A stretch of 64,000 nt of DNA from Allorhizobium borbori (GTDB lineage Bacteria > Pseudomonadota > Alphaproteobacteria > Rhizobiales > Rhizobiaceae): positions 84,051-148,050 of the forward strand of contig NZ_JACIDU010000013.1 of NCBI RefSeq assembly GCF_014196535.1. Reading direction: 5' to 3'. Shown one piece after another: positions 1 through 64,000 of the stretch. Position 1 is the first letter of the stretch. The number at the start of each line of letters is the position of its first letter. The notes beneath the pieces were generated by a model, which was not told the origin of the DNA, made no database searches, and saw only the letters and a program-made list of their open reading frames with translations. The translations under genes were made by a program, and so were the position numbers.

Positions 1-83
1 GCGGCGTTCAGGGTTTCACTCACGGCGTCCGCCAGCGCTTCTGCCAGCGCCAGCCGTGTTTCATAGCTATGGATATGCGCCAT
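1..83 (-). CDS. pgl: 6-phosphogluconolactonase, N-terminal fragment
   Basis: This is the first part of a gene that leaves the window at base 1. It hydrolyses 6-phosphogluconolactone, the product of the neighbouring zwf enzyme. The visible peptide MAHIHSYETRLALAEALADA has the HxY..xxLAxALA pattern that opens bacterial Pgl proteins. I chose the ATG at 83 because GGAAGGA lies just upstream. An in-frame ATG at 107 overlaps the zwf stop as TGATG and is a possible alternative giving translational coupling. zwf-pgl-edd is a common order in rhizobia. The call rests on a short fragment plus context. Confidence 0.75.
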   Translation of the reverse strand, partial: MAHIHSYETRLALAEALADAVSETLNA

Positions 84-106
84 TTCGGTTCCTTCCGGCA
101 TGGGCA

Positions 107-1582
107 TCAGTCGACTTCGTGCCAGGTGCGGCCGTCGCGTTCGATGAGCGCGATGGAGCCACTCGGACCCCAGGTGCCCGAGGTGTAACCCTGCGCCACC
201 TGACCCGTCTCTTCCCAGCCCTTGAGAATGGGATCGACCCACTGCCACGCGGCTTCCACTTCGTCGCGGCGCATGAATAGCGTCTGGTTGGCGCGCACCA
301 TATCCATCAGCAGGCGCTCATAGGCATCGGGATTGCGGACGTCGAAGGCCTGCGCGAAGCTCATGTCAAGCGAGATGTGCTTGAAGCGCATGCCGCCCGG
401 ACCCGGCTCCTTGATCATCAGCCATTGCTTCACACCTTCATCCGGCTGCAGACGGATGACCAGTGTGTTAGCCTCGATCCGGCCGGTGGAATCGGTGAAG
501 ATCGAGTGTGGGATCGGCTTGAACTGCACGACGATTTCCGACATGCGCGTTGCCAGCCGCTTGCCGGTGCGGATGTAGAAGGGAACGCCGGCCCAGCGCC
601 AGTTGCCGATCTCGGCCTTGATGGCGACGAAGGTCTCGTTGTTGGAAACGCCGCCTTCGAGCTCGTCCAGATAGCCCTTGACCGGGCCGCCGGCGGAAGC
701 GCCGGCGCGGTATTGACCACGCACCGTCAGTCGCTCGGCATTGGCGGCGGTGATCGGCTTCAATGCGCGCAGAACCTTGAGCTTTTCGTCGCGCACCGCT
801 TCCGAATCCATCGAGGCGGGCGGTTCCATCGCCACCAGACAAAGAAGCTGGAGAATGTGGTTCTGCACCATGTCGCGCAGCGCACCTGCCTTGTCATAAT
901 AGCCGGCGCGACCTTCAAGGCCGACAGATTCCGCCACGGTAATCTGCACATGGTCGATATGGGCGGAATTCCACAGCGGCTCGTAGAGCGCGTTGGCAAA
1001 GCGCAGCACCATTAGGTTCTGCACCGTCTCCTTCCCGAGATAGTGGTCGATGCGATAGATCTGTTCTTCCTTGAACACCTTGCCGATCGTGTCGTTCAGC
1101 TCTTGCGCCGAGGCCAGATCGCGGCCGATCGGCTTTTCGACAACGATACGTGTCTGCCGGGTGATGAGCTTGAAATCGCGGATGCGTTCGGAAATATCGC
1201 CGAAGATTGCGGGTGCGACGGCGAGATAAAAGGCACGGATGCGCTCCTTGCCCTCTTCCAGCAGCGCCTTCAGGTCGGCCCAGCCTTCGGTCGATTTGGC
1301 ATCGACCTGCACATAGAACAGCCGCGCGCAGAATTTCGCGACCTGCACCTCGTCATATTCGCCCTGCTTGAGGTGTTCCTTCAGCGCATTCTGGGCGAAG
1401 GTGCGATAATCATCATGCGTCATCGCCGAGCGCGAAGCACCGATGATTCGTGTCGGTTCGGTGAACTGGTCGGCGAGCTGACGGTGATAAAGCGCCGGCA
1501 GAAGCTTGCGTTCGGCAAGGTCGCCCGTGCCGCCGAAAACGACGCAATCGAAGGGTTCGACGGGGATGATCTGGATGGACAT
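107..1582 (-). CDS. zwf: Glucose-6-phosphate 1-dehydrogenase
   Basis: Oxidises glucose 6-phosphate to 6-phosphogluconolactone with reduction of NADP+, the entry step of the Entner-Doudoroff and pentose phosphate routes; cytosolic. The 491-residue product has the N-terminal dinucleotide motif GGTGDLA within the first 25 residues and the family active-site motif RIDHYLGKE. Length is typical. The reading frame stays open upstream, but the ATG at 1582 starts the conserved MSIQIIPVEPFDCVVFGGTG segment, so I use it. The pgl gene follows with overlapping or near-overlapping signals, so the two are probably one transcript. An AT-rich stretch with ATTTAAAT at about 1631-1638 lies in the upstream promoter region. 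Confidence 0.96.
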   Translation of the reverse strand: MSIQIIPVEPFDCVVFGGTGDLAERKLLPALYHRQLADQFTEPTRIIGASRSAMTHDDYRTFAQNALKEHLKQGEYDEVQVAKFCARLFYVQVDAKSTEGWADLKALLEEGKERIRAFYLAVAPAIFGDISERIRDFKLITRQTRIVVEKPIGRDLASAQELNDTIGKVFKEEQIYRIDHYLGKETVQNLMVLRFANALYEPLWNSAHIDHVQITVAESVGLEGRAGYYDKAGALRDMVQNHILQLLCLVAMEPPASMDSEAVRDEKLKVLRALKPITAANAERLTVRGQYRAGASAGGPVKGYLDELEGGVSNNETFVAIKAEIGNWRWAGVPFYIRTGKRLATRMSEIVVQFKPIPHSIFTDSTGRIEANTLVIRLQPDEGVKQWLMIKEPGPGGMRFKHISLDMSFAQAFDVRNPDAYERLLMDMVRANQTLFMRRDEVEAAWQWVDPILKGWEETGQVAQGYTSGTWGPSGSIALIERDGRTWHEVD

Positions 1583-1802
1583 GCGATTTCTCTTCTCCGC
1601 GAAAGAATGACGGGCATCATAATCTAATCGATTTAAATACGCCAGTGTGCAACGCAACAAAAATCGGGCAGCCATGCCCGACGCCCCCGCTCGCCGGCGA
1701 AAGAGGGGTGCGGCCGGACGTTGGGGAAACACTATCGTTCTGTTTACGCAACGGCTTCACGAAGAACGGACAAGCCTGCGCAAGTCATGCACTGCGAAAT
1801 TG

Positions 1803-1827
1803 ACAAAACAGGCTTGTCACAGCCTGT
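1803..1827 (-). terminator. Terminator of the first oxidase gene
   Basis: On the minus strand ACAGGCT (1827-1821) pairs with AGCCTGT (1814-1808) across a six-base loop, followed by TTTTGTC. The stem overlaps the stop codon of the oxidase gene. It separates that operon from zwf downstream. Confidence 0.55.
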
Positions 1828-3103
1828 CCTTCAGCGCGTACCAGGAAAGGGCGAGGAAGAGCAGCGGCGCCCGAAGGCTTGCGCCACCCGGAAACGCCCG
1901 GACATTCAGCTCTTTCAGAAGCTCCAGATCCGGGCTGCGGCCCAGCACCGCTTCGGCATAAAGCCGCCCGCAATAGTTGGAAAGCATGACGCCGTGGCCG
2001 GAATAGCCGCCGATGGAGACGACATTCGGCATTACCTCCCGCGCGAAGGGTTGTCGCGGCAGGGTAATGCCCACCGAACCACCCCAGGCGTGGGTAAAGG
2101 CAATATCCTTCAGTGCCGGATAGATTTCCGTCACCTGCCGGTGAATGTGGGCGGAAATATCCGTCGGATGATCGGCGGTATAGGCCTCGCGCCCGCCAAA
2201 CAGCAGACGGTTATCCTTCGTTTTGCGGAAATAGCGCACGACGAAGCGCGAATCGGCCACCGCCTCCTTGCCGGGGATCACATTCGGAAAATCATCGAGT
2301 GGCACTGTGGCGCCGATGAAGGAACGGATTGGCATGACATGCGCCGCCGTCACCGGTTCCAGTCCGCCAATATAGGCATTCGTGGCGATCAGCGCCTTGC
2401 CGGCGGTGATCGTACCGGTCGCCGTGTCGATTTCCACCTTGCCGCCGCCCGAACGGATGGCCGTGGCCGGCGTATTCTCGAAAATCGCGGCACCGGCGGC
2501 GCGCGCCGCGTTGGCCAGTCCGATCAGAAGCTTCATCGGCTGGATATGGCCGGTGCCCGTGTCGCGCACGCCGCAATAGTAACGGGTCGAACCTAGCCGT
2601 TCCGCCGTTTCCTTGCGGTCCATGAAGGTGGAGTGGGGGTAGTTGTAGCGCGCGGCGGCAATCTCGGCATTGGCCTGATAATCGCGCTCATAACCCGGCT
2701 TGTGCGCCACATTCATCTGGCCCGGCAGGTAATCCATGTCGATGCCGTGTTCGGCGGCAAAATCCATCACATGCTTCTTGGCGCTTTCGGCAAGATCGAA
2801 CAGCGCCTTGGATCGCGTAAAGCCGAGCTTCGCCTCCATCTCTTCCGGCCACCAGCGCTGGCCGGTGCCGAACTGGCCGCCATTGCGGCCGGAAGCGCCA
2901 TCGCCCAGATGATGCGCCTCGATGAGGGCAACGGAGACGCCGGCCTTCGCCAGCGCATAGGCGGCCTGAAGGCCAGTGAAGCCACCGCCGACAATGGCGA
3001 CGTCAACGGTGCGCGAACCGTCGAGCGCGGCAAAATCCGGGCGCGCGCCCGCATCGGCCTGATACCAGGAAATGCCCGGCGCAATGGGGCTCTGCCACAG
3101 CAT
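1817..3103 (-). CDS. puuB: FAD-dependent oxidoreductase, gamma-glutamylputrescine oxidase-like
   Basis: A DAO-superfamily flavoprotein of 428 residues. The N-terminal Rossmann motif VAIVGGGFTGLQAAYALAKA lies near residues 35-55, followed by the GDGASGRNGGQ segment typical of the PuuB/OrdL group. By family it oxidises the amine of a gamma-glutamylated polyamine to an aldehyde, releasing ammonia and H2O2. It begins 9 nt after a glutamine-synthetase-like ligase gene and has an AAGGGGA ribosome site, so the pair is co-transcribed as ligase then oxidase, the order of the Puu pathway. The substrate is inferred from this partner; a paralogue lies at 32247-33551. Confidence 0.8.
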   Translation of the reverse strand: MLWQSPIAPGISWYQADAGARPDFAALDGSRTVDVAIVGGGFTGLQAAYALAKAGVSVALIEAHHLGDGASGRNGGQFGTGQRWWPEEMEAKLGFTRSKALFDLAESAKKHVMDFAAEHGIDMDYLPGQMNVAHKPGYERDYQANAEIAAARYNYPHSTFMDRKETAERLGSTRYYCGVRDTGTGHIQPMKLLIGLANAARAAGAAIFENTPATAIRSGGGKVEIDTATGTITAGKALIATNAYIGGLEPVTAAHVMPIRSFIGATVPLDDFPNVIPGKEAVADSRFVVRYFRKTKDNRLLFGGREAYTADHPTDISAHIHRQVTEIYPALKDIAFTHAWGGSVGITLPRQPFAREVMPNVVSIGGYSGHGVMLSNYCGRLYAEAVLGRSPDLELLKELNVRAFPGGASLRAPLLFLALSWYALKDRL

Positions 3104-3112
3104 GATGTCCCC

Positions 3113-4552
3113 TTAGACGTTGAGAAGCAGGAATTCCCGCTCCCACGGGCTGATCACCTGCATGAAAGTTTCAAACTCCGCCCGCTTCACCCCGGCGTAG
3201 AGGCCGATGAATTCCGCGCCCAGCACGTCGGCCAGATCCGGGGCATCTTCCAGAAGCGCCACGGCTTCCAGCAGGCCGCGCGGCAGTTCGATGAGGCCTT
3301 CGTTGGCGGTGTCCTCGGTCGGGGCGGTCGGCTCCACCTTGTTGACCATGCCGAGCCAGCCGGCGGCAAGCGATGCGGCAAGCGCCAGATAGGGGTTTGC
3401 ATCGGAGGAGGGCAGGCGGTTTTCCACACGCCGCGCCGCCGCATCCGAAACCGGCACGCGGAAGGCCGTGGTGCGGTTGTCATAGCCCCAGGCGGTGTTC
3501 ACCGGGGCCGCCATATCCGGTGTCAGGCGGCGATAGGAATTCACATAGGGCGCCATCATCACCAGACCGGCCGGCACATATTTCTGCATGCCGCCAATGA
3601 AGTGGAAGAATTCCGGTGAAGCATCGCCGTTCGGCAGGGAGAAGATGTTCTTGCCGGTCTTTGCGTCGACCACGGACTGGTGGATATGCATGGCCGAACC
3701 GGGCTGGCCCTGCATGGGCTTGGCCATGAAGGTGGCATAGATGCCGTGCTTCATCGCCGCTTCGCGAATGGTGCGCTTGAACAGGAACACCTGATCGGCA
3801 AGCGCAATGGGATCGCCGTGGCGCAGGTTGATCTCGAGCTGGGCCGGGCCTTCCTCGTGAATGAGCGTATCGATTTCGAGACCCTGCCCCTCGGAGAAGT
3901 GGTAGATGTCATCGATCAGCTCGTCGAATTCGTTGATGCCGGCGATCGAATAGCCCTGACCGCCGACGATGGAGCGGCCCGAACGGCCCTTCGGCGGATA
4001 GAGCGGATAATCCGGATCTTCGTTCTTGGCGACGAGGTAGAACTCGATTTCCGGCGCGACGATCGGCTTCCAGCCGCGCTCGGTGTAAAGGCTCAGCACG
4101 CGCTTCAGCACGTTGCGGGGGGTATAAGGCGCTTCCTTGCCATCGGCGCCGACCACATCGCAGATCACCTGCGCGGTCGGATCGGTTTCCCACGGCACGG
4201 CGGAAAGGGTGGAGAGGTCCGGCATCAGCTTGAGGTCGCTGTCGCGCGGCTCGTAGCGGAAGTTTGCCGTCTCATCGGGATATTCGCCGGAAATGGTGTG
4301 GCGGTAGAGCGCCGAAGGCAGGGCAAGCGAGGTGTTGCCGGTGAATTTGGAGGTCGGCATCATCTTGCCGCGCGGCACACCGGCAAAGTCGGGCGTGATG
4401 CACTCGATGTCCTCGATGCCTCGGGCGCGCAGCCAAAGGGCGGCTTCCTTCCAGTTGGCCACCCCCTTGGGCTGGTCGAAGCTTGGTTGCGGCACGGCCG
4501 CTTTCGTCTGGGGTTTGCTGGAAGAGGCGCCTGATTTGCGTTTGGCGGGCAT
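3113..4552 (-). CDS. puuA: Glutamine-synthetase family ligase (gamma-glutamylpolyamine synthetase-like)
   Basis: A 479-residue member of the type I glutamine-synthetase fold. Visible family elements are the metal-site strand VAPEIEFYL, MHIHQSV, NSYRRLTPDMAAPVNTAWG and the C-terminal ENRLPSSDANPYLALA. True GlnA is normally single-copy and does not sit beside a PuuB-like oxidase, so an ATP-dependent gamma-glutamylation of putrescine or another amine is the better reading. The first 30 residues are a Lys/Ser/Pro/Gln-rich extension that the second copy (33555-34913) lacks. The gene heads an operon with the oxidase and is divergent from a flavoprotein gene across a 100-nt spacer. Ethanolamine or other amine substrates remain possible. 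Confidence 0.8.
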   Translation of the reverse strand: MPAKRKSGASSSKPQTKAAVPQPSFDQPKGVANWKEAALWLRARGIEDIECITPDFAGVPRGKMMPTSKFTGNTSLALPSALYRHTISGEYPDETANFRYEPRDSDLKLMPDLSTLSAVPWETDPTAQVICDVVGADGKEAPYTPRNVLKRVLSLYTERGWKPIVAPEIEFYLVAKNEDPDYPLYPPKGRSGRSIVGGQGYSIAGINEFDELIDDIYHFSEGQGLEIDTLIHEEGPAQLEINLRHGDPIALADQVFLFKRTIREAAMKHGIYATFMAKPMQGQPGSAMHIHQSVVDAKTGKNIFSLPNGDASPEFFHFIGGMQKYVPAGLVMMAPYVNSYRRLTPDMAAPVNTAWGYDNRTTAFRVPVSDAAARRVENRLPSSDANPYLALAASLAAGWLGMVNKVEPTAPTEDTANEGLIELPRGLLEAVALLEDAPDLADVLGAEFIGLYAGVKRAEFETFMQVISPWEREFLLLNV

Positions 4553-4652
4553 GGATCACCGGTTTGATGTTTCGGTCTGAGCCATGATAGACGCGGCTTG
4601 ACGCGTTTGGCGAGAGGAAAAACGGCGAAGCTTTCGCCGGGAAGGACAAGTC

Positions 4653-5834
4653 GTGGTTCACAAGCAGGATGTGATCGTGATCGGTGCCGGAGCAGCCGGC
4701 ATGATGTGCGCGCTGACGGCAGCCCGCCGCGGCCGGCGGGTCGCCATTCTGGACCATGCCGCAGCACCAGGCGAAAAGATCCGCATTTCCGGCGGTGGGC
4801 GCTGCAATTTCACCAATATCCATGCCGGACCGAAGAACTATCTCTCCGCCAATCCGCATTTCGCCAAGTCGGCGCTCGCCCGCTTCAAGCCGGCGGATTT
4901 CATCGCCATGGTGGATGCCCACGGCATTTCCTGGCATGAGAAGACGCTGGGCCAGCTCTTCTGCGATGGCAGCGCCAAGGATATCATCGGCCTTTTCCTG
5001 AAGGAGCTTGCGGCGGCGGGCGCACGGCTTCACCTGAAACAGTCGGTCGTTTCCGTCGAAAGGAACGGCGACACCTTCCGGGTGAAGACGGAGACGGATG
5101 TATTCGAGGCGCCGGCGCTGGTCGTGGCCTCCGGCGGCAAGTCGATTCCCAAAATGGGTGCGACCGGGCTTGCCTACCGGATTGCCGGTGAGTTCGGCCT
5201 GAACGTGCTTGAAACCCGCCCCGGCCTCGTGCCGCTGACGCTTGATCCGGCATTTCTGGAAAAGATCGCGCCGCTGGCCGGCATTTCGGTTGATGCCGAG
5301 GTGCGTCATGGCAAGACAGCCTTCCGCGAGGCGCTGCTTTTCACCCATCGCGGGCTGTCCGGCCCTGCCATCCTGCAAATCTCCTCCTATTGGCGGGAAG
5401 GCGACGAGATTTCGATCCGCATCGAACCCGATAAGGATTTCGCCGCGCTGTTCGATGCGGCCCGGCGCGAAAACGGGCGGCAATCCGTGGCGACGGCGCT
5501 TGCCGCCGCTCTGCCGAAGCGGCTGGCGCAATTCTTCGTAACCGAAACGGGCACGGAAAGGCCGCTCGCCGAACTCTCCGGCAAGGCGCAGGCCGCGGTG
5601 GTGGATCGGTTACGGGACTGGCGCATTCGTCCGGCCGGTTCCGAAGGCTACCGAACGGCGGAAGTGACGCTTGGTGGCGTCGATACGGGCGGGCTCGATT
5701 CCCGCACCATGCAGGCGAAGGCCGTGCCCGGCCTCTATTTCATCGGTGAATGTGTGGATGTGACCGGTTGGCTTGGTGGCTATAATTTTCAGTGGGCCTG
5801 GGCATCGGGTCATGCGGCGGGGGAGGCGGTCTGA
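4653..5834 (+). CDS. BaiN/HI0933-family NAD(P)/FAD-dependent oxidoreductase
   Basis: A 393-residue flavoprotein of the HI0933/BaiN family. The N-terminus has VIVIGAGAAGMMCALTAARR followed by GEKIRISGGGRCNFTN, the hallmark of this group. The C-terminus carries GLYFIGECVDVTGWLGGYN, the second FAD-contacting motif. The start is a GTG at 4653, supported by GGAAGGA 6-8 nt upstream. The physiological substrate of these proteins in proteobacteria is not established; BaiN itself was assigned to bile-acid reduction in gut clostridia, which should not be carried over. Divergent from the ligase gene and apparently monocistronic. Confidence 0.85.
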   Translation: MVHKQDVIVIGAGAAGMMCALTAARRGRRVAILDHAAAPGEKIRISGGGRCNFTNIHAGPKNYLSANPHFAKSALARFKPADFIAMVDAHGISWHEKTLGQLFCDGSAKDIIGLFLKELAAAGARLHLKQSVVSVERNGDTFRVKTETDVFEAPALVVASGGKSIPKMGATGLAYRIAGEFGLNVLETRPGLVPLTLDPAFLEKIAPLAGISVDAEVRHGKTAFREALLFTHRGLSGPAILQISSYWREGDEISIRIEPDKDFAALFDAARRENGRQSVATALAAALPKRLAQFFVTETGTERPLAELSGKAQAAVVDRLRDWRIRPAGSEGYRTAEVTLGGVDTGGLDSRTMQAKAVPGLYFIGECVDVTGWLGGYNFQWAWASGHAAGEAV

Positions 5835-6034
5835 CACGACCCGCAGGAAATCGCACCATTTTTCGGGGTGGTCGATTCATCCGATCTTAAAGAGTCAGGT
5901 GGGATGCTCTCCCTCCGGGATGGTGTAGCCGTCCCGCTGGTCTGCCCGGCCTCCGGAACGAAGCCGCATCATGATGATTGGCCGACCTGCCCTCGTGGCA
6001 TGATAGACTTCACCCGTTTCCGGGATGCCTGTCC

Positions 6035-6178
6035 ATGACCAGACTGCGCCACCGTGCCCGCGCCATTGCCCTTGCCGAAACCCGCTACCAGAACGCGCTT
6101 CTTTTCTGGCGCCTGACGGGACTTGGTCTCGCCGCCCTGGCGGCCTGGTATCTGCTGCCGCCGCTTTCGGTGGTCTGA
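6035..6178 (+). CDS. Small single-pass membrane protein, unknown
   Basis: A possible 47-residue protein starting MTRLRHRARAIALAETRYQ. It has a basic, helical N-terminal half followed by one hydrophobic segment (GLGLAALAAWYLLPPLSVV) at the C-terminus. It lies alone on the plus strand and is followed by a terminator-like hairpin at 6255-6292, which supports a transcript. No clear ribosome site is visible and I recognise no family, so it may be spurious. Confidence 0.4.
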   Translation: MTRLRHRARAIALAETRYQNALLFWRLTGLGLAALAAWYLLPPLSVV

Positions 6179-6254
6179 AAGCCCTCTGACGCAGCGGTCG
6201 TATCGCGGCAGCGACGCGTCACACTGCGCGCGCATCCTTTTCCCAAACGCAAGA

Positions 6255-6292
6255 AACCGCGACGGCTTGGGCCATCGGCGGTCTCTTTTTTT
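6255..6292 (+). terminator. Terminator-like hairpin with T tract
   Basis: ACCGC (6256-6260) can pair with GCGGT (6278-6282), with further GGC/GCC pairing inside, followed by CTC and seven Ts. It would end the transcript of the small gene at 6035-6178. Confidence 0.45.
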
Positions 6293-6350
6293 CCTCCTCA
6301 GGAAATCACGGGAACCGGCTGAGCCTGGCGGTTACGGTTCCGAAAGGGCA

Positions 6351-6382
6351 ACATCGGCCCGGTTACGGGGCCGGGCCGATGT
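6351..6382. repeat. Perfect 12-bp inverted repeat in the 6179-6488 spacer
   Basis: ACATCGGCCCGG (6351-6362) and CCGGGCCGATGT (6371-6382) are exact inverse complements around an eight-base loop. No T tract follows on either strand. The 310-nt spacer 6179-6488 otherwise holds only the terminator at 6255-6292; I see no gene in it. Confidence 0.5.
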
Positions 6383-6488
6383 GTAAGCGGGACGAATTCC
6401 ATGGAAACCGGGAGAGTTTCCAAAGGGTTCTTCATGAATTCGCCCCTGGGACATGGCGGCTCATGGCAGCCGCCAATGGGGAATTGTC

Positions 6489-6740
6489 TCAAGCCACTTC
6501 GCTGCGGGGCGCGTTGGCCAGGATAACGGGGATCAGAAGATCGCCCCAGTTGCCATTGCCGCCGTGGTGACGCGCCGAGCGGACCAGCTCAACCGACACG
6601 CCGGCATCGACTGCCTTCATGATCGACTGGTTCAGGCGGTGCAGGTCGTTGGCAACCATGCGGATCATCGCCTGCTGATCGGTGTTCATCGCGGAAGCCT
6701 GTTCTTCGGCGCGTTCCTTGACTCGGGTCTGCGGGGTCAT
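6489..6740 (-). CDS. Conserved rhizobial hypothetical protein (83 aa)
   Basis: An 83-residue soluble protein without signal peptide or membrane segment. Its body (MNTDQQAMIRMVANDLHRLN, then VELVRSARHHGG) looks like a short conserved family I recall from rhizobia, function unknown. The start at 6740 has an AGGAG site eight bases upstream. It is divergent from the ScfR-type regulator, and the shared 305-nt spacer carries several TTTTACA-type motifs, so co-regulation or repression by that regulator is plausible. I do not assign a function. Confidence 0.7.
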   Translation of the reverse strand: MTPQTRVKERAEEQASAMNTDQQAMIRMVANDLHRLNQSIMKAVDAGVSVELVRSARHHGGNGNWGDLLIPVILANAPRSEVA

Positions 6741-6789
6741 GGCATTTCTCCTCTTGTGATCCGGGGTTCTTGATCTTTCGCCATGGCGG

Positions 6790-7038
6790 TTTGTAAAAAC
6801 CGGTCACGACATCCTGTATTTCTGTCTCTCGTCCCGGACGCTCCTCCTCCGTGAGCTGTCTTGCCCGGTTCTGATGTGACTGGTTTTACAAAACATCGGA
6901 TGGAAGCGCTAGAAAAAACGTAAAAACAACGGCTTGAAAAGGGTCAGGATGTCTTGTCTTTGACAAAAGACGAATGTAAAATTGTAAATCTTGTAAAGGC
7001 GACCGTGCGCCTTTCTGTCGAAAATTTTGTCAAAAGGC
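6790..7038. promoter_or_regulatory. Divergent promoter region with repeated TTTTACA/TGTAAAA motifs
   Basis: This gene-free spacer contains TTTGTAAAAACCGGT (6790-6804) and, inverted, ACTGGTTTTACAAAA (6879-6893). TGTAAA cores also occur at about 6975, 6983 and 6992, and GTAAAAA precedes the regulator start. Repeated copies on both sides of the divergent promoters suggest binding sites for a DNA-binding protein, perhaps the ScfR-type regulator itself. The motifs are seen directly; the binding protein is inferred. Confidence 0.45.
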
Positions 7039-7045
7039 TGTAAAA

Positions 7046-8455
7046 ATGGCGGAAAAGAAGATCTTTGCCGGCCCGCGTGTCAAGCGCATCCGCGCCAGTC
7101 TCGATCTCACCCAGACGGCCATGGCCGAGGCGCTCGGCATTTCGCCGTCCTATCTCAATCTCATCGAGCGCAACCAGCGCCCGCTGACGGTGCAGCTTCT
7201 GCTGAAACTGGCCACCGTCTACAAGGTCGACCTCGATGAATTGCAGGGCGAGGCGGCAGGCGCTGTCGGCCATCTGCGCGAGATCTTTGCCGATCCGCTT
7301 CTGGCTGGTGAGGTGCCGGGCGAGCATGAACTGGTGGAACTGGCCGATGCCGCGCCGAATGCTGCCACCGCGCTCGTCAAGCTCTACCGCGCCTATAAGG
7401 AGCAGACGGCGCGGCTGTCCGACCTTGCTGCTCTTCTGGCGCAGGAGGGGCACGAGACGACGCTCTCCGGCGCCCGCCTGCCGATGGACGAGGTGCGCGG
7501 CACGCTGGAGCGCCGGGCGAATTTCTTCGCCCGTATCGAGGATGCCGCGGAGGCTTTCCATGCCAGGCTTGCGCCCGGTGACGATCTCTCGGGCGCGTTG
7601 AAGGCATGGCTGCGCAGCGAACACGGCATCGCCGTTCGTCTCTTGCCGGTCGAGGCCATGCCGAACCTGCGCCGCCGTTACGACCGTCACTCGATGCGCC
7701 TGTTCCTGTCCGACCGGCTGTCCCCCTTCGACCAGACACGCGAGCTGGCGATGGAAGCCGTCCTTCTTTCCATCGGGGCGGATATTGCCACCGAACTGGA
7801 CGGCCTGGGGCTCGATGGTGACGAGGCCCGGCGTATCGCCCGTTTCGAGCTGGCGCGCTATGCGGCCCATGCGCTGATGATGCCTTACGGCGCCTTCCTT
7901 TCCGCCGCGCTGCGTAATCGCTACGACATCGATCTCCTGCGCAGCCGGTTCGCCGTGTCCTTCGAGCAGGCCGCCAATCGGCTGACGACGCTTGCGCGGC
8001 CCGGCAGCACCGGCGTGCCCTTCTTCCTCGTTGAAATGGACCATGCCGGCAATGTGCTGCGGCTGGCTGGTGCGCAAGGCTTTCCGCGCACCCGCTTCGG
8101 TGGGCTCTGTCCTAAACTGAATATCCACTCCGCCTTTGCCCAGCCGGCGCAGCTTCTGGTCGATCGGGTGGAAATGCCGGATGGCGGTGGTTTTCTCACG
8201 GTGTCGCGCACGCTCAAAGGGCCGCAAATGCCGTTCAGCGAAAGGGTGCGCCGCTCTGCGGTGCTCATCGGTTGCGATATCGCTCACCGCGACGAGGTGG
8301 TTTACGGCGCGGCCGCCACCGCAACCATCCCTGTCGGTACGGCCTGCCGGTTGTGCGAGCGTCGTGGCTGCCTGTCCCGCGCCGAGCCGCCGCTGACGCG
8401 CCCGCTCGGTCTCGACGAGATGGTGACGGGACTCTCCGCCTTCGATTTCCAGTGA
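7046..8455 (+). CDS. ScfR/RamB-type short-chain acyl-CoA-responsive regulator
   Basis: A 469-residue cytosolic transcription factor. Residues about 8-65 form an XRE helix-turn-helix (VKRIRASLDLTQTAMAEALG, then PSYLNLIERNQRPL). An ImmA/IrrE-like domain without an obvious HExxH follows in the middle. The C-terminal half has the family block with a CRLCERRGCLSR cysteine cluster. This architecture is that of RamB in actinobacteria and PccR/ScfR proteins, which sense short-chain acyl-CoAs and control acetate or propionate metabolism. No such metabolic gene is adjacent; the nearest candidates are the 83-aa divergent gene and potF downstream. The start at 7046 is the first ATG before the conserved HTH. 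Confidence 0.85.
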   Translation: MAEKKIFAGPRVKRIRASLDLTQTAMAEALGISPSYLNLIERNQRPLTVQLLLKLATVYKVDLDELQGEAAGAVGHLREIFADPLLAGEVPGEHELVELADAAPNAATALVKLYRAYKEQTARLSDLAALLAQEGHETTLSGARLPMDEVRGTLERRANFFARIEDAAEAFHARLAPGDDLSGALKAWLRSEHGIAVRLLPVEAMPNLRRRYDRHSMRLFLSDRLSPFDQTRELAMEAVLLSIGADIATELDGLGLDGDEARRIARFELARYAAHALMMPYGAFLSAALRNRYDIDLLRSRFAVSFEQAANRLTTLARPGSTGVPFFLVEMDHAGNVLRLAGAQGFPRTRFGGLCPKLNIHSAFAQPAQLLVDRVEMPDGGGFLTVSRTLKGPQMPFSERVRRSAVLIGCDIAHRDEVVYGAAATATIPVGTACRLCERRGCLSRAEPPLTRPLGLDEMVTGLSAFDFQ

Positions 8456-8477
8456 CGTTTACCGATTTCTGCCGCGC

Positions 8478-8508
8478 TGCAAATCTCCTCTTGTGGGGCG
8501 TGCAAATC
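8478..8508. promoter_or_regulatory. Direct repeat TGCAAATC pair upstream of potF
   Basis: TGCAAATC occurs at 8478-8485 and again at 8501-8508, a 23-bp period that places both on the same face of the helix. It lies 70-100 bp upstream of the potF start, a usual place for an activator or repressor site. The partner is unknown; RamB-family sites resemble TTTGCAAA, so the regulator just upstream is a candidate. Confidence 0.4.
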
Positions 8509-8576
8509 CTTTCTAGTCTCTTACCAAAAGGGGAACGACGACACCCCCAGTCGTTGAGATAAGTACAGGAGTCATC

Positions 8577-9671
8577 ATGAAATCCAGCATTTCCGGTTTC
8601 GTTGCGGCCTTCGCTACGGTCCTGCTCGCAACCTCCGCTCTCGCGCAGGAGCGGGTGGTCCACGTTTACAACTGGTCCGATTATATTGATGAGACGGTGC
8701 TTGAGGAGTTCACCAAGGAAACCGGCATCAAGGTTGTCTACGACGTGTTCGACAGCAATGAGCTGCTTGAAACCAAGCTTCTGGCCGGTGGTTCCGGCTA
8801 TGATGTCGTCGTTCCGACCGGTCCATTCCTTGCCCGCCAGATTTCGGCCGGCGTGTTCCAGAAGCTCGACAAGTCCAAGCTGCCGAACCTGAAGAACATG
8901 TGGCCGCTCGTTTCCGAGCGTCTCGCGAAATACGACCCCGGCAACGAATATGCCGTCAATTATATGTGGGGCACCACCGGCATCGGTTACAACGTGGCCA
9001 AGGTCAAGGCGGCGCTGGGCGATGTGCCGGTCGATAGCCTCGACGTGATCTTCAAGCCGGAAAACGCAGCCAAGCTGAAATCCTGCGGCATCAACATTCT
9101 CGATGCGTCGGATGAAACCTTCGCCATCTCCATGAACTATATCGGCAAGGACCCGGACAGCAAGAATGCGGCCGATCTGGAAGCCGGCGGCGAAGTCTAT
9201 AAGGCCATCCGCCCCTCGGTGAAGACGTTCAACTCCTCCGCCTATATCGATGACCTCGCCAATGGCGACATCTGCATCACCATCGGCTGGTCGGGCGACA
9301 TCCTGCAGGCCAAGTCGCGTGCCGAGGAAGCTGGCAATGGCGTTGCCGTGGAATATGTCATCCCGAAGGAAGGCACCTATATGTGGTTCGACAACCTGGC
9401 CATCCCCGCGGATGCCAAGAACGTTGCCGAAGCGCATGAATTCATCAACTTCCTGATGAAGCCGGAGGTCATCGCCAAGGCCTCGAACTACGTGCAATAC
9501 GCCAACGGCAACCTCGCCAGCCAGCCATTGCTGGATGAGTCCGTGTTCAAGAACCCTTCCGTCTATCCGGACGATGCGACGATGAAGAAACTCTTCACCA
9601 TTTCGCCCTACGGCCCGAAAGAACAGCGCGTGCTGAACAGGGTCTGGACCGCGGTCAAGACCGGTAGCTGA
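8577..9671 (+). CDS. potF: Putrescine-type ABC transporter, periplasmic binding protein
   Basis: A 364-residue periplasmic solute-binding protein of the PotD/PotF family. The first 23 residues are a Sec signal peptide ending in ATSALAQ. The mature protein begins ERVVHVYNWSDYIDETVLEE, the characteristic PotF opening, followed by the ETKLLAGGSGYDVVVPTG strand. It captures putrescine or a related polyamine for the importer encoded by the next three genes. The ribosome site ACAGGAG precedes the ATG. A hairpin 10 nt after its stop may lower expression of the downstream genes relative to this abundant component. Binding specificity for putrescine over spermidine is inferred from similarity to PotF. 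Confidence 0.92.
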   Translation: MKSSISGFVAAFATVLLATSALAQERVVHVYNWSDYIDETVLEEFTKETGIKVVYDVFDSNELLETKLLAGGSGYDVVVPTGPFLARQISAGVFQKLDKSKLPNLKNMWPLVSERLAKYDPGNEYAVNYMWGTTGIGYNVAKVKAALGDVPVDSLDVIFKPENAAKLKSCGINILDASDETFAISMNYIGKDPDSKNAADLEAGGEVYKAIRPSVKTFNSSAYIDDLANGDICITIGWSGDILQAKSRAEEAGNGVAVEYVIPKEGTYMWFDNLAIPADAKNVAEAHEFINFLMKPEVIAKASNYVQYANGNLASQPLLDESVFKNPSVYPDDATMKKLFTISPYGPKEQRVLNRVWTAVKTGS

Positions 9672-9680
9672 GAACAGGAA

Positions 9681-9704
9681 AAAGCGGCGGTAACGCCGCT
9701 TTTT
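9681..9704 (+). terminator. Partial terminator between potF and potG
   Basis: AAAGCGGCG (9681-9689) pairs perfectly with CGCCGCTTT (9694-9702) across GTAA, followed by two more Ts. It lies between co-directional transporter genes, so it probably attenuates transcription or protects the potF 3' end instead of ending the operon. Confidence 0.6.
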
Positions 9705-9732
9705 CTATGATGCCGCAGAGCCGGAGCACGAC

Positions 9733-10875
9733 ATGGCAAAATCGCTTGGACCCGTCAAACGCAAGTTTTCTCCCTGGACCGACCCGAATGAAAAGCCCTT
9801 CATTCGCTTTGAAAACATCACCAAGACCTTTGGCGACTACACCGCCATCGACAATCTGACGCTCGATATTTACGAGCGTGAGTTCTTCTCCCTGCTCGGT
9901 CCTTCCGGCTGCGGCAAGACAACGCTGATGCGCATGCTCGCCGGCTTCGAGGAGCCGACATCCGGCCGCATCCTGTTGCAGGGCAAGGATATTTCCGGCG
10001 TGCCGCCCTATCGCCGCCCCACCAACATGATGTTCCAGTCCTACGCGCTCTTCCCGCATATGTCGGTGGAGAAGAACATCGCTTTCGGCCTGAAGCAGGA
10101 TGGTCTGCCCAAGGACGAGGTGACGGCGCGCGTGGCGGAAATGCTCAAGCTGGTGCAGCTTTCGCAATTCGCCTCGCGCAAGCCCAGCCAGCTTTCCGGC
10201 GGCCAGCGTCAGCGCGTCGCGCTTGCCCGTTCGCTGGCCAAGAAGCCGAAGGTGCTGCTGCTCGATGAACCGCTCGGCGCGCTCGACAAGAAGCTGCGCG
10301 AGGAAACCCAGTTCGAATTGATGGATATCCAGACCAAGCTTGGTCTGACCTTCCTCATCGTGACGCACGATCAGGAAGAGGCGATGACCGTTTCCGACCG
10401 CATCGCGGTGATGGACAAGGGCGTGGTGATGCAGGTGGCGACGCCGGCGGAAATCTACGAGGCGCCGAACAGCCGCTACGTTGCCGATTTCATCGGTGAC
10501 ATCAACATTCTCGAAGGCAAGGCGACCGCTGTGGGCGGCGGCCTGACGAAGCTCGATTGCGATGGCCTTGCAATTGCGGTTGCCGACGAAGCGCCATGCA
10601 CGGCAGGCGACAGCATTGCCTTCGCCATCCGGCCTGAAAAGGTTGCGATTTCGCTGGATGCCCCGGCGGATACATCGGTCAATACCTTCCACGGCGAAGT
10701 CTGGGACATCGGCTATCTCGGCGATTTCTCGGTCTTCATCGTTCGGGATGAAAATGGACGCACGATGCGCGCCGCCCAGGCCAACATCGCCCGTCTGGTC
10801 GATCGTCCGATCACCTATGGCGACATGGTGTGGCTGTCATGGAAGGCCGAATCCGGCCTTGTCCTGACCCGCTGA
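9733..10875 (+). CDS. potG: Putrescine-type ABC transporter ATP-binding protein
   Basis: A 380-residue cytosolic ATPase that powers polyamine import. Walker A is GPSGCGKTT (about residues 56-64), the signature is LSGGQRQRVALARSL, Walker B LLLDEPLGALD, and the H-loop is IVTHDQEEA. The C-terminal quarter is a TOBE/OB-fold regulatory domain containing IAFAIRPEKV. Length matches PotG/PotA. It follows potF by 61 nt and precedes the two permeases by 12 nt. Confidence 0.93.
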   Translation: MAKSLGPVKRKFSPWTDPNEKPFIRFENITKTFGDYTAIDNLTLDIYEREFFSLLGPSGCGKTTLMRMLAGFEEPTSGRILLQGKDISGVPPYRRPTNMMFQSYALFPHMSVEKNIAFGLKQDGLPKDEVTARVAEMLKLVQLSQFASRKPSQLSGGQRQRVALARSLAKKPKVLLLDEPLGALDKKLREETQFELMDIQTKLGLTFLIVTHDQEEAMTVSDRIAVMDKGVVMQVATPAEIYEAPNSRYVADFIGDINILEGKATAVGGGLTKLDCDGLAIAVADEAPCTAGDSIAFAIRPEKVAISLDAPADTSVNTFHGEVWDIGYLGDFSVFIVRDENGRTMRAAQANIARLVDRPITYGDMVWLSWKAESGLVLTR

Positions 10876-10887
10876 GGGAGAATTCCG

Positions 10888-11799
10888 ATGGCCGTCACCG
10901 AAGCCGAACTGAGTTCGAAACCCAACCCGGCCCGCTGGCTGGTGGTGCTGGTGCCCTATGTCTGGCTCCTGCTGTTCTTTCTTGCGCCATTCCTCATCAT
11001 CCTGAAGATCTCGCTGTCCGACACGGCGATTGCCATGCCGCCCTATACGCCGGTTTTCGACGGCTTTGCGTCGTTCGGCACCTTCCTTTCAGGGCTGGAT
11101 TTCGACAACTATGTCTTCCTCACCGAAGATCCGCTCTACATGGATGCGTATCTGTCCTCGCTCCGGATTGCGATCATCTCGACGATCCTGCTGCTCCTCA
11201 TCGGTTATCCGATGGCGCTCGGCATGGCGCGGGCGCCAACAACCATCCGTCCGACGCTGGTGATGCTCGTCATCCTGCCGTTCTGGACCTCGTTCCTCAT
11301 CCGCGTCTATGCGTGGATCGGCATCCTGAAGCCGGAGGGGCTGCTGACACTCATTCTTCAGACGGTCGGCTTCCTCGGGCCGGACGAGCAGGTGCAGATT
11401 TTCCGCACGGAAGCGGCTGTCTTCATCGGCATCGTCTATTCCTACCTGCCCTTCATGGTGCTGCCGCTCTATTCGGCGCTGGAAAAACTGGATGGAACCC
11501 TGCTGGAAGCGGCAAGCGACCTCGGTTGCCCGCCGTGGAAAAGCTTCTGGCTCATCACCTTCCCGCTTTCCATTCCCGGTGTCATCGCCGGCGCGATGAT
11601 CTGCTTCATTCCGATCACCGGCGAATTCGTGATCCCCGACCTGCTTGGCGGTGCCGGCACGCTGATGATCGGCAAGACGCTGTGGACGGAATTCTTCGGC
11701 AACCGTGACTGGCCGCTCGCCTCCGCCGTTGCCGTCCTCCTGCTTCTGGCGCTGGTGGTGCCCATCGCCATCTTCCAGAACCAGCAGCAGAAAGCGTGA
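10888..11799 (+). CDS. potH: Putrescine-type ABC transporter permease PotH
   Basis: A 303-residue inner-membrane permease with about six hydrophobic segments, the first at residues 18-40. The EAA loop that docks on the ATPase is visible as LLEAASDLGCPPWKSFWLIT with the downstream PLSIPG. This is the PotH/PotB type, translocating polyamine together with the second permease. A GGGAGAA ribosome site precedes the ATG, 12 nt after the ATPase gene. Confidence 0.92.
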   Translation: MAVTEAELSSKPNPARWLVVLVPYVWLLLFFLAPFLIILKISLSDTAIAMPPYTPVFDGFASFGTFLSGLDFDNYVFLTEDPLYMDAYLSSLRIAIISTILLLLIGYPMALGMARAPTTIRPTLVMLVILPFWTSFLIRVYAWIGILKPEGLLTLILQTVGFLGPDEQVQIFRTEAAVFIGIVYSYLPFMVLPLYSALEKLDGTLLEAASDLGCPPWKSFWLITFPLSIPGVIAGAMICFIPITGEFVIPDLLGGAGTLMIGKTLWTEFFGNRDWPLASAVAVLLLLALVVPIAIFQNQQQKA

Positions 11800-11809
11800 G
11801 GAGGCCGAT

Positions 11810-12628
11810 ATGAAATTTACCCGCCTCGACGCAACGGTTCTCACCTTCTGCTTCGCCTTCCTCTATATCCCGATCCTCATCCTGATCGTCTATTCGTTCA
11901 ATGAATCCAAGCTGGTTACCGTCTGGGGCGGTTTCTCGCTGCGCTGGTATCGCGATATGTGGTCGAACCAGGGACTCATGGATGCCGCGTGGATCACGGC
12001 GCGCGTCGGCGTTCTGTCAGCTACGCTCGGCACGATACTCGGGACACTGGCGGCACTTGCCATGACACGGTTTACCCGGTTCAGGGGGCGGCTGCTGTTT
12101 TCCGGCATGATCTATGCGCCGCTCGTCATGCCGGAGGTTATCACCGGCCTGTCGCTGCTCCTGCTCTTCGTGGCGCTCGGCATCGATCGCGGCTTCTGGA
12201 CGGTCATCATCGCGCACACGACCTTCACCATGTGCTACGTGGCCATCGTCGTGCAGTCCCGTCTCGTGACCTTCGATCGCAGTCTGGAAGAGGCCGCGCT
12301 CGATCTCGGTTGCCCGCCGGTCAAGACCTTCTTCGTCATCACCCTGCCGCTCATTCTGCCGGCGGTGATCTCGGGCTGGATGCTGGCCTTCACCCTGTCG
12401 CTGGATGATCTGGTGATCGCAAGCTTCACCACCGGACCGGGCGCAACGACGCTGCCGATCAAGATCTATTCACAGGTGCGTCTCGGGGTAACCCCGGAAA
12501 TCAACGCCATCAGCACGATCCTCGTCGGTATCGTGACCCTTGGCGTCATTGCTGCCTCGCTGACGGCCAAAAGCCGCGAGCTTCAGCGCCAGCGCGACGA
12601 GCGCGCCGCCTTCCGGGCGGTGGGCTGA
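11810..12628 (+). CDS. potI: Putrescine-type ABC transporter permease PotI
   Basis: A 272-residue inner-membrane permease, second half of the transmembrane pore. The EAA loop reads LEEAALDLGCPPVKTFFVIT, matching that of PotH in sequence and position. An in-frame extension upstream would overlap potH by about 95 nt; the ATG at 11810 follows GAGGAGG and begins the conserved hydrophobic N-terminus, so it is preferred. Last gene of the four-gene operon; no strong terminator is seen in the 32-nt gap before the convergent DUF6460-like gene. Confidence 0.92.
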   Translation: MKFTRLDATVLTFCFAFLYIPILILIVYSFNESKLVTVWGGFSLRWYRDMWSNQGLMDAAWITARVGVLSATLGTILGTLAALAMTRFTRFRGRLLFSGMIYAPLVMPEVITGLSLLLLFVALGIDRGFWTVIIAHTTFTMCYVAIVVQSRLVTFDRSLEEAALDLGCPPVKTFFVITLPLILPAVISGWMLAFTLSLDDLVIASFTTGPGATTLPIKIYSQVRLGVTPEINAISTILVGIVTLGVIAASLTAKSRELQRQRDERAAFRAVG

Positions 12629-12660
12629 CGCATCCAGGCGTTGCTCGTTCCGCAGCGGGG

Positions 12661-12909
12661 TCAATCCCCGGTGCGGGGCGGAAGAAAGACGTAGGCAACA
12701 AGCCAGACGGGCACGACGATAATGGCGCCAAGCGCGATGTTCGGCAGTGCCCAGTTCACCAGCGCGGTGGCTTTCAGCCACAGGCTTTCCGGCGTCATGC
12801 CGATCATCGCCAGAATGGATTGGGCGGTGATTCCAAAGAACGATAGGCCGACGCCCGCGATCAGCGAGGCAAGCGCGATCTTGAAGAGCCCGATCAGAAA
12901 TTTCCGCAT
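12661..12909 (-). CDS. DUF6460-like small membrane protein
   Basis: An 82-residue protein with two hydrophobic segments: one near residues 3-30 containing LASLIAGVGLSFFGIT, and one near 50-76 containing ALGAIIVVPVWLVAYVFL. The pattern of an SLIxGVxLSxxGIT stretch followed by a C-terminal helix with VxVP resembles the DUF6460 family of alphaproteobacteria, function unknown. An in-frame GTG five codons upstream (12924) is an alternative start. Convergent with potI. Confidence 0.65.
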   Translation of the reverse strand: MRKFLIGLFKIALASLIAGVGLSFFGITAQSILAMIGMTPESLWLKATALVNWALPNIALGAIIVVPVWLVAYVFLPPRTGD

Positions 12910-12950
12910 CGTGTCTGTCCCCACGCCGATTCGATTGCGCTATTCTAGAG

Positions 12951-12977
12951 CATTTCCGTCCGTCTTAACCGGAAATG
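12951..12977. repeat. Short inverted repeat CATTTCCG/CGGAAATG
   Basis: CATTTCCG (12951-12958) and CGGAAATG (12970-12977) are exact inverse complements with an 11-bp spacer, preceded by TCTAGAG. The CTAGAGCATTTCC-type arrangement looks like a scattered intergenic palindrome of Rhizobiaceae, which I recall only loosely. Confidence 0.35.
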
Positions 12978-13022
12978 GTCTGGCGGCAAGCGGAACCGTT
13001 TGCGCACGGAAGCCTCGTCTTT

Positions 13023-14834
13023 TCAGGGGCCATTACCGATGGCCGTTACCATCGGGCTGGCATCTGGCCCCTCGATCATCATGGAAACATCGGTACCGGC
13101 CCCCGCGGACAGAGGCGAGAGGTGAGCGCGGATCGCAACCTCGTCACTTTCTGAAAACGTGCCGGAGAGGCTGAGCCGGTCAGTGTCATTTTCCAGTACG
13201 GCACTGTCGACGGTCACCGCCCCTTTGTCCACATCGAGGCGGGCGTCCAGGCGATCGAAATCGAAGTCGGAATCACCGGCAGCGGTCAAGGGAAAGGGAA
13301 CGGCGAGCCCGGCAAGCGCACGCAGCGAAGAGGCGGCCAGGCGGTCCAGATGCCCCTTGTTGGCTGTGATGGTTGCTTTGCCGGAAAGATCGGGGCGCCG
13401 CGTTTCGATGAAGGGGCGTTCGCTGGCCAGGCTGATGTCGAGTGAACCGGGTCCGCTCGGCCAGAGTTCGGAAAGCCTGAGCCGTTCGCCAAGCCGGGCC
13501 AGGTCGATGTCGCGGATCGAAAGCTGAACCCGCATGTCCTGTCCTATTCCCTTGGGCCCTGAACTCAGCCGCCCGCTCAGACGACCATCCTCAAATTCGC
13601 TGTCGCCGATGTCGATCAGGGCGTGATCCTGACTGATCAGCATGCTGGCGGCAACGTCGCTGAGGTGGACCTCGCCAAGCCGTACCTGCCCGACCGAAAG
13701 ACGCAGATCGAAAGCGGCGACCGGCGCCGGCCGGGCATTTCCGCGTGATGTCACGAACTGGTTCATCAACGGCAGAAGATTATTGATGTCGCCGACATCG
13801 AAATCGGCAAAAGCGAGTGTGCCCGTAAATTTCGGCAGGCTGTCCGGCTTGAGCGCCAGATCCAGAATGCCGGTGGCGGAGGTATCGTTGATGGAAAAGG
13901 CAAGCTGTTCGAACCGCAACAGGCGGCTGGTGGCGCTGAGCTGGGCCGTGGCGCGTGCTGTCTGCATGGCTTCCATGCCCTTCGGCGCCCGCCCGTACCA
14001 GGCCAGCAGCGCAGGCAGGTCCTTCGCTTCAAGCGAGAAGCCGCCGGTGAAGAAACCGGACAAGGCCAGACTGGCCGAACCTTCCGCCGTGATGGTGGCA
14101 CCCGGAAGCGTCAGTGAAAGGGTCATAGGCGCGTCGCCACCGGCAATCAACCGGCGGAACTGGGGGGCCGTCAGGTCCGCTCTTACCGGCTTGCCCGCGA
14201 TATCCGCGCTGATCGAGCCCATGAAGGGTTCACCCGCGTCGGGCCAGGACAGTGTCGCATTGATATTCGCAATGACAGTCTGTTCGCTGGCATCCTGTTC
14301 GATGACGAGAGATCCTTCACGGATCGTCAGCTTGCCGAATGTTCGCTGGGCGAAGGGCCAGGGACCAGGCCGGAAACCATCGGCCAGCTGCCGGGCCGCG
14401 TCGATGAAGTCGCCGCCGGTTTCGGGCAGTCGGTCGCGCCAGCTATCGTCGAGGTGAAAGTGTGGCCGGTAAAGCCTGAAATTGGAAAAATCGAGTGTGC
14501 CCGACAACGCCTCGAGCACGGAAAACTCGGCCGAAAGCTGCTCGGCTTCAAAGAAGGTCGAGCCATCACCCTGCCGTACGGTTACGTTCCGGTAGGTCAG
14601 CGACGGCGAAGGCCACAGGGTGAGTTCGGGCGGGGTTTCCGCCCCGATATCCACCCGGTTGCGGGCCTTGATATCCGCTTGCAAGGCCGCATCAAGCCGT
14701 TCGGTGGACACCAGCACGGGAAGGGCAAGCCACAGAAGAAGGCCAAACGCCGCCAGAATGGCAACAAGTCGCAGGCTGATGCGCCCGATGCGCTTCAGCC
14801 GTTCGCCTTGCCGTTCCCATGCCATTGCGCGCAT
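13023..14834 (-). CDS. AsmA-family protein
   Basis: A 603-residue envelope protein. An N-terminal transmembrane anchor (about residues 15-37, SLRLVAILAAFGLLLWLALPVLV) is followed by a long beta-rich periplasmic body. The TPPELTLWPSPSLTYRNVTV segment near residue 65 and the C-terminal GxxxLSGTFSES-type region fit the AsmA/TamB-like superfamily, whose members are implicated in outer-membrane assembly or phospholipid transport. The frame is open further upstream; I start at 14834 (MRAMAWERQ), with 14825 as a close alternative. Its promoter must lie in the 390-nt spacer that also holds a plus-strand terminator. Confidence 0.8.
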   Translation of the reverse strand: MRAMAWERQGERLKRIGRISLRLVAILAAFGLLLWLALPVLVSTERLDAALQADIKARNRVDIGAETPPELTLWPSPSLTYRNVTVRQGDGSTFFEAEQLSAEFSVLEALSGTLDFSNFRLYRPHFHLDDSWRDRLPETGGDFIDAARQLADGFRPGPWPFAQRTFGKLTIREGSLVIEQDASEQTVIANINATLSWPDAGEPFMGSISADIAGKPVRADLTAPQFRRLIAGGDAPMTLSLTLPGATITAEGSASLALSGFFTGGFSLEAKDLPALLAWYGRAPKGMEAMQTARATAQLSATSRLLRFEQLAFSINDTSATGILDLALKPDSLPKFTGTLAFADFDVGDINNLLPLMNQFVTSRGNARPAPVAAFDLRLSVGQVRLGEVHLSDVAASMLISQDHALIDIGDSEFEDGRLSGRLSSGPKGIGQDMRVQLSIRDIDLARLGERLRLSELWPSGPGSLDISLASERPFIETRRPDLSGKATITANKGHLDRLAASSLRALAGLAVPFPLTAAGDSDFDFDRLDARLDVDKGAVTVDSAVLENDTDRLSLSGTFSESDEVAIRAHLSPLSAGAGTDVSMMIEGPDASPMVTAIGNGP

Positions 14835-15074
14835 GTGATGCCTGTTCCCTGAGCCGTTGCGAAAGAGACAATGCGCCTCGCAGGGGGCTGATGTCTGAAT
14901 GCTGCCCGTCGCGGTCCCTGCGCAAGCCGATACAGGATTTGTCGCGTTGTGGCAAATCCCCCCGCATCGTCGCAGATTGCGCACGAACAGAAAGAATCCT
15001 TCGAAAACGGCATCTTATTCGGGGTCGATCGCCCGATCTTAACTGTTTTTTAAAACGAATTTGCGAATTCTATA

Positions 15075-15208
15075 GTCAACTTGGGGTCATCCCATGAAAG
15101 GATGACTTGGGGCCGATCACGCCCCGGAACATGACATGATGTTGACGCCTCGCCCCCTCGTTTGACAGCATTCGACTTTAAAGGCAGCGTCTTGCTGCCT
15201 TTTTTTTT
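15075..15208 (+). ncRNA. Candidate small RNA ending at an orphan terminator
   Basis: The 390-nt spacer 14835-15224 has no plausible coding region, yet contains a textbook plus-strand terminator (15183-15208). Upstream of it GTCATCC and GGATGAC form a hairpin (about 15088-15108), and GGGGC/GCCCC can pair just after. A CTATAG at about 15071-15076 could be a -10 element. Both neighbouring genes run on the minus strand, so nothing annotated uses this terminator. The 5' end is a guess. The alternative is that the hairpin serves the histidine-kinase gene on the minus strand, where only TTT follows the stem. Confidence 0.35.
15183..15208 (+). terminator. Strong intrinsic terminator, plus strand
   Basis: GGCAGC (15183-15188) pairs with GCTGCC (15194-15199) across GTCTT, followed by nine Ts. 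The AAA before the stem extends the helix into the T tract. The poly-T lies on the plus strand only. Confidence 0.75.
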
Positions 15209-15224
15209 GGTGTCACCCGCAATG

Positions 15225-18200
15225 TCAGTTTGCCAGAACCCGCTGCGGCGGAAACAGGATTTCCACAAGGGTTCCCTCATTCGGCGAGGACTGGATGACG
15301 AAGGCCGCACGATTGGCCTCGGTCATGGCCTTCGTCAATGGCAGCCCTAGTCCTGTGCCTTCACCCCGTTTCTGTTGTCCCGAGGTAACCTGCCGGAAAG
15401 GCTTCATCGCCTGTTCCAGCTCCGCCCGTGTCATGCCGATGCCGGTGTCGCGAATGCGCAATGAAACACCGCCACTGGCCTCATAGGAGGTCGAAACCAC
15501 GATCTGCCCGCCCGATGGCGTGAAGCGGATCGAATTCGCAAGAATATTGAGGACGATCTGCTTGATCGAACGGAGATCGGCTACAACGGCTGGGACGGAT
15601 TGCGAAAGCGCGGTGCGGATGATCACGCGCTGGCCGTTCGCCTGCGGTTGTACCAGAGAAACAGCCTCGGCAATCGTCTCGTTCAGGCTGACGGCGGTGA
15701 ATTCGAGATCCATCTCGCCCGCCTCGATCTTGGAAATGTCGAGCAGGTCGTTGACGATGTCGAGCACGTGCCGGCCCGAACGGCCGATATCATTGGCATA
15801 TTCCACATAGCGCGGATGGCCGATGGGGCCGAAATGCTCGGAGGCCAGCAGGTCGGAAAAACCGATGATGGCGTTGAGCGGCGTGCGGATTTCGTGGCTG
15901 ACGCGAGCCAGGAAGTCCGTCTTGTGGGCATTGGCGGTTTCCGCAGCCCGCTTGGCGTTGCGTAATTCTTCCTCGGAGCGCTTCCACTGGGTAATGTCGC
16001 GCATCACGGCGCAATAGCCGTTGGAGGACGTCAATCGCCCGATGGTCATGAACAGGGGCAGGAAGCCGCCGGATGCTTCGCGGCCGATCACTTCGCGTCC
16101 GTCATTCAGCACGCTCATCACGCCATTGCCGGAAAGGCCGGAAAGATAGTCGGCAACCGCCCGCTGGCTCTCGTGGGCAAACAGCATGACGAAGGGCTTT
16201 CCGCGCGTTTCGTCGTTGTCATAGTTGAACAGCGCGCTGGCCGAACGGTTCATCGAGCGGATTTCACCATCATGGCTGAGAATGACGACGCCATCGGTCG
16301 CCGTTTCGAGGATCGAGCGCAGTTCGTCCGCTTCAACGCGCAATTGCGCCATGTCCGCAGCGGTCGTATCCGTTGCAACGGCTGCCACAGGGGCGGGTGG
16401 CTCGGCCTTTGCCGTCTGCCCCGCTTCGAGCGGCATCAAAGCCAGCATCAGCGCGGTGGCGCCTTCCCAGCGAATGGATTGCAGCTTTGCCGTTACCGGC
16501 ACGATCTCGTCATCGGCCCGCACCACCATCATGGTCCCCGGTGCCAGATCCTTGCCGGAGAGGTCGCCGCGTTGAAGGAGCGCATCGAGCCCACCGACAT
16601 CGCGCACCGCGTCAAGGTCGTCGTAACCGGTCAGGCGCAGGAACTCCGGATTGGCGTGGTAAAGCACATCGCCGGCCAGAACCAGAAGCGCGACGGGCAT
16701 TTGCGCCAGAACGGCTGGCGTCAGGCCATCGGCAGGCGTGGCCGGGGCCTCGATCATGTCCGCAGGCGCTTCGGCCTCGGGCTCCATCACCGCTTCTTCC
16801 GGTTGCGTTGCCTCGACGGTCGGGGCAGGGGTATCGTTTACAGCCGCCACCTCGTCAGGGGTGATCGATTGGTCCTCAACCGTCTCGTTGGCTGGCTCAT
16901 CCGCCTGACGGAAGGATTCGAGCTTGCGACCGATCTCGCGGAAGGCCGCCTGTTCGCCGGGTGTCAGGCTTTCAAAGGCCTTGGCGCGGTGCTGTTCCAG
17001 GCTGACGATCTTGTCGGACTGCACCGGCGCAGGCGGTTCAACAAAACGCAGGGCTGGCGGTTCACCTTCCGGCCATTCGGACGGATCTATGGCGTTGATG
17101 CTTTCTTGCAGGGAAGGCTTTTCGGAGGCTTCATCCGAGGCCGCGATCGTCTCTTCAACAGCAATGTCCGCATCGGGACCATCCATCGGGGCAAGATCGT
17201 CGGCCACTTCGGACCCGACCTCGACCGCCTCGATCTCCGGATGCAGGTTCTCGGTTGCCTCGTCGTCGGGCATGGAGAAGACCGATACTTCCGCAACCGG
17301 CATCTGCACGTCATCAGCAGCGTCGAAGGTCGTTTCCTCAGCCTCGATGGGCGCATCCAAGGGGGCGTCGGCGCTATCCGGGGTCGGATCTTCTACGGCT
17401 GGAACGACGTCCACCGGCATTTTCTCGGCCGCAATCTCGGTAACACCGATGGTCAGTCCGACACCGTTGGCGTCTTCCACCGCATCGCCGGGGCGCACGA
17501 TGCCGAAGCCCCGGAAGCCATCGAACTCCCGCGAGCGGTCATAGGCGGGCAGGGCGGCGAGATCGACCGGCACCTTGAGGCGGCTGCCTTCCACCGGCCA
17601 GTAGACTGTTTTGCCGGACCAGGTGTCGCGGCGGGCCAACGCTTCGATCACCTTACCGTCCGGATCAAGGCCATAGCGCTCGGCCAGAGCGGTGAAGAAC
17701 TGCCCCTTGACGTCAGCGGCATGCGGTCCGACGGCCTCGGCGAACTCGCCCGAAATATCGCTGAAACGGCCTTCGGCATCCGTCTTCCACACGAAGCGGA
17801 AGGTGCGGCGGTCCGGATCGAACCGGAACGAGGAGAGGGTGGCTTGCACATCGGCGGCAGGCGCATCGCTCACAGGCGCAGCCGGAGCCTGCTCGATCTC
17901 CAGCGTCGGTTCTTCCGCCATGTCCATAACCGCATCGGCCTCGTCTTCGGCGGGCTGCGTTTCGATTTCCTCGATCTTGGCGATGGCGGCAAGCGTAGCT
18001 TCGTAATCCGGCAGTGGCAGACTTGCCGGTGCCGGCTCGGGCAATGCCACGGGCAACGCCGTTTCCGCGGCTGGCTGCAGCGCTTCCACGACGTCCTGTG
18101 CAGGCTCGATAATCGTCGGTGCGCCTTCCGTCAGCGTGGCGGTATCGGCAACATCCAGCCGGGTCTCGTCGCTTGCCGGTTCCGGCTCCACGGTCAGGAT

Positions 18201-18848
18201 CAGGTTGAGATCGTGAGAAACACGGGCAATGGCGGCGGGCAGATAACCGCGCAGGGTGGGAATGGGACGCTTGACCAGCCCGGCGGCGTCGCTGGCAGCC
18301 AGAGTGACAAACATGCGCGCCGTCTGCGGTGTCACGCCCAGCGCTTCGAAACCGGAAGAGGCGGCGACGAGCGCGCCATCGGCGTCGAGAACGGCCATAT
18401 GTGTGTCGGGGTCATCGAGGCCGGCCAGCATCTCGCCCGCGCGGCTGGCCAGAGTGCCTCCAGCCGTCGCGGCGGGGGTCGAAAGCAGAAGCGCGGTCGC
18501 GCCATCCACAAGGGTGATAACCTCGGCCGAGGCGCTGACGGTGGTACTGCGGAAACCGCTCGAAGCGCGCATCAGGAAACTGCGGCTTTCACCCGGTTCG
18601 CGCAGCCGGCCGGCGGAAGCCTGAAACTGGCGGAAGAAAACCGACAGGCGGTCCGGCCCCTGTTCGATGAAATCATAGACCGACGAAAAGCCGAACAGCG
18701 CGGCGCCCGCACCATTGGCCCACAACACGCGCTCCATACCCGCGGAAAACAGCGCAAGGGCATCACCGGCGGCATAATGTGCGCGCACCTTCTCGTGCAC
18801 GGCAATATCGATGAACGGATAGTAAGCGTCGACCATGGGGCGATCCAT
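15225..18848 (-). CDS. pdhS1: PAS-domain sensor histidine kinase, PdhS/CbrA type
   Basis: A 1207-residue kinase without an evident membrane anchor. The C-terminus has a HisKA domain with H-box FLARVSHEIRTPLNAIIGFS (His near residue 985), then HATPase with N-box NILANSIRFTP and G-boxes DTGIGM and GEGTGLGLPL. FGPIGHPRYVEYANDI after the H-box is typical of the PleC/DivJ/PdhS group that phosphorylates DivK and controls CtrA. Two PAS domains lie at about 735-830 and 855-975. The middle (roughly 250-650) is very acidic and Ala/Pro/Glu-rich, probably disordered. In A. tumefaciens, as I recall, the kinase a dozen genes after zwf is PdhS1 (S. meliloti CbrA); the gene order here agrees. The ATG at 18848 follows CAGGAA. 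Confidence 0.8.
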   Translation of the reverse strand: MDRPMVDAYYPFIDIAVHEKVRAHYAAGDALALFSAGMERVLWANGAGAALFGFSSVYDFIEQGPDRLSVFFRQFQASAGRLREPGESRSFLMRASSGFRSTTVSASAEVITLVDGATALLLSTPAATAGGTLASRAGEMLAGLDDPDTHMAVLDADGALVAASSGFEALGVTPQTARMFVTLAASDAAGLVKRPIPTLRGYLPAAIARVSHDLNLILTVEPEPASDETRLDVADTATLTEGAPTIIEPAQDVVEALQPAAETALPVALPEPAPASLPLPDYEATLAAIAKIEEIETQPAEDEADAVMDMAEEPTLEIEQAPAAPVSDAPAADVQATLSSFRFDPDRRTFRFVWKTDAEGRFSDISGEFAEAVGPHAADVKGQFFTALAERYGLDPDGKVIEALARRDTWSGKTVYWPVEGSRLKVPVDLAALPAYDRSREFDGFRGFGIVRPGDAVEDANGVGLTIGVTEIAAEKMPVDVVPAVEDPTPDSADAPLDAPIEAEETTFDAADDVQMPVAEVSVFSMPDDEATENLHPEIEAVEVGSEVADDLAPMDGPDADIAVEETIAASDEASEKPSLQESINAIDPSEWPEGEPPALRFVEPPAPVQSDKIVSLEQHRAKAFESLTPGEQAAFREIGRKLESFRQADEPANETVEDQSITPDEVAAVNDTPAPTVEATQPEEAVMEPEAEAPADMIEAPATPADGLTPAVLAQMPVALLVLAGDVLYHANPEFLRLTGYDDLDAVRDVGGLDALLQRGDLSGKDLAPGTMMVVRADDEIVPVTAKLQSIRWEGATALMLALMPLEAGQTAKAEPPAPVAAVATDTTAADMAQLRVEADELRSILETATDGVVILSHDGEIRSMNRSASALFNYDNDETRGKPFVMLFAHESQRAVADYLSGLSGNGVMSVLNDGREVIGREASGGFLPLFMTIGRLTSSNGYCAVMRDITQWKRSEEELRNAKRAAETANAHKTDFLARVSHEIRTPLNAIIGFSDLLASEHFGPIGHPRYVEYANDIGRSGRHVLDIVNDLLDISKIEAGEMDLEFTAVSLNETIAEAVSLVQPQANGQRVIIRTALSQSVPAVVADLRSIKQIVLNILANSIRFTPSGGQIVVSTSYEASGGVSLRIRDTGIGMTRAELEQAMKPFRQVTSGQQKRGEGTGLGLPLTKAMTEANRAAFVIQSSPNEGTLVEILFPPQRVLAN

Positions 18849-19059
18849 TGACGTTCCTGCAAGACTTATTAACAGATTATTAATAGCCTTGCACGCCTTC
18901 AGGGTCCATTCTCTGCGCAAGCCTATCGGGTAACACGGTTAATTGCCCAAGGGTCTTCCTGGCGTCTGTGTTTTTTTGTAGAATACCGATCGTCAAGGCT
19001 TGCAAAAGCGCCGAACACCTCGTATGTGACGGCCCGTAACGCGGTTTTGGCGTTAATGT

Positions 19060-19136
19060 GCGGTTGTAGCTCAGTTGGTTAGAGCGCAGGTTTGTGGCAC
19101 CTGAGGTCGGAGGTTCGAGACCCCCCAACCGTACCA
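19060..19136 (+). tRNA. tRNA-His (GTG)
   Basis: A complete 77-nt tRNA with encoded CCA. The acceptor stem GCGGTTG pairs with CAACCGT (one G-T pair), the D arm contains AGCTCAGTTGGTTAGAGC, and the anticodon loop TTGTGGC gives GTG. The T arm carries GGTTCGAGACC. The discriminator base is A73 and the base at -1 is T, so the usual encoded G-1 is absent, the known alphaproteobacterial form of tRNA-His. Confidence 0.97.
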
Positions 19137-19295
19137 TTATTCTCTCTTTCATAAAGATGTGCGGTACAGGGTCTTTACCCCTGGCCTGTGTTCGCGCTGT
19201 CCTGAATGCGCTTTTCCCTCAATGGCTTCCCCTAAGCCTTCCATCGGCTTTGCGGCTGTGACGGAGCCCGTTTGAAGGCGGGTGGCCGACCTCAT

Positions 19296-19323
19296 GGTTA
19301 AATATCGTCGATACGGTTTAACC
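19296..19323. promoter_or_regulatory. Nested palindrome upstream of the cellulose operon
   Basis: GGTTAAA (19296-19302) and TTTAACC (19317-19323) flank an inner palindrome TATCG-T-CGATA (19303-19313). It lies about 140-165 bp upstream of bcsA in the 323-nt spacer after tRNA-His; I see no gene in that spacer. A TTGACT at 19380-19385 could be a -35 element, though no good -10 follows. Candidate operator; the binding protein is unknown. Confidence 0.4.
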
Positions 19324-19459
19324 GGCCATTCACCACGCCTGCGTGGTTCCGGGGCAGGCGATGCAATCTTAGCGATTCATTGACTCTTTGATCCCTAATT
19401 CTTGTGCGTTCCGATGGTGGAATGGCGCTCGATGCAGAGCGTTCCGTACAAAATGGGGA

Positions 19460-21727
19460 ATGAGGCACATGAAGTGCGCTAAGTGGCCGGCAATTACTGC
19501 CGGTGTGACAGGCCTGTTCATGCTGTGGCTACCGCTCAGCTTGCAGGCCCAGCTTGTAATGAGCTTTGCAGTTCTTGGCTTCATGTTCATCGCCATGAGC
19601 CGCCCGGACAACACGTCGTTCCGTCTGGCGACGTTCGTATTCGCTGGCATCCTTGCGATGCGCTACGCCTACTGGCGTACCACCGAGACGCTGCCCAGCA
19701 TCGATGAACCGCTCAATTTCATTCCCGGCATCGTGCTTTACGTCGCGGAAATGTACTGCCTGCTGATGCTGGCTGTCAGCTTCTTCATGCTGGCCGATCC
19801 GCTGCGCCGCACCGCGCCGAAGCTTTCCGGTCGCGACGACCTGCCGAGCGTCGACGTCTTCATCCCGACCTATAATGAAGAGCCGGAACTGCTTGCTGCA
19901 ACGCTTGCCGCCGCCAAGTCGATGATCTACCCGACCGACAAGTTGACCGTCTATCTGCTGGACGATGGCGGCACCGAGGCCAAGCGCAATCAGGCCGACC
20001 CTGAGAAGGCGCTCGAAGCCCTGCGCCGTCACGACCAGCTCAAGGCGCTGTGCGAGGCGATGGGGGCGATCTACTCCACCCGCGCGAAGAACGAGCACGC
20101 CAAGGCCGGCAATCTCAATGAAGGACTGAAGGTCTCGAAGGGCGATCTCGTCGTTGTGTTCGATGCCGACCACGCGCCGGTCCGCACCTTTTTGCAGGAA
20201 ACTGTCGGCTACTTCATGGAAGACGAAAAGCTCTTCCTGGCCCAGTCGCCCCACAACTTCCTGAACCCGGACCCGCTGGAAAAGAACCTGCGCACCTATG
20301 CCCGCATGCCCTCGGAGAACGAAATGTTCTACTCGATCATGCAGCGCGGTCTCGACAAGTGGAATGCGTCCTTCTTCTGCGGTTCGGCTGCCGTTCTGCG
20401 CCGCTCGGCGCTGGAGACCACCAACGGCTTTGCCGGTGAATCCATTACCGAAGACTGCGAAACCGCGCTCGCGCTCCACTGCAACGGCTGGCATTCCATC
20501 TATATCGACAAGCCGCTGATCTCGGGCCTGCAGCCGGAAACGCTGGTGTCCTTCATCGGTCAGCGCATTCGCTGGTGTCAGGGCATGTTGCAGATCCTGC
20601 TGCTCAAGCGTCCGTTCATGGCCCATGGCCTGACGGTGCCGCAGCGCTTCGCCTATGCCGGCATCAACCTATTCTGGCTGTTTCCGCTGTCGCGCCTCAC
20701 CTTCATGTTCGCGCCGCTGCTCTATATCTTCTTCTCGCTGGAGATCTACGAGTCGAACATCTACGAATTCGCCTCCTACGCCGTCACCTACATGGTCGCG
20801 TCCATGGCGATGCAAAGCTACCTCTTCGGTCGCGTCCGCTGGCCGTGGGTGTCGGAACTCTACGAATATGTGCAGTCGGTCATGCTGGCCGGCGCCATCG
20901 TCAGCGTCGTGCGCAATCCGCGCAAGCCGACCTTCAACGTTACGGCCAAGGGCCAGACGCTGGACAAGAGCGGCCTGTCGCCGATTGCCGGTCCCTATAT
21001 CGCGATCTTCCTCGTGCTTCTGGCCGGCGCTGTCTACTCCGTCTGGCGCTACATGACGGAACCGTTGGCCGGCGATCTGCTGATGATCGTGGCTGGCTGG
21101 AACGTCATCAATCTCGGCCTCGCCGGCGCCGCCCTCGGTGTCGTTGCCGAACGCCGCGAACTGCGTCGCAACCAGCGTCTCAAGATCAAGCGCCGGGCGC
21201 TGCTGCACAGGGATGGCACGGTCTACACCGCCATCATCGAGGATGTGTCCAACGGTGGCATTGCCCTGCGCTTCGATGGCCAGCAGCTTCCCGTCAATCT
21301 CAACGAGGAAACGAAGGCCACTGTCGAACTGCGCCGGAACGGTCGCGCTCTGACCTTCGATGTCGTCGCCCGGTCGCGCCGCCATCTGGAGCAGGGGGAA
21401 GTCTTCGGCTTTGCCTACGAGGAACGCACGCCGGAGGTCTTCATGGCCATCGCCGATCTGATGTACTCGGAACAGGCCGTCCTGCAGGAACGCATGACCC
21501 GCCGCCAGGTGCCGATCGGCTTCTTCAAGGGTACGGCTCGTTTTGCGCTGTGGTCCTTCACCGAAACGCTGCGCTGCACGCGCTATGCGCTCGGCCTCAT
21601 CCATGAACAGCCGGTCGTTTCCCGCCCTGATGCTCCGATCACCATCCGAGAAAAAGCCGGCACCTCCATCGTCACAGAGTTTCCGGACGCGCATCCGATG
21701 TTCAGGGAGGGCCAGATCTATGGCTGA
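19460..21727 (+). CDS. bcsA: Cellulose synthase catalytic subunit
   Basis: A 755-residue inner-membrane GT2 synthase that polymerises UDP-glucose into beta-1,4-glucan and passes it through its own channel. N-terminal helices occupy residues 10-110. The catalytic motifs are VDVFIPTYNEEPE (about 131), DDGGT (168), DADHAP (235), FFCGSA (305), TED (330) and QRIRW (368). Further helices follow, then a cytosolic PilZ domain with RRNQRLKIKRRA and EDVSNGGIALRF, which binds cyclic di-GMP and relieves inhibition. Length is normal. The ATG at 19460 follows GGGGA closely; 19469 is an alternative. The rhizobial name is celA. The stop overlaps bcsB by 8 nt. Confidence 0.95.
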   Translation: MRHMKCAKWPAITAGVTGLFMLWLPLSLQAQLVMSFAVLGFMFIAMSRPDNTSFRLATFVFAGILAMRYAYWRTTETLPSIDEPLNFIPGIVLYVAEMYCLLMLAVSFFMLADPLRRTAPKLSGRDDLPSVDVFIPTYNEEPELLAATLAAAKSMIYPTDKLTVYLLDDGGTEAKRNQADPEKALEALRRHDQLKALCEAMGAIYSTRAKNEHAKAGNLNEGLKVSKGDLVVVFDADHAPVRTFLQETVGYFMEDEKLFLAQSPHNFLNPDPLEKNLRTYARMPSENEMFYSIMQRGLDKWNASFFCGSAAVLRRSALETTNGFAGESITEDCETALALHCNGWHSIYIDKPLISGLQPETLVSFIGQRIRWCQGMLQILLLKRPFMAHGLTVPQRFAYAGINLFWLFPLSRLTFMFAPLLYIFFSLEIYESNIYEFASYAVTYMVASMAMQSYLFGRVRWPWVSELYEYVQSVMLAGAIVSVVRNPRKPTFNVTAKGQTLDKSGLSPIAGPYIAIFLVLLAGAVYSVWRYMTEPLAGDLLMIVAGWNVINLGLAGAALGVVAERRELRRNQRLKIKRRALLHRDGTVYTAIIEDVSNGGIALRFDGQQLPVNLNEETKATVELRRNGRALTFDVVARSRRHLEQGEVFGFAYEERTPEVFMAIADLMYSEQAVLQERMTRRQVPIGFFKGTARFALWSFTETLRCTRYALGLIHEQPVVSRPDAPITIREKAGTSIVTEFPDAHPMFREGQIYG

Positions 21728-24074
21728 TATCAAACGCATGTCGCTTGCTGCGGCGGTGTTTGCCGCCTCCACAGCGCTCGCAGGTCCGGCAGCAATCGCC
21801 GCCGATCTCAAGCTCTTTGCCACAGCCGATGTACCCGCATCCCGGCAGCAGCCCGTGACGAGCATCCTGCCACTGCTGCAGCCCTTTCCGGGCGAGCCGC
21901 GTGCCGCCAATACCCGCACGACGCTTGTTCCCTTCGAACAGGCAACGAGCGCCATGCGGCTTGCGGGCGAGGATGACAGTGCGGTTCTCACCTTCAGCCT
22001 GACGGGCGCCCAGCGCGCGGCGGGCGGGCAGTTGCAGCTCAGCTATCGCAACGCGGTTTCCGTTCTGCCGGAAAGCGGTGTGGTCGATGTGGAGGTCAAC
22101 GGCAAGGCTCTTGGCTCCTTCGCCATCCGCTCCCCGAACGGCTTCGCGCCGGAAACGGTGGCGGTTTCCGCCGACCTTCTGCGTGAAGGCCGCAACGAGG
22201 CGCGCATCCGCGTTCGCCAGCATCATCGCGTCGATTGCTCGCTGGAGGCGTCCTACGAACTGTGGACCGAATTCGACCCGGTGACGAGCGGCTTCATCGC
22301 CCAGACGGCTGGCGGCTTCCGCACAGTGGCGGATCTCCTGTCCGTCGGGCGTTCTGAAGGCGGCGTGACCGATATCCGCCTCGTCATGGGGGACAAGGCA
22401 ACGGCTTTGGCCGCCAATGAAAGCCTGGCGCTCATCCAGTCGCTGGCGCTTTATCTCAACCGTCCCGACATCGCGGTCTCCGTCGGCTCCGAACCGGGGC
22501 AGGGAGCGGGCATCGACATCTATGTCGGATCGCCGGAAACCTATCGGGCCTCACCCGCGATCGCGGCGATGCTCGACAATGCCCCGGACGGGCTTTCGGT
22601 GCGCGATGCTGCCGCTGGCCGCGCGGCACTTCTGCTTGTCGGCACGGGTCGGGAAGATATCGAGGCCAAGCTGGTCGATGCCGTCAGCGGACCGATGCGC
22701 GCAGGCTTCGACAGCGGTGTGCATGCGGCAAGCTTCCGCCGGCTCGTGGCCGAACCCTCCAGCCGCTATACGCTGAAGGACACGGGCTATCGCACCCAGC
22801 CCTTCGCCGGTCGTCTGTCCAACCTGCATTTCGACATCGAAATGCCGGCGGATTTCTATCCGGCGGAATATGGCGCCATTGATTTCGCTCTCAAGGGGGC
22901 AACCGCACCGGGCCTCAAGCCGGGCGCGCAGCTTCTGGTCAGGGTCAATGGCAACGCCGTGCGCTCCTATCCGTTCCGCGATGCACGCGGCGAGGAGTTT
23001 AATGGCAAGCGGCTGGAACTGCCGCTGCGGGCCTTCCATCCGGGCGTGAACCGGGTTGAAATCATCGCCGAGTTGCCGGTCGAAAGCGATGCGGCCTGCG
23101 CGCCGCAGGCCCGTGACGACAGCCGTCCGCGTTTCATCCTGCTGGATGAATCCGAACTGCACGTTCCGGCTCTTGCCCGCATCGGTCGCCTGCCGGATCT
23201 GGCCGCCTTCTCCGGCTCGGCCTATCCCTTCACGGCTGGCAAGCCGTTCGACATTTTCCTCGACAATTCCGATCCCCGCACACTGGGGGCCGCGATGACC
23301 ATGATGGCGCGGCTCAGCCAGTCGGCCCGCGCGCCGCTTTCGGGCGAGATCACCTTCTCGCAGCCGGAAGAAGGGCGTCACCGCGATGCGCTGGTCATTT
23401 CCTCCGGCCTGTCGCTGGCGGCGCTTGCTCCGGCCAAGGGCGCGCGTGTGGCAATGGCGCAGTCGGGTCCCGGCGGGCTCGATCCTGTCACGACCGCTTC
23501 GGTGGCGGATGTCGCGCTGGCAACGGCCACGGCAGCAGGCGATTCCCGCTCGCTGCTCGAGGCCTTTCACTCATCGACCGCGCTGGAACGTGAAAACCTG
23601 TCCATCACGGACAAGCTTTCGGACTGGGCCCGTCGGGCAGCGGGCCGCTTCGGTCAATGGCTGCATTATGGCAATGGCACCCACTCCGCCGACGATACGA
23701 GCGGCGCCCTGGCCACGCTGACCCAGAGCCGTTCGCCGCTTGGCTCGGCCACCTGGACGGTGGTCAAGGCCGCCAATCCGGCGGATCTGGAAAAGGGCGT
23801 TGTCCGTCTCACGGCGCCCGCTGCCTGGCAGGCGCTGGAAGGTGGCACAGCCACCATTGGCGCCGAAAACCTCGAACTGGTCACCCATGCCGCCGGCGCG
23901 CGGTATGTCTATGACCTGTCCGACATGGGCTTCCTGAACCTGCGTCGCATCGTTGCGGCGTGGTTCTCCGATAATTTCCAGTTCTACATCGTGCTGCTGA
24001 TCGGGCTGATGACCGGGGTCGCGCTCTGGCTGGGCCGCATCGTGCCGCGGATGGGCGTGAGGACAGAAAAATGA
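21720..24074 (+). CDS. bcsB: Cellulose synthase periplasmic subunit BcsB
   Basis: A 784-residue partner of BcsA. An N-terminal signal peptide (MSLAAAVFAASTALAGPAAIAA) is followed by periplasmic carbohydrate-binding and flavodoxin-like domains, visible as SALTFSLTGAQRA-like and RVRQHHRVDCSLEASYELWT segments. A single C-terminal membrane anchor (FQFYIVLLIGLMTGVALWLG) packs against BcsA and is needed for activity. It starts inside the end of bcsA with a GGAGGG site, indicating translational coupling. The next gene begins at its stop codon (ATGA). Confidence 0.93.
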   Translation: MADIKRMSLAAAVFAASTALAGPAAIAADLKLFATADVPASRQQPVTSILPLLQPFPGEPRAANTRTTLVPFEQATSAMRLAGEDDSAVLTFSLTGAQRAAGGQLQLSYRNAVSVLPESGVVDVEVNGKALGSFAIRSPNGFAPETVAVSADLLREGRNEARIRVRQHHRVDCSLEASYELWTEFDPVTSGFIAQTAGGFRTVADLLSVGRSEGGVTDIRLVMGDKATALAANESLALIQSLALYLNRPDIAVSVGSEPGQGAGIDIYVGSPETYRASPAIAAMLDNAPDGLSVRDAAAGRAALLLVGTGREDIEAKLVDAVSGPMRAGFDSGVHAASFRRLVAEPSSRYTLKDTGYRTQPFAGRLSNLHFDIEMPADFYPAEYGAIDFALKGATAPGLKPGAQLLVRVNGNAVRSYPFRDARGEEFNGKRLELPLRAFHPGVNRVEIIAELPVESDAACAPQARDDSRPRFILLDESELHVPALARIGRLPDLAAFSGSAYPFTAGKPFDIFLDNSDPRTLGAAMTMMARLSQSARAPLSGEITFSQPEEGRHRDALVISSGLSLAALAPAKGARVAMAQSGPGGLDPVTTASVADVALATATAAGDSRSLLEAFHSSTALERENLSITDKLSDWARRAAGRFGQWLHYGNGTHSADDTSGALATLTQSRSPLGSATWTVVKAANPADLEKGVVRLTAPAAWQALEGGTATIGAENLELVTHAAGARYVYDLSDMGFLNLRRIVAAWFSDNFQFYIVLLIGLMTGVALWLGRIVPRMGVRTEK

Positions 24075-26242
24075 AGAAGACGACCATTTTCAAAGTTCTT
24101 GCCGCTTCGTCGCTGCTCATTCCTTTCGCCATCGATCCTGCCGTCGCGCAGGATAGCGTCAAGCTTCTGACCAACTCGGCCATGACGCTGCGCGCCGTCG
24201 ATACCATGTTCGACAATGGTCGCGATGGCGGTGTGCTCTGGGCGCAGCCGGTTTCGACCGCCATGCCGGATGCGGACAAGCTGATCACGGCCAGCACACC
24301 CGTTGCCCAGCCCGATGAGGTCGATCTGGCGGCGCTTTATTACTACGCGGAGCAGAAGCAGCGCGACCGCGTGGAAAAGGAAGCGGCGCGACTGAAGCAG
24401 AAATATCCCGACTTTCAGCTTCCCGCCGATCTCTATGCCGATCCCACGGTCCGCAATGTCGATGAGGCCCCGCTCTGGGCGCTTTACGACAAGGACGATT
24501 TCGAAGGTATCGATCGCGAAATCCAGCGCATGTCGCGGGTTTTCGCCGGCTGGCAGCCCTCGGCCAATTTCCGCGATACCATGACCCGCCGCAAGCAGCG
24601 CGTCGCCATGACCAGCGCCTATGAGCGCAAGGACTGGGCGGCGGTCATCGACGCCGGCAACAGCCTTGATCCTGCCCGCGAAACCGAAGCCGATCTCATG
24701 TGGATGATGATTGATGCCTATCGCGAGACCGGTATCTCCGACGGTCTGCTGACGCTCTATCGCGGCATCCTGACCCGCGAGGGCGACCAGCGGCTGCCCG
24801 ACGATATTCTCGTCGCCACCCTGCAGAAAGCGACCCGTGACTTCAGCGCCGATGAAATCCGCGCCGCCGTCACCCGCATCGGCACGACGCCTGCCATGAT
24901 GGCGAAGCTTCAGCCGGTGGCGCTCGGTCTGCTGCGCAGGGAGGTTGGCGACTTCAATGCCGACAAGACCCGCCAGGACCCTCTGCCGGAAGCCGACATC
25001 ATGAAGATGCGCGCAGTGGCCGATGGCCAGAAGTCGCCTGCCGACCTGTCGCTGCTTGGCTGGTATTACCTCAAGCTCAAGCAACCGGTGGAAAGCGCGC
25101 GCTGGTTCAAGCAGGCGCTCAACGCCGAAGCCAATGCCGACAATGCCAAGGGTCTTTACCTCAGTCTCGCCGAGCAGAAGCTGGACGAGGAAGCCTATGC
25201 GGTAGCGGCTGAGCATATCAAGGACCTGTCGTCCGATCCGGAATTCCTGATGAACGCGCTGTCGCTGCGTTTCTCGCGTCCCGAGATCGGCAAGATCGAT
25301 GCCGACGTGGTGGCAAGCTACAGCGCCACGATCACCGAAATGAAGTCGGCGCCCCATTCCGAAATTCTCGGCTGGTACGCCTACAATTCGCGCCAGTTCG
25401 AGGCCGCCGAAGCCTGGTTCCAGAAGGCGATGGAATGGGAACAGGCGCCTGCGCGCCTCAAGGGTCTGGTCCTCGCCAAGACCCAGCTTGGCAAGAAGGC
25501 GGAAGTGGCGGTCCTGCGCCAGGAATTCGAACCGCTCTGGCCCGAAATATGGGAAGATATAAAAGTGGCCGAGACGCCGAAAGCGCGTCCGGCGGCCATC
25601 GTGACCAAACCGGCGGTTACGATGGCAGCGGCTCCCGCCCCGGTGCGGGCCGACAGAACGACCGGTGGAGAAAATCAGACCAGCTACTATGCGGCTTTCA
25701 AGGCCAAGCGCTATCAGGCCTGCGTGCAGGATCTGCAAAGCCTTGAGGCCCGCCAGCCGCTGAACAACGAGGCATCGCTGGTCAAGGGTTGGTGCATGCT
25801 CGGGCTCGACCGTCTGGCCGAGGCACGCGATGCCTTCGCCCGCGGTCTGCGCGGTGGCGGCGAGGTGCGTCACGATGCGGCCTATGGCATGGCGCTGACG
25901 CTTCTGCGCGGCAAGCTGACGGACGATGCGGAATCCATCGTTTCACTCTATCCGCTGAGTGCGACCCGCGACCGGGAAGTGCGGGCGGAAATCTACTTCC
26001 AGCGTGCCCGTTCGGCCTTCGACCACAAGCTCTACCAGCGCACGCTGGATGCCCTCAATGCCCGCCTGAAGGTGGCCGCCGAACCGGCGGACCTCTCGAT
26101 GCTGCGCGGCTGGGCGCACTACCACCTCGGCCATACCGGGGAAGCTCGTGCGATCTTCACGCGGCTTTCCCAATACATCGGCAACCCGGCAGCACGCCAG
26201 GCGATGGAAACGACGGCGCTGGGCAACGATCTCGGACGCTGA
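24071..26242 (+). CDS. TPR-rich periplasmic protein of the cellulose operon
   Basis: A 723-residue secreted protein with a signal peptide (first 27 residues, ending DPAVAQ). The rest is almost entirely helical with TPR-like repeats; clear examples are LSLLGWYYLKLKQPVESARW, ILGWYAYNSRQFEAAEAWFQ and LVKGWCMLGLDRLAEARDAF. No C-terminal beta-barrel like that of BcsC is evident, so it is not a normal BcsC exporter. It occupies the BcsC position and, as I remember the type III scheme, could correspond to BcsK. The linker around residues 505-535 is Pro/Ala-rich. The start overlaps the bcsB stop (ATGA). It probably scaffolds glucan export or interacts with cell-wall proteins. Confidence 0.75.
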   Translation: MKKTTIFKVLAASSLLIPFAIDPAVAQDSVKLLTNSAMTLRAVDTMFDNGRDGGVLWAQPVSTAMPDADKLITASTPVAQPDEVDLAALYYYAEQKQRDRVEKEAARLKQKYPDFQLPADLYADPTVRNVDEAPLWALYDKDDFEGIDREIQRMSRVFAGWQPSANFRDTMTRRKQRVAMTSAYERKDWAAVIDAGNSLDPARETEADLMWMMIDAYRETGISDGLLTLYRGILTREGDQRLPDDILVATLQKATRDFSADEIRAAVTRIGTTPAMMAKLQPVALGLLRREVGDFNADKTRQDPLPEADIMKMRAVADGQKSPADLSLLGWYYLKLKQPVESARWFKQALNAEANADNAKGLYLSLAEQKLDEEAYAVAAEHIKDLSSDPEFLMNALSLRFSRPEIGKIDADVVASYSATITEMKSAPHSEILGWYAYNSRQFEAAEAWFQKAMEWEQAPARLKGLVLAKTQLGKKAEVAVLRQEFEPLWPEIWEDIKVAETPKARPAAIVTKPAVTMAAAPAPVRADRTTGGENQTSYYAAFKAKRYQACVQDLQSLEARQPLNNEASLVKGWCMLGLDRLAEARDAFARGLRGGGEVRHDAAYGMALTLLRGKLTDDAESIVSLYPLSATRDREVRAEIYFQRARSAFDHKLYQRTLDALNARLKVAAEPADLSMLRGWAHYHLGHTGEARAIFTRLSQYIGNPAARQAMETTALGNDLGR

Positions 26243-26289
26243 AATAAAAATGAAAACAAGAATAAATGAACAGAACAGGGGCAAAATCA

Positions 26290-27339
26290 ATGCGTTGGGC
26301 AATCACCACGGCCATGATGGCCACACTTGCCGGATGTGCGTCGGTTGAAGATCCGTTTCTCACCGGATCGGTATCGGGGGGGATCAGTCCGTCCGCCCCG
26401 GCGCTGACGCAGGAAGTCTCGTCCTCCTATGCGCTGGCCGGGCTTGCCCCGGCGGTGGGCGCTCCGCGTTCGGTGCGCCAGACAGCGCCTGGCGGCGAGA
26501 ACACGATCCGTCAGGTTATCGTCTACGCAAACACCACAAAGCTCGCCGGCGAGAATGTCATCGTGGTCGAGGGTGGCAAGGGCGTGGACGGTCGCTATCG
26601 CCGCGCGCCCAGCCGCAACCAGTTGGTCGCCGAAATGAACCGGGCGCTTCCGGGTGTGCCGATGCGGATTTCGCCTGTTATCGGCGAGAACCCCTATGGC
26701 GTTTATGGCTACGCTACCGGCCCTTACAATGGCGGCGCCTGCATCTATGGCTGGCAGGCCGCCAACACCAGCGGCACGGGCTACACCGCCGGGCGTCTGC
26801 TGGGTGGAGCCTATCCGGCACAGGTGCGACTGCGCTTTTGCGATGCGCGCATTTCCGAAGAGCGCATTCCGCTCCTCATGCAGAGCCTGTCGCTGAAGCC
26901 GGTGACCAATGACACCATCGCCATGCTGCGCAATCTCCGCGGTTCGACGATTGCCAACGGGTCGCCGCTTTATGGCAATGACATGTTGTTCGATGTACCG
27001 GCCGAGCGCAGCCTGTCTGCGGCCTATGCGCCGCCCGTTGCCGAGCCACGCAGGGTTCAGGTGGAGCAGCCGGCACCGCGTCCGGTCGCTCCGCGCAGGG
27101 CCGTTACCGTGGCGGAGCCGCCGGTGCTGCGCGCACAGGCCCCGCTTCAGCCCGAAAAGCCTGCTCCTGTCATTCTCAATGCGGCAAAGGTGCCGTTGCC
27201 GGGCGAGCAGGTGGCCGCAACGGAAACGGCCTCGGCCACGCAGTCGACGGAAACCATGGCCGCCCTGAAGCAGAAGGCGGCGGATGCCTGGACCGCGGCG
27301 CGCAACCGCATTTCCGGCCCGGATGAACAGACCCGGTAA
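26290..27339 (+). CDS. bcsN: Cellulose biosynthesis protein BcsN, lipoprotein
   Basis: A 349-residue envelope protein found with alphaproteobacterial cellulose operons; its exact role is not established. I start at the ATG at 26290 because AGGGG lies eight bases upstream and the peptide then begins MRWAITTAMMATLAGCASVE, a short lipoprotein signal with LAGC lipobox at residues 13-16. A start eight codons earlier (26266) lacks a good site. The centre has conserved-looking NTTKLAGENVIVVEGGKG and ACIYGWQAAN segments. The last 100 residues are Pro/Ala-rich and likely disordered. It ends the operon, three bases from a convergent LysR gene. Confidence 0.85.
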   Translation: MRWAITTAMMATLAGCASVEDPFLTGSVSGGISPSAPALTQEVSSSYALAGLAPAVGAPRSVRQTAPGGENTIRQVIVYANTTKLAGENVIVVEGGKGVDGRYRRAPSRNQLVAEMNRALPGVPMRISPVIGENPYGVYGYATGPYNGGACIYGWQAANTSGTGYTAGRLLGGAYPAQVRLRFCDARISEERIPLLMQSLSLKPVTNDTIAMLRNLRGSTIANGSPLYGNDMLFDVPAERSLSAAYAPPVAEPRRVQVEQPAPRPVAPRRAVTVAEPPVLRAQAPLQPEKPAPVILNAAKVPLPGEQVAATETASATQSTETMAALKQKAADAWTAARNRISGPDEQTR

Positions 27340-27342
27340 GGC

Positions 27343-28224
27343 TTAAAGGAAGATCTTCCGCTCGGCCGTCACCAGTTCCTGGATGAAAGCCGCCACGGCG
27401 CGCACGCGGGCAAGCTCGCGGGCGCTTTCGTGGTAGGTGATCCAGTAGGCCCGCTGGATGGCGACCTCCGGCAGAAGGCGTGTCAGGGCCGGCACGTGGC
27501 GGGCGATGTAATTGTGCAGGATGCCGATGCCGGCGCCCGAAAGCACCGCCTCGAACTGGCCGGTGGCGGAGGAGATTTCGAGCGCCGCATCCCAGTTGCG
27601 CATGATCTCCCCGGTAAAATCCAGCGAGGCGGAATAGAGCAGGTCCTCCACATAGCCGATGCGGCGATGATCCCGTAGCGCCTCGACGCTGTCCGGCCGC
27701 TCCCGCCCGTCGAGATAGCGTTTGGCGGCATAAAGCCCGAGCGAATAATCCGTGAGCTTTGAGGAAACGAGCCGCCCTTGATCGGGCCGGTCGATGGTGA
27801 TCGCTATATCGGCTTCGCGCCGCGACAGCGAGAAGGAGCGCGGCACCGGCACGAGTTGCAGCTTCAGTTCCGGGTGGCGTTCGGAGAGCTTGCCGAGGCG
27901 CGGCGCCAGAAACGACACGCCGAACCCGTCCGGCGCGCCGATGCGGACGGTGCCGGAAATGGCGGCGTCCGTGCGCCCGAGGCTCGCCTGCGCTGCCAGC
28001 ATTTCCGTTTCCATGCGCTCGGCGGCGGCCAGAAACCGTTCGCCTTCCTCGGTCATCTCGCAGCCCTGCGGCCGGCGTACGAAAAGCCGGGTGCCGAGCG
28101 CGGCTTCCAGTGCCGAAACCCGCCGCGCCAGCGTGGCATGGTTGACACCCAGTCGCCGGGCGGCGGCCAGAAACTGGCCGCTGCGCGCCACAGCCAGAAA
28201 CAGGCGAACGTCATCCCAGTTCAT
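27343..28224 (-). CDS. LysR-family transcriptional regulator
   Basis: A 293-residue regulator. The N-terminal winged helix (MNWDDVRLFLAVARSGQFLA, then RRLGVNHATLARRVSALE) is typical of LysR; the remainder is the effector-binding periplasmic-protein-like domain with GTVRIGAPDGFGVSFLAPRL. It is divergent from mmsA with a 119-nt spacer carrying the near-palindrome at 28277-28289, so it may control mmsA. The inducer is unknown. Its 3' end abuts bcsN but it runs the other way. Confidence 0.88.
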   Translation of the reverse strand: MNWDDVRLFLAVARSGQFLAAARRLGVNHATLARRVSALEAALGTRLFVRRPQGCEMTEEGERFLAAAERMETEMLAAQASLGRTDAAISGTVRIGAPDGFGVSFLAPRLGKLSERHPELKLQLVPVPRSFSLSRREADIAITIDRPDQGRLVSSKLTDYSLGLYAAKRYLDGRERPDSVEALRDHRRIGYVEDLLYSASLDFTGEIMRNWDAALEISSATGQFEAVLSGAGIGILHNYIARHVPALTRLLPEVAIQRAYWITYHESARELARVRAVAAFIQELVTAERKIFL

Positions 28225-28276
28225 GGCGCCCTCAAATGTCGAAATTTACACAATGGTTGCTTATAGCAGGTCATTG

Positions 28277-28289
28277 ATTTGGCGCAAAT
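28277..28289. promoter_or_regulatory. Possible LysR site between LysR gene and mmsA
   Basis: ATTTGGCGCAAAT is a near-perfect palindrome (ATTTG against GCAAAT) with the T-N9/11-A form of LysR operators. It is about 55 bp from each start codon. The assignment is inference from position. Confidence 0.35.
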
Positions 28290-28343
28290 TGAAGTGCACC
28301 TTCCCTCCAGTTTAAAAAACACCAACGGAGAAGGTGAGGAGCC

Positions 28344-29840
28344 ATGAGGGAAATCGGTCATTTTATCGGCGGCAAGCACGTTGCCGGCACCAGCGGTCGC
28401 TTTGCGGATGTTTACAATCCGGCAACCGGCGAAGTTGAATCGAAGGTCGCGCTGGCGTCTGACGCAGAACTGCGCGCTGCCGTCGAAAACGCCAAGGCGG
28501 CCCAGCCGGCCTGGGCAGCCATGAACCCGCAGCGCCGCGCCCGCGTGTTCTTCAAGTTCGTCGCCCTGCTTAACGAACGTATGGACGAACTGGCCAACGT
28601 CCTGTCGCGCGAACACGGCAAAACGGTCGAAGACTCCAAGGGCGACATCATTCGCGGCCTCGAAGTCTGCGAATTCGTCTGCGGCATTCCCCATCTCCAG
28701 AAGGGCGAATTCACCGAAGGCGCAGGCCCGGCCATTGATATGTATTCCATGCGCCAGCCGATTGGCGTCGGCGCGGGCATCACGCCCTTCAACTTCCCCG
28801 GCATGATCCCGATGTGGATGTTCGCCCCGGCCATTGCCTGCGGTAACGCCTTCATCCTCAAACCCTCCGAGCGCGATCCGTCCCTGCCGCTTCTGCTGGC
28901 CGAAATGATGATCGAGGCCGGCCTGCCGGCAGGCATCCTCAACGTCGTCAACGGCGACAAGAGCGCGGTCGACGCCATTCTGACCGATCCGGATATCGGC
29001 GCTGTCTCCTTCGTCGGCTCGACGCCGATCGCCCGTTACGTCTATGGCACGGCTGCCATGAACGGCAAGCGCGCCCAGTGCTTCGGCGGCGCGAAGAACC
29101 ACATGATCATCATGCCCGATGCCGATCTCGATCAGGCTGCCAACGCCCTCATCGGTGCCGGTTACGGTTCGGCTGGCGAGCGCTGCATGGCGATTTCGGT
29201 GGCCGTTCCGGTCGGTGAGGAAACCGCCAACCGCCTCGTTGAAAAGCTCATCCCGAAGGTCGAGGCCCTGCGCATCGGTCCCTATAACGACGAGAAGGCC
29301 GATCTCGGCCCGGTCGTGACCAAGGAAGCCAAGGCCCGCATCGAGGCTCTGGTGGAATCGGGCGTTGCCCAGGGCGCGACGCTTGCGGTCGATGGCCGCG
29401 GCTTCAAGCTTCAGGGTTATGAAGACGGCTTCTTCGTCGGCGGTTCGCTGTTTGACCATGTGACCCCGGACATGGACATCTACAAGACCGAAATCTTCGG
29501 GCCGGTGCTCTCGGTCGTGCGTGCCAAGAACTATGAAGAAGCGCTCTCCCTGCCGATGAAGCATGAATACGGCAACGGCGTCGCCATCTTCACCCGCGAC
29601 GGCGATGCCGCCCGCGACTTCGCCGCCCGCATCAACATCGGCATGATCGGCATCAACGTTCCGATCCCGGTTCCGCTCGCCTACCATTCCTTCGGCGGCT
29701 GGAAGGCCTCCTCCTTCGGTGACCTGAACCAGCACGGCGCGGACTCCATCAAGTTCTGGACCCGCACCAAGACGATCACGGCTCGCTGGCCCTCGGGTAT
29801 CAAGGATGGTGCTGAATTCTCCATCCCGGTCATGAAATAA
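28344..29840 (+). CDS. mmsA: CoA-acylating methylmalonate-semialdehyde dehydrogenase
   Basis: A 498-residue cytosolic ALDH-superfamily enzyme converting methylmalonate semialdehyde to propionyl-CoA and malonate semialdehyde to acetyl-CoA with NAD+, in valine and inositol catabolism. Family marks are ITPFNFPGMIPMWMFAPAIA, FVGSTPIARYVY, GGAKNHMIIMPDADLDQA and the nucleophile context GSAGERCMAIS (Cys near residue 287). A GGTGAGGAG site precedes the start. It is followed by a terminator at 29866-29892, so it is probably monocistronic under the divergent LysR. Confidence 0.93.
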   Translation: MREIGHFIGGKHVAGTSGRFADVYNPATGEVESKVALASDAELRAAVENAKAAQPAWAAMNPQRRARVFFKFVALLNERMDELANVLSREHGKTVEDSKGDIIRGLEVCEFVCGIPHLQKGEFTEGAGPAIDMYSMRQPIGVGAGITPFNFPGMIPMWMFAPAIACGNAFILKPSERDPSLPLLLAEMMIEAGLPAGILNVVNGDKSAVDAILTDPDIGAVSFVGSTPIARYVYGTAAMNGKRAQCFGGAKNHMIIMPDADLDQAANALIGAGYGSAGERCMAISVAVPVGEETANRLVEKLIPKVEALRIGPYNDEKADLGPVVTKEAKARIEALVESGVAQGATLAVDGRGFKLQGYEDGFFVGGSLFDHVTPDMDIYKTEIFGPVLSVVRAKNYEEALSLPMKHEYGNGVAIFTRDGDAARDFAARINIGMIGINVPIPVPLAYHSFGGWKASSFGDLNQHGADSIKFWTRTKTITARWPSGIKDGAEFSIPVMK

Positions 29841-29865
29841 ACGTCATCCGCGTGGATAAAGGCGG

Positions 29866-29892
29866 AAAGGGCCGGGCGACCGGCCCTTTTCC
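29866..29892 (+). terminator. Terminator after mmsA
   Basis: AAAGGGCCGG (29866-29875) pairs with CCGGCCCTTT (29880-29889) across GCGA, ending in TTTTCC. Confidence 0.8.
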
Positions 29893-29994
29893 TATGCGCC
29901 GTTTGCCGATTATGGTGGTCGGGGGAAGATGGTGCGGGGCTTCGATTAGCCCAGCCGCGACAATGCGCCCGTGCATTATGGCGCTTTTTTGTAT

Positions 29995-30011
29995 TTTGGA
30001 ATTGTTCCAAA
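29995..30011. promoter_or_regulatory. ICE-type Irr box in the rirA promoter
   Basis: TTTGGAA-TTG-TTCCAAA is a perfect 7-bp inverted repeat with a 3-bp spacer. It closely matches the iron-control element bound by Irr (TTTAGAA-N3-TTCTAAA as I recall it). A -10-like CTATAT lies at 30024-30029, placing the box over the -35 region, which suits repression. Irr repressing rirA is known in Agrobacterium; that this box does it is inference. Confidence 0.7.
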
Positions 30012-30059
30012 CAAGGGAAGCGACTATATATTGCCCAACCGTTGAAAAGGGAGTGCGCA

Positions 30060-30521
30060 ATGCGCCTGACGAAGCAGACGAATTATGCCGTTCGCATGTT
30101 GATGTACTGCGCCGCCAATGATGGCCAGCTCAGCCGTATTCCGGAGATCGCCAAGGCGTACGGTGTCTCCGAACTCTTCCTGTTCAAAATTCTCCAGCCC
30201 TTGAACAAGGCCGGTCTGGTGGAAACCGTTCGCGGGCGTAACGGCGGTGTGAAGCTTGGTCGTCCCGCCGACAAGATCACCCTGTTCGATGTGGTGCGCG
30301 TGACCGAAGACAGCTTCGCCATGGCGGAATGCTTCGATGACGACGGCGATGTCGATTGTCCGCTCATCGATAGCTGCGGCCTGAATTCCGCGCTGCGCAA
30401 GGCGCTCGGCGCTTTCTTCGATGTGCTGGCCGGCTACACGATCGACGATCTGGTCAAGGCCCGTCCGCATATCGGCACGCTGCTCGGCCTGCCGGAACAG
30501 GTTGTACAGCCGGCGGCCTGA
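30060..30521 (+). CDS. rirA: Rrf2-family iron-responsive regulator RirA
   Basis: A 153-residue repressor that uses an iron-sulfur cluster to sense iron and represses iron-uptake genes when iron is sufficient. The N-terminus MRLTKQTNYAVRMLMYCAAN and the wing VETVRGRNGGVKL are almost exactly those of RirA. The cluster cysteines are present at residues 91, 100 and 106, one residue more between the first two than in the RirA numbering I remember (91, 99, 105). The start at 30060 follows AGGGAG; an ATG six codons earlier lacks support. The upstream Irr-type box gives the expected cross-regulation with Irr. Confidence 0.93.
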   Translation: MRLTKQTNYAVRMLMYCAANDGQLSRIPEIAKAYGVSELFLFKILQPLNKAGLVETVRGRNGGVKLGRPADKITLFDVVRVTEDSFAMAECFDDDGDVDCPLIDSCGLNSALRKALGAFFDVLAGYTIDDLVKARPHIGTLLGLPEQVVQPAA

Positions 30522-30566
30522 CGGTCGCAGACTTGACCTTAGTCTAATATCGCGGATACATCGTCA

Positions 30567-30595
30567 GGCCGGTCCCGTTACGGGGCCGGCCTTTG
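30567..30595 (+). terminator. Terminator-like hairpin after rirA
   Basis: GGCCGGTCCCG (30567-30577) pairs with CGGGGCCGGCC (30581-30591) across TTA, with one G-T pair; only CTTTG follows. It sits immediately before the next start codon and might also shape that gene's leader. Confidence 0.5.
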
Positions 30596-30601
30596 ACATG
30601 G

Positions 30602-31651
30602 ATGGCATTCGTGAATCGTGCGGAGTTTCGCGCCGTTGCCCTGACGGTGCTGTTTGGTGCGCTGGGCGCGTCAGGTGCCTGGTATCTGGGTGCGCCGGCG
30701 CCCTTTCTGATCGGTCCTGCCGTTGTGGTGATGGTCGCCGGTCTGGCCGGCGCGAAGCTCACGGTTCCGCACAAACTGCGCAATGCCTGCTTCCTTCTCA
30801 TCGGCATTTCCATGGGCGCCTCCGTCACGCCGGAGGTTATCGTTGCCGCCAAGCGCTGGCCGCTCAGCTTTGTCATGGTCATCGTCATGGTCACGGTGCT
30901 GCTCTATGTCGCCGCGTGGATCCTCCAGCATCTCTTCCGCATCGACCGCAAGACGGCGCTGCTCGCCTCTTCACCCGGCCATCTCAGCTTCGTCATAGGC
31001 CTCAGTGCGGATAGCAAGGCCGATGTGCCGATGATCGCGGTGATCCAGAGCGTGCGGGTCATGGCGTTGACGCTTGCCGTGCCGCCGATCCTTTCGGCGC
31101 TCGGCATGGCAACGCCCGGTTCCTCCGGTCCGCAGGTAGCAATGGAACTGCCGGTTCTGGCTATCGTCACAGCGGTTGCCGTCGGGCTCGGCCTGCTCTT
31201 CACCCGTTGGCATTTTCCCGCCGCGCTTCTGCTCGGCGGGGTTGCGGCCTCGGCCATTCCTCATGTCAGCGGCTTCATTTCGGGGCAGGTACCGGTCTGG
31301 ATCATGAACCCGGTCTACATCATCATCGGCGCGCTGATCGGCACCCGCTTTTCCGGCGTCTCGATTGCCGCGATGCGCACCGCCTTCATTGCCGGCGCAG
31401 TGACGACGGTGGTGGTGACGATCATGGCGGCGGCCTGCGCCGCCTTCGTTTCGTGGGTCACGGGCGTTCCCTTCAATGCCGCGCTCATCGCCTTTGCACC
31501 GGGCGGGCTGGAAACCATGGCCGCGATGGCCGTGATGATGCATGTCGACACCACCTATGTCGGGTCGCACCACGTCATCCGGTTGATCTTTCTGTCATTC
31601 CTGATGCCCTGGGTAATGGGCCGGGTGAAACGCGAGGAGAAAAACGGATGA
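30602..31651 (+). CDS. AbrB-family (duplicated) membrane transporter
   Basis: A 349-residue polytopic membrane protein with about nine to ten hydrophobic segments arranged as two similar halves; each half has a GAP(A)PFLIGPAVVV- or GLETMAAMAVM-like motif. This is the membrane family named AbrB in Pfam (AbrB duplication), unrelated to the AbrB DNA-binding regulator. Members are thought to transport small molecules; the substrate is unknown. No clear ribosome site precedes any start (TTG 30593, ATG 30602, GTG 30611 are possible); I use the ATG. Its stop overlaps the gluconokinase start as ATGA, so both are one transcription unit. Confidence 0.8.
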   Translation: MAFVNRAEFRAVALTVLFGALGASGAWYLGAPAPFLIGPAVVVMVAGLAGAKLTVPHKLRNACFLLIGISMGASVTPEVIVAAKRWPLSFVMVIVMVTVLLYVAAWILQHLFRIDRKTALLASSPGHLSFVIGLSADSKADVPMIAVIQSVRVMALTLAVPPILSALGMATPGSSGPQVAMELPVLAIVTAVAVGLGLLFTRWHFPAALLLGGVAASAIPHVSGFISGQVPVWIMNPVYIIIGALIGTRFSGVSIAAMRTAFIAGAVTTVVVTIMAAACAAFVSWVTGVPFNAALIAFAPGGLETMAAMAVMMHVDTTYVGSHHVIRLIFLSFLMPWVMGRVKREEKNG

Positions 31652-32157
31652 TGCCGGGTGTCGTGATCGTCATGGGGGTCAGCGGCTGTGGAAAGTCCTC
31701 TGTTGCAGCCCGTATTGCCGTGGAACTGGACTACACGATGATCGAGGGGGATGCGCTGCACCCGTCCGAAAACATTGCCCGCATGAGCGCCGGTCTGCCG
31801 TTGCGGGACGAAGACCGCATGCCCTGGCTCGACCTGATCGGTTCGGCCATCCGCGCGGCCCGCGCCAAGGGGCAGGGCGTCGTCGTCACCTGCTCGTCGC
31901 TCCGGCGTCTCTATCGCGACCGCCTGCGCGCCGGTGCGGGTGAACCGCTCGCCTTCGTGTGGCTGGATGGCAGCCGCGAACTGATTGGTGGACGCATGGC
32001 AGCGCGACAGGGCCATTTCATGCCGACCACCCTGCTCGACAGTCAGTTCGCGACGCTGGAGCCGCCACTCGGCGAACCCGATTGCATTCGCGTCGACATA
32101 GACCAGACCACGGATGCGGTTGTGGCCTATGCCGTCAGGGCGCTGCGGGCTGTTTGA
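31648..32157 (+). CDS. gntK: Gluconokinase
   Basis: A 169-residue cytosolic kinase that phosphorylates gluconate to 6-phosphogluconate, feeding the same pathway as zwf-pgl. The P-loop is GVSGCGKSS (about residues 10-18), and EGDALHP and RDEDRMPWL are hallmarks of the GntK family, as is the RQGHFMPTTLLDSQFATLE segment. Length is typical. AGGAG lies upstream and the ATG overlaps the stop of the AbrB-family gene, which hints that the transporter could carry gluconate or a related acid, though this is only positional inference. Confidence 0.93.
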   Translation: MMPGVVIVMGVSGCGKSSVAARIAVELDYTMIEGDALHPSENIARMSAGLPLRDEDRMPWLDLIGSAIRAARAKGQGVVVTCSSLRRLYRDRLRAGAGEPLAFVWLDGSRELIGGRMAARQGHFMPTTLLDSQFATLEPPLGEPDCIRVDIDQTTDAVVAYAVRALRAV

Positions 32158-32180
32158 CGAGGAATACGGTTCGGATCGAT

Positions 32181-32203
32181 CCTTCTCCCCATCGGGGAGA
32201 AGG
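32181..32203. repeat. Interspersed palindromic repeat (CCTTCTCCCC type)
   Basis: CCTTCTCCCC (32181-32190) and GGGGAGAAGG (32194-32203) form a 10-bp perfect stem with an ATC loop, followed by TGCCGGCAGGCGGATGAGGG. This is the scattered palindrome very common between genes of Rhizobiales. It sits between convergent genes. Confidence 0.7.
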
Positions 32204-32228
32204 TGCCGGCAGGCGGATGAGGGCGCGC

Positions 32229-32248
32229 AAGCGCTGGAGAGCTTTTTT
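32229..32248 (+). terminator. Weak terminator after gntK
   Basis: AAGC (32229-32232) can pair with GCTT (32241-32244), followed by TTTT. The stem is short, so this is tentative. Confidence 0.3.
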
Positions 32249-33551
32249 AAACCCCCAACCGGTCGCGCAGCCCGTACCACCAAGCGCCGAGCATGGTGAG
32301 CGGAACCCGGAACGTCTTGCCGCCGGGGAATGGCAGGTTGGGCAGTGAAGCCCAGACATCGAACCGTTCCGCCTGACCGGAAACGGCTTCGCCCAGAATC
32401 TTGCCCAGAAGTTGCGTCGTCGTCACGCCATGGCCGCTGTCGCCATGCGAGAAATAGACGGTGGGCGAAAGTCTGCCGATATGCGGTATGCGGGTCAGCG
32501 TCAGCGCGAAGTTGCCGCTCCACGCGAAGTCGATCTTGACGCCGGCAAGCTGCGGGAAGGTTTTTACGAGGTTCGGCTGGATGTAGGCGACGATATCCTT
32601 GGGGTCGCGCCCGCCGTAATTGATGCCGCCGCCATAAAGCAGGCGGTTGTCGGCGGTGCGACGATAATAATCGAGCACGTAATTGGCGTCCTCGACGCAG
32701 TAATCTGCGGGAAGCAGGCTCTCAAGCAGCCTTGCGTCGAGCGGTTCGGTGGTCAGAACCTGGCTCGAGACCGGCATCATGCGGCTCGAAACCTCTGGCA
32801 GCGTCTCGCCGAGATAGGCATTGCCGCAGACCAGCACATATTTCGCCTTCACCGAACCCTTTGCCGTTTGCACGGAGGGCGAAGCCCCGGTGTCGATCTT
32901 CAACACCCGCGAGTTCTCGAAAATCCGCCCGCCCAGCCGCTCGATCACGGCGGCTTCGCCGAGCGCGTAGTTCAGCGGGTGGAAGTGGCCGCCTAACGTA
33001 TCGATCATGCCACCGACGTAGCGGTCGGACCTGGCGTAGCGGTGGACCTCGGCCTTCGACACCATTTGCAGGCCGGTATGGCCGTGCTTTTCCCAGGTGG
33101 CCTTGTGGGCCTCCATCTCGCGGATCTGCTTTTCGGTGAAGGCGGCAAAGAAGCCGCCTTGCCGCAGGTCGCAGGCGATATCGTACTTCGCCACCCGCTC
33201 ACGAATGATATGGCCGCCTTCCAGCGACATGGCGCCGAGCTTTGCGGCTTTGTCCGGTCCATAGCGACGGGCAATCGTGCCGATGTCGCGGCTGTAGCCA
33301 TTGACGATCTGGCCGCCATTGCGACCGGACGCGCCGAAGCCGATGCGCTCGCCTTCCAGCACGATGACGGAATAACCCTTCTCGATCAGTGTCAGCGCGG
33401 CGGAAAGGCCGGAAAAGCCGGCGCCGACGACGCAGATGTCGGCTTCGAGCGTGCCTTCCAGCGTCGGACGGATGGTCTTGTCATTGGCCGACCAGGCATA
33501 CCAGGAGGCGGTGTGGCCGGGATTGTTGGGGGAGGTGATCTGTGCGGTCAT
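32247..33551 (-). CDS. puuB: FAD-dependent oxidoreductase, gamma-glutamylputrescine oxidase-like (second copy)
   Basis: A 434-residue DAO-superfamily flavoprotein with DICVVGAGFSGLSAALTLIE near residue 40 and GFGASGRNGGQIVNG near 75. The C-terminal RIPHIGRLSPTVYFSHGDSGHG is the FAD-binding closing motif. It resembles E. coli PuuB more closely in its N-terminus (HTASWYAWSANDKTIRPTLEG) than the copy at 1817-3103. It begins three bases after a glutamine-synthetase-like gene, giving the same ligase-oxidase order as the first module. Expected product: gamma-glutamyl-aminobutyraldehyde, if putrescine is the starting amine. Confidence 0.83.
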   Translation of the reverse strand: MTAQITSPNNPGHTASWYAWSANDKTIRPTLEGTLEADICVVGAGFSGLSAALTLIEKGYSVIVLEGERIGFGASGRNGGQIVNGYSRDIGTIARRYGPDKAAKLGAMSLEGGHIIRERVAKYDIACDLRQGGFFAAFTEKQIREMEAHKATWEKHGHTGLQMVSKAEVHRYARSDRYVGGMIDTLGGHFHPLNYALGEAAVIERLGGRIFENSRVLKIDTGASPSVQTAKGSVKAKYVLVCGNAYLGETLPEVSSRMMPVSSQVLTTEPLDARLLESLLPADYCVEDANYVLDYYRRTADNRLLYGGGINYGGRDPKDIVAYIQPNLVKTFPQLAGVKIDFAWSGNFALTLTRIPHIGRLSPTVYFSHGDSGHGVTTTQLLGKILGEAVSGQAERFDVWASLPNLPFPGGKTFRVPLTMLGAWWYGLRDRLGV

Positions 33552-33554
33552 GGG

Positions 33555-34913
33555 TTACACCGTTCGAATGTAGGCGTCGTATTCGACGTCGGTTACGCGC
33601 AGCGAAAATTCAGCGATTTCCTGATCCTTGCAGGCCGTGTAGAGCGAGCGATATTGCGGCCCGAGCGCTGCATAGGCGAAGCTGGAGCGGGCGAAATTAT
33701 GCACCGCCTGAGCCCAGTTTGTCGGCAATGCCTCATGGGTCGCGCCGTGATCGTCGCCGCTGATGGCGCCGCCGGGGCGGATCTTTTCCTTCATGCCGGC
33801 AAGGGCTGCGGAGAGGATCATTGCCAGCACCAGATAGGGGTTGGTGTCGGCGCCGGCCACGCGGTGCTCGATACGGGTCGCGGGCCTTGAGGCCGTGATG
33901 ACGCGCACGGCGGCGGAGCGGTTGTCGAAGCCCCACGAGGCATAGGTGGGCGCATGTTCGGACGGCCGCAGGCGGCGATAGGAATTGGCATGCGGCGCAA
34001 AGATCGCCATGCTCGCTGCCATGTTGTCCAACAGACCGCCGACAGAATGCATCAGCGCCTCGGATGGCCCGTCCTCGCCCACATAGATGTTGCGGCCCAT
34101 CTCGTCGAGCATGGAGAAATGGACATGCATACCCGAACCGGCCTGCGTGCCGTAGGGCTTGGCCATGAAGGTGGCATCCAGCCCGTGGCGGCGCGCCACG
34201 CCTTTGACGATACGCTTCAAAAGAAGCGCATAATCGGCGGCGCGCAGCGGATCGGGAACGTGATTGAGATTGATTTCATACTGGCCGGGACCGTTTTCGC
34301 GCAATGTCGTGTCGGCAGCCACATCCTGCGCCCGGCAGGCGGCGGAAATATCGTGGAACACGGCCTCGAAATCCTGAAGTTCGGAAATCGAGAGAACCTG
34401 CGTCTGGCCGGTGTGCCAGCGGCCTTCACGGCTGTTGGGCGGGCGCACCGGATCGAGCGCCGAACGCACGGGGTCGATCAGGTAGAATTCCAGTTCGGTC
34501 GCGACCACCGGCGTCAGGCCCACCGCCTTGTAACGGGCCATGACCTGTTGCAGCAGATGGCGCGGATCGGCGAAATAGCCGGTGCCGTCGGTGTTTTTCA
34601 TGCCAAGCAGCACCTGCGCCGTCGGCCGCTGCAGCCAGGTGACGCGCGACAGGGTTTCGATGGCCGGAAAGCAGATGCCGTCCGGGTCGCCCGTGCCTTC
34701 GGCAAGGCCGGCGGCGTTCACGTCGCGGCCCCACACGTCCAGCGCATAGACGGAGCGGGGAATGGCCATGCCCTTGGTCAAAACGTCAAAGGCGCGCTCG
34801 CGGGGTATCCACTTGCCGCGCGGCATGCCGTTCACGTCGATGACAAAGGCTTCCAGCAGTTCGATATCAGGGTTCTGGTCGAGGAATTCTTTTGCTTTTT
34901 GGGCAATATCCAT
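33555..34913 (-). CDS. puuA: Glutamine-synthetase family ligase (second copy)
   Basis: A 452-residue glutamine-synthetase-fold ligase, N-terminus MDIAQKAKEFLDQNPDIELL. Motifs include VVATELEFYLIDP, GSGMHVHFSM, NSYRRLRPSEHAPTYASWG and EHRVAGADTNPYLVLA. It lacks the 30-residue basic extension of the copy at 3113-4552. The frame remains open for 24 codons upstream, but the ATG at 34913 starts the conserved region. Co-transcribed with the oxidase 3 nt downstream. By context it gamma-glutamylates putrescine or another amine; of the two modules this one looks closest to classical PuuA/PuuB. Confidence 0.83.
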   Translation of the reverse strand: MDIAQKAKEFLDQNPDIELLEAFVIDVNGMPRGKWIPRERAFDVLTKGMAIPRSVYALDVWGRDVNAAGLAEGTGDPDGICFPAIETLSRVTWLQRPTAQVLLGMKNTDGTGYFADPRHLLQQVMARYKAVGLTPVVATELEFYLIDPVRSALDPVRPPNSREGRWHTGQTQVLSISELQDFEAVFHDISAACRAQDVAADTTLRENGPGQYEINLNHVPDPLRAADYALLLKRIVKGVARRHGLDATFMAKPYGTQAGSGMHVHFSMLDEMGRNIYVGEDGPSEALMHSVGGLLDNMAASMAIFAPHANSYRRLRPSEHAPTYASWGFDNRSAAVRVITASRPATRIEHRVAGADTNPYLVLAMILSAALAGMKEKIRPGGAISGDDHGATHEALPTNWAQAVHNFARSSFAYAALGPQYRSLYTACKDQEIAEFSLRVTDVEYDAYIRTV

Positions 34914-35198
34914 TGGGCACCGGTTGTTGCATCCAATCGTTCCCCGGCGTTTCGTCCGCGCAAGGCGCAGCACGCATGAAGCCAAATGCGAAGGGCCGGC
35001 ACATTGCGCCGTCTTCAGTCATTCGAATGCCATGGGGAAGGGGCGCGGACCTTTGAAGTTTGGCCGTTCAGACGCCCGGAACGATCGGAAGAGGCTTGAG
35101 AAAAAGCGTCGTCCGTTCAGGTCGTTACGCTAATCGCCTGTCTCTGCGGCGTAGGTCAGAAAGCGTGGCATGAAGCCGGTCCCCTTGTTCTTGCGGCT

Positions 35199-35273
35199 GC
35201 CGGATAGGCTCCGCCAGCCGTTTCGTCCGCCGTCTTTGCGGACTTGGACGCTTTCAAGTCTGCCCCATCCGGC
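35199..35273. other. Structured intergenic element with alternative hairpins
   Basis: In the 389-nt spacer 34914-35302, GCCGGAT (35199-35205) pairs with ATCCGGC (35267-35273). Inside, GTCCGC/GCGGAC (35225-35243) and GACTTG/CAAGTC (35241-35260) form perfect but mutually exclusive hairpins. It could be an interspersed repeat, a 3' structure of the dadA-like gene, or a leader of the ligase operon. I see no gene in the spacer. Confidence 0.4.
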
Positions 35274-35302
35274 TGCGGAAAGCAACCGCAGTGCGGCAAA
35301 CC

Positions 35303-36556
35303 CTAAGGATTGAAGCGCTCGGCACGGAAGGCCGTGATGTCGATGACCGGCGTTTCGCCAAACATGGCTTCGGCAATGACACGGCCGGTAATCGGACCAA
35401 GCGTCAGGCCGTGATGGGCGTGGCCGAAGGCAAACCACAGGCCGGCGTGGCGCGGCGCCTTGCCGATGACCGGCAGCATGTCCGGCGTGCAGGGGCGCGA
35501 TCCCATCCATGGTTCGGCGTCCAGCCGTTCGGTGAGCGGGAAGATGGAGCGGGCGATGCGTTCGGCCTTTTCAAGCTGAACCGGTGTCTTCGGCGCGGTA
35601 CGAAGCGCAAACTCCGCCCCGGTCGTCAGGCGAATGCCCTTGGTCATCGGCGCAAGGAAATAACCGCGCTCGGCATCCATGGTCCAGCCGTTCAGCGTGG
35701 CATTGTCCTTGGTGCCGTAATGCATGTGGTAGCCGCGCTTGACGCCGAGCGGGAAGGAATAGCCAAGCCGCCCGGTAATGTCGTCCGACCATGGGCCGGT
35801 GGCGATCACCGCCTGCTCAGCCTCGATGATGCCGTCCTGTGTCACCACCTGCCAGCCTCTGCCGCTCGGGCCCGTCGCGAGGCTCGAGGCATCGCCGATC
35901 ACGAAGCGCCCGCCGAGATGCTTGAAGTGCTCGACATAGGCGAGTGTCAGGCCGCGCGGATCGAGAACCGAGGTGGGGTCGGTCCATTTCAGGCCGCCTT
36001 TGAAGACCGGCGCCAGATGGGGTTCTTCCGCCGCCAGTTCCTCCGAAGTCAGCGTCTGGAAGCCGATGCCGAATTCGCGCGACAGCTTGTCGGCCATCCG
36101 GAAATCCTCGTCGCGACGCGCCTCGGTGCGATAGGCTTCCTTCCAGCCCTTGCGGGCAATCAGGTGTTCGGCACCGGCGGCGGCGATCAGCGTGTCATGC
36201 TCGCTGACGCTCCGTTCGATCAGTGGAGCATACGAATGGGCAATGGTCTTGTGACGCTCGGGATTGGAATTCCACCAGTATCGGGCGAGGAACGGCGCGA
36301 CCGAAGGCAGGGCCGACCAGTGAAAGCGCGCGTCGATCTGGTCGTTGAATGCATAGCGGAACAGAACGTCGAGCCCCTGCGGGAAGGCATAGGGAAAGAT
36401 GCCCTCGCGCTGGATGAGGCCGGCATTGCCAAAGGAGGTTTCGAGCCCCGGTTCCTTCCGGTCGACCAGCACGACGGACTTGCCGCGCATCGCGAGTTGA
36501 AGGGCCGTCGAAACGCCAATAATGCCGGCTCCAAGGACGATTGCATCCGCTGTCAT
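35303..36556 (-). CDS. D-amino-acid dehydrogenase-like FAD oxidoreductase
   Basis: A 417-residue flavoprotein of the DadA family. AIVLGAGIIGVSTALQLAMR binds FAD at the N-terminus and LETSFGNAGLIQREGIFPYA matches the DadA segment after it. The C-terminus has PDMLPVIGKAPRHAGLWFAF, GHAHHGLTLGPITG. DadA-type enzymes deaminate D-amino acids to keto acids, passing electrons to the respiratory chain. The frame extends 37 codons upstream, but the conserved start is the ATG at 36556. It runs in the same direction as the ligase/oxidase pair but is separated by 389 nt. It could also act on another amine or hydroxyproline-type substrate. Confidence 0.8.
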   Translation of the reverse strand: MTADAIVLGAGIIGVSTALQLAMRGKSVVLVDRKEPGLETSFGNAGLIQREGIFPYAFPQGLDVLFRYAFNDQIDARFHWSALPSVAPFLARYWWNSNPERHKTIAHSYAPLIERSVSEHDTLIAAAGAEHLIARKGWKEAYRTEARRDEDFRMADKLSREFGIGFQTLTSEELAAEEPHLAPVFKGGLKWTDPTSVLDPRGLTLAYVEHFKHLGGRFVIGDASSLATGPSGRGWQVVTQDGIIEAEQAVIATGPWSDDITGRLGYSFPLGVKRGYHMHYGTKDNATLNGWTMDAERGYFLAPMTKGIRLTTGAEFALRTAPKTPVQLEKAERIARSIFPLTERLDAEPWMGSRPCTPDMLPVIGKAPRHAGLWFAFGHAHHGLTLGPITGRVIAEAMFGETPVIDITAFRAERFNP

Positions 36557-36715
36557 AATGAAAATCCAACTGCTTTTGAAATTTTGCTTGCGACAGGATG
36601 CCTCTCGCAGGGAGGCGGCGCAAACGAAAAATTTGACCGTTCGGGCAAAATGCGTGTTGCGTTGCAAAATGGTTGGCGATGCCGATATATCGACACCAAA
36701 TCAAGAAGGAAAGAA

Positions 36716-36744
36716 AAAGGGCGGCTTGTTGCCGCCCTTTCTTG
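36716..36744 (-). terminator. Terminator of the DUF475 gene
   Basis: AAAGGGCGGC (36716-36725) and GCCGCCCTTT (36731-36740) form a 10-bp perfect stem; on the minus strand TTTTTCTTTCC follows. It may work in both directions. Confidence 0.8.
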
Positions 36745-36749
36745 TCCCG

Positions 36750-37847
36750 TCAGTGCGTTGCACCCATCGCCTCTGCTTCCCGTTCCTTGCGGTTGTGCCG
36801 CACGGAGGCCCAGAAGGAGATGCCGATGAGGCTTGCGCCGCCGAGACCGGTGATGACTTCCGGAATGTGGGCAAGCGTCTGCACATACATGATGACCGAG
36901 AGGATGAGCACCGCGTAGAACGCGCCGTGTTCGAGGTAGCGGTATTCGGCCAGCGTACCCTTTTCCACCAGCATGATGGTCATGGAGCGAACATACATGG
37001 CGCCGATGCCAAGGCCGATAGCGATGATGAACAGGTTCTGCGTCAGCGCGAAGGCGCCGATCACGCCGTCGAAAGAGAACGAGGCGTCCAGCACTTCAAG
37101 GTAGAGGAACGCGCCGAAGCCGCCCTTTGCCCCGGTTGCCGCGATCGACTTCTGCGACATGTCGAGCAGGCCGCCCAGCACTTCCACGGCGAGATAGGTG
37201 ACGAGACCGTAGATCGCCGAGGTCATGAAGGTCACGGTGTCCTGTCCGTCGAGCAGGTTGGAGAACAACACGACGAGCAGGAGCACGATGCCGATTTCCA
37301 CGCCCTTGATCGTTGCGGCGCGCGCCATCTTGCTTTCGAGCCACTGGATCCAGTGCACATCCTTCTCATGGTCGAAGAAGTAGGTCAGGCCGACCATCAT
37401 CAGGAACGTGCCGCCGAAGGCTGCGATCGGCAGGTGGGCATCGGTCATGATACGGGCATATTCCTCCGGCTTGGCGGCGGCCAGAACCAGAGCCTCCCAA
37501 GGGCCGATCTTGGCGGCGATGGCCACGATGGCGAGCGGGAAGATGATGCGCATGCCGAACACGGCGATGATGATGCCCCAAGTCAGGAACCGGTGCTGCC
37601 ACTCGGGCGTCATGTCCTTGAGTTTGTTGGCGTTGACGATCGCGTTGTCGAAGGACAGCGAGATTTCGAGAACGGCGAGCACGACGCAGATGAAGAACAC
37701 CGTGCCCATGCCGGCCAGCGTGCCGGTGGACGACCAACCGAGCCAGGCGCCGAGCGCAAGGCCGATGGCGGTGAAGGCGAAGGCCCAGGTAAAGTAGCTG
37801 AGCGTGGACTTGTGGGCCGCTGATTGCGGGTTGGATGACAGGCTCAT
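36750..37847 (-). CDS. DUF475 (TerC/Alx superfamily) integral membrane protein
   Basis: A 365-residue inner-membrane protein with about nine hydrophobic segments. VLAVLEISLSFDNAIVNANK (about residues 57-76) and EVLDASFSFDGVIGAFALT (about 245) are the twin acidic SxSFDxxI motifs that define the TerC/DUF475 group. These proteins are linked to metal-ion (notably manganese) export or tellurite resistance; for DUF475 the substrate is not established. The start at 37847 follows GGAGGTCAG. Upstream on the same strand is a strongly structured leader (38072-37988), suggesting RNA-level control. No partner gene is adjacent. Confidence 0.85.
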   Translation of the reverse strand: MSLSSNPQSAAHKSTLSYFTWAFAFTAIGLALGAWLGWSSTGTLAGMGTVFFICVVLAVLEISLSFDNAIVNANKLKDMTPEWQHRFLTWGIIIAVFGMRIIFPLAIVAIAAKIGPWEALVLAAAKPEEYARIMTDAHLPIAAFGGTFLMMVGLTYFFDHEKDVHWIQWLESKMARAATIKGVEIGIVLLLVVLFSNLLDGQDTVTFMTSAIYGLVTYLAVEVLGGLLDMSQKSIAATGAKGGFGAFLYLEVLDASFSFDGVIGAFALTQNLFIIAIGLGIGAMYVRSMTIMLVEKGTLAEYRYLEHGAFYAVLILSVIMYVQTLAHIPEVITGLGGASLIGISFWASVRHNRKEREAEAMGATH

Positions 37848-37987
37848 CGGCTGACCTCCCGGAATTCAGGGGAAAGGGCAGGGACAAACGAAAAAGGCAC
37901 GCGGCCCGAGGCGCGCATGCGAAGCATGTTGCTTATGGTCATGGCAGACAATATCCGCCGGCTTATTTGCAGGCGGTACCGACATCA

Positions 37988-38072
37988 CGAGAGCGCCGTA
38001 AAAACTCTCGCCAGAGGGGCCCGGCACCAGGGTTCCATCCGCCGCGCTGTCGTACTGCGGCGGTAGCCTCTG
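37988..38072 (-). ncRNA. Candidate structured leader RNA of the DUF475 gene
   Basis: Read on the minus strand, CAGAGG (38072-38067) pairs with CCTCTG (38017-38012). This encloses a hairpin CCGCCGC/GCGGCGG (38063-38057 with 38045-38039) and a smaller CCC/GGG arm, and is followed at once by CGAGAG/CTCTCG (38010-38005 with 37993-37988). All four helices have exact complementarity. It ends about 140 nt before the DUF475 start. TerC/Alx relatives are often controlled by the yybP-ykoY manganese riboswitch, but I do not see that motif's conserved GGGGAGUAGC. The element could also read on the plus strand. The rest of spacer 37848-38206 shows no gene. Confidence 0.4.
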
Positions 38073-38206
38073 TTAATTGTATCAGCTTCGGCCTTTCGTC
38101 AAGGGCAGGAAGTTCTTTACATCGTCGCTTCTTCCCGCATGAATAGACTTTGAAATCGGCGGTACTGCTTTGAGCGGCTCCGCCCCGGGGATGAAGGACT
38201 GCAAGC

Positions 38207-39565
38207 ATGGCTGAAACGATGACCCTCAGAGCGCTGGCAAAAGATCTGGCCACGGGCCGTACCAGCGCCCGCAAGCTGGTGCGCGAATGCCTCGACCGGA
38301 TTGCCGATCCGGAGGGTGAGGGCGAGCGTGCCTTCATCAAGGTTCATTCCGAACATGCGCTGGTAGCCGCCAGCGCCATCGACCAGATGCGCGAGGCCGG
38401 CATTGCGCCGTCGCCCTTTGCCGGCATTCCGATCTCGATCAAGGATCTCGCTGATATCGCCGGCGACGTGACGACCGCCGGCTCCACGGCGCTGGCAGAT
38501 GCCGAGCCGGCCGAGGTTGATGCGCCGGTCGTTGCCCGGTTGCGCGCCGCCGGTTTCATCGTCATCGGCCGCACCAACATGACAGAGTTCGCCTTTTCGG
38601 GCATCGGCATCAATCCGCATTATGGTACGCCGGCGGCGCCCTTCGATCGTGTAACCCGCCGCATTCCCGGCGGTTCGTCCTCCGGGGCCGCCGTTTCGGT
38701 GGCCGATGGCATGGCCGCCATCGGCATCGGTTCGGATACCGGCGGCTCCTGCCGCATCCCGGCCGCTCTTTGCGGTGTCGTCGGCTACAAGCCTACAGCC
38801 TCCACCGTGCCGCGCGAAGGCGTGGTGCCGCTCTCGACCACGCTCGATTCCATCGGCCCGCTGGCCAATTCCGTCGAATGCGCGCGCATCGTGCACAATA
38901 TACTCGCCGGCCTGCCGGTGGGCGAGGGGAAGGTCTCCACGCTGAAGGGCATGCGCATCGCCGTGCCGCAGACGGTGATGCTCGATGGGCTGGATGCCCA
39001 TGTCCAGCAATGTTTCGACCGGGCGCTGCATGCGCTGTCGCAGGCCGGTGCGCTCGTCACCCATCTGCCGCTCAAGGAGTTTGCACTGGTGGCGGCCATC
39101 AACGCCAAGGGCGGCTTCTCCGCTGCCGAGGCCTGGTCCTGGCATCGTGAACACGACATCATCGAACGGCAGGCGGCGAAATACGATCCGCGCGTCCTCG
39201 CCCGTCTCGTCAAGGCGAAGGACCAGACCGGCGCCGATTACGTCGATGCACTGAAGCTGCGCGCCGCGCTGATTTCCGGTGTCGAGGCGGCGATTGCCTC
39301 CTATGACGTTCTGGCCATGCCCACGGTGCCCATCGTGCCGCCGGCGATTGCCGCGCTGGAGGAGAACCTCGATCTCTTCACCCACGTCAACCAGACGATG
39401 CTGCGTAATCCGGCGGTGGTGAACATGTTCGACGGCTGCGCCATTTCGCTGCCGATGCACCGGCGCGGCGAGGCGCCGGCGGGTCTGATGCTGGCCGCAG
39501 CCGGGGGCCGCGACGCCGCTCTCTTCGCCCATGCGGCGGCAATCGAGACGGTGCTTGCGGTTTGA
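38207..39565 (+). CDS. Amidase (amidase-signature family)
   Basis: A 452-residue amidase-signature hydrolase. The catalytic Ser-cisSer-Lys elements are visible: Lys in [14 protein letters not shown] (about residue 78) and the serines in [19 protein letters not shown] and [15 protein letters not shown], followed by GYKPT. It probably deamidates a small amide; GatA is unlikely because no gatB/gatC are present and the C-terminus differs. An AAGGA site precedes the ATG at 38207. It is followed by the ribosomal protein operon 145 nt downstream. The substrate cannot be told from sequence. Confidence 0.85.
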
Positions 39566-39710
39566 TCCGATTCAACCGTTGCACTTTTGTGACTTCGCGT
39601 TTATAAGCCGCCCGTTCGAACGGCCCGGCAGGGCATGCCGTGGCCGTTTTCAATGCTCGGCAGATCCGGTTTCGTCACCGGTTCAGCCCACACAAGAACG
39701 GAGTAGCAAA

Positions 39711-39914
39711 ATGCCCAAGATGAAGACGAAGTCTGCCGCCAAGAAGCGGTTCAAGATCACGGCCACCGGCAAGGTGCTGGCAGCCGCTGCCGGCAAGCGC
39801 CACGGCATGATCAAGCGTACCAACAAGTTCATCCGCGATGCTCGCGGCACGATGGTTCTGGCCGAGGCTGATGCCAAGAAGGTCGTCAAGAACTACCTGC
39901 CGAACGGTCTCTAA
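39711..39914 (+). CDS. rpmI: 50S ribosomal protein L35
   Basis: A 67-residue, highly basic ribosomal protein. [20 protein letters not shown] is the family N-terminus and [14 protein letters not shown] the conserved centre. The start at 39711 follows GGAG. It is paired with rplT 36 nt downstream, the usual L35-L20 operon. infC, which precedes this pair in many bacteria, is absent here. Confidence 0.97.
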
Positions 39915-39950
39915 GACCCGTCGCCCAACGAGCAATAAGGAGATCATGAT

Positions 39951-40355
39951 ATGGCTCGCGTAAAACGTGGCGTTACTTCCCGCGCCAAGCACAAGAAGGT
40001 TCTGAAGGCTGCTGAAGGCTTTTACGGCCGCCGCAAGAATACGATCCGCGCCGCCAAGGCTGCGGTTGACCGTTCGCGTCAGTATGCAACCCGCGACCGT
40101 AAGGTCAAGAAGCGCAACTTCCGCGCCCTGTGGGTTCAGCGTATCAACGCTGCCGTCCGCGAATTCGGCCTGACCTATGGCCGCTTCATCGATGGTCTGA
40201 ACAAGGCTGGCATCGAAGTCGACCGCAAGGTCCTCTCCGACCTCGCCATTCATCAGCCGGAAGCCTTCAAGGCTCTGGTCGATGCTGCCAAGAAGGGCCT
40301 TGAGTACCTCAAGGAAGCCGGTTCGGCCAACGAGTTTGAAGCTGCGGTCAAGTAA
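39951..40355 (+). CDS. rplT: 50S ribosomal protein L20
   Basis: A 134-residue early-assembly 23S rRNA-binding protein. [20 protein letters not shown] and [19 protein letters not shown] are diagnostic. Length is slightly long because of the C-terminal extension common in alphaproteobacteria. A TAAGGAG site precedes the ATG. A strong terminator follows at 40383-40413. Confidence 0.97.
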
Positions 40356-40382
40356 ACCGCGCTTTTCAGACGCTTCATTGAA

Positions 40383-40413
40383 GAACCCGCGTCCGAAAGG
40401 CGCGGGTTCTTTC
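40383..40413 (+). terminator. Terminator after rplT
   Basis: GAACCCGCG (40383-40391) pairs with CGCGGGTTC (40401-40409), followed by TTTCGTTT. Confidence 0.8.
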
Positions 40414-40428
40414 GTTTGTGCGCTGGGC

Positions 40429-41301
40429 ATGTCGCGGGGAGGCGGCGTTTTGGAAACAGGACAACTTTCATCCATTCCCGATGTGAGCGACGCCGACATC
40501 GCGCTGCTGGTGGCTGGCCTTGCCGACGCCAGCCGGCGGGTGCAGCGCGTCGAGCTTTCGCGTCGCACCGTCTGGATCAAGCGCTACGGCACGGAAGGCG
40601 CCATTTTCTGGCAGCGGCTCTATGCGCCGCTCACCCGCTTTTTGCCCGCCGCCTTCCGGCTGGCCCCGCGCCGCACGCCGGCCGGCATGATCCGTCAGGA
40701 AGAGGCCCGCATTGCCCGTTTCGCGGCGAAGGGCTTTTCCGTGCCCGTCGTGCTCTACAGTTCGCCGACGGCGCTCATCCTGTCCGATACCAGCCCTTCC
40801 GTGGAGAACAAGCTTCGGGCGCTGAGGGACGAGCAACCAGCGGTGCATGAGGCGCTTCTCGTGGCCTGCGCCGCCGAACTCGGGCGATTGCACGCGGCAG
40901 GACTCTGCCATGGCCGCCCGCATCCGCGTGACATGACGGTGATCGATGGCCGTATCGGCTTCATCGATTTCGAGGAGGAGCCGGAGGCGGTCATGCCACG
41001 GGCCATGGCGCAGGCGCGTGACCTCTGGGTGCTGTTTTTCCAGCTCGCCACCCGCTCCATTGAGGGCGAGGCGACGCTTGAACGCGCCTATCAAGCCTGG
41101 ACGGCGGAAGCACCCGCCGGGGCAAAGGCGGAACTTCGGTCGCTGATACGCTTCGCCGCGCGATTTTTGCCCTTTGCCCGGTTGATTGGCCGCGTGCGTA
41201 TGGGTAGTGATCTGCGACGTTTCATCGTGGCTACCGGTTATCTTCAAAAGGCCATCGGGCAAGACAGCGTACCGGTCGGCAAGGCAGGATTAAATGACTG
41301 A
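40429..41301 (+). CDS. Protein-kinase-fold protein between rplT and pheS
   Basis: A roughly 290-residue protein with features of a small kinase of the lipopolysaccharide-kinase/RIO-like type: a lysine strand [10 protein letters not shown], an alpha-C-like [16 protein letters not shown], the catalytic-loop-like [18 protein letters not shown] and the DFG-like [10 protein letters not shown]. The usual HxDxxxxN is changed to HGRPHPRD, so activity is uncertain. The ATG at 40429 has no ribosome site; the in-frame TTG at 40450 follows GGGGAGG and may be the real start. It overlaps pheS by 8 nt, so the two are translationally coupled. Substrate unknown; a sugar or lipid target is possible. Confidence 0.7.
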
Positions 41302-42376
41302 ACTCACCAATTTGCAGAATGAGCTTCTGGCGGCAGTCGCGGGTGCCGGAGACGAAGCCGCCATCGAGGCCGTGCGCGTCGCCGCACTCGGCAAGAAGGG
41401 CTCGGTTTCGGAACTCCTGAAGACGCTGGGCGCGATGACGCCGGAAGAGCGCCAGACCCGTGGCGCCGCCATCAACGCCCTGAAGGCCGAAGTCACAGAC
41501 GCGATCGCCGCCCGCAAGGCCGAGTTGAAGGACGCCGCCATTGCCGCGCGCCTGAAGGCCGAAACGCTGGATGTGTCGCTGCCCGTGCGCTCCTCGCCCG
41601 CCGAGCGCGGCCGTATCCATCCGATCAGCCAGATCGTCGACGAGATCACCGCCATCTTCGCCGACATGGGCTTCTCCATCGCCGAAGGTCCGGATATCGA
41701 GACCGACTATTACAACTTCACGGCGCTGAATTTCCCGGAGGGTCACCCGGCCCGCGAAATGCACGACACCTTCTTCTTCAATCCGGACGAGAAGGGTGAG
41801 CGCAAGGTTCTGCGCACCCACACCTCGCCGGTGCAGGTGCGCACCATGGAAGCGCAGAAGCCGCCGATCCGCATCGTCATTCCCGGCAAGACCTATCGCC
41901 AGGACAGCGACGCTACCCACTCGCCGATGTTCCATCAGGTCGAAGGTCTGGTGATCGACCGCAAGGCCCATGTCGGCAACCTGCGCTGGGTGCTTGAAGA
42001 ATTCTGCAAGGCCTTCTTCGAAGTGCCGTCCGTCACCATGCGCTTCCGTCCGTCCTTCTTCCCCTTCACGGAGCCGTCCTTCGAGGTCGATATCCAGTGC
42101 GACCGCTCCGGCGGTCAGGTGAAGTTCGGCGAAGGCAATGACTGGATGGAAATCCTCGGCTGCGGCATGGTTCACCCGAACGTGCTCAAGGCCGGTGGCC
42201 TCGATCCCGACGAATTCCAGGGCTTTGCCTGGGGTATGGGCCTCGACCGCATTGCCATGCTGAAATACGGAATGCCCGACCTGCGCGACTTCTTCAACGC
42301 CGACGTGCGCTGGATGAACCACTACGGCTTCCGCCCGCTCGACATGCCGACCCTGTTTGGCGGCCTGAGTGCTTGA
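41294..42376 (+). CDS. pheS: Phenylalanine-tRNA ligase alpha subunit
   Basis: A 360-residue class II synthetase subunit charging tRNA-Phe as an alpha2beta2 enzyme with PheT. An N-terminal coiled coil (residues 1-90) precedes the catalytic core with [30 protein letters not shown] and the motif 2/3 segments [14 protein letters not shown] and [17 protein letters not shown]. It overlaps the kinase-fold gene and precedes pheT by 22 nt. No tRNA-like leader or leader peptide rich in Phe is visible upstream. Confidence 0.97.
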
Positions 42377-42398
42377 TGAGCGCCTGAGGAGATAGATC

Positions 42399-44822
42399 AT
42401 GAAATTCACGCTCTCCTGGCTGAAGGAACATCTGGAAACGGATGCCTCGCTTGAACAGATCTGCGAACGGCTGACGGCCATCGGGCTTGAGGTCGAGGAT
42501 GTCGATGACAAGGCGGCTTACAAGCCCTTCGTTATCGCCAGGGTCCTTGCCGCCGAAAAGCATCCGGAGGCCGACCGCCTCAAGGTGCTGACCGTCGATG
42601 CCGGTGACGGCAAGCCGGTGCAGATCGTCTGCGGCGCGCCGAATGCCCGCGCCGGTCTCGTCGGCGCGCTGGCGCGTCCGGGCACTTATGTTCCGGGCAT
42701 CGATGTCACGCTGTCGGTCGGAAAGATCCGCGGTGTTGAAAGCCACGGCATGATGTGCTCGGAAAAGGAACTCGACATTTCCGACGATCACAACGGCATC
42801 ATCGACCTGCCCGAGGATGCGCCGGTCGGCACGTCGTTTGCCGCCTATGCTGGCATTGACGATCCGGTCATCGAGATCAACCTCACGCCGAACCGCCCGG
42901 ATTGCACCTCGATCTACGGTATCGCCCGCGATTTGGCCGCGGCTGGTCTCGGTACGCTGAAGACGATGCCGATCCCGTCCTTCAAGGTTGAGGGCGAACT
43001 GACGACCGCCGTGAAGATCGAACTGGACGACCAGCGCCTGTGCCCCGGCTTTGCGCTTCGCCTCGTGCGCGGCGTGAAGAACGGCCCGTCGCCGGCCTGG
43101 ATGCAGAAGCGCCTGCGCGCTATCGGCCTGCGCCCGATTTCCGCGCTGGTCGATATTACCAACTACATGACCTTCGATCAGGGTCGCCCGATGCACGTCT
43201 TCGACGCGAACAAGGTCAAGGGCGATCTCGTGGTGCGCCGCGCGACGGAAGGCGAGACGATCCTTGCGCTCGACCAGCGCGAGTACAGGCTCGGCCCGGC
43301 CAATGTGGTGATTTCCGATGACAACGGCGTCGAATCCATCGGCGGTGTCATGGGCGGCGAGCATTCCGGTTGCGATGAGAACACGACCGACGTTCTCATC
43401 GAATCCGCGCTGTGGGATCCGATCAACATTGCCCGCACCGGCCGCGCGCTCGGCATCATCACGGATGCGCGCTATCGCTTCGAACGCGGTGTTGACCCGG
43501 AATACATGATGCCCGGTCTGGAGCGCACGACCGAACTGGTGCTCGAACTCTGCGGCGGCACCGCATCCAAGGCGACGCTGGTCGGCTATCGCGGCTTTGA
43601 GGCCAAGACGATCGATTTCCCGGTCTCGGAAGTCAAGCGTTTGACGGGCCTTGAGATTTCCAGTGCCGAAAGCGCTGAAATCCTGAAAGGTCTGGGCTTC
43701 GGCGTCGCAGGTTCCGGCGAACGTCTCACGGTGTCCGTCCCCTCCTGGCGTCCGGATGTGGATGGCAAGGCCGATCTGGTGGAAGAGGTCATGCGCGTGC
43801 ACGGCGTCGACAAGATCAAGCCCGCGCCGCTGGAAGCCATCGGCACGGTCAATGCCCGCATCCTGACGACGCTTCAGATCCGCACCCGCACCGCCAGGCG
43901 TGCGCTCGCCGCGCGCGGCATGCTGGAAGCCGTCACCTGGTCCTTCATTTCCGAAGATCAGGCGAAGCTCTTCGGCGGCGGAAGCGCGGCGCTCAAGCTT
44001 GCCAACCCGATCGCCGCCGATATGTCGGATATGCGCCCCTCGCTGCTGCCCGGCCTTTTGTCGGCTGCACAGCGCAATGCCGACAAGGGCTATGGCGATG
44101 TGGCGATCTTCGAGGTATCCGGCACCTATGAGAGCGACAAGCCGGAAGGCCAGCGCCGGGTTGCCGGCGGCGTGCGTCGCGGCACGGCCTCGATTGCCGG
44201 TGCCGGCCGCATGTGGTCGAACGCATCGAAGGGCGGCGGCAAGCCGGTGGACGTTTATGACGCCAAGGCCGATGCGCTCGCTGTTCTGGAAGCCTGCGGC
44301 TTGCCCATGAGCAATGTGCAGTTCGAGACCGGGGCGCCGGAATGGTATCATCCGGGCCGTTCGGGCACGATCAAGATGGGTCCGAAGGTGGTGCTCGGCT
44401 ATTTCGGCGAGTTCCATCCGAAAACGCTCGCCGCGCTTGATATCGCCGGTGTCTATTGCGGTTTCGAGGTCTTCGTGGACGCCATGCCGGAGCCGAAAAA
44501 GAAGGCGACCCGCACCAAGCCGCCGCTCGATCTCTCGCCCTTCCAGGCGGTGAAGCGCGACTTTGCCTTCGTGGTGGAGAAGTCGGTGGAAGCCGGTGCG
44601 GTGCTGCGCGCCGCGCAGGGTGCCGACCGCAAGCTCATCACCGGCGTCAATGTGTTCGACGTTTTCGAGGGGGCAAGCCTCGGCGAGGACAAGAAGTCCA
44701 TCGCCATCGAGGTGACGATCCAGCCGTCCGACCGCACGCTGACGGATGAGGATTTCGAGGTGTTGACCGGCAAGGTTGTCGCCAGCGTTGCCAAGGCCAC
44801 CGGCGGCACGCTGCGCGCCTGA
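42399..44822 (+). CDS. pheT: Phenylalanine-tRNA ligase beta subunit
   Basis: An 807-residue subunit. In order: N-terminal [20 protein letters not shown], an EMAP/OB tRNA-binding domain (about residues 40-150) with [17 protein letters not shown], the B3/B4 editing region, B5 with the LxGL motif, a catalytic-like domain, and the C-terminal FDX-ACB anticodon domain ([11 protein letters not shown] to the end). A GGAGA site precedes the start. Followed by a terminator at 44842-44868. Confidence 0.97.
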
Positions 44823-44841
44823 CGCTTCGCAAGGACTATGG

Positions 44842-44868
44842 AAAAAGGGGCTCAACGGCCCCTTTTTT
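44842..44868 (+). terminator. Terminator after pheT
   Basis: AAAAAGGGGC (44842-44851) pairs with GCCCCTTTTT (44858-44867) across TCAACG, with six Ts after the stem. Confidence 0.85.
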
Positions 44869-44895
44869 GTTGGCATTCTTCAGGCGTGGTGCGGT

Positions 44896-45759
44896 TCACT
44901 TGCTTGTCTTGGTCGGTATATTGGCCCTTTGGCCGAGCCAAACGCTTGCCACCACGACAACGGCACCGATGCTTTGAACAAGGCTCAGCCCTTGTCCCAA
45001 TAACAGCCAGCCGAGCAGAACGGCAACGAGCGGGCTCAGAAAGCCCAGCCCCGAAATCGCCGCGGGCCCAAGCCGTGCCAGGCCCCGGAACCAGAGAAGA
45101 TAGGTCAGGGCGCCACCCACCAGTCCCAGCCAGACAAATCCGGCGACGGCGTTCATTGTCAGCGGCGGAAGCGGTGGATCGAACGCCAGCGCCAGCGGTA
45201 GCAGCAAGACGCCACCGGCGGTCAACTGCCAGGCGGTGAAGGTCAAGGGCGGCACAGGTGGCTGCCAACGGCGGCTCATCACCGTGCCGCAGGCCATGGA
45301 TGCCGCACCCGCTAGACCCGCGGCGATGCCGATGGGATCAAGGCGCGCCTGTGGCGTCAATACCAGAAGCGCGACGCCGGCCATACCCGCAAAGCCTGCG
45401 AAAAGAGCGGCCGCGCGCATTGGCGTCGCCAGCACCAGTCGTGCCAGCGCAATCACGATTAATGGCTGAACGGCGCCCACGGTGGCGGCGACACCGCCCG
45501 GCAACCGATAAGCGGAAACGAACAGCATGGCCCAGAACAAGGTAAAGTTCAGGGCGCCGAGCACCACGCTTTTCCACCACCATGCACCCCAAGGCAGTTT
45601 GCGGGTTATGAGCAACAACAGAAGCCCGGCTGGCAAAGCCCGCAGCGCCGCTACGGTCAAGGGCATGCCCGGTGGCAGCATTTCACTGGTGACGATGTAT
45701 GTCGTGCCCCAGATGGCCGGAGCGAGGGCTGTCAGGGTAATGTCGAGAGGGCGTGACAT
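44896..45759 (-). CDS. EamA/DMT-family transporter
   Basis: A 287-residue inner-membrane protein with ten hydrophobic segments and two EamA halves. LAPAIWGTTYIVTSEMLPPG is the opening of the YdcZ/RhaT-like DMT group, and the second half contains GGALTYLLWFRGLARLGPAA. Such proteins usually export metabolites or drugs. It is divergent from a MarR regulator, and two palindromic operators lie between them, one only 12 nt from this start. Induced efflux of a toxic compound under MarR control is the likely role; the substrate is unknown. Confidence 0.87.
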   Translation of the reverse strand: MSRPLDITLTALAPAIWGTTYIVTSEMLPPGMPLTVAALRALPAGLLLLLITRKLPWGAWWWKSVVLGALNFTLFWAMLFVSAYRLPGGVAATVGAVQPLIVIALARLVLATPMRAAALFAGFAGMAGVALLVLTPQARLDPIGIAAGLAGAASMACGTVMSRRWQPPVPPLTFTAWQLTAGGVLLLPLALAFDPPLPPLTMNAVAGFVWLGLVGGALTYLLWFRGLARLGPAAISGLGFLSPLVAVLLGWLLLGQGLSLVQSIGAVVVVASVWLGQRANIPTKTSK

Positions 45760-45770
45760 GGTGCGTCTCC

Positions 45771-45794
45771 ATTTATCTTGATGTCGAGATAAAT
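45771..45794. promoter_or_regulatory. MarR-type operator 1
   Basis: ATTTATCTTGAT followed directly by GTCGAGATAAAT is a 24-bp palindrome with ten of twelve pairs matching. It lies just upstream of the transporter start. Centre-to-centre distance to operator 2 is 27 bp. Confidence 0.7.
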
Positions 45795-45800
45795 GGGTAA

Positions 45801-45818
45801 TATCTTGACGTCAAGATA
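45801..45818. promoter_or_regulatory. MarR-type operator 2
   Basis: TATCTTGACGTCAAGATA is a perfect 18-bp palindrome sharing the TATCTTGA half-site with operator 1. It ends 20 nt before the MarR start codon, so it can repress that gene as well. Confidence 0.75.
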
Positions 45819-45838
45819 ATTGCTGCCATAATCGTCGC

Positions 45839-46324
45839 ATGGATCAGGTTGATGAAATTCTCTCCCAATGGCATCGCGAGCGGCCGGACCTCGATGTCGG
45901 ACCAATGGGCCTGCTCGGCCGGCTGGCGCGGTTGTACAGCCACCTCACGCGCGCGGTCGAGAAGACATTGGCGGACTACGGTCTCAACGCCGCGAGCTTT
46001 GACGTGCTGGCCACACTCAGACGCAGTGGTGCGCCTTATGCACTGTCGCCCAGCGCGCTCATGGCGACGGCCATGGTCACATCCGGCACGATGACCAACC
46101 GGATTGATCAACTGGAAAAGACGGGGCTGATCAAGCGTCAAGCAAACCCGGATGACGGGCGAAGCACGCTGATTGCGTTGACGCAGCAGGGCCACGCATT
46201 GGTAGAGGCGGCCGTCAGCGCCCATGTCGCCAACCAGCATCGGTTGACGGAATGCCTTTCAGCGGCGGAAAAACAGCAGCTCAATGCCTTGCTGGCAACA
46301 TTCCTGGCTCGCTTCGAGAGTTGA
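45839..46324 (+). CDS. MarR-family transcriptional regulator
   Basis: A 161-residue winged-helix repressor. The recognition region reads LSPSALMATAMVTSGTMTNR and the wing RQANPDDGRSTLIALTQQG, both standard for MarR. N- and C-terminal helices would form the dimer interface. It is divergent from an EamA exporter, with twin operators between them, implying autorepression and control of the exporter. Cysteine is absent from the ligand-sensing N-terminus, so a small-molecule ligand is more likely than oxidation. Convergent with the next gene. Confidence 0.9.
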   Translation: MDQVDEILSQWHRERPDLDVGPMGLLGRLARLYSHLTRAVEKTLADYGLNAASFDVLATLRRSGAPYALSPSALMATAMVTSGTMTNRIDQLEKTGLIKRQANPDDGRSTLIALTQQGHALVEAAVSAHVANQHRLTECLSAAEKQQLNALLATFLARFES

Positions 46325-46342
46325 GTGCGCCCGACGCCGGCG

Positions 46343-46936
46343 TCATTTCAACGCCGAGACCCAGCGCCTCACACGTTGAAGGTGCGCGTGCAGATGGTGC
46401 GGCTTGCGGCGATCCATATCGTGCAGGGCAAGCATGCGGAAATCCGCGCCCGTGGTGCAGGCCGTCACGATGCCGCGCTTCAGAAGGCGTCGAACGGGGT
46501 CACCCATGTAAAGCCTCACGACCCACCAGGGCGAGCCTGTGGTGGTGAACACCCGGACATGGCGAAGGCGCGTCAGGCCAGGGCGGATTCGTCCACCGTC
46601 CAGATCGTGCAGGAAGGCGACGCCCGGCGCAAAGGCGCGGTCGAAGAAGCCCTTGAGCACCGCCGGAAAATTGAACCACCATTGCGGAAAGACGAGAACC
46701 AGTGCCTCGGCGGCCTGTAGCCGCTCGATTTCCTTTTTGGCTTCGGCACTGTCGAAAGGCATGTCGAAATAGCCGCGCCTTTCGCTCTCGGTCAGTCGAG
46801 GATCAAATCCCTCGCGATAAAGATCCATCAGGTCTACGCTGTGCCCGTTCTCTTCCAGCGCCGTCTTGGCAGTTGCCGCCATTGCGGCGGCAAAGCTGTC
46901 GGGCAGGGGATGGGCGAGAACGAGAAGAACGTGCAT
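46343..46936 (-). CDS. NAD(P)H-dependent quinone/flavin reductase (flavodoxin-like fold)
   Basis: A 197-residue cytosolic protein of the NQO1/MdaB/YwrO group. The FMN-binding opening is LLVLAHPLPDSFAAAM, and LVLVFPQWWFNFPAVLKGFF is the conserved W-containing loop. FTTTGSPWW completes the flavin site. Such enzymes perform two-electron reduction of quinones or nitro compounds and often accompany drug-efflux genes, but this one is not in the MarR operon. Start at 46936, 9 nt after the xseA stop, so it probably shares that transcript. Confidence 0.87.
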   Translation of the reverse strand: MHVLLVLAHPLPDSFAAAMAATAKTALEENGHSVDLMDLYREGFDPRLTESERRGYFDMPFDSAEAKKEIERLQAAEALVLVFPQWWFNFPAVLKGFFDRAFAPGVAFLHDLDGGRIRPGLTRLRHVRVFTTTGSPWWVVRLYMGDPVRRLLKRGIVTACTTGADFRMLALHDMDRRKPHHLHAHLQRVRRWVSALK

Positions 46937-46945
46937 GCGATGACC

Positions 46946-48535
46946 TCAGAACAGGCTGCCTTGATCGGTACGGCCCTTTTCCGGTCTGGTGGGGCGTTTC
47001 CTGGGGGATGGCGGCGAGGGCGGCGGTTCCGCTCCCTCTCCGGCAATGGCGGAAACCCGCCCGTCGGCAAATTCGATGGCTATGGCGCTGCCGGACGAAA
47101 CCGCGTTCGCTCGCGTCAGCAGGCGGTCGTTTTCGTCGCGGATCACCGCATAGCCGCGCTTCAACACATTCGTATAGGACAGCGATTGCAGCACACGGTC
47201 CTGAGCCGAAACTGCAAGCCTGCGGTGGGCAAGCGCGGTGGACAGGGCGGTATCGGCGCGCGCAAAAAGCGCTGCCACCTTTTCCCGCTCCCGACCGGTC
47301 TGACCCTTGAGACGAACAGGGAAGGCTCGGAAAACGGCATCGGCAGCACCGACCCGGCCGCGCGCCGCCAGAAGGTTGCGCTCCACGATCCGTTCGATAC
47401 GGGCGAGACGTTCGGCCAGAGATTGCCGTTGCTGCGTGATGCGGGTGCTCAGAATCTCCGGACGCAGACGGTTCGAAACCTGCTCGAAGCTGCGGCGCTT
47501 GGTCAGCGCCGTGCGCTCCAGCCCGCGACCAAGACCGGCTACAGCCTCATCGAAACGCCGGCGCGGCAGAGCCAGAAGCTGGTCCAGCGAAGGAAGGGCG
47601 CGCACGAGGCCGCGCAGGCCCTGTTCGCGGTTCTGCATCTGCCGGGAGATGGCGCCGCTCAGGCGGGCGCCGAGGCTCGCAAGCTGGGCCTCGAGTTCGG
47701 CCTTCACCGGCACGGCAATTTCGGCGGCCCCGGTCGGCGTCGGTGCGCGCATGTCGGCGGCGTGGTCGATGAGCGTCCAGTCGGTTTCGTGGCCGACGGC
47801 GGAAATAAGAGGGATCGTGCTGGCGGCGGCGGCGCGCACCACGGCCTCGTCGTTGAAACTCCAGAGATCTTCCAGACTGCCGCCGCCACGCGCAACGATC
47901 AGCACATCGGGCCGCGCGATGGAACCGCTGGCCGGCAGCGCGTTGAAGCCCTCGATGGCGCGGGCCACCTCATCGCCCGACCCTTCGCCCTGCACCTTGA
48001 CCGGCCATACGACGACATGAACGGGGAAGCGATCGGAAATACGGTGGAGAATGTCGCGGATGACCGCGCCGGTGGGTGAGGTGACGACGCCGATCACCAT
48101 GGGCAGGAAAGGCAGGCGCTGCTTGCGCTCCTGATCGAACAGGCCTTCCGCAGCCAGCTTGCGCCGGCGCTCTTCCAGCAATGCCATCAGTGCGCCGACA
48201 CCGGCAGGCTCGAGGCTTTCGATGACGATCTGGTATTTCGAGGAGCCGGGAAAGGTCGTGACCTTGCCGGTGGCAATCACTTCCATGCCCTCTTCCGGCC
48301 GAACCTTCAGGCGCGAAAAGGTGCCCTTCCAGATCACCGCGTCGATGCGGGCCTTGTCGTCCTTCAGCGCGAAATAGGCATGGCCGGAGGAGTGCGGGCC
48401 ACGATAGCCGGAGATTTCGCCGCGCACGCGCACATGGTCGAAGGAGGTTTCGATGGTACGCTTGATCGAGCCGGAAAGCTCCGAAACGGAGAATTCCGTG
48501 AGGTTGGTCGGCGAATCATCGAAAAAGCTGCTCAT
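46946..48535 (-). CDS. xseA: Exodeoxyribonuclease VII large subunit
   Basis: A 529-residue nuclease subunit degrading single-stranded DNA to oligonucleotides together with XseB. An N-terminal OB fold ([20 protein letters not shown], then [17 protein letters not shown]) precedes the catalytic core with [35 protein letters not shown] and [13 protein letters not shown]. Long coiled coils follow and the C-terminus RGYAVIRD.. is conserved. The last 40 residues are Pro/Lys/Arg-rich, longer than in E. coli but usual in Rhizobiales. xseB is not adjacent. Confidence 0.95.
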
Positions 48536-48730
48536 GGCGCGACTATCGCATGAGGGAACGAAATTGGGACCGGCCTTTGCGGGGTAAACGGTAAATTCCC
48601 ACCGTAACCTGTGTCGGCTCGGGCATGTTTGAAGGCTGTGGCTGCATCATTTCAAGGTCTTGCCGGGCCCGCCATCCGCCCCGCGTGCCAGGTTGGCATA
48701 CTCGCTCCTGCAACCCAGAAGGAGCACTGC

Positions 48731-48994
48731 ATGAGCGATCCCTTTCTCAACACGCATCCATCGCTGACGGCCCCCGCGACCGGCGGCTTCGCCGTCACAC
48801 CCAGCGATGTCGCCGCCCTTTCCACCGTCTGCCGGGCGCTTTATGTGGGAGGCGGCGGCCATCTGGCCGTCCGGATGCTTTCCGGCGAAACACTGACGCT
48901 GCCGGATGTGCCTTCCGGCAGTCTTCTGCCGCTGCGCGTCAGCCATGTGCTGGCCACCGGCACGGCGGCGACCGGCCTCGTCGCTCTCTATTGA
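48731..48994 (+). CDS. Orphan spike-base-like protein (RCAP_rcc01079 family)
   Basis: An 87-residue protein. The segment ALYVGGGGHLAVRMLSGETL, then LPLRVSHVLATGTAATGLVALY, matches the short family annotated as spike base protein in gene transfer agents and phages. The ATG at 48731 follows AGAAGGAG. No other phage gene is nearby, so it is a stand-alone copy, a situation I believe occurs in rhizobial chromosomes. Function here is unknown; the family call is from memory of its GGGG..TGTxAT pattern. Confidence 0.65.
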   Translation: MSDPFLNTHPSLTAPATGGFAVTPSDVAALSTVCRALYVGGGGHLAVRMLSGETLTLPDVPSGSLLPLRVSHVLATGTAATGLVALY

Positions 48995-49077
48995 TCGCCT
49001 GCGGGCCGTCCCGTTTCCGAACGTTGCAACCGGACATTAACCCTTGCTGAGGGCCGTTTTTTTAACGGCTGAACCGT

Positions 49078-49350
49078 ATGTTGTCCTCAATAAGAAGGAA
49101 AACAGGGATCTTCCTCATGATATTCGTTGCAACGTTCGGAATAGGCCTTGCAGCCGGACTGACACGTTCTGTTCTGTCGGTCATTGTCGCCTGCCTCGCC
49201 ATTGTCTCCACTTTCGCCGCCGCGGTCATTCTTGGCGCGGGCGCGTCGTTTCTGGCCCTTCTCGTGGCAATCTGCGGTTATAATTTCGGCCTCGTCGCTT
49301 TTCTCGTGGCGCATTACGCCGCCGCCGCTCCGGTCGGGGAACGGGCCTGA
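49078..49350 (+). CDS. Small hydrophobic membrane protein, unknown
   Basis: A 90-residue protein dominated by three hydrophobic stretches (residues about 11-30, 32-52 and 55-80), with a basic N-terminus MLSSIRRKTG, so an inner-membrane location is likely. I recognise no family. The ATG at 49078 lacks a good ribosome site and an internal ATG at 49117 is possible. A strong hairpin at 49375-49405 ends its transcript. Confidence 0.6.
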   Translation: MLSSIRRKTGIFLMIFVATFGIGLAAGLTRSVLSVIVACLAIVSTFAAAVILGAGASFLALLVAICGYNFGLVAFLVAHYAAAAPVGERA

Positions 49351-49374
49351 TCATCAAAACAGTTGCGAACCCGA

Positions 49375-49405
49375 AAAGCGCTGCACCGGTCCGGTGCAGC
49401 GCTTT
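49375..49405. terminator. Bidirectional terminator between convergent genes
   Basis: AAAGCGCTGCACC and GGTGCAGCGCTTT form a perfect 13-bp stem (49375-49387 with 49393-49405) with a GGTCC loop; TTT followed by GTCGTTTTC lies on the plus side and TTTTCGG on the minus side. Confidence 0.75.
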
Positions 49406-49432
49406 GTCGTTTTCAGGCGTGTCGCCTGATCT

Positions 49433-51289
49433 TCAGGGGCGAACGCGGTAAAGCTTCAGGCCCGATCCCTCGACATTCGGCAAGGGCTGCAAATAGGACG
49501 GTAATTGACCGACCGTGAGCTGGGCATAGAGCCCGTCCGGCTTGAGTGCCGCAATCTCCTCGGTCTGCGGATCATTGGAGCAAAAGGCCAGGATCGAGAC
49601 ATGCGCGCCACGCAGGAAAGCTTCCGCCTCGCGCGGTGTGGCAAGGCCGATGTGAAGCTCGGTCAGCATGCCGGCCTGATTGCGGTGATACGGTGCCGTC
49701 AGCACGCGATGGCCGGAGAACCGCAGGATGGAAGCCCCGAGATTGGAGGGGGCGGCAACAACCGCTGGCGGCAGCGCGGATAAGCCAGCCAGGGCGGCCT
49801 CGCCGTTGCAGCTTGCATCGGCGGGATTCGGTGTTGCGAGGATAGGCGTGCGGAAGCGGTTCGCAATGCCGCTGATGCCTTCGACCGGCAGAGCGCCGCC
49901 GAACACCCAGACGGCGGGTACGGAGGCAAGCGTTGCCGCGAAGAAGATGAAGCCGGCAACGATGTTCTCCGGGGCGGCATTCGCCTTCTGGCGCAGTTCC
50001 GAGACGAGCAGTGACAGCGGCAGGATGGCGAGCAGATTGGCGAAGATGGCGCCGCGCACCTGAACGAGTGCCACGCCCCAGGAAACCAGTAGCAGCGCCA
50101 GCACGACGACATGGCCTTCCCGACGGTCGTCGAGGAAAATGCGTGACAGGGATACGGCGATGGCAAAAAAGCCGACCGCATAGAAACCACCGGCGGCAGC
50201 CGCTCCGGAATGAACGGTCGCCAGGAAGGACTGCGCTTCCGTAACCTTGCTCAGCCAGAGCGTGACAAGCAGAGGGTCGAGCTCGGCCAGTGGATTGCCG
50301 AGGCATTGCGGGGCAATCACGACGGCCGTGATGCCGATCAGGATGCCGCTTGTGGCCAGCACGGCAAGTCGGCGCAAGAACGTCCAGCCGCTGGCGAAAT
50401 GGGCGGAGACGAACATAAGGGCGCCGCCGAGCGCCGACAGGCCGTAAAAGCCGAAGGAGAGGTTGTCGCAGGTGACGACGGCATAGCGCGCCATCGGGAC
50501 GGTTGCGAAGAAAAGGACGGAGATGGAAAGCGCCAGCGACAGGCCGAAAGCGCTGGCGGCCTTCCTGAACGCCGGGCCGCGCGCCACCCAAAGGCCGGCG
50601 ACGACAAGGCAGACTACGGCGATCAGCGGTGTGGTTTCCGCGCCGATGGCGATGGCGAGCGCCGTCAGCAATCCGCCGACCGCGTAGTTCACCGCACCGT
50701 AGCGGCGGTCGAGAAGCACGGCGGCGAGACCGGCGGCAAGCGCGAGCTGGACGTTGTGATGGTCGATGGAGCCGGGCAGGAAGCGGTTGGAGGTGACGAG
50801 GAAAATCACGCCGAAGGCCATGGCGATGTTCATGGCCCCCGCACCACCCAATCGCCGCGCGCCGAGGCCGAGGCAGAAGATCAGGGGCGGAATGAAGGCG
50901 ATGGGCCAAACGGCAAGCGCCACGGCTTCTGCTGTCAGCCTGTCGAAGAAGAGGCCGAAGAAAAGAATGAGGCCGGCGATCGGCGCGTCGATCAGACGCG
51001 ACCAGTGCATGAGCGTGCCGCCATCGAGACCGAGACGATACTGCATCATGTCGAACCAGCCCTGTCCGGCCAGAAGATCGCGCACCTCGACAAGACGCAT
51101 GGCGTCGTCATTATCGGCGCCGACATAGTCCGCGGTGCCCGGCATGTTCAGAAACAGGATGGTGGCGATGGCGCCGATGCTGAAGACCAGAGTCATCACG
51201 GAAAGCCGGTTCCACCAGGGACGCTGCTCGTCATCCTGGCGCGGATCGGCTCGCCCCGGGCGCTCCGCCCGATGAATTGCGTTCATCAT
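49433..51289 (-). CDS. STT3/PglB-like GT-C membrane glycosyltransferase
   Basis: A 618-residue polytopic protein. After one helix (residues 30-50) the first periplasmic loop carries ADNDDAMRLVEVRDLLAGQG with acidic residues 59-62, then GTLMHWSRLIDAP (94-103). This D..D...R..L..G...G...HW.R..D spacing is like the catalytic first loop of oligosaccharyltransferases STT3/PglB/AglB. PGSIDHHNVQLAL (172-184) fits the next acidic site. About ten more helices follow, then a 120-residue soluble C-terminal domain; the WWDYG motif of classical STT3 is not seen. It is divergent from a GT2 and GtrA pair, so a polyprenyl-phosphate-sugar donor is likely. Acceptor (protein, lipid A or polysaccharide) unknown. 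Confidence 0.65.
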   Translation of the reverse strand: MMNAIHRAERPGRADPRQDDEQRPWWNRLSVMTLVFSIGAIATILFLNMPGTADYVGADNDDAMRLVEVRDLLAGQGWFDMMQYRLGLDGGTLMHWSRLIDAPIAGLILFFGLFFDRLTAEAVALAVWPIAFIPPLIFCLGLGARRLGGAGAMNIAMAFGVIFLVTSNRFLPGSIDHHNVQLALAAGLAAVLLDRRYGAVNYAVGGLLTALAIAIGAETTPLIAVVCLVVAGLWVARGPAFRKAASAFGLSLALSISVLFFATVPMARYAVVTCDNLSFGFYGLSALGGALMFVSAHFASGWTFLRRLAVLATSGILIGITAVVIAPQCLGNPLAELDPLLVTLWLSKVTEAQSFLATVHSGAAAAGGFYAVGFFAIAVSLSRIFLDDRREGHVVVLALLLVSWGVALVQVRGAIFANLLAILPLSLLVSELRQKANAAPENIVAGFIFFAATLASVPAVWVFGGALPVEGISGIANRFRTPILATPNPADASCNGEAALAGLSALPPAVVAAPSNLGASILRFSGHRVLTAPYHRNQAGMLTELHIGLATPREAEAFLRGAHVSILAFCSNDPQTEEIAALKPDGLYAQLTVGQLPSYLQPLPNVEGSGLKLYRVRP

Positions 51290-51431
51290 GTCCGCAGCGC
51301 CCTCATTTTTGGTTGTCGCCTATCCTTTTCAGGTCGTTCGCAACCTAGCTTTAACCTGTTCAAGAAATAGTAAAGGCGAGAAAAGCGGGATGAGCCCGCT
51401 ACACGATTTTCTGACATATTGGGTGGAAATC

Positions 51432-52439
51432 ATGACCGAGCCCCTGACCGCGCCGATGAACGGCGATCTTGATGTGGCGGTGCTTTTGCCTTGCTACAAT
51501 GAAGCGACGACCATTGCGGATGTGGTGCGCGGCTTTCAGGCCGCCCTGCCGCAGGCGCGCATCTATGTCTATGACAACAATTCTACCGATGGTACGGCGC
51601 TGGCGGCGATGATGGCCGGCGCGATCGTGCGCAGCGAGAAGCGGCAGGGCAAAGGCAATGTCGTGCGCCGCATGTTCGCCGATGTCGATGCCGATATCTA
51701 CGTGATGGCCGATGGCGACGGCACCTATGCGCCGGCGGATGCCAATACGCTGATTGCGGCCATGCTGGCGGACGGCGCCGACATGGCGGTTGGCACCCGC
51801 CGAGGCGTCCACGACGATGCCGGACGTCAGGGCCACGCCTTCGGCAACCGCATCTTCAACTCGCTTTACCGCCGCCTGTTCGGCAATGATTTTTCGGATA
51901 TCTTCTCGGGCTATCGCGCCTATACTCGCCGCTTCGTGAAAAGCTTCCCGGCGCTATCCAGTGGCTTTGAGACCGAAACGGAAATGTCGGTGCACGCCTC
52001 GCGGCTGAAGCTGCCGGTCGTCGAGATCGAACTGGATTACGGACGTCGGCCGGAGGGCTCGCATTCGAAGCTCTCGACCTTCGGTGACGGTTGGAAGATC
52101 CTCAAGATGTTCGCCATGCTGATGAAGGAAACGCGGCCCTTAGCGTTCTTCGGCGCATTGAGCTGGGCCGCCTTCTGCACCGCCATCGGCTTCGCGCTGC
52201 CCGTTCTCATCGAGTTCTTCGAGACCGGGCAGGTTTCGCGCATGCCAAGCTGGATCCTTTCCGTCGCGATGATTGGTCTGTCCTTCCTTGCCTTCACCGC
52301 AGGCATGATCCTCGATTCGCTGGCGCATGCCCGCTATGAGCATCTGCGGCTCGCCTATATCGCCCAGAGCGAGGCAAGCCGGGCGCGCGAAGCCGCCCGC
52401 GCCAGCCATGCCCGGCCTTCGGTAAGGGACGCAGCATGA
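51432..52439 (+). CDS. GT2 polyprenyl-phosphate glycosyltransferase
   Basis: A 335-residue family 2 glycosyltransferase. The GT-A core starts VAVLLPCYNEATTIADVVRG, with YDNNSTDGT, ADGDGTY as the DxD-type metal site and GTRRGVHDDAGRQGHAFGNR, then DIFSGYRAYTRR. Two C-terminal membrane helices (about residues 236-258 and 275-295) anchor it. This is the GtrB/dolichol-phosphate-mannose-synthase class that loads a sugar on undecaprenyl phosphate. I start at 51432 after GGTGGA; 51390 is an alternative. The stop overlaps the GtrA gene (ATGA). Confidence 0.85.
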   Translation: MTEPLTAPMNGDLDVAVLLPCYNEATTIADVVRGFQAALPQARIYVYDNNSTDGTALAAMMAGAIVRSEKRQGKGNVVRRMFADVDADIYVMADGDGTYAPADANTLIAAMLADGADMAVGTRRGVHDDAGRQGHAFGNRIFNSLYRRLFGNDFSDIFSGYRAYTRRFVKSFPALSSGFETETEMSVHASRLKLPVVEIELDYGRRPEGSHSKLSTFGDGWKILKMFAMLMKETRPLAFFGALSWAAFCTAIGFALPVLIEFFETGQVSRMPSWILSVAMIGLSFLAFTAGMILDSLAHARYEHLRLAYIAQSEASRAREAARASHARPSVRDAA

Positions 52440-52813
52440 AACGGATCGCGCTCTTCCTGATCGCCGGCGGCGGCGGTTTTCTGGTCGATGCGCTCGTCCT
52501 CTCTGCGCTCCTGCATTTCACACCGCTCGGTCCCTTCCTGTCGCGCGGCATCGCCATCGTGGCGGCGATGAGTTTTACCTTCGTCTTCAATCGCAGCTTC
52601 ACCTTCGGGCGCTCGAACCGTCGCCTTTTGTCCGAAGGCGTCCGTTACGGCGCGGTGGGGCTGGTGACGGCGCTTGTCAATTACGGGCTGTATGTGTCGT
52701 TGCTTCTGGCGATCCCGCTGCTTCAGCCGCTCGTTGCGCTCACTCTGGCCTCGCTGGCCGCCATGGGCCTCAGTTTCTTCGGCTATTCCCGCCTCGTCTT
52801 CGCCCGCCGGTGA
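52436..52813 (+). CDS. GtrA-family membrane protein (sugar-lipid flippase)
   Basis: A 125-residue protein with four hydrophobic segments. LIAGGGGFLVDALVLSALLH and FVFNRSFTFGRSNRR followed by RYGAVGLVTALVNYGLYVSL are typical of GtrA, thought to flip undecaprenyl-phosphate-linked sugar across the inner membrane. Translationally coupled to the GT2 gene. With the divergent GT-C enzyme it makes up a complete three-part donor-loading, flipping and transfer system. Confidence 0.88.
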   Translation: MKRIALFLIAGGGGFLVDALVLSALLHFTPLGPFLSRGIAIVAAMSFTFVFNRSFTFGRSNRRLLSEGVRYGAVGLVTALVNYGLYVSLLLAIPLLQPLVALTLASLAAMGLSFFGYSRLVFARR

Positions 52814-52857
52814 ACAATCGCCAAGCGGACTTGCGAAAGCGAGTGGCTTCTTCCAAT

Positions 52858-52881
52858 ATGGTGCGAACCATTCGCAACCAT
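52858..52881. promoter_or_regulatory. Palindrome upstream of an aldo/keto reductase gene
   Basis: ATGGTGCGAA (52858-52867) and TTCGCAACCAT (52871-52881) are inverse complements apart from one extra base, around CCA. It lies 29 bp upstream of the reductase start. Operator of an unidentified regulator. Confidence 0.4.
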
Positions 52882-52909
52882 ACTCATCAATCATTCCGGA
52901 GGAAGTATC

Positions 52910-53860
52910 ATGGAGTTGCGCCCGCTTGGCCGCACAGGCCTTTCGATTGCACCGGTTGTCTTCGGCGGCAATGTCTTTGGCTGGACGGCGGATGAGAAGA
53001 CCTCATTCGACCTGCTCGACGCCTTTTTCGACGCTGGCCTGAACACGATCGACACCGCTGACGTTTACTCACGCTGGGTGCCCGGTCATGTCGGCGGCGA
53101 AAGCGAGACGATTATCGGTCGCTGGCTGAAGCGCGGCAGCGTGGCCCGCGACAAGGCGATCATCGTCACCAAGGTCGGCTCCGATATGGGGCAGGGTCAC
53201 ATTGATCTCTCGGCTCAATGGATCGTCAAGGCCGTCGAAGATTCGCTCTCCCGCCTCGGCACCGATTACATCGATCTCTACCTCTCCCACTGGCCGGACC
53301 CGAACACGCCTTACGAGGAAACGCTTGGCGCCTTTGTCAAGCTGAAGGAAGCGGGCAAGATCCGCGCCATCGGCTGCTCCAATCTCGATGCCGTTCAGCT
53401 TCAGGCCTCGCTGGATGCAGCCGCCGCAGCCGGCTTGCCGCGCTATGACGTGATCCAGCCCGAATACAATCTCGTGACGCGCAATGCTTTCGAAGGTCCG
53501 CTGGCGGATCTCTGCGTCAAGGAAGACATCGGCGTCATCACCTATTTCAGCCTTGCCGCCGGGTTCCTGACCGGCAAGTACAAGAGCAAGGAAGACGCTG
53601 CCGGCAAGGCGCGTGAAAACCGCGTGGCGGCCTATTTCGACGAACGCGGCGTGCGCATTCTCGGCGCTCTTGAGGAGGTTGCCGCCGCGACCGGCGCAAA
53701 GCCTGCAACGATTGCCATCGCCTGGCTGCTGCGCAAGCGCGGCGTGACCGCGCCGATTGCCAGCGCCACAAGCCTTTCCCAGCTTCAGAGCCTCGTTGCG
53801 GCCGCAACGCTGTCGCTTTCCGCTGAAGCCCTCGCCCTGCTCGACAAGGCGGGTGCCTGA
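52910..53860 (+). CDS. Aldo/keto reductase
   Basis: A 316-residue NADPH-dependent TIM-barrel oxidoreductase. The catalytic residues are visible: Asp in NTIDTADVYS, Tyr in the same segment, Lys in IIVTKVGSDM and His in DLYLSHWPDPN. The C-terminal KRGVTAPIASATSLSQLQSL is the cofactor-binding region. The group resembles YajO/general stress protein 69-type reductases; the substrate is unknown. A GGAGGAAG site precedes the ATG. Coupled to a GNAT gene through TGATG overlap. Confidence 0.9.
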   Translation: MELRPLGRTGLSIAPVVFGGNVFGWTADEKTSFDLLDAFFDAGLNTIDTADVYSRWVPGHVGGESETIIGRWLKRGSVARDKAIIVTKVGSDMGQGHIDLSAQWIVKAVEDSLSRLGTDYIDLYLSHWPDPNTPYEETLGAFVKLKEAGKIRAIGCSNLDAVQLQASLDAAAAAGLPRYDVIQPEYNLVTRNAFEGPLADLCVKEDIGVITYFSLAAGFLTGKYKSKEDAAGKARENRVAAYFDERGVRILGALEEVAAATGAKPATIAIAWLLRKRGVTAPIASATSLSQLQSLVAAATLSLSAEALALLDKAGA

Positions 53861-54303
53861 TGAGCGTTATCATTCGCGATGCGGCTCCCGCGGACGAGGC
53901 CCGTTGGCGGGAGCTTTGGGCCGGTTACACGACGTATTACGAGGTCAGTCTGGGGCAGGATGTGACGGACTCGGTCTGGCGTCGGGTTTTCGATCCGTCC
54001 TCCTCGCTGTTCATGCGCGTAGCCGAGGTCGATGGTCGGGTAGAGGGCTTCGCGCTCTGCCTCACCCATGAAGCGACCTGGGTGACATCGCTCGATTGCT
54101 ATCTGGAAGATCTGTTCCTCGATGCCAGCCTGCGCGGCAAGGGCGTTGGCAAGGCGATGATGGACGATCTCGTCGCGCTCTGCGAGGCCAACGGCTGGAA
54201 GCGTCTCTACTGGCACACGGACACCGAAAACGCCCGGGCCCGCAAGCTGTACGACCAGTATGTGGAGTGGGACGGCCACATTCGTTACCGGATCAGCCTG
54301 TAA
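53860..54303 (+). CDS. GNAT-family N-acetyltransferase
   Basis: A 147-residue GNAT protein. SVIIRDAAPADEARWRELWA opens the fold; LEDLFLDASLRGKGVGKAMM contains the acetyl-CoA-binding RxxGxG motif, and WKRLYWHTDTENARARKLYD is the conserved motif B. It probably acetylates a small amine or amino acid. Its ATG overlaps the stop of the aldo/keto reductase gene, so both are one operon. Its end overlaps the convergent LysR gene by 11 nt. Confidence 0.9.
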   Translation: MSVIIRDAAPADEARWRELWAGYTTYYEVSLGQDVTDSVWRRVFDPSSSLFMRVAEVDGRVEGFALCLTHEATWVTSLDCYLEDLFLDASLRGKGVGKAMMDDLVALCEANGWKRLYWHTDTENARARKLYDQYVEWDGHIRYRISL

Positions 54304-55201
54304 GGGGACCGGTTTCGCGGTAACGGAAAAAATCCACGAAGGCGCGCAGCGCCGGACGCACCTGATGGCGCGTGGGATAGTAGATGGAAAAGCCCTCGAA
54401 GGGCGGGCACCAGTCTGCGAGCACGCGCTCGAGACGCCCGTCCTCCAGGGTGCGGTCAAGGCGCGCGCCGAACAGATAGGCCAGCCCGGCACCGTTCAAC
54501 GCGGCGATCAGAGCCAGTCTGTCATCGTCCAGGATCAGCGGCCCATTGACGGAAACGGTCAACGCCCGACCGTCCTTTTCGAATTCCCAGCGATAGATCA
54601 CGCCGCTGTTGAAGCGCCGGCGAATGCAGCGGTGATGAACCAGATCCTGCGGATGCTGCGGCCGGCCATGTCGGGCGAAATAATCGGGCGTTCCGACGAC
54701 CGCGCCCCACAGCATCGGCATCGCCTTGACCGCGACCATATCGGCCAGCAGGTGCTCGCCAAGGCGCAAACCCGCATCGAAGCCCGCCTCAACGATGTCA
54801 ACAAAGCGGTCGTCATTGACGAGTTCGAGTTCAATATCCGGATAACGGGTCAGGAACTCGCCCACGCGGGGTACGATGATGTGATCCGCCGCAAGGCGGG
54901 GCAATGTCACCCGGAGACGGCCGGCCGGCCTTTCGCGCGCATCGGCGAGCGCCTCCAGCGCCGCATCGATGCCGTTAAAGGCCGGGCGAAGCCTTTCGAG
55001 CAAGCGTAACCCCTCCTGCGTGGGCGCAACGCTGCGGGTCGTGCGCGCCAGCAGTCGCACGCCAAGGCTCTGCTCCAATGCGGTTACGGCATGGCTCACC
55101 GCCGACGGCGCGATGCCAAGCTCGCGGGCCGCTGCACGAAAGCTGCGGTGATCCGCAACGGCAGCCAGAACAGCGAGGCGAGAGAGTTGAATACGATCCA
55201 T
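54293..55201 (-). CDS. LysR-family transcriptional regulator
   Basis: A 302-residue regulator with a LysR helix-turn-helix (MDRIQLSRLAVLAAVADHRS, then RELGIAPSAVSHAVTALEQS) and effector domain with ARERPAGRLRVTLPRLAADH. This is the subgroup often divergent from aldo/keto reductases or oxidoreductases. The start codon at 55201 lies at the edge of a palindrome (55200-55222), suggesting autorepression and control of the divergent reductase at 55306. Confidence 0.9.
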   Translation of the reverse strand: MDRIQLSRLAVLAAVADHRSFRAAARELGIAPSAVSHAVTALEQSLGVRLLARTTRSVAPTQEGLRLLERLRPAFNGIDAALEALADARERPAGRLRVTLPRLAADHIIVPRVGEFLTRYPDIELELVNDDRFVDIVEAGFDAGLRLGEHLLADMVAVKAMPMLWGAVVGTPDYFARHGRPQHPQDLVHHRCIRRRFNSGVIYRWEFEKDGRALTVSVNGPLILDDDRLALIAALNGAGLAYLFGARLDRTLEDGRLERVLADWCPPFEGFSIYYPTRHQVRPALRAFVDFFRYRETGPLTG

Positions 55202-55222
55202 TGATCTAACTGATAGATCAAT
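55200..55222. promoter_or_regulatory. LysR operator overlapping the regulator start
   Basis: ATTGATCT (55200-55207) and AGATCAAT (55215-55222) are exact inverse complements with a 7-bp spacer, the LysR T-N11-A form. It covers the LysR start codon and lies 84 bp upstream of the reductase start. Confidence 0.6.
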
Positions 55223-55305
55223 CCGTTCTGATTTGCACGGATTATCGTCGGTGTTGGTTGGAACTATCTTGCGGTCACCCTCAACCTCGCCGGAAGGATG
55301 CCGCG

Positions 55306-56304
<999 letters not shown>

Positions 56305-56316
56305 GCCTCGCTCGAA

Positions 56317-56341
56317 AAAGGGCGCCGTCACGGCGCCCTTT
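56317..56341. terminator. Bidirectional terminator
   Basis: AAAGGGCGCCG (56317-56327) pairs perfectly with CGGCGCCCTTT (56331-56341) across TCA, with AA on the left and TGCAGTTTT on the right. It serves the aldo/keto reductase and the convergent aminopeptidase gene. Confidence 0.75.
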
Positions 56342-56347
56342 GCAGTT

Positions 56348-57595
56348 TTACGCCCATTCGCCCTTGCGGAACACCGGCACGCGGGTTCCATCCGGCTTGA
56401 TGCCATCGATGTCCACCTTGTCGGAACCGATCATCCAGTCGATATGGATGAGGCTGGAATTACCGCCCTTGGCGGTGATCTCATCCTGCGAGAGCGAGGC
56501 GCCATTCAGGAAGCACTTGGAATAGCACTGGCCAAGGGCGATGTGGCACGAGGCGTTTTCATCGAACAGCGTGTTGTAGAACAGGATGCCGCTCTGCGAG
56601 ATCGGCGAGGAATGCGGCACGAGCGCCACTTCGCCCAGGCGTCGCGCGCCCTCATCGGTGTCCAGCACCTTGTTCAGTACTTCCTCGCCCTTCGAAGCCT
56701 TGGCCTCGACAATGCGCCCGCCTTCGAAGCGCACCTGAATGTCATCGATCAGCGTGCCCTGGTGCGAAAGCGGCTTGGTGGAGGACACCGTGCCTTCGAC
56801 GCGCAGCGCATGCGGCGTGGTGAACACTTCCTCGGTCGGGATATTCGGATTGCAGGTGATACCGTTCTTGGCCTTAGAGGCCCCGCCATGCCACTCGTGT
56901 TCATCGGCGAGCCCAACCCTGAGATCGGTGCCGGGACCGGTGAAATGGAGGGCGGTAAAACGTTCGCCATTCAGCCACGACGATTTCGTCTTGAGGCGGG
57001 CATTGTGTTCGGCCCAGGCGGAAACAGGATCGTCGCGATCAACGCGGGAAGCGGCAAAGATCGCCTCGGCCAGCCGGGTAACGGCTTCATCCTCGGAGAG
57101 ACCGGGAAATACCTGCCGGGCCCAGGCAGGGTTCGGATAGGAGACGATGTTCCAGTTGATCTCGAAGTTCGAGATCTTTTCCAGTGCCGGCTTGTAGGCC
57201 ATCGAATTGGCCCGGTTGGCGCGCGCCACCTTCGCCGGATCCTGTCCGGCGAGCATCATCGGGTTGTCACCGGAAATGGCAAGCCGCGCCGCATTGCCTT
57301 CATACGCCTTCGCCATACCCTCGTAGAGCCAGCCGCTGGCGCGATCGAAGCTTTCATCACGAGCATATTCATAGCGGGCGAGAATGGCGTCTTCATCGGA
57401 ATAGAAGGTGGTCACGAGGCCGGCGCCTGCCTTGTAGGCTTCGCGGGTGATGAGGCGCACCAGCGGCAGCGCGCCTATGGGGGCGGTGATGACGAGGTCC
57501 TGCCCCTTCTCAAGCCGCAAACCCACCTTCACGGCGGTCATGGCAAGCTTTTCCAGCTTCTTCGGGTCGATGAGGGGGCTTTTGTCGAATGTCAT
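56348..57595 (-). CDS. M29-family aminopeptidase
   Basis: A 415-residue metallo-aminopeptidase of the thermophilic (M29, AmpS/AmpT) family, removing N-terminal residues from peptides in the cytosol with two metal ions. LDPKKLEKLAMTAVKVGLRL-like opening, GTDLRVGLADEHEWHGGASK, NIPTEEVFTTPHALRVEGTV, HIALGQCYSKCF and GGNSSLIHIDWMIGSDKVDI are the conserved blocks carrying metal ligands. Length is typical. The gene appears monocistronic, ending at the terminator at 56317-56341. Confidence 0.92.
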   Translation of the reverse strand: MTFDKSPLIDPKKLEKLAMTAVKVGLRLEKGQDLVITAPIGALPLVRLITREAYKAGAGLVTTFYSDEDAILARYEYARDESFDRASGWLYEGMAKAYEGNAARLAISGDNPMMLAGQDPAKVARANRANSMAYKPALEKISNFEINWNIVSYPNPAWARQVFPGLSEDEAVTRLAEAIFAASRVDRDDPVSAWAEHNARLKTKSSWLNGERFTALHFTGPGTDLRVGLADEHEWHGGASKAKNGITCNPNIPTEEVFTTPHALRVEGTVSSTKPLSHQGTLIDDIQVRFEGGRIVEAKASKGEEVLNKVLDTDEGARRLGEVALVPHSSPISQSGILFYNTLFDENASCHIALGQCYSKCFLNGASLSQDEITAKGGNSSLIHIDWMIGSDKVDIDGIKPDGTRVPVFRKGEWA

Positions 57596-57671
57596 GGGGA
57601 AGTCCTGGGCAGTGTCTCTCGAAATGAAGTGCTGAACTTAGCGCTCTGGCGCCCGGTGTCCATCCGCAAAA

Positions 57672-58145
57672 TCAGGCAATCAGCGGTGCGGCTTTGGCCT
57701 TGAGCGCAGCAAGCGCGGCCTTGGGATCAAGCCGAACCTGCAGGCCGCGCTGGCCGCCGTTCATGAACACATGGGCTTCGGACAGCGCGGCTTCCTCAAT
57801 GGCTGTCGGCACCAGCTTCTTCTGGCCAAAGGGGCTGATGCCGCCGACATGATAGCCGGTCAACCGCTCTGCATCCGCCGGCTTCATCATCTCGGCGGAC
57901 TTGCCGCCAAAGGCCGAGGCCAGCTTCTTCATGCTCACTTCCCGGTCGGAAGGAATGACGGCACAAACCGGCTTGCCATCCACCGTCGCCATCAGCGTCT
58001 TCAGAACGCGGCAAGGCTCCTCACCAATCGCCTCCGCCGCCTGAAGACCAACGCGCGGCGCTTCCGGATCATAGACATAGGAAACGGTCTCGAACGAGAC
58101 ACCGGCCTTCTCAAGCGCCTGCGTGGCGCGCGTGGTTTTCGACAT
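57672..58145 (-). CDS. ybaK: YbaK-type aminoacyl-tRNA deacylase
   Basis: A 157-residue cytosolic editing protein that hydrolyses mischarged tRNA such as Cys-tRNA-Pro. The YbaK/EbsC fold is seen as FETVSYVYDPEAPRVGLQAA, then CRVLKTLMATVDGKPVCAVI and YHVGGISPFGQKK, the catalytic Lys-containing GGxSPxGxKK segment. I prefer the ATG at 58145 (MSKTTRAT) over one five codons upstream because it begins the conserved part. Confidence 0.9.
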   Translation of the reverse strand: MSKTTRATQALEKAGVSFETVSYVYDPEAPRVGLQAAEAIGEEPCRVLKTLMATVDGKPVCAVIPSDREVSMKKLASAFGGKSAEMMKPADAERLTGYHVGGISPFGQKKLVPTAIEEAALSEAHVFMNGGQRGLQVRLDPKAALAALKAKAAPLIA

Positions 58146-58208
58146 GGATAGAACCTGCATTCTTGAACCCAGCAGTCATAAACCGCTTCGCGGGCGGGTT
58201 GAAGGGGA

Positions 58209-59303
58209 TCATGTCAGAGTACTTGGCGCAGACAGGGCTAGGCCAGCCTTTGCGGCCCGACTCATGGCCGCGACGCGCTGGCGCGTCGCGGCGGCAGCCA
58301 CCTGCCGCTTCTCCTCATCGTCAATCATCGAAATAATTGCATTTTGCCAGGCGATGGCGTCGTAGGGAAGGAGGATTTCTCCATCACTTCCCGGCTCTCC
58401 ATAAGCGTGAGAGATGGAAAATATGCCCGCAGCACCCATTCTGGCTACATCGATGCGCTTGGTCGGAGCCCGGCAATCGTTGACCGTAGAACGGGCGAGT
58501 GGCACGAGCATGATGTCTATTTTTCGGCTTGATGCCTCCGCCAGATATGTACTCCAAGGAATAGGTTTGCGAACCGTTACACGGTCGGTATCAGCCCAAA
58601 TGGCGGCTGTTTTCCCCCCTGCGAATACCTCAAAACGTGTGTTCTGACGCGCGGCGAGGACAGCGTGAATGATGGGGTACAAGAATGTGTGCTCTTCCAC
58701 GTGCAATGCGGTCGCATGGTATGCAATCGTGATCTCGTTGCTTTTGTTACGGGCGAGCGGGTGGGGTGTCTCCCATAGGCTCGTTGGCGGTGCGGGGGGA
58801 AGCACGACGGCCTTTGCGTGTTTCAGGCGTTTGGCCAGATTCGGTGTCGAGGCCCAGACGATATCAAGGTGGCGGTTCAATCTGCGGAGTGGAAGAAGAG
58901 CGCGCCTGAGCACAAAGTACCTGTAGGCCATATCTGCGCCGTTGCTAACAAAGACAGACGGTATGTCGTCATCGAGGAACAGTCCGACGCCGGCAATTCG
59001 GCTCTTTTGCTGATCGATCCAGTCAAGTATTGCGCGTGAGGCATAACGGCACACGATCACGAAGGCTCCGTCAGGGTCGATACTGCTGAAATCGTCGTCG
59101 CGAATGTCGGCGAACTGGTGACTGGGCATACCGGGAGCTGCCAGCCGGGCCGCGAAATAGTAATCAGAGGTGGGATTTGGGTGTCGACCGAAAACCACGA
59201 TCCGCTTTACCGGGGATCGGGGCAATCCACTGGCTCCGGGACGCAAACGAGGACAGGGCAGGCCACAGGCGATCAATGTGCGCAGTGTGTTACATTCCAG
59301 CAT
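58209..59303 (-). CDS. Probable glycosyltransferase (GT-B fold)
   Basis: A 364-residue protein of the GT4-like GT-B type. The centre has IDIVWASTPNLAKRLKHAKA-like and PPAPPTSLWETPHPL segments, then ITIAYHATALHVEEHTFLYP and the C-terminal APTKRIDVARMGAAGIFSIS, resembling the donor-site region of glycosyltransferases from polysaccharide loci. No signal peptide. It stands at the left border of the lower-GC rhamnose region, reading outward from it, and may add a sugar in the same polymer. The start at 59303 is uncertain because the first 30 residues look less conserved. Specificity unknown. Confidence 0.65.
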   Translation of the reverse strand: MLECNTLRTLIACGLPCPRLRPGASGLPRSPVKRIVVFGRHPNPTSDYYFAARLAAPGMPSHQFADIRDDDFSSIDPDGAFVIVCRYASRAILDWIDQQKSRIAGVGLFLDDDIPSVFVSNGADMAYRYFVLRRALLPLRRLNRHLDIVWASTPNLAKRLKHAKAVVLPPAPPTSLWETPHPLARNKSNEITIAYHATALHVEEHTFLYPIIHAVLAARQNTRFEVFAGGKTAAIWADTDRVTVRKPIPWSTYLAEASSRKIDIMLVPLARSTVNDCRAPTKRIDVARMGAAGIFSISHAYGEPGSDGEILLPYDAIAWQNAIISMIDDEEKRQVAAAATRQRVAAMSRAAKAGLALSAPSTLT

Positions 59304-59821
59304 TGGTTTGTCGCCCTTGCTTTTCGCAATACATCAACTCGGCTCTCGTGCGGTGGCTTTTGAGCCGGTCCCTCGCTCTTTTCGCGAAATGTAGCTTTTA
59401 TCTGGATGGTCATACGTCGAGGCGATTTTCAAGTCAAAGGACGTACGATGCGATTAGGGGCGTTTTTATTTTTACTATTTAGTAAAATGTATTTTTAATA
59501 TATAATTATATTCATAATTATTAATGTATATATGTATTTATTTCTGTTGTAAGTATAAAAATAAGATAAATAATATTTATATTTTGCATATATTATTTTT
59601 ATTGTGTTTTGTATATGCTTTTGCTTTTCGCCTTTTCTTATTTTTGGAATGATTTACGGGCTGGTTAGATTGTCTTTTTAGTCAGACATTGCGATGACTG
59701 TTGATTGAGGCTAAAAACGGCGCTTGAGCGCGTTCTTTTCGGGTCGAGCTTGACGAAGGTATGGTCATTTTTTCATATGTGGCCTAACTCCGTGTTTCAT
59801 AAAAGCGGGAAACAAAGTCTC
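59304..59821. other. Extremely AT-rich spacer upstream of rfbB
   Basis: A gene-free spacer of 518 nt. Bases 59461-59640 contain about 27 G or C in 180, roughly 15 percent, against about 60 percent in the surrounding genome. It consists of runs such as TTTTTAATATATAATTATAT with many T-A steps. This is likely the promoter and regulatory region of the rfb operon, and a suitable target for MucR/Ros-type zinc-finger or H-NS-like silencers. No protein or RNA gene is recognisable in it. Confidence 0.6.
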
Positions 59822-60883
59822 ATGCGCGTGTTTGTAACTGGCGGTGCTGGTTTTATTGGGTCAGCCGTTGTGCGTCATCTGGTGCTTCAGAAAGGCTACG
59901 ACGTTCTCAATGTTGATAAGTTGACATATGCGGGAACGCTGACGTCGCTGACCTCCGTCGATGGAAATCCGCTCTATCGGTTCCTTAAGGCTGATATTTG
60001 CGATGCCCGCGCCATGGCGGAGGCATTCGAGAGCTTCAAGCCGGATCGTGTGATGCATCTGGCTGCAGAAAGCCATGTCGACCGTTCCATCACGGGCGCG
60101 CGCGATTTCGTTGAAACTAATGTTCTTGGCACTTTTACACTATTGGAAAGTGCCCGCGCGTACTGGCAGGGGCTTGATGTTGAAGCGAAAGACGCTTTTC
60201 GTTTTCTGCACGTCTCGACTGATGAGGTCTATGGCTCGTTAGGCGATGACGGATTGTTCGAAGAAACGACGCCTTACGACCCGAGCTCGCCGTATTCCGC
60301 ATCCAAAGCGGCTTCGGACCACTTGGCCAAAGCTTGGCAGCGCACATATGGCTTGCCCGTTGTTGTGTCGAACTGCTCGAACAATTACGGCCCTTTTCAC
60401 TTTCCGGAAAAGCTTATTCCGTTGATGATTCTCAGTGCGCTGGAGGGCAAGCCGCTGCCGGTCTATGGCAATGGTATCAATATCCGCGACTGGTTGTTTG
60501 TGGAAGATCATGCCCGTGCGCTCGATATCATCGCGGAGCGCGGCCGTGTCGGCGAAACCTATAATGTCGGCGGCCGCAACGAACGCCGTAATATCGATGT
60601 GGTGATGCGAATTTGCTCAATACTTGACGGCATTTACCCGGATCGGAGTCCGCATGGGAAGCTTGTCACCTACGTGCAGGACCGTCCCGGACATGATGCT
60701 CGTTATGCTATTGACGCCACCAAACTCGAAACGGAACTCGGCTGGAAGGCGATTGAGAATTTCGACACCGGTATAGAAAAGACGGTGAGATGGTATCTTG
60801 AAAACGAGTGGTGGTGGGCGCCGTTGCGTCGTAAGTACGATGGTAACCGGCTCGGCGTGCTGAACTCTGCCAACGTGAAGTGA
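59822..60883 (+). CDS. rfbB: dTDP-glucose 4,6-dehydratase
   Basis: A 353-residue SDR enzyme converting dTDP-glucose to dTDP-4-keto-6-deoxyglucose. The NAD site is [19 protein letters not shown] (residues 3-21), with TYAGTLTSL, the [11 protein letters not shown] block, [16 protein letters not shown] and the catalytic [33 protein letters not shown] follows. The frame is open 39 codons upstream, but the ATG at 59822 begins the conserved sequence. First gene of a four-gene dTDP-L-rhamnose operon; its base composition is visibly lower in GC than upstream genes. Confidence 0.95.
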
Positions 60884-60972
60884 CGGGATGGGCTGTGACG
60901 CCGTGCTACATGCCCGATGACGCTCGTTGTCTGCAGTCGGAACCAAATGTTTGATTGAGTCGAGGTTGTCCT

Positions 60973-61545
60973 ATGTCTTCGAAAGTTTTGCTGATTAAGC
61001 CGAAGCGGTTCGGCGATGAACGTGGTTGGTTTACGGAGGTATACAGCAAGAAAAAGTTCTCCGAATATGGCATTGTGGACGATTTTGTTCAGGATAACCA
61101 TTCGCTTTCCGTTCCTGCCGGCACTTTGCGGGGGCTGCATTTCCAGACGCCACCGTTCGCCCAGGCCAAGCTTGTGCGTTGTATCCGCGGCAAAATATTC
61201 GACGTCGCCGTCGATGTTCGTCGCGGATCACCGACGTATGGTCAGTGGGTTGGCGCCGAGCTTTCTGCCGAAAATGGCCATCAGCTTTTCATTCCGGTAG
61301 GATTTGCGCATGGCTTCGTGACATTGGAGACTTCAACTGAGGTTACGTACAAGGTCACGGGACAGTATGCTCCCGCTCATGATGGCGGTATTCGCTGGAA
61401 CGATCCTACGGTCGGGGTTGCTTGGCCTTTGTCGCAGGGTGTTCAGCCTTTGCTGAGTCCGAAGGATGAGGTGCAGCCGCTTCTTGCGGATTTCGACAGC
61501 CCGTTCGAGTATGATGGAACGCCGCTGACTTTGACGGAAATCTGA
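60973..61545 (+). CDS. rfbC: dTDP-4-dehydrorhamnose 3,5-epimerase
   Basis: A 190-residue cupin-fold epimerase, the second step specific to dTDP-L-rhamnose. Diagnostic segments are FGDERGWFTEVYSKKKFSEY, VQDNHSLSVPAGTLRGLHFQ with the catalytic His, GKIFDVAVDVRRGSPTYGQW and FIPVGFAHGFVTLE. The ATG at 60973 follows GAGG. Spaced 89 nt from rfbB and 10 nt from rfbD. Confidence 0.95.
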   Translation: MSSKVLLIKPKRFGDERGWFTEVYSKKKFSEYGIVDDFVQDNHSLSVPAGTLRGLHFQTPPFAQAKLVRCIRGKIFDVAVDVRRGSPTYGQWVGAELSAENGHQLFIPVGFAHGFVTLETSTEVTYKVTGQYAPAHDGGIRWNDPTVGVAWPLSQGVQPLLSPKDEVQPLLADFDSPFEYDGTPLTLTEI

Positions 61546-61555
61546 GGAAATCAAG

Positions 61556-62461
61556 ATGCGCATTCTCGTTACAGGGGTCACAGGACAGGTCGGGTCCGAA
61601 CTGTGCCGGCTTAGTTGGCCAGAGGGTGTGCAGCTCGTGGCGGCGTCCCGGCGGGAGCTGGACCTGAGCAAGCCGGCCTTGATCGAGGCCTATATTGCCG
61701 AAGGCGGTTTTGACGCAGTTATCAATCCCGCCGCTTACACGGCTGTCGACAAGGCGGAAACAGATTCCGCTACAGCTTGGAGTGTCAACGCGTTGGCGCC
61801 GACGGCCATGGCTGCAGCAACACAGAAATTGGGCATTCCGCTGCTGTGCGTGTCTACAGATTACGTCTTCGACGGAACGAAAGCGGACGCTTATTGCGAG
61901 GACGACCCGATCGGCCCGGTCGGTGTCTATGGTGCGTCGAAGGCGGCGGGAGAGATTGCCGTGCGCAGTCTGAACCCGCGCCACGTCATCTTGCGCACGT
62001 CATGGGTCTTTTCGGCTCATGGTGCCAATTTCGTGAAGACCATGCTGCGTCTTGGCGCGGATCGGTCTCTTCTAAGGGTTGTTGACGATCAGAATGGGCG
62101 CCCGACCGCTGCGCGCGATATTGCGACCACGCTAGCGAGGATGGTCCTGTCGTTGGTCTCTGACCAGCAGGCTCCGACGGGAACCTATCATTTTGCGAAT
62201 GACGGGCCGGTGACGTGGTGTGGTTTTGCCCGTGAGATTTTCCGTCAGCATCAAACATCCGGGAACGCTGTGCCGGACGTGGAGGCCATTACTACCGCCG
62301 ATTATCCGACGCCGGCGAAGCGACCGGCCAATTCGGTTCTGGCGACAACAAAGCTTGAGCGCGATTATGCGATCAAACCTCGGCCGTGGCGTGAAGCGCT
62401 TTCGGACACTCTGCGTGAGCTTGAGCTTGCAACCCCAAGAAAATCAGAGGAAACAAGATGA
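61556..62461 (+). CDS. rfbD: dTDP-4-dehydrorhamnose reductase
   Basis: A 301-residue NAD(P)H-dependent SDR enzyme making dTDP-L-rhamnose. [20 protein letters not shown] binds the cofactor; [27 protein letters not shown] with the Tyr and Lys of the active site, and [19 protein letters not shown] are diagnostic. The C-terminus has [23 protein letters not shown] precedes the start. Its stop overlaps rfbA (ATGA). Confidence 0.95.
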
Positions 62462-63324
62462 AGGGTATCATCCTCGCCGGCGGTTCCGGTACGCGCTTGC
62501 ATCCGGCAACCTTGGCGGTGAACAAACAACTCATCCCGGTTTATGACAAGCCGATGATATATTACCCGTTGTCGGTTTTGATGCTGGCGAACATTCGGGA
62601 CATTCTTATCATTTCCTCGCCCGAATACATCGACAGTTACAGGCGCTTGTTCCGTGATGGCTCCGATTGGGGGCTTAGCATTTCATATGTAACACAGCCA
62701 AGTCCGGACGGCCTTGCCCAGGCCTTCACACTCGGGGCCGATTTTATCGGCGGAGACAATGTCGCCCTCGTCCTTGGGGACAACATCTTCTTTGGCGCAG
62801 GCATGCGAAAATTGCTGGGCAGCGCCAAGGCCCGCGCCGAGGGGGCTACCGTATTTGCATATGAAGTCGATGACCCCGAGCGATACGGCGTTGTAGAACT
62901 GGACGCCGAAGGTCGAGCCCTGTCGCTGGATGAGAAGCCGGTGCAACCGAAGTCGCGCATGGCGGTGACTGGCCTTTATTTCTATGACAATAAAGTCGTT
63001 GAATATGCCCGCAACTTGAAGCCTTCGGCCCGTGGAGAATACGAAATCACGGATCTTAACCGTCTCTATCTGGAGACCGGTTCGCTTTATGTGGAGCGTA
63101 TGTCGCGTGGTTATGCTTGGCTTGACACCGGCACGCATGACAGCCTTCTGGAAGCATCCGAGTTCGTCCGAACCATCCAGCACCGCCAGGGAACGAGCGT
63201 TGCCTGTATCGAGGAGATTGCCTTCCTCAACGGCTGGATTTCCAAGGAGAGATTAGTCAAGTATGGTAACATGTATTCAAAGACAGCCTACGGCAAAAAT
63301 CTGCTGAAACTGGCGGAGAGTTAA
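62458..63324 (+). CDS. rfbA: Glucose-1-phosphate thymidylyltransferase
   Basis: A 288-residue nucleotidyltransferase forming dTDP-glucose, the first step of the rhamnose route. [54 protein letters not shown] and the [18 protein letters not shown] block are those of RmlA. Translationally coupled to rfbD. Last gene of rfbBCDA; no glycosyltransferase using rhamnose follows in the window because IS elements begin 260 bp downstream. Confidence 0.96.
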
Positions 63325-63582
63325 TGTCAGACGATATCACTGGTGCCGATAGAACATGTAGTTTCTAGGCAGGGGCAAATAATCTAATATTCTTTGTTTA
63401 TTCGCTTTTGAACGCTGAATTCAAGAGGTGTCATATGGTAGAGCACGTTCATTGAATACGGAATTGTTTTGAGGATTTCGTTGCTGGGGGAATTCTGATT
63501 CCCTTGCTCCGACTGGTGATTTGGGCACCTCGATTTACCCCGTTTCTGGCATTGAGGGTGACGGGCAGAGGTCCGCCGTCGC
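63325..63582. other. Spacer between rfbA and IS21-like element
   Basis: No convincing gene. It contains the inverted repeat GGGAATtctgATTCCC (about 63487-63502). The right part (about 63480-63580) has codon-like structure on more than one frame and may be remnant coding sequence, but I could not assign a family. Confidence 0.4.
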
Positions 63583-63899
63583 TGTTGATTTGCACTGAGA
63601 GCTGACCCGGGATTGCGGGAAATTATCACTGAGATTTGACCCATGTTTCAATCATCCCTCGCGAGGTTTCAGCGGGGCTCTGGAGTGATCGACATGGCGT
63701 TACTGAGCGTAATCCGACGCTGGCATTTTCGAGAGCATCTATCGATCCGGGAGATTTACCGCAGGACCGGCCTGTCCCGGAACACGGTCCGCAAGTATCT
63801 GCGCCTGGACGGCGTAGAGCCGAAGTTCAAGATCCCGGAGAGACCGAGCAAACTTGATCCATTCGCGGATCTGTTGTCAGCTTGGCTGAAGACGAAGAC
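63583..63899 (+). mobile_element. IS21-family insertion sequence, left end, interrupted
   Basis: The element appears to begin with TGTTGATTTGCACTG near 63583-63597. Two internal terminal repeats CACTGAGAnnTGACCC occur at 63593-63608 and 63627-63642, spaced 34 bp, the multiple terminal repeats of IS21 elements. The istA gene starts inside. The element stops at 63899 where an IS3-family end begins; the remainder presumably continues beyond that insertion, outside the window. Confidence 0.75.
63694..63899 (+). pseudogene. istA: IstA transposase, N-terminal fragment
   Basis: MALLSVIRRWHFREHLSIRE, then RTGLSRNTVRKYLRLDGVEP and KFKIPERPSKLDPFA, is the helix-turn-helix N-terminus of IS21-family IstA. 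Only about 68 residues remain before homology ends at the IS3-type terminus at 63900, so the gene is interrupted. GGAG lies upstream of the ATG at 63694; an ATG at 63643 is also in frame. Confidence 0.8.
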
Positions 63900-64000
63900 T
63901 GAACCGCGCCGGATTTACCGGCGACCCCAACGCGTGAGAAGTAGGGTCTATGACAAGCGGAACGACGAATAAGTTCTCTCCTGAAGTCCGCGCCCGCGCC
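63900..64000 (+). mobile_element. IS3-family insertion sequence, left end (partial)
   Basis: TGAACCGCGCCGGATTTACC (63900-63919) looks like the terminal inverted repeat of a rhizobial IS3-family element, starting with TGA. Fifty bases later a transposase OrfA begins. The insertion lies inside IstA. The right end is outside the window, so target duplication cannot be checked. Confidence 0.65.
63950..64000 (+). CDS. IS3-family transposase OrfA, N-terminal fragment
   Basis: The first 17 residues, MTSGTTNKFSPEVRARA, match the start of IS3-family OrfA helix-turn-helix proteins (T-NKFSPEVRxRAV). GTAGGG lies upstream. The gene runs off the right edge of the window, and OrfB would follow by frameshift. 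Short evidence, but the pattern is distinctive. Confidence 0.7.
   Translation, partial: MTSGTTNKFSPEVRARA

Follow-up and report, generated by a model that had tools for sequence, protein, structure and literature searches.

Oligosaccharyltransferases (OSTs) are recognised by a combination of two features: they have the GT-C/OST fold, and their WWDYG pocket reads the sequon N-X-S/T. Within the 64,000-nucleotide stretch of DNA analysed here (the window) lies a gene for a GT-C protein in which the fold is predicted and the pocket is absent, adjacent to genes for a GT2 protein and a GtrA protein. What donor would such a protein use, and to what would it transfer the sugar? The original prediction took the trio for a possible undescribed system of protein or envelope glycosylation, and the analysis supports that reading.

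Organization of the locus

The three open reading frames are all present as claimed, i.e. the GT-C gene, a divergent GT2 gene containing DGD, and a GtrA gene coupled to it through ATGA (Table 1). Read from the ATG at 51432 the GT2 protein has 335 aa; the mechanical open reading frame begins upstream, at 51288. The D-G-D codons are located at 51711-51719, and the start of GtrA overlaps the stop of GT2 within the ATGA at 52436-52439. The flanks of the window comprise housekeeping genes, and no acceptor gene was found there near the trio.

Table 1. Features of the trio and of the GT-C protein. A1 and A2 are the alignments described in the text.
Feature	Position	Strand	Support
GT-C ORF, predicted OST-fold sugar transferase	49433..51289	-	618 aa
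GT2, AglJ-like polyprenyl-phosphate sugar synthase (predicted)	51432..52439	+	PF00535, TIGR04182 scores
GtrA, predicted flippase	52436..52813	+	PF04138, 69.4 bits
Intergenic region, divergent GT-C / GT2	51290..51431	.	Divergence kept in 66/66 adjacent pairs
D61, paired with first catalytic Asp of STT3	51107..51109	-	D in 16/16 STT3 profile runs
H95-W96-S97-R98..D101, conserved first-loop motif	50987..51007	-	Invariant in A1
R169-x6-D176-H177-H178-N179, predicted second-DXD equivalent	50753..50785	-	R, D, D of STT3 in 16/16 runs
E351, predicted equivalent of TIXE/SVSE glutamate	50237..50239	-	61/61 in A1, 33/33 in A2
R412, predicted equivalent of EL6 arginine	50054..50056	-	61/61 in A1, 33/33 in A2
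PSNLG at WWDYG position, residues 514-518	49736..49750	-	Profile pairing
APYHRN, residues 532-537, conserved motif	49679..49696	-	A1 and A2 counts
C-terminal soluble domain, residues 485-618, predicted reduced OST C-terminal domain	49433..49837	-	

The GT2 protein matches PF00535 with 63 bits, and the AglJ family TIGR04182 with E = 5e-59 and 200 bits over the full profile. The latter score is below the curated cut-off of 325 for an AglJ equivalog; the protein is predicted to be a polyprenyl-phosphate sugar synthase. The genome has one PF04138 match at E ≤ 0.001, and this is GtrA. A small flippase (GtrA or EmrE type) is predicted from that match here, and from the EamA-like protein that takes its place in other loci. 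GtrA was counted by tblastn or Pfam rather than with our own GtrA profile, because that profile both matched ORFs without a Pfam GtrA call at E ≤ 0.001 (L012, L025, L028 and L035) and missed GtrA proteins detected by Pfam (L132 and L133).

Conservation of the GT-C protein

The GT-C ORF is more than a chance reading frame, because 2267 proteins match it at E ≤ 1e-3 (7996 candidates scored, 120 listed); the UniRef name 'Oligosaccharyl transferase-like' occurs among the matches listed. Alignment A1 comprises 61 GT-C rows, including the window protein, down to 40% identity, while A2 is a diverse set of 33 rows reaching 18% identity. The motifs noticed originally are read in the translation as D-N-D-D (59-62), H-W-S-R (95-98, with D101) and S-I-D-H-H-N (174-179). 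Invariant positions in A1 include D59, D61, D62, H95, W96, S97, R98, D101, D176, H177 and N179, and those in A2 are D61, H177, H178, E218, E351, R412, C494 and C570. The first-loop motif is largely retained in A2 (H95 30/33, W96 31/33, R98 30/33 and D101 31/33). Y534, H535 and R536 of APYHRN are each present in 61/61 rows of A1, and in 32/33, 29/33 and 27/33 of A2 respectively. Judged by its position, this motif would lie near the DGGK/DNNT lipid-donor motif of OSTs.

The GT-C protein has no match in Pfam/NCBIfam at E ≤ 1 nor among PDB sequences at E ≤ 10. The STT3 family PF02516 has no match in it, is absent from the list of 21 families obtained with 61 relatives, and matches neither 10 distant relatives (E ≤ 0.5) nor anything in its own genome (E ≤ 1). 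The ArnT/GT83 families PF13231 and PF02366 likewise have no match in the window protein at E ≤ 1, and are absent among the families listed for relatives.

Fold and profile comparisons

The predicted fold is a GT-C membrane fold with an OST C-terminal domain. ArnT is not its closest fold, in line with the earlier view of the protein as more OST-like than ArnT-like. AglB is closer than DPY19 by Z. No row named GtrS occurs in the fold-match lists shown, an absence that says nothing about likeness to GtrS. The fold and the residue equivalences to OSTs described below are predictions.

Proof of STT3 kinship from sequence profiles was sought and rejected. The A1 profile alone (61 close relatives) shows no relation to STT3 (E = 0.16). 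For A2 against eight STT3 sequences E is, depending on the column rule, 8.5e-6 (399 columns) or 1.2e-5 (only 133 columns of local alignment), and against the PMT_2 set it is 4e-6 (191 columns) or 6e-6 (166 columns); PMT_2/GT83 does as well as STT3 when the STT3 set is this small. At this stage the reversed-alignment controls gave E = 0.005-0.036. PMT_2 and STT3 compared with each other give E = 1.2e-6 to 3.6e-7. The STT3 set was enlarged to 38 sequences and 24 profile comparisons were rerun, 16 of them against STT3. The scores after enlargement favour STT3; the unequal size of the sets, with 38 STT3 and 15 PMT_2 sequences, itself works in favour of STT3.

Pairing with the catalytic residues of OSTs

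The second DXD of OSTs is Asp-His-His in AglB, and the TIXE/SVSE glutamate is E360 in AglB and E319 in PglB. In every run reaching them D61, D176/H178, E351 and R412 pair with STT3 residues. E351 and R412 are opposite the STT3 Glu and Arg in 12 of the 16 runs (all eight global and four of eight local alignments), and the remaining four local alignments end before these positions. D61 is kept in all rows of both alignments (61/61 and 33/33). D176 is found in 61/61 rows of A1 and 31/33 of A2, and H178 in 55/61 and 33/33, while R169 of Rx6D is present in 56/61 rows of A1 but only 5/33 of A2. The catalytic Asp in EL1, the second DXD, the EL5 Glu and the EL6 Arg of OSTs are thus all predicted to have counterparts in the GT-C protein. 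The first catalytic Asp is D47 of AglB and D56 of PglB, with roles given in passages of PMC8342417 and PMC7226087, and the EL6 arginine is R375 of PglB, its role given in a passage of PMC6801728.

The WWDYG motif is different. In 12/16 runs N516 is opposite the Asp and G518 opposite the Gly of WWDxG, and position 516 is N in 27, D in 22 and E in nine of the 61 rows of A1. The absence of WWDYG, originally reported for the window protein, extends to the relatives, with neither WWD.G nor LWD.G in 90 distinct sequences.

Distribution and linkage

GT-C relatives occur in 75/151 genomes of the family. The GT-C and GT2 genes are divergent in all 66 adjacent pairs, and there are six further same-strand clusters; the co-occurrence that the original prediction called for is therefore found, and the GT-C transferase is linked as in a three-component system. 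Rhizobium freirei PRF 81 (L052) is one carrier of the trio. In L050 and L078 the GT2 gene is elsewhere, and G467 has no GT2 at E ≤ 1e-10.

Linkage outside the family is weak. Relatives occur in 45/387 genomes of the class, 25 of which also have a GT2 at E ≤ 1e-60, adjacent in five (counted by eye). Among 20 distant regions (L115-L134), a trio-type GT2 or small flippase is beside GT-C in five, and none was seen in the partly scanned neighbours of the other 15. The neighbours scanned (PGI, PGM/PMM, FtsH, ThiC, IF-2B, pantoate ligase and D-Ala carboxypeptidase) are mostly housekeeping and were rejected as acceptor clues, none being an acceptor. No glycan-assembly cluster was seen beside GT-C in the loci scanned. 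Plasmid spread was also rejected, a relative being found in only 4 of 72,556 plasmid records at E ≤ 1e-5.

Discussion

On balance we favour a three-component system that moves a single sugar to an acceptor in the periplasm, which is most likely a protein. Undecaprenyl phosphate would be charged with the sugar by GT2 and flipped with it by GtrA, and GT-C, with its predicted OST fold, would transfer the sugar to the acceptor. GT-C would act on the lipid monophosphate donor through an AglB-type metal site (D61, D176 and H178) together with E351 and R412. The acceptor motif should be other than N-X-S/T, because both tryptophans of the WWDYG pocket are gone. The genes, their conservation, their joint occurrence and the exchange of partners are observed; we infer the lipid carrier, the flipping, the number of sugars and the class of acceptor, and it is only the partners that suggest an undecaprenyl-phosphate monosaccharide donor.

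A shared OST fold is no proof of a protein acceptor. With the same donor chemistry the acceptor might be a glycan of the envelope (LPS, O-antigen, EPS or glycolipid) as in GtrABC/ArnT, the OST fold having been recruited for glycan decoration; this is a serious possibility, though short of an even one. A true N-linked OST, with undecaprenyl pyrophosphate as the carrier of an oligosaccharide that is passed to the Asn of N-X-S/T, would account for the predicted fold and catalytic residues, for N, D or E at the WWDYG Asp position in 58/61 rows, and for the UniRef names among the matches listed. Against this, WWDxG is absent from 90/90 distinct sequences, GT-C is linked to a GT2 of the lipid-monophosphate type and to GtrA or EamA-like proteins, no adjoining glycan-assembly cluster was seen, and the genome has no PF02516 match at the threshold above, making it very improbable.

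It is slightly less probable still that this is a GT83/ArnT-type transferase scoring as an OST only through the GT-C core common to ArnT and OSTs. A simple GT83/Rgt assignment of the trio was rejected, as the PMT_2 pair of the genome sits apart (G000:C16), adjoining epimerase, LAB_N and PAP2 genes; tblastn with the window GT2 at that locus gave nothing at E ≤ 0.1. The system for the sugars of lipid A is probably that locus and not the trio. A membrane protein that is catalytically dead or of a transport type would fit the lack of a characterised relative in the Pfam/NCBIfam and PDB sequence searches, but hardly the fact that acidic, His, Glu and Arg residues are invariant at OST catalytic positions in relatives to ~20% identity, nor the predicted sugar-phospholipid synthase that regularly accompanies the protein; we give it almost no weight.

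The GT-C proteins form a large family of Alphaproteobacteria for which Pfam has no model, in which the predicted fold and catalytic site are kept and the sequon reader is dropped, and within the taxonomic family GT-C is accompanied by that half of a Gtr system which makes the donor. If the acceptor is a protein there would be an unrecognised glycoproteome in rhizobia and their relatives, and glycoengineering would gain a small new enzyme; with an envelope glycan as acceptor, the OST fold would have crossed into glycan decoration. More tentatively, the trio may represent general alphaproteobacterial protein glycosylation, in which an AglB-like enzyme minus its N-X-S/T reader uses an AglJ-type lipid-monophosphate single-sugar donor to modify proteins that are periplasmic or secreted, at acceptor sites of a new kind, GtrA and EamA/SMR flippases being exchanged. 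The OST superfamily would then work without a sequon, as a bacterial counterpart of DPY19, and provide a living model of a possible monophosphate-donor stage of N-glycosylation.

Comparison with known systems

Among the open-access PMC results listed no title or abstract concerned the trio. Archaeal AglB (GT66) with AglJ is comparable, but GT-C differs in the absent WWDYG, a C-terminal domain of ~134 residues and the absent PF02516 match, and the trio in its coupling to GtrA or an EamA-like protein and in that no cluster for the stepwise assembly of a glycan was seen next to GT-C. The DPY19 C-mannosyltransferase has ExE in EL1 and Rx6LRE in EL2 (in a passage of PMC6801728), whereas GT-C has D-N-D-D and Rx6DHH. 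ArnT/Rgt (GT83, PMT_2) shares the GT-C core, with profile similarity in the N-terminal third, but beyond D61 of GT-C the catalytic positions pair inconsistently, and PMT_2 genes are present separately in the trio's genome. The GT-C family 'component 27' (Durairaj et al. 2023, PMC10584680) is similarly bacterial and undescribed, with an STT3/PglB-like fold and a median of ~665 aa, but is annotated there as YfhO-like. The GtrA/GtrB/GT-C systems (Shigella and Salmonella Gtr, and the Citrobacter pentofuranose system of PMC11127046) share the lipid-charging GT2, small flippase and GT-C transferase. The trio differs from them in that its GT-C has a predicted OST fold with an OST C-terminal domain and is divergently transcribed, and that its GT2 is AglJ-like.

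The three genes and their conservation

The original prediction of three ORFs, with GT2 and GtrA coupled by an ATGA, is borne out, and the residues that it named in GT-C are present and invariant across 61 aligned rows. The GT-C protein has no match in Pfam or NCBIfam at E ≤ 1, and none by sequence in the PDB at E ≤ 10. Its relatives number 2267 at E ≤ 1e-3 (7996 candidates scored). The genome itself holds a single match each for GT-C, GT2 (E ≤ 1e-60) and PF04138. Two small ORFs lie between xseA and GT-C, present in 13/81 and 15/81 loci respectively (counts including this locus). The second encodes a hydrophobic product of 90 aa, and neither reaches a Pfam cut-off.

Positions of the GT-C, GT2 and GtrA genes and of the two small ORFs in the window
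Feature	Position	Strand	Basis
GT-C	49433-51289	-	ORF inspection
GT2	51432-52439	+	ORF inspection
GtrA	52436-52813	+	ORF inspection; ATGA common to GtrA start and GT2 end
First small ORF	48689-48994	+	
Second small ORF	49078-49350	+	

The locus sample comprised 81 loci, the window locus (L001) and 80 taken from genome contigs; by tblastn GT2 is encoded in 79/81 and GtrA in 72/81. Two of the sample (L002 and L003, Ectorhizobium quercum) are identical: the two scaffolds share 17,866 bases (100% identity), either through duplication in the assembly or because the region was duplicated recently. Among 151 Rhizobiaceae genomes GT-C is found in 75 and GT2 (E ≤ 1e-60) in 68. Co-occurrence across the family is seen for the GT-C/GT2 pair in 66 genomes, adjacent and divergent in every one; nine genomes have GT-C alone, two GT2 alone and 74 neither (Fisher p 4e-30, uncorrected for kinship).

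In six of the nine GT-C-alone genomes (L163-L168) GT-C shares its strand with GtrA and with a GT2 of a second type. This GT2 is 414-421 aa long, with AglJ the top NCBIfam match (134-142 bits) in the three scanned. The GtrA is found by Pfam in L164, L167 and L168 and also confirmed in L163, and gives a weak profile hit alone in L165 and L166. Genome G467 keeps GtrA beside GT-C, the GT-C match of G437 sits at a contig start, and neither genome has a GT2 at E ≤ 1e-10; in G459 a single weak GT2 match (E 1e-21) lies away from GT-C. From L050 and L078 the GT2 is gone, and an AglJ-like GT2 (54% and 50% identical, respectively) is encoded elsewhere.

Exchange of partners around GT-C

All nine loci negative for GtrA by tblastn (L012, L025, L028, L035, L056, L060, L066, L067 and L073) were inspected. 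In all six loci scanned for one, an EamA-like protein is encoded downstream of GT2 (Pfam E ≤ 1e-4), its match above the cut-off in L025, L056, L060 and L066 and slightly below in L067 and L073; L012 has an ORF resembling these, as judged by ORF inspection. A methyltransferase follows GT2 in 6/6 scanned loci (L012, L025, L028, L035, L067 and L073), and methylation may precede flipping. An extra ORF of ~121-131 aa in L012, L025, L028 and L035 is matched by the GtrA profile and not by Pfam. PF04138 has no match at E ≤ 0.001 anywhere in the genomes of L056, L060, L066 or L073, and two in that of L067, neither of them at the GT-C locus (tblastn).

Distant relatives provide further arrangements. L134 has the order GT-C-GT2-methyltransferase-EamA, as in the GtrA-negative loci, and L131 has GT-C-GT2-EamA. 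In L132 and L133 the locus comprises GtrA, two successive GT-Cs and a protein of ~530 aa, which Pfam identifies in L132 as an FAD oxidoreductase. Thus in the inspected loci GT-C is still accompanied by a lipid-sugar synthase, a small flippase or both, the partners themselves being exchanged. This exchange around a constant GT-C is the strongest evidence for a module.

In the class, 387 alphaproteobacterial genomes include 45 with a GT-C relative and 82 with GT2. Twenty-five have both, side by side in five by a count made by eye. In 5/20 distant regions (L125 and L131-L134) GT-C has a GT2 or small flippase like those of the trio as a neighbour; none was seen in the other 15, whose neighbours were scanned in part. 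In L117 a generic GT2 is located ~1.2 kb from GT-C. Tandem GT-C genes, touching or overlapping, occur in distant relatives (L119:8379-11962, L127:7128-11068, L132:6683-10188 and L133:8034-11548), and perhaps form heterodimers or act in sequential transfer. Three ~1-Mb genomes of the class (G229, G358 and G044) give a weak GT-C match (E 1e-4 to 1e-6), two of them having an AglJ-like GT2.

Relation of GT-C to STT3

Proteins above the PF02516 cut-off came from 9/398 Pseudomonadota genomes. Eight of these were aligned as an STT3 set (WWDxG in five, LWDAG in three); the ninth, L144, was excluded by choice, its longest membrane ORF being 513 aa and lacking WWDxG. Homology search from one member (31 hits) enlarged the set to 38 sequences. 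On the GT-C side hhalign was given 33 diverse members or all 90 distinct sequences. Local alignment gave E 8.5e-10 to 1.8e-8 with the 38-sequence STT3 set, 8.5e-6 to 3e-5 with the set of eight, and 4e-6 to 2e-5 with 15 PMT_2 proteins. Global alignment gave E 5e-16 to 6e-13 with the 38 STT3 sequences versus 1.8e-9 to 1.5e-8 with PMT_2, the sets being unequal in size (38 versus 15) and the larger favoured in E. The narrow alignment of 61 close GT-C rows has no significant relation to STT3, which counts against an OST assignment.

D61, R169, D176 and H178 of GT-C align with STT3 D, R, D and D in 16/16 STT3 runs, and E351 and R412 with E and R in the 12 runs extending that far. In the PMT_2 runs D61 is the only position with a constant partner residue throughout. 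The residues described for PglB are D56, R147, D154, D156, E319 and R375 (PMC6801728). The metal ligands described for AglB are Asp47 and, within an Asp-His-His motif, Asp161 and His163, with Glu360 of TIXE assisting (PMC8342417). Because of the pairing with STT3 residues and this Asp-His-His metal site, D176-H177-H178 is the predicted equivalent of the second AglB motif. Against such an assignment of OST residues, R169 is conserved in just 5/33 diverse rows. In the C-terminal domain C494 and C570 are invariant (61/61 and 33/33 rows), a possible periplasmic disulfide.

The OST pocket for Ser/Thr is described as WWDYG plus DK/MI (PMC8342417). PSNLG stands at the WWDYG site of GT-C, with N516 paired with Asp and G518 with Gly of WWDxG in the 12 STT3 runs that reach it. 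Neither WWD.G nor LWD.G is present in any of the 90 distinct GT-C sequences; two have WWD without the G. At the Asp position 27 of the 61 rows have N, 22 have D and 9 have E.

Comparison with known systems

A separate locus in the same genome (contig C16, L161:2142-8583), with an epimerase, LAB_N + PMT_2, a second PMT_2 and PAP2, looks like one for sugar decoration of lipid A. The UniRef name 'oligosaccharyl transferase-like' is already attached to at least two GT-C relatives among the matches listed, and none of the open-access papers listed by the literature searches deals with the GT-C/GT2/GtrA trio. Durairaj et al. describe 'component 27' as a bacterial STT3-like family annotated as YfhO-like (PMC10584680); compared by description alone, it has bacterial STT3-likeness in common with GT-C. 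Three-component systems are known already, as are OSTs. What is new is the combination, a predicted OST-fold transferase without WWDYG inside a GtrA/GT2 module.
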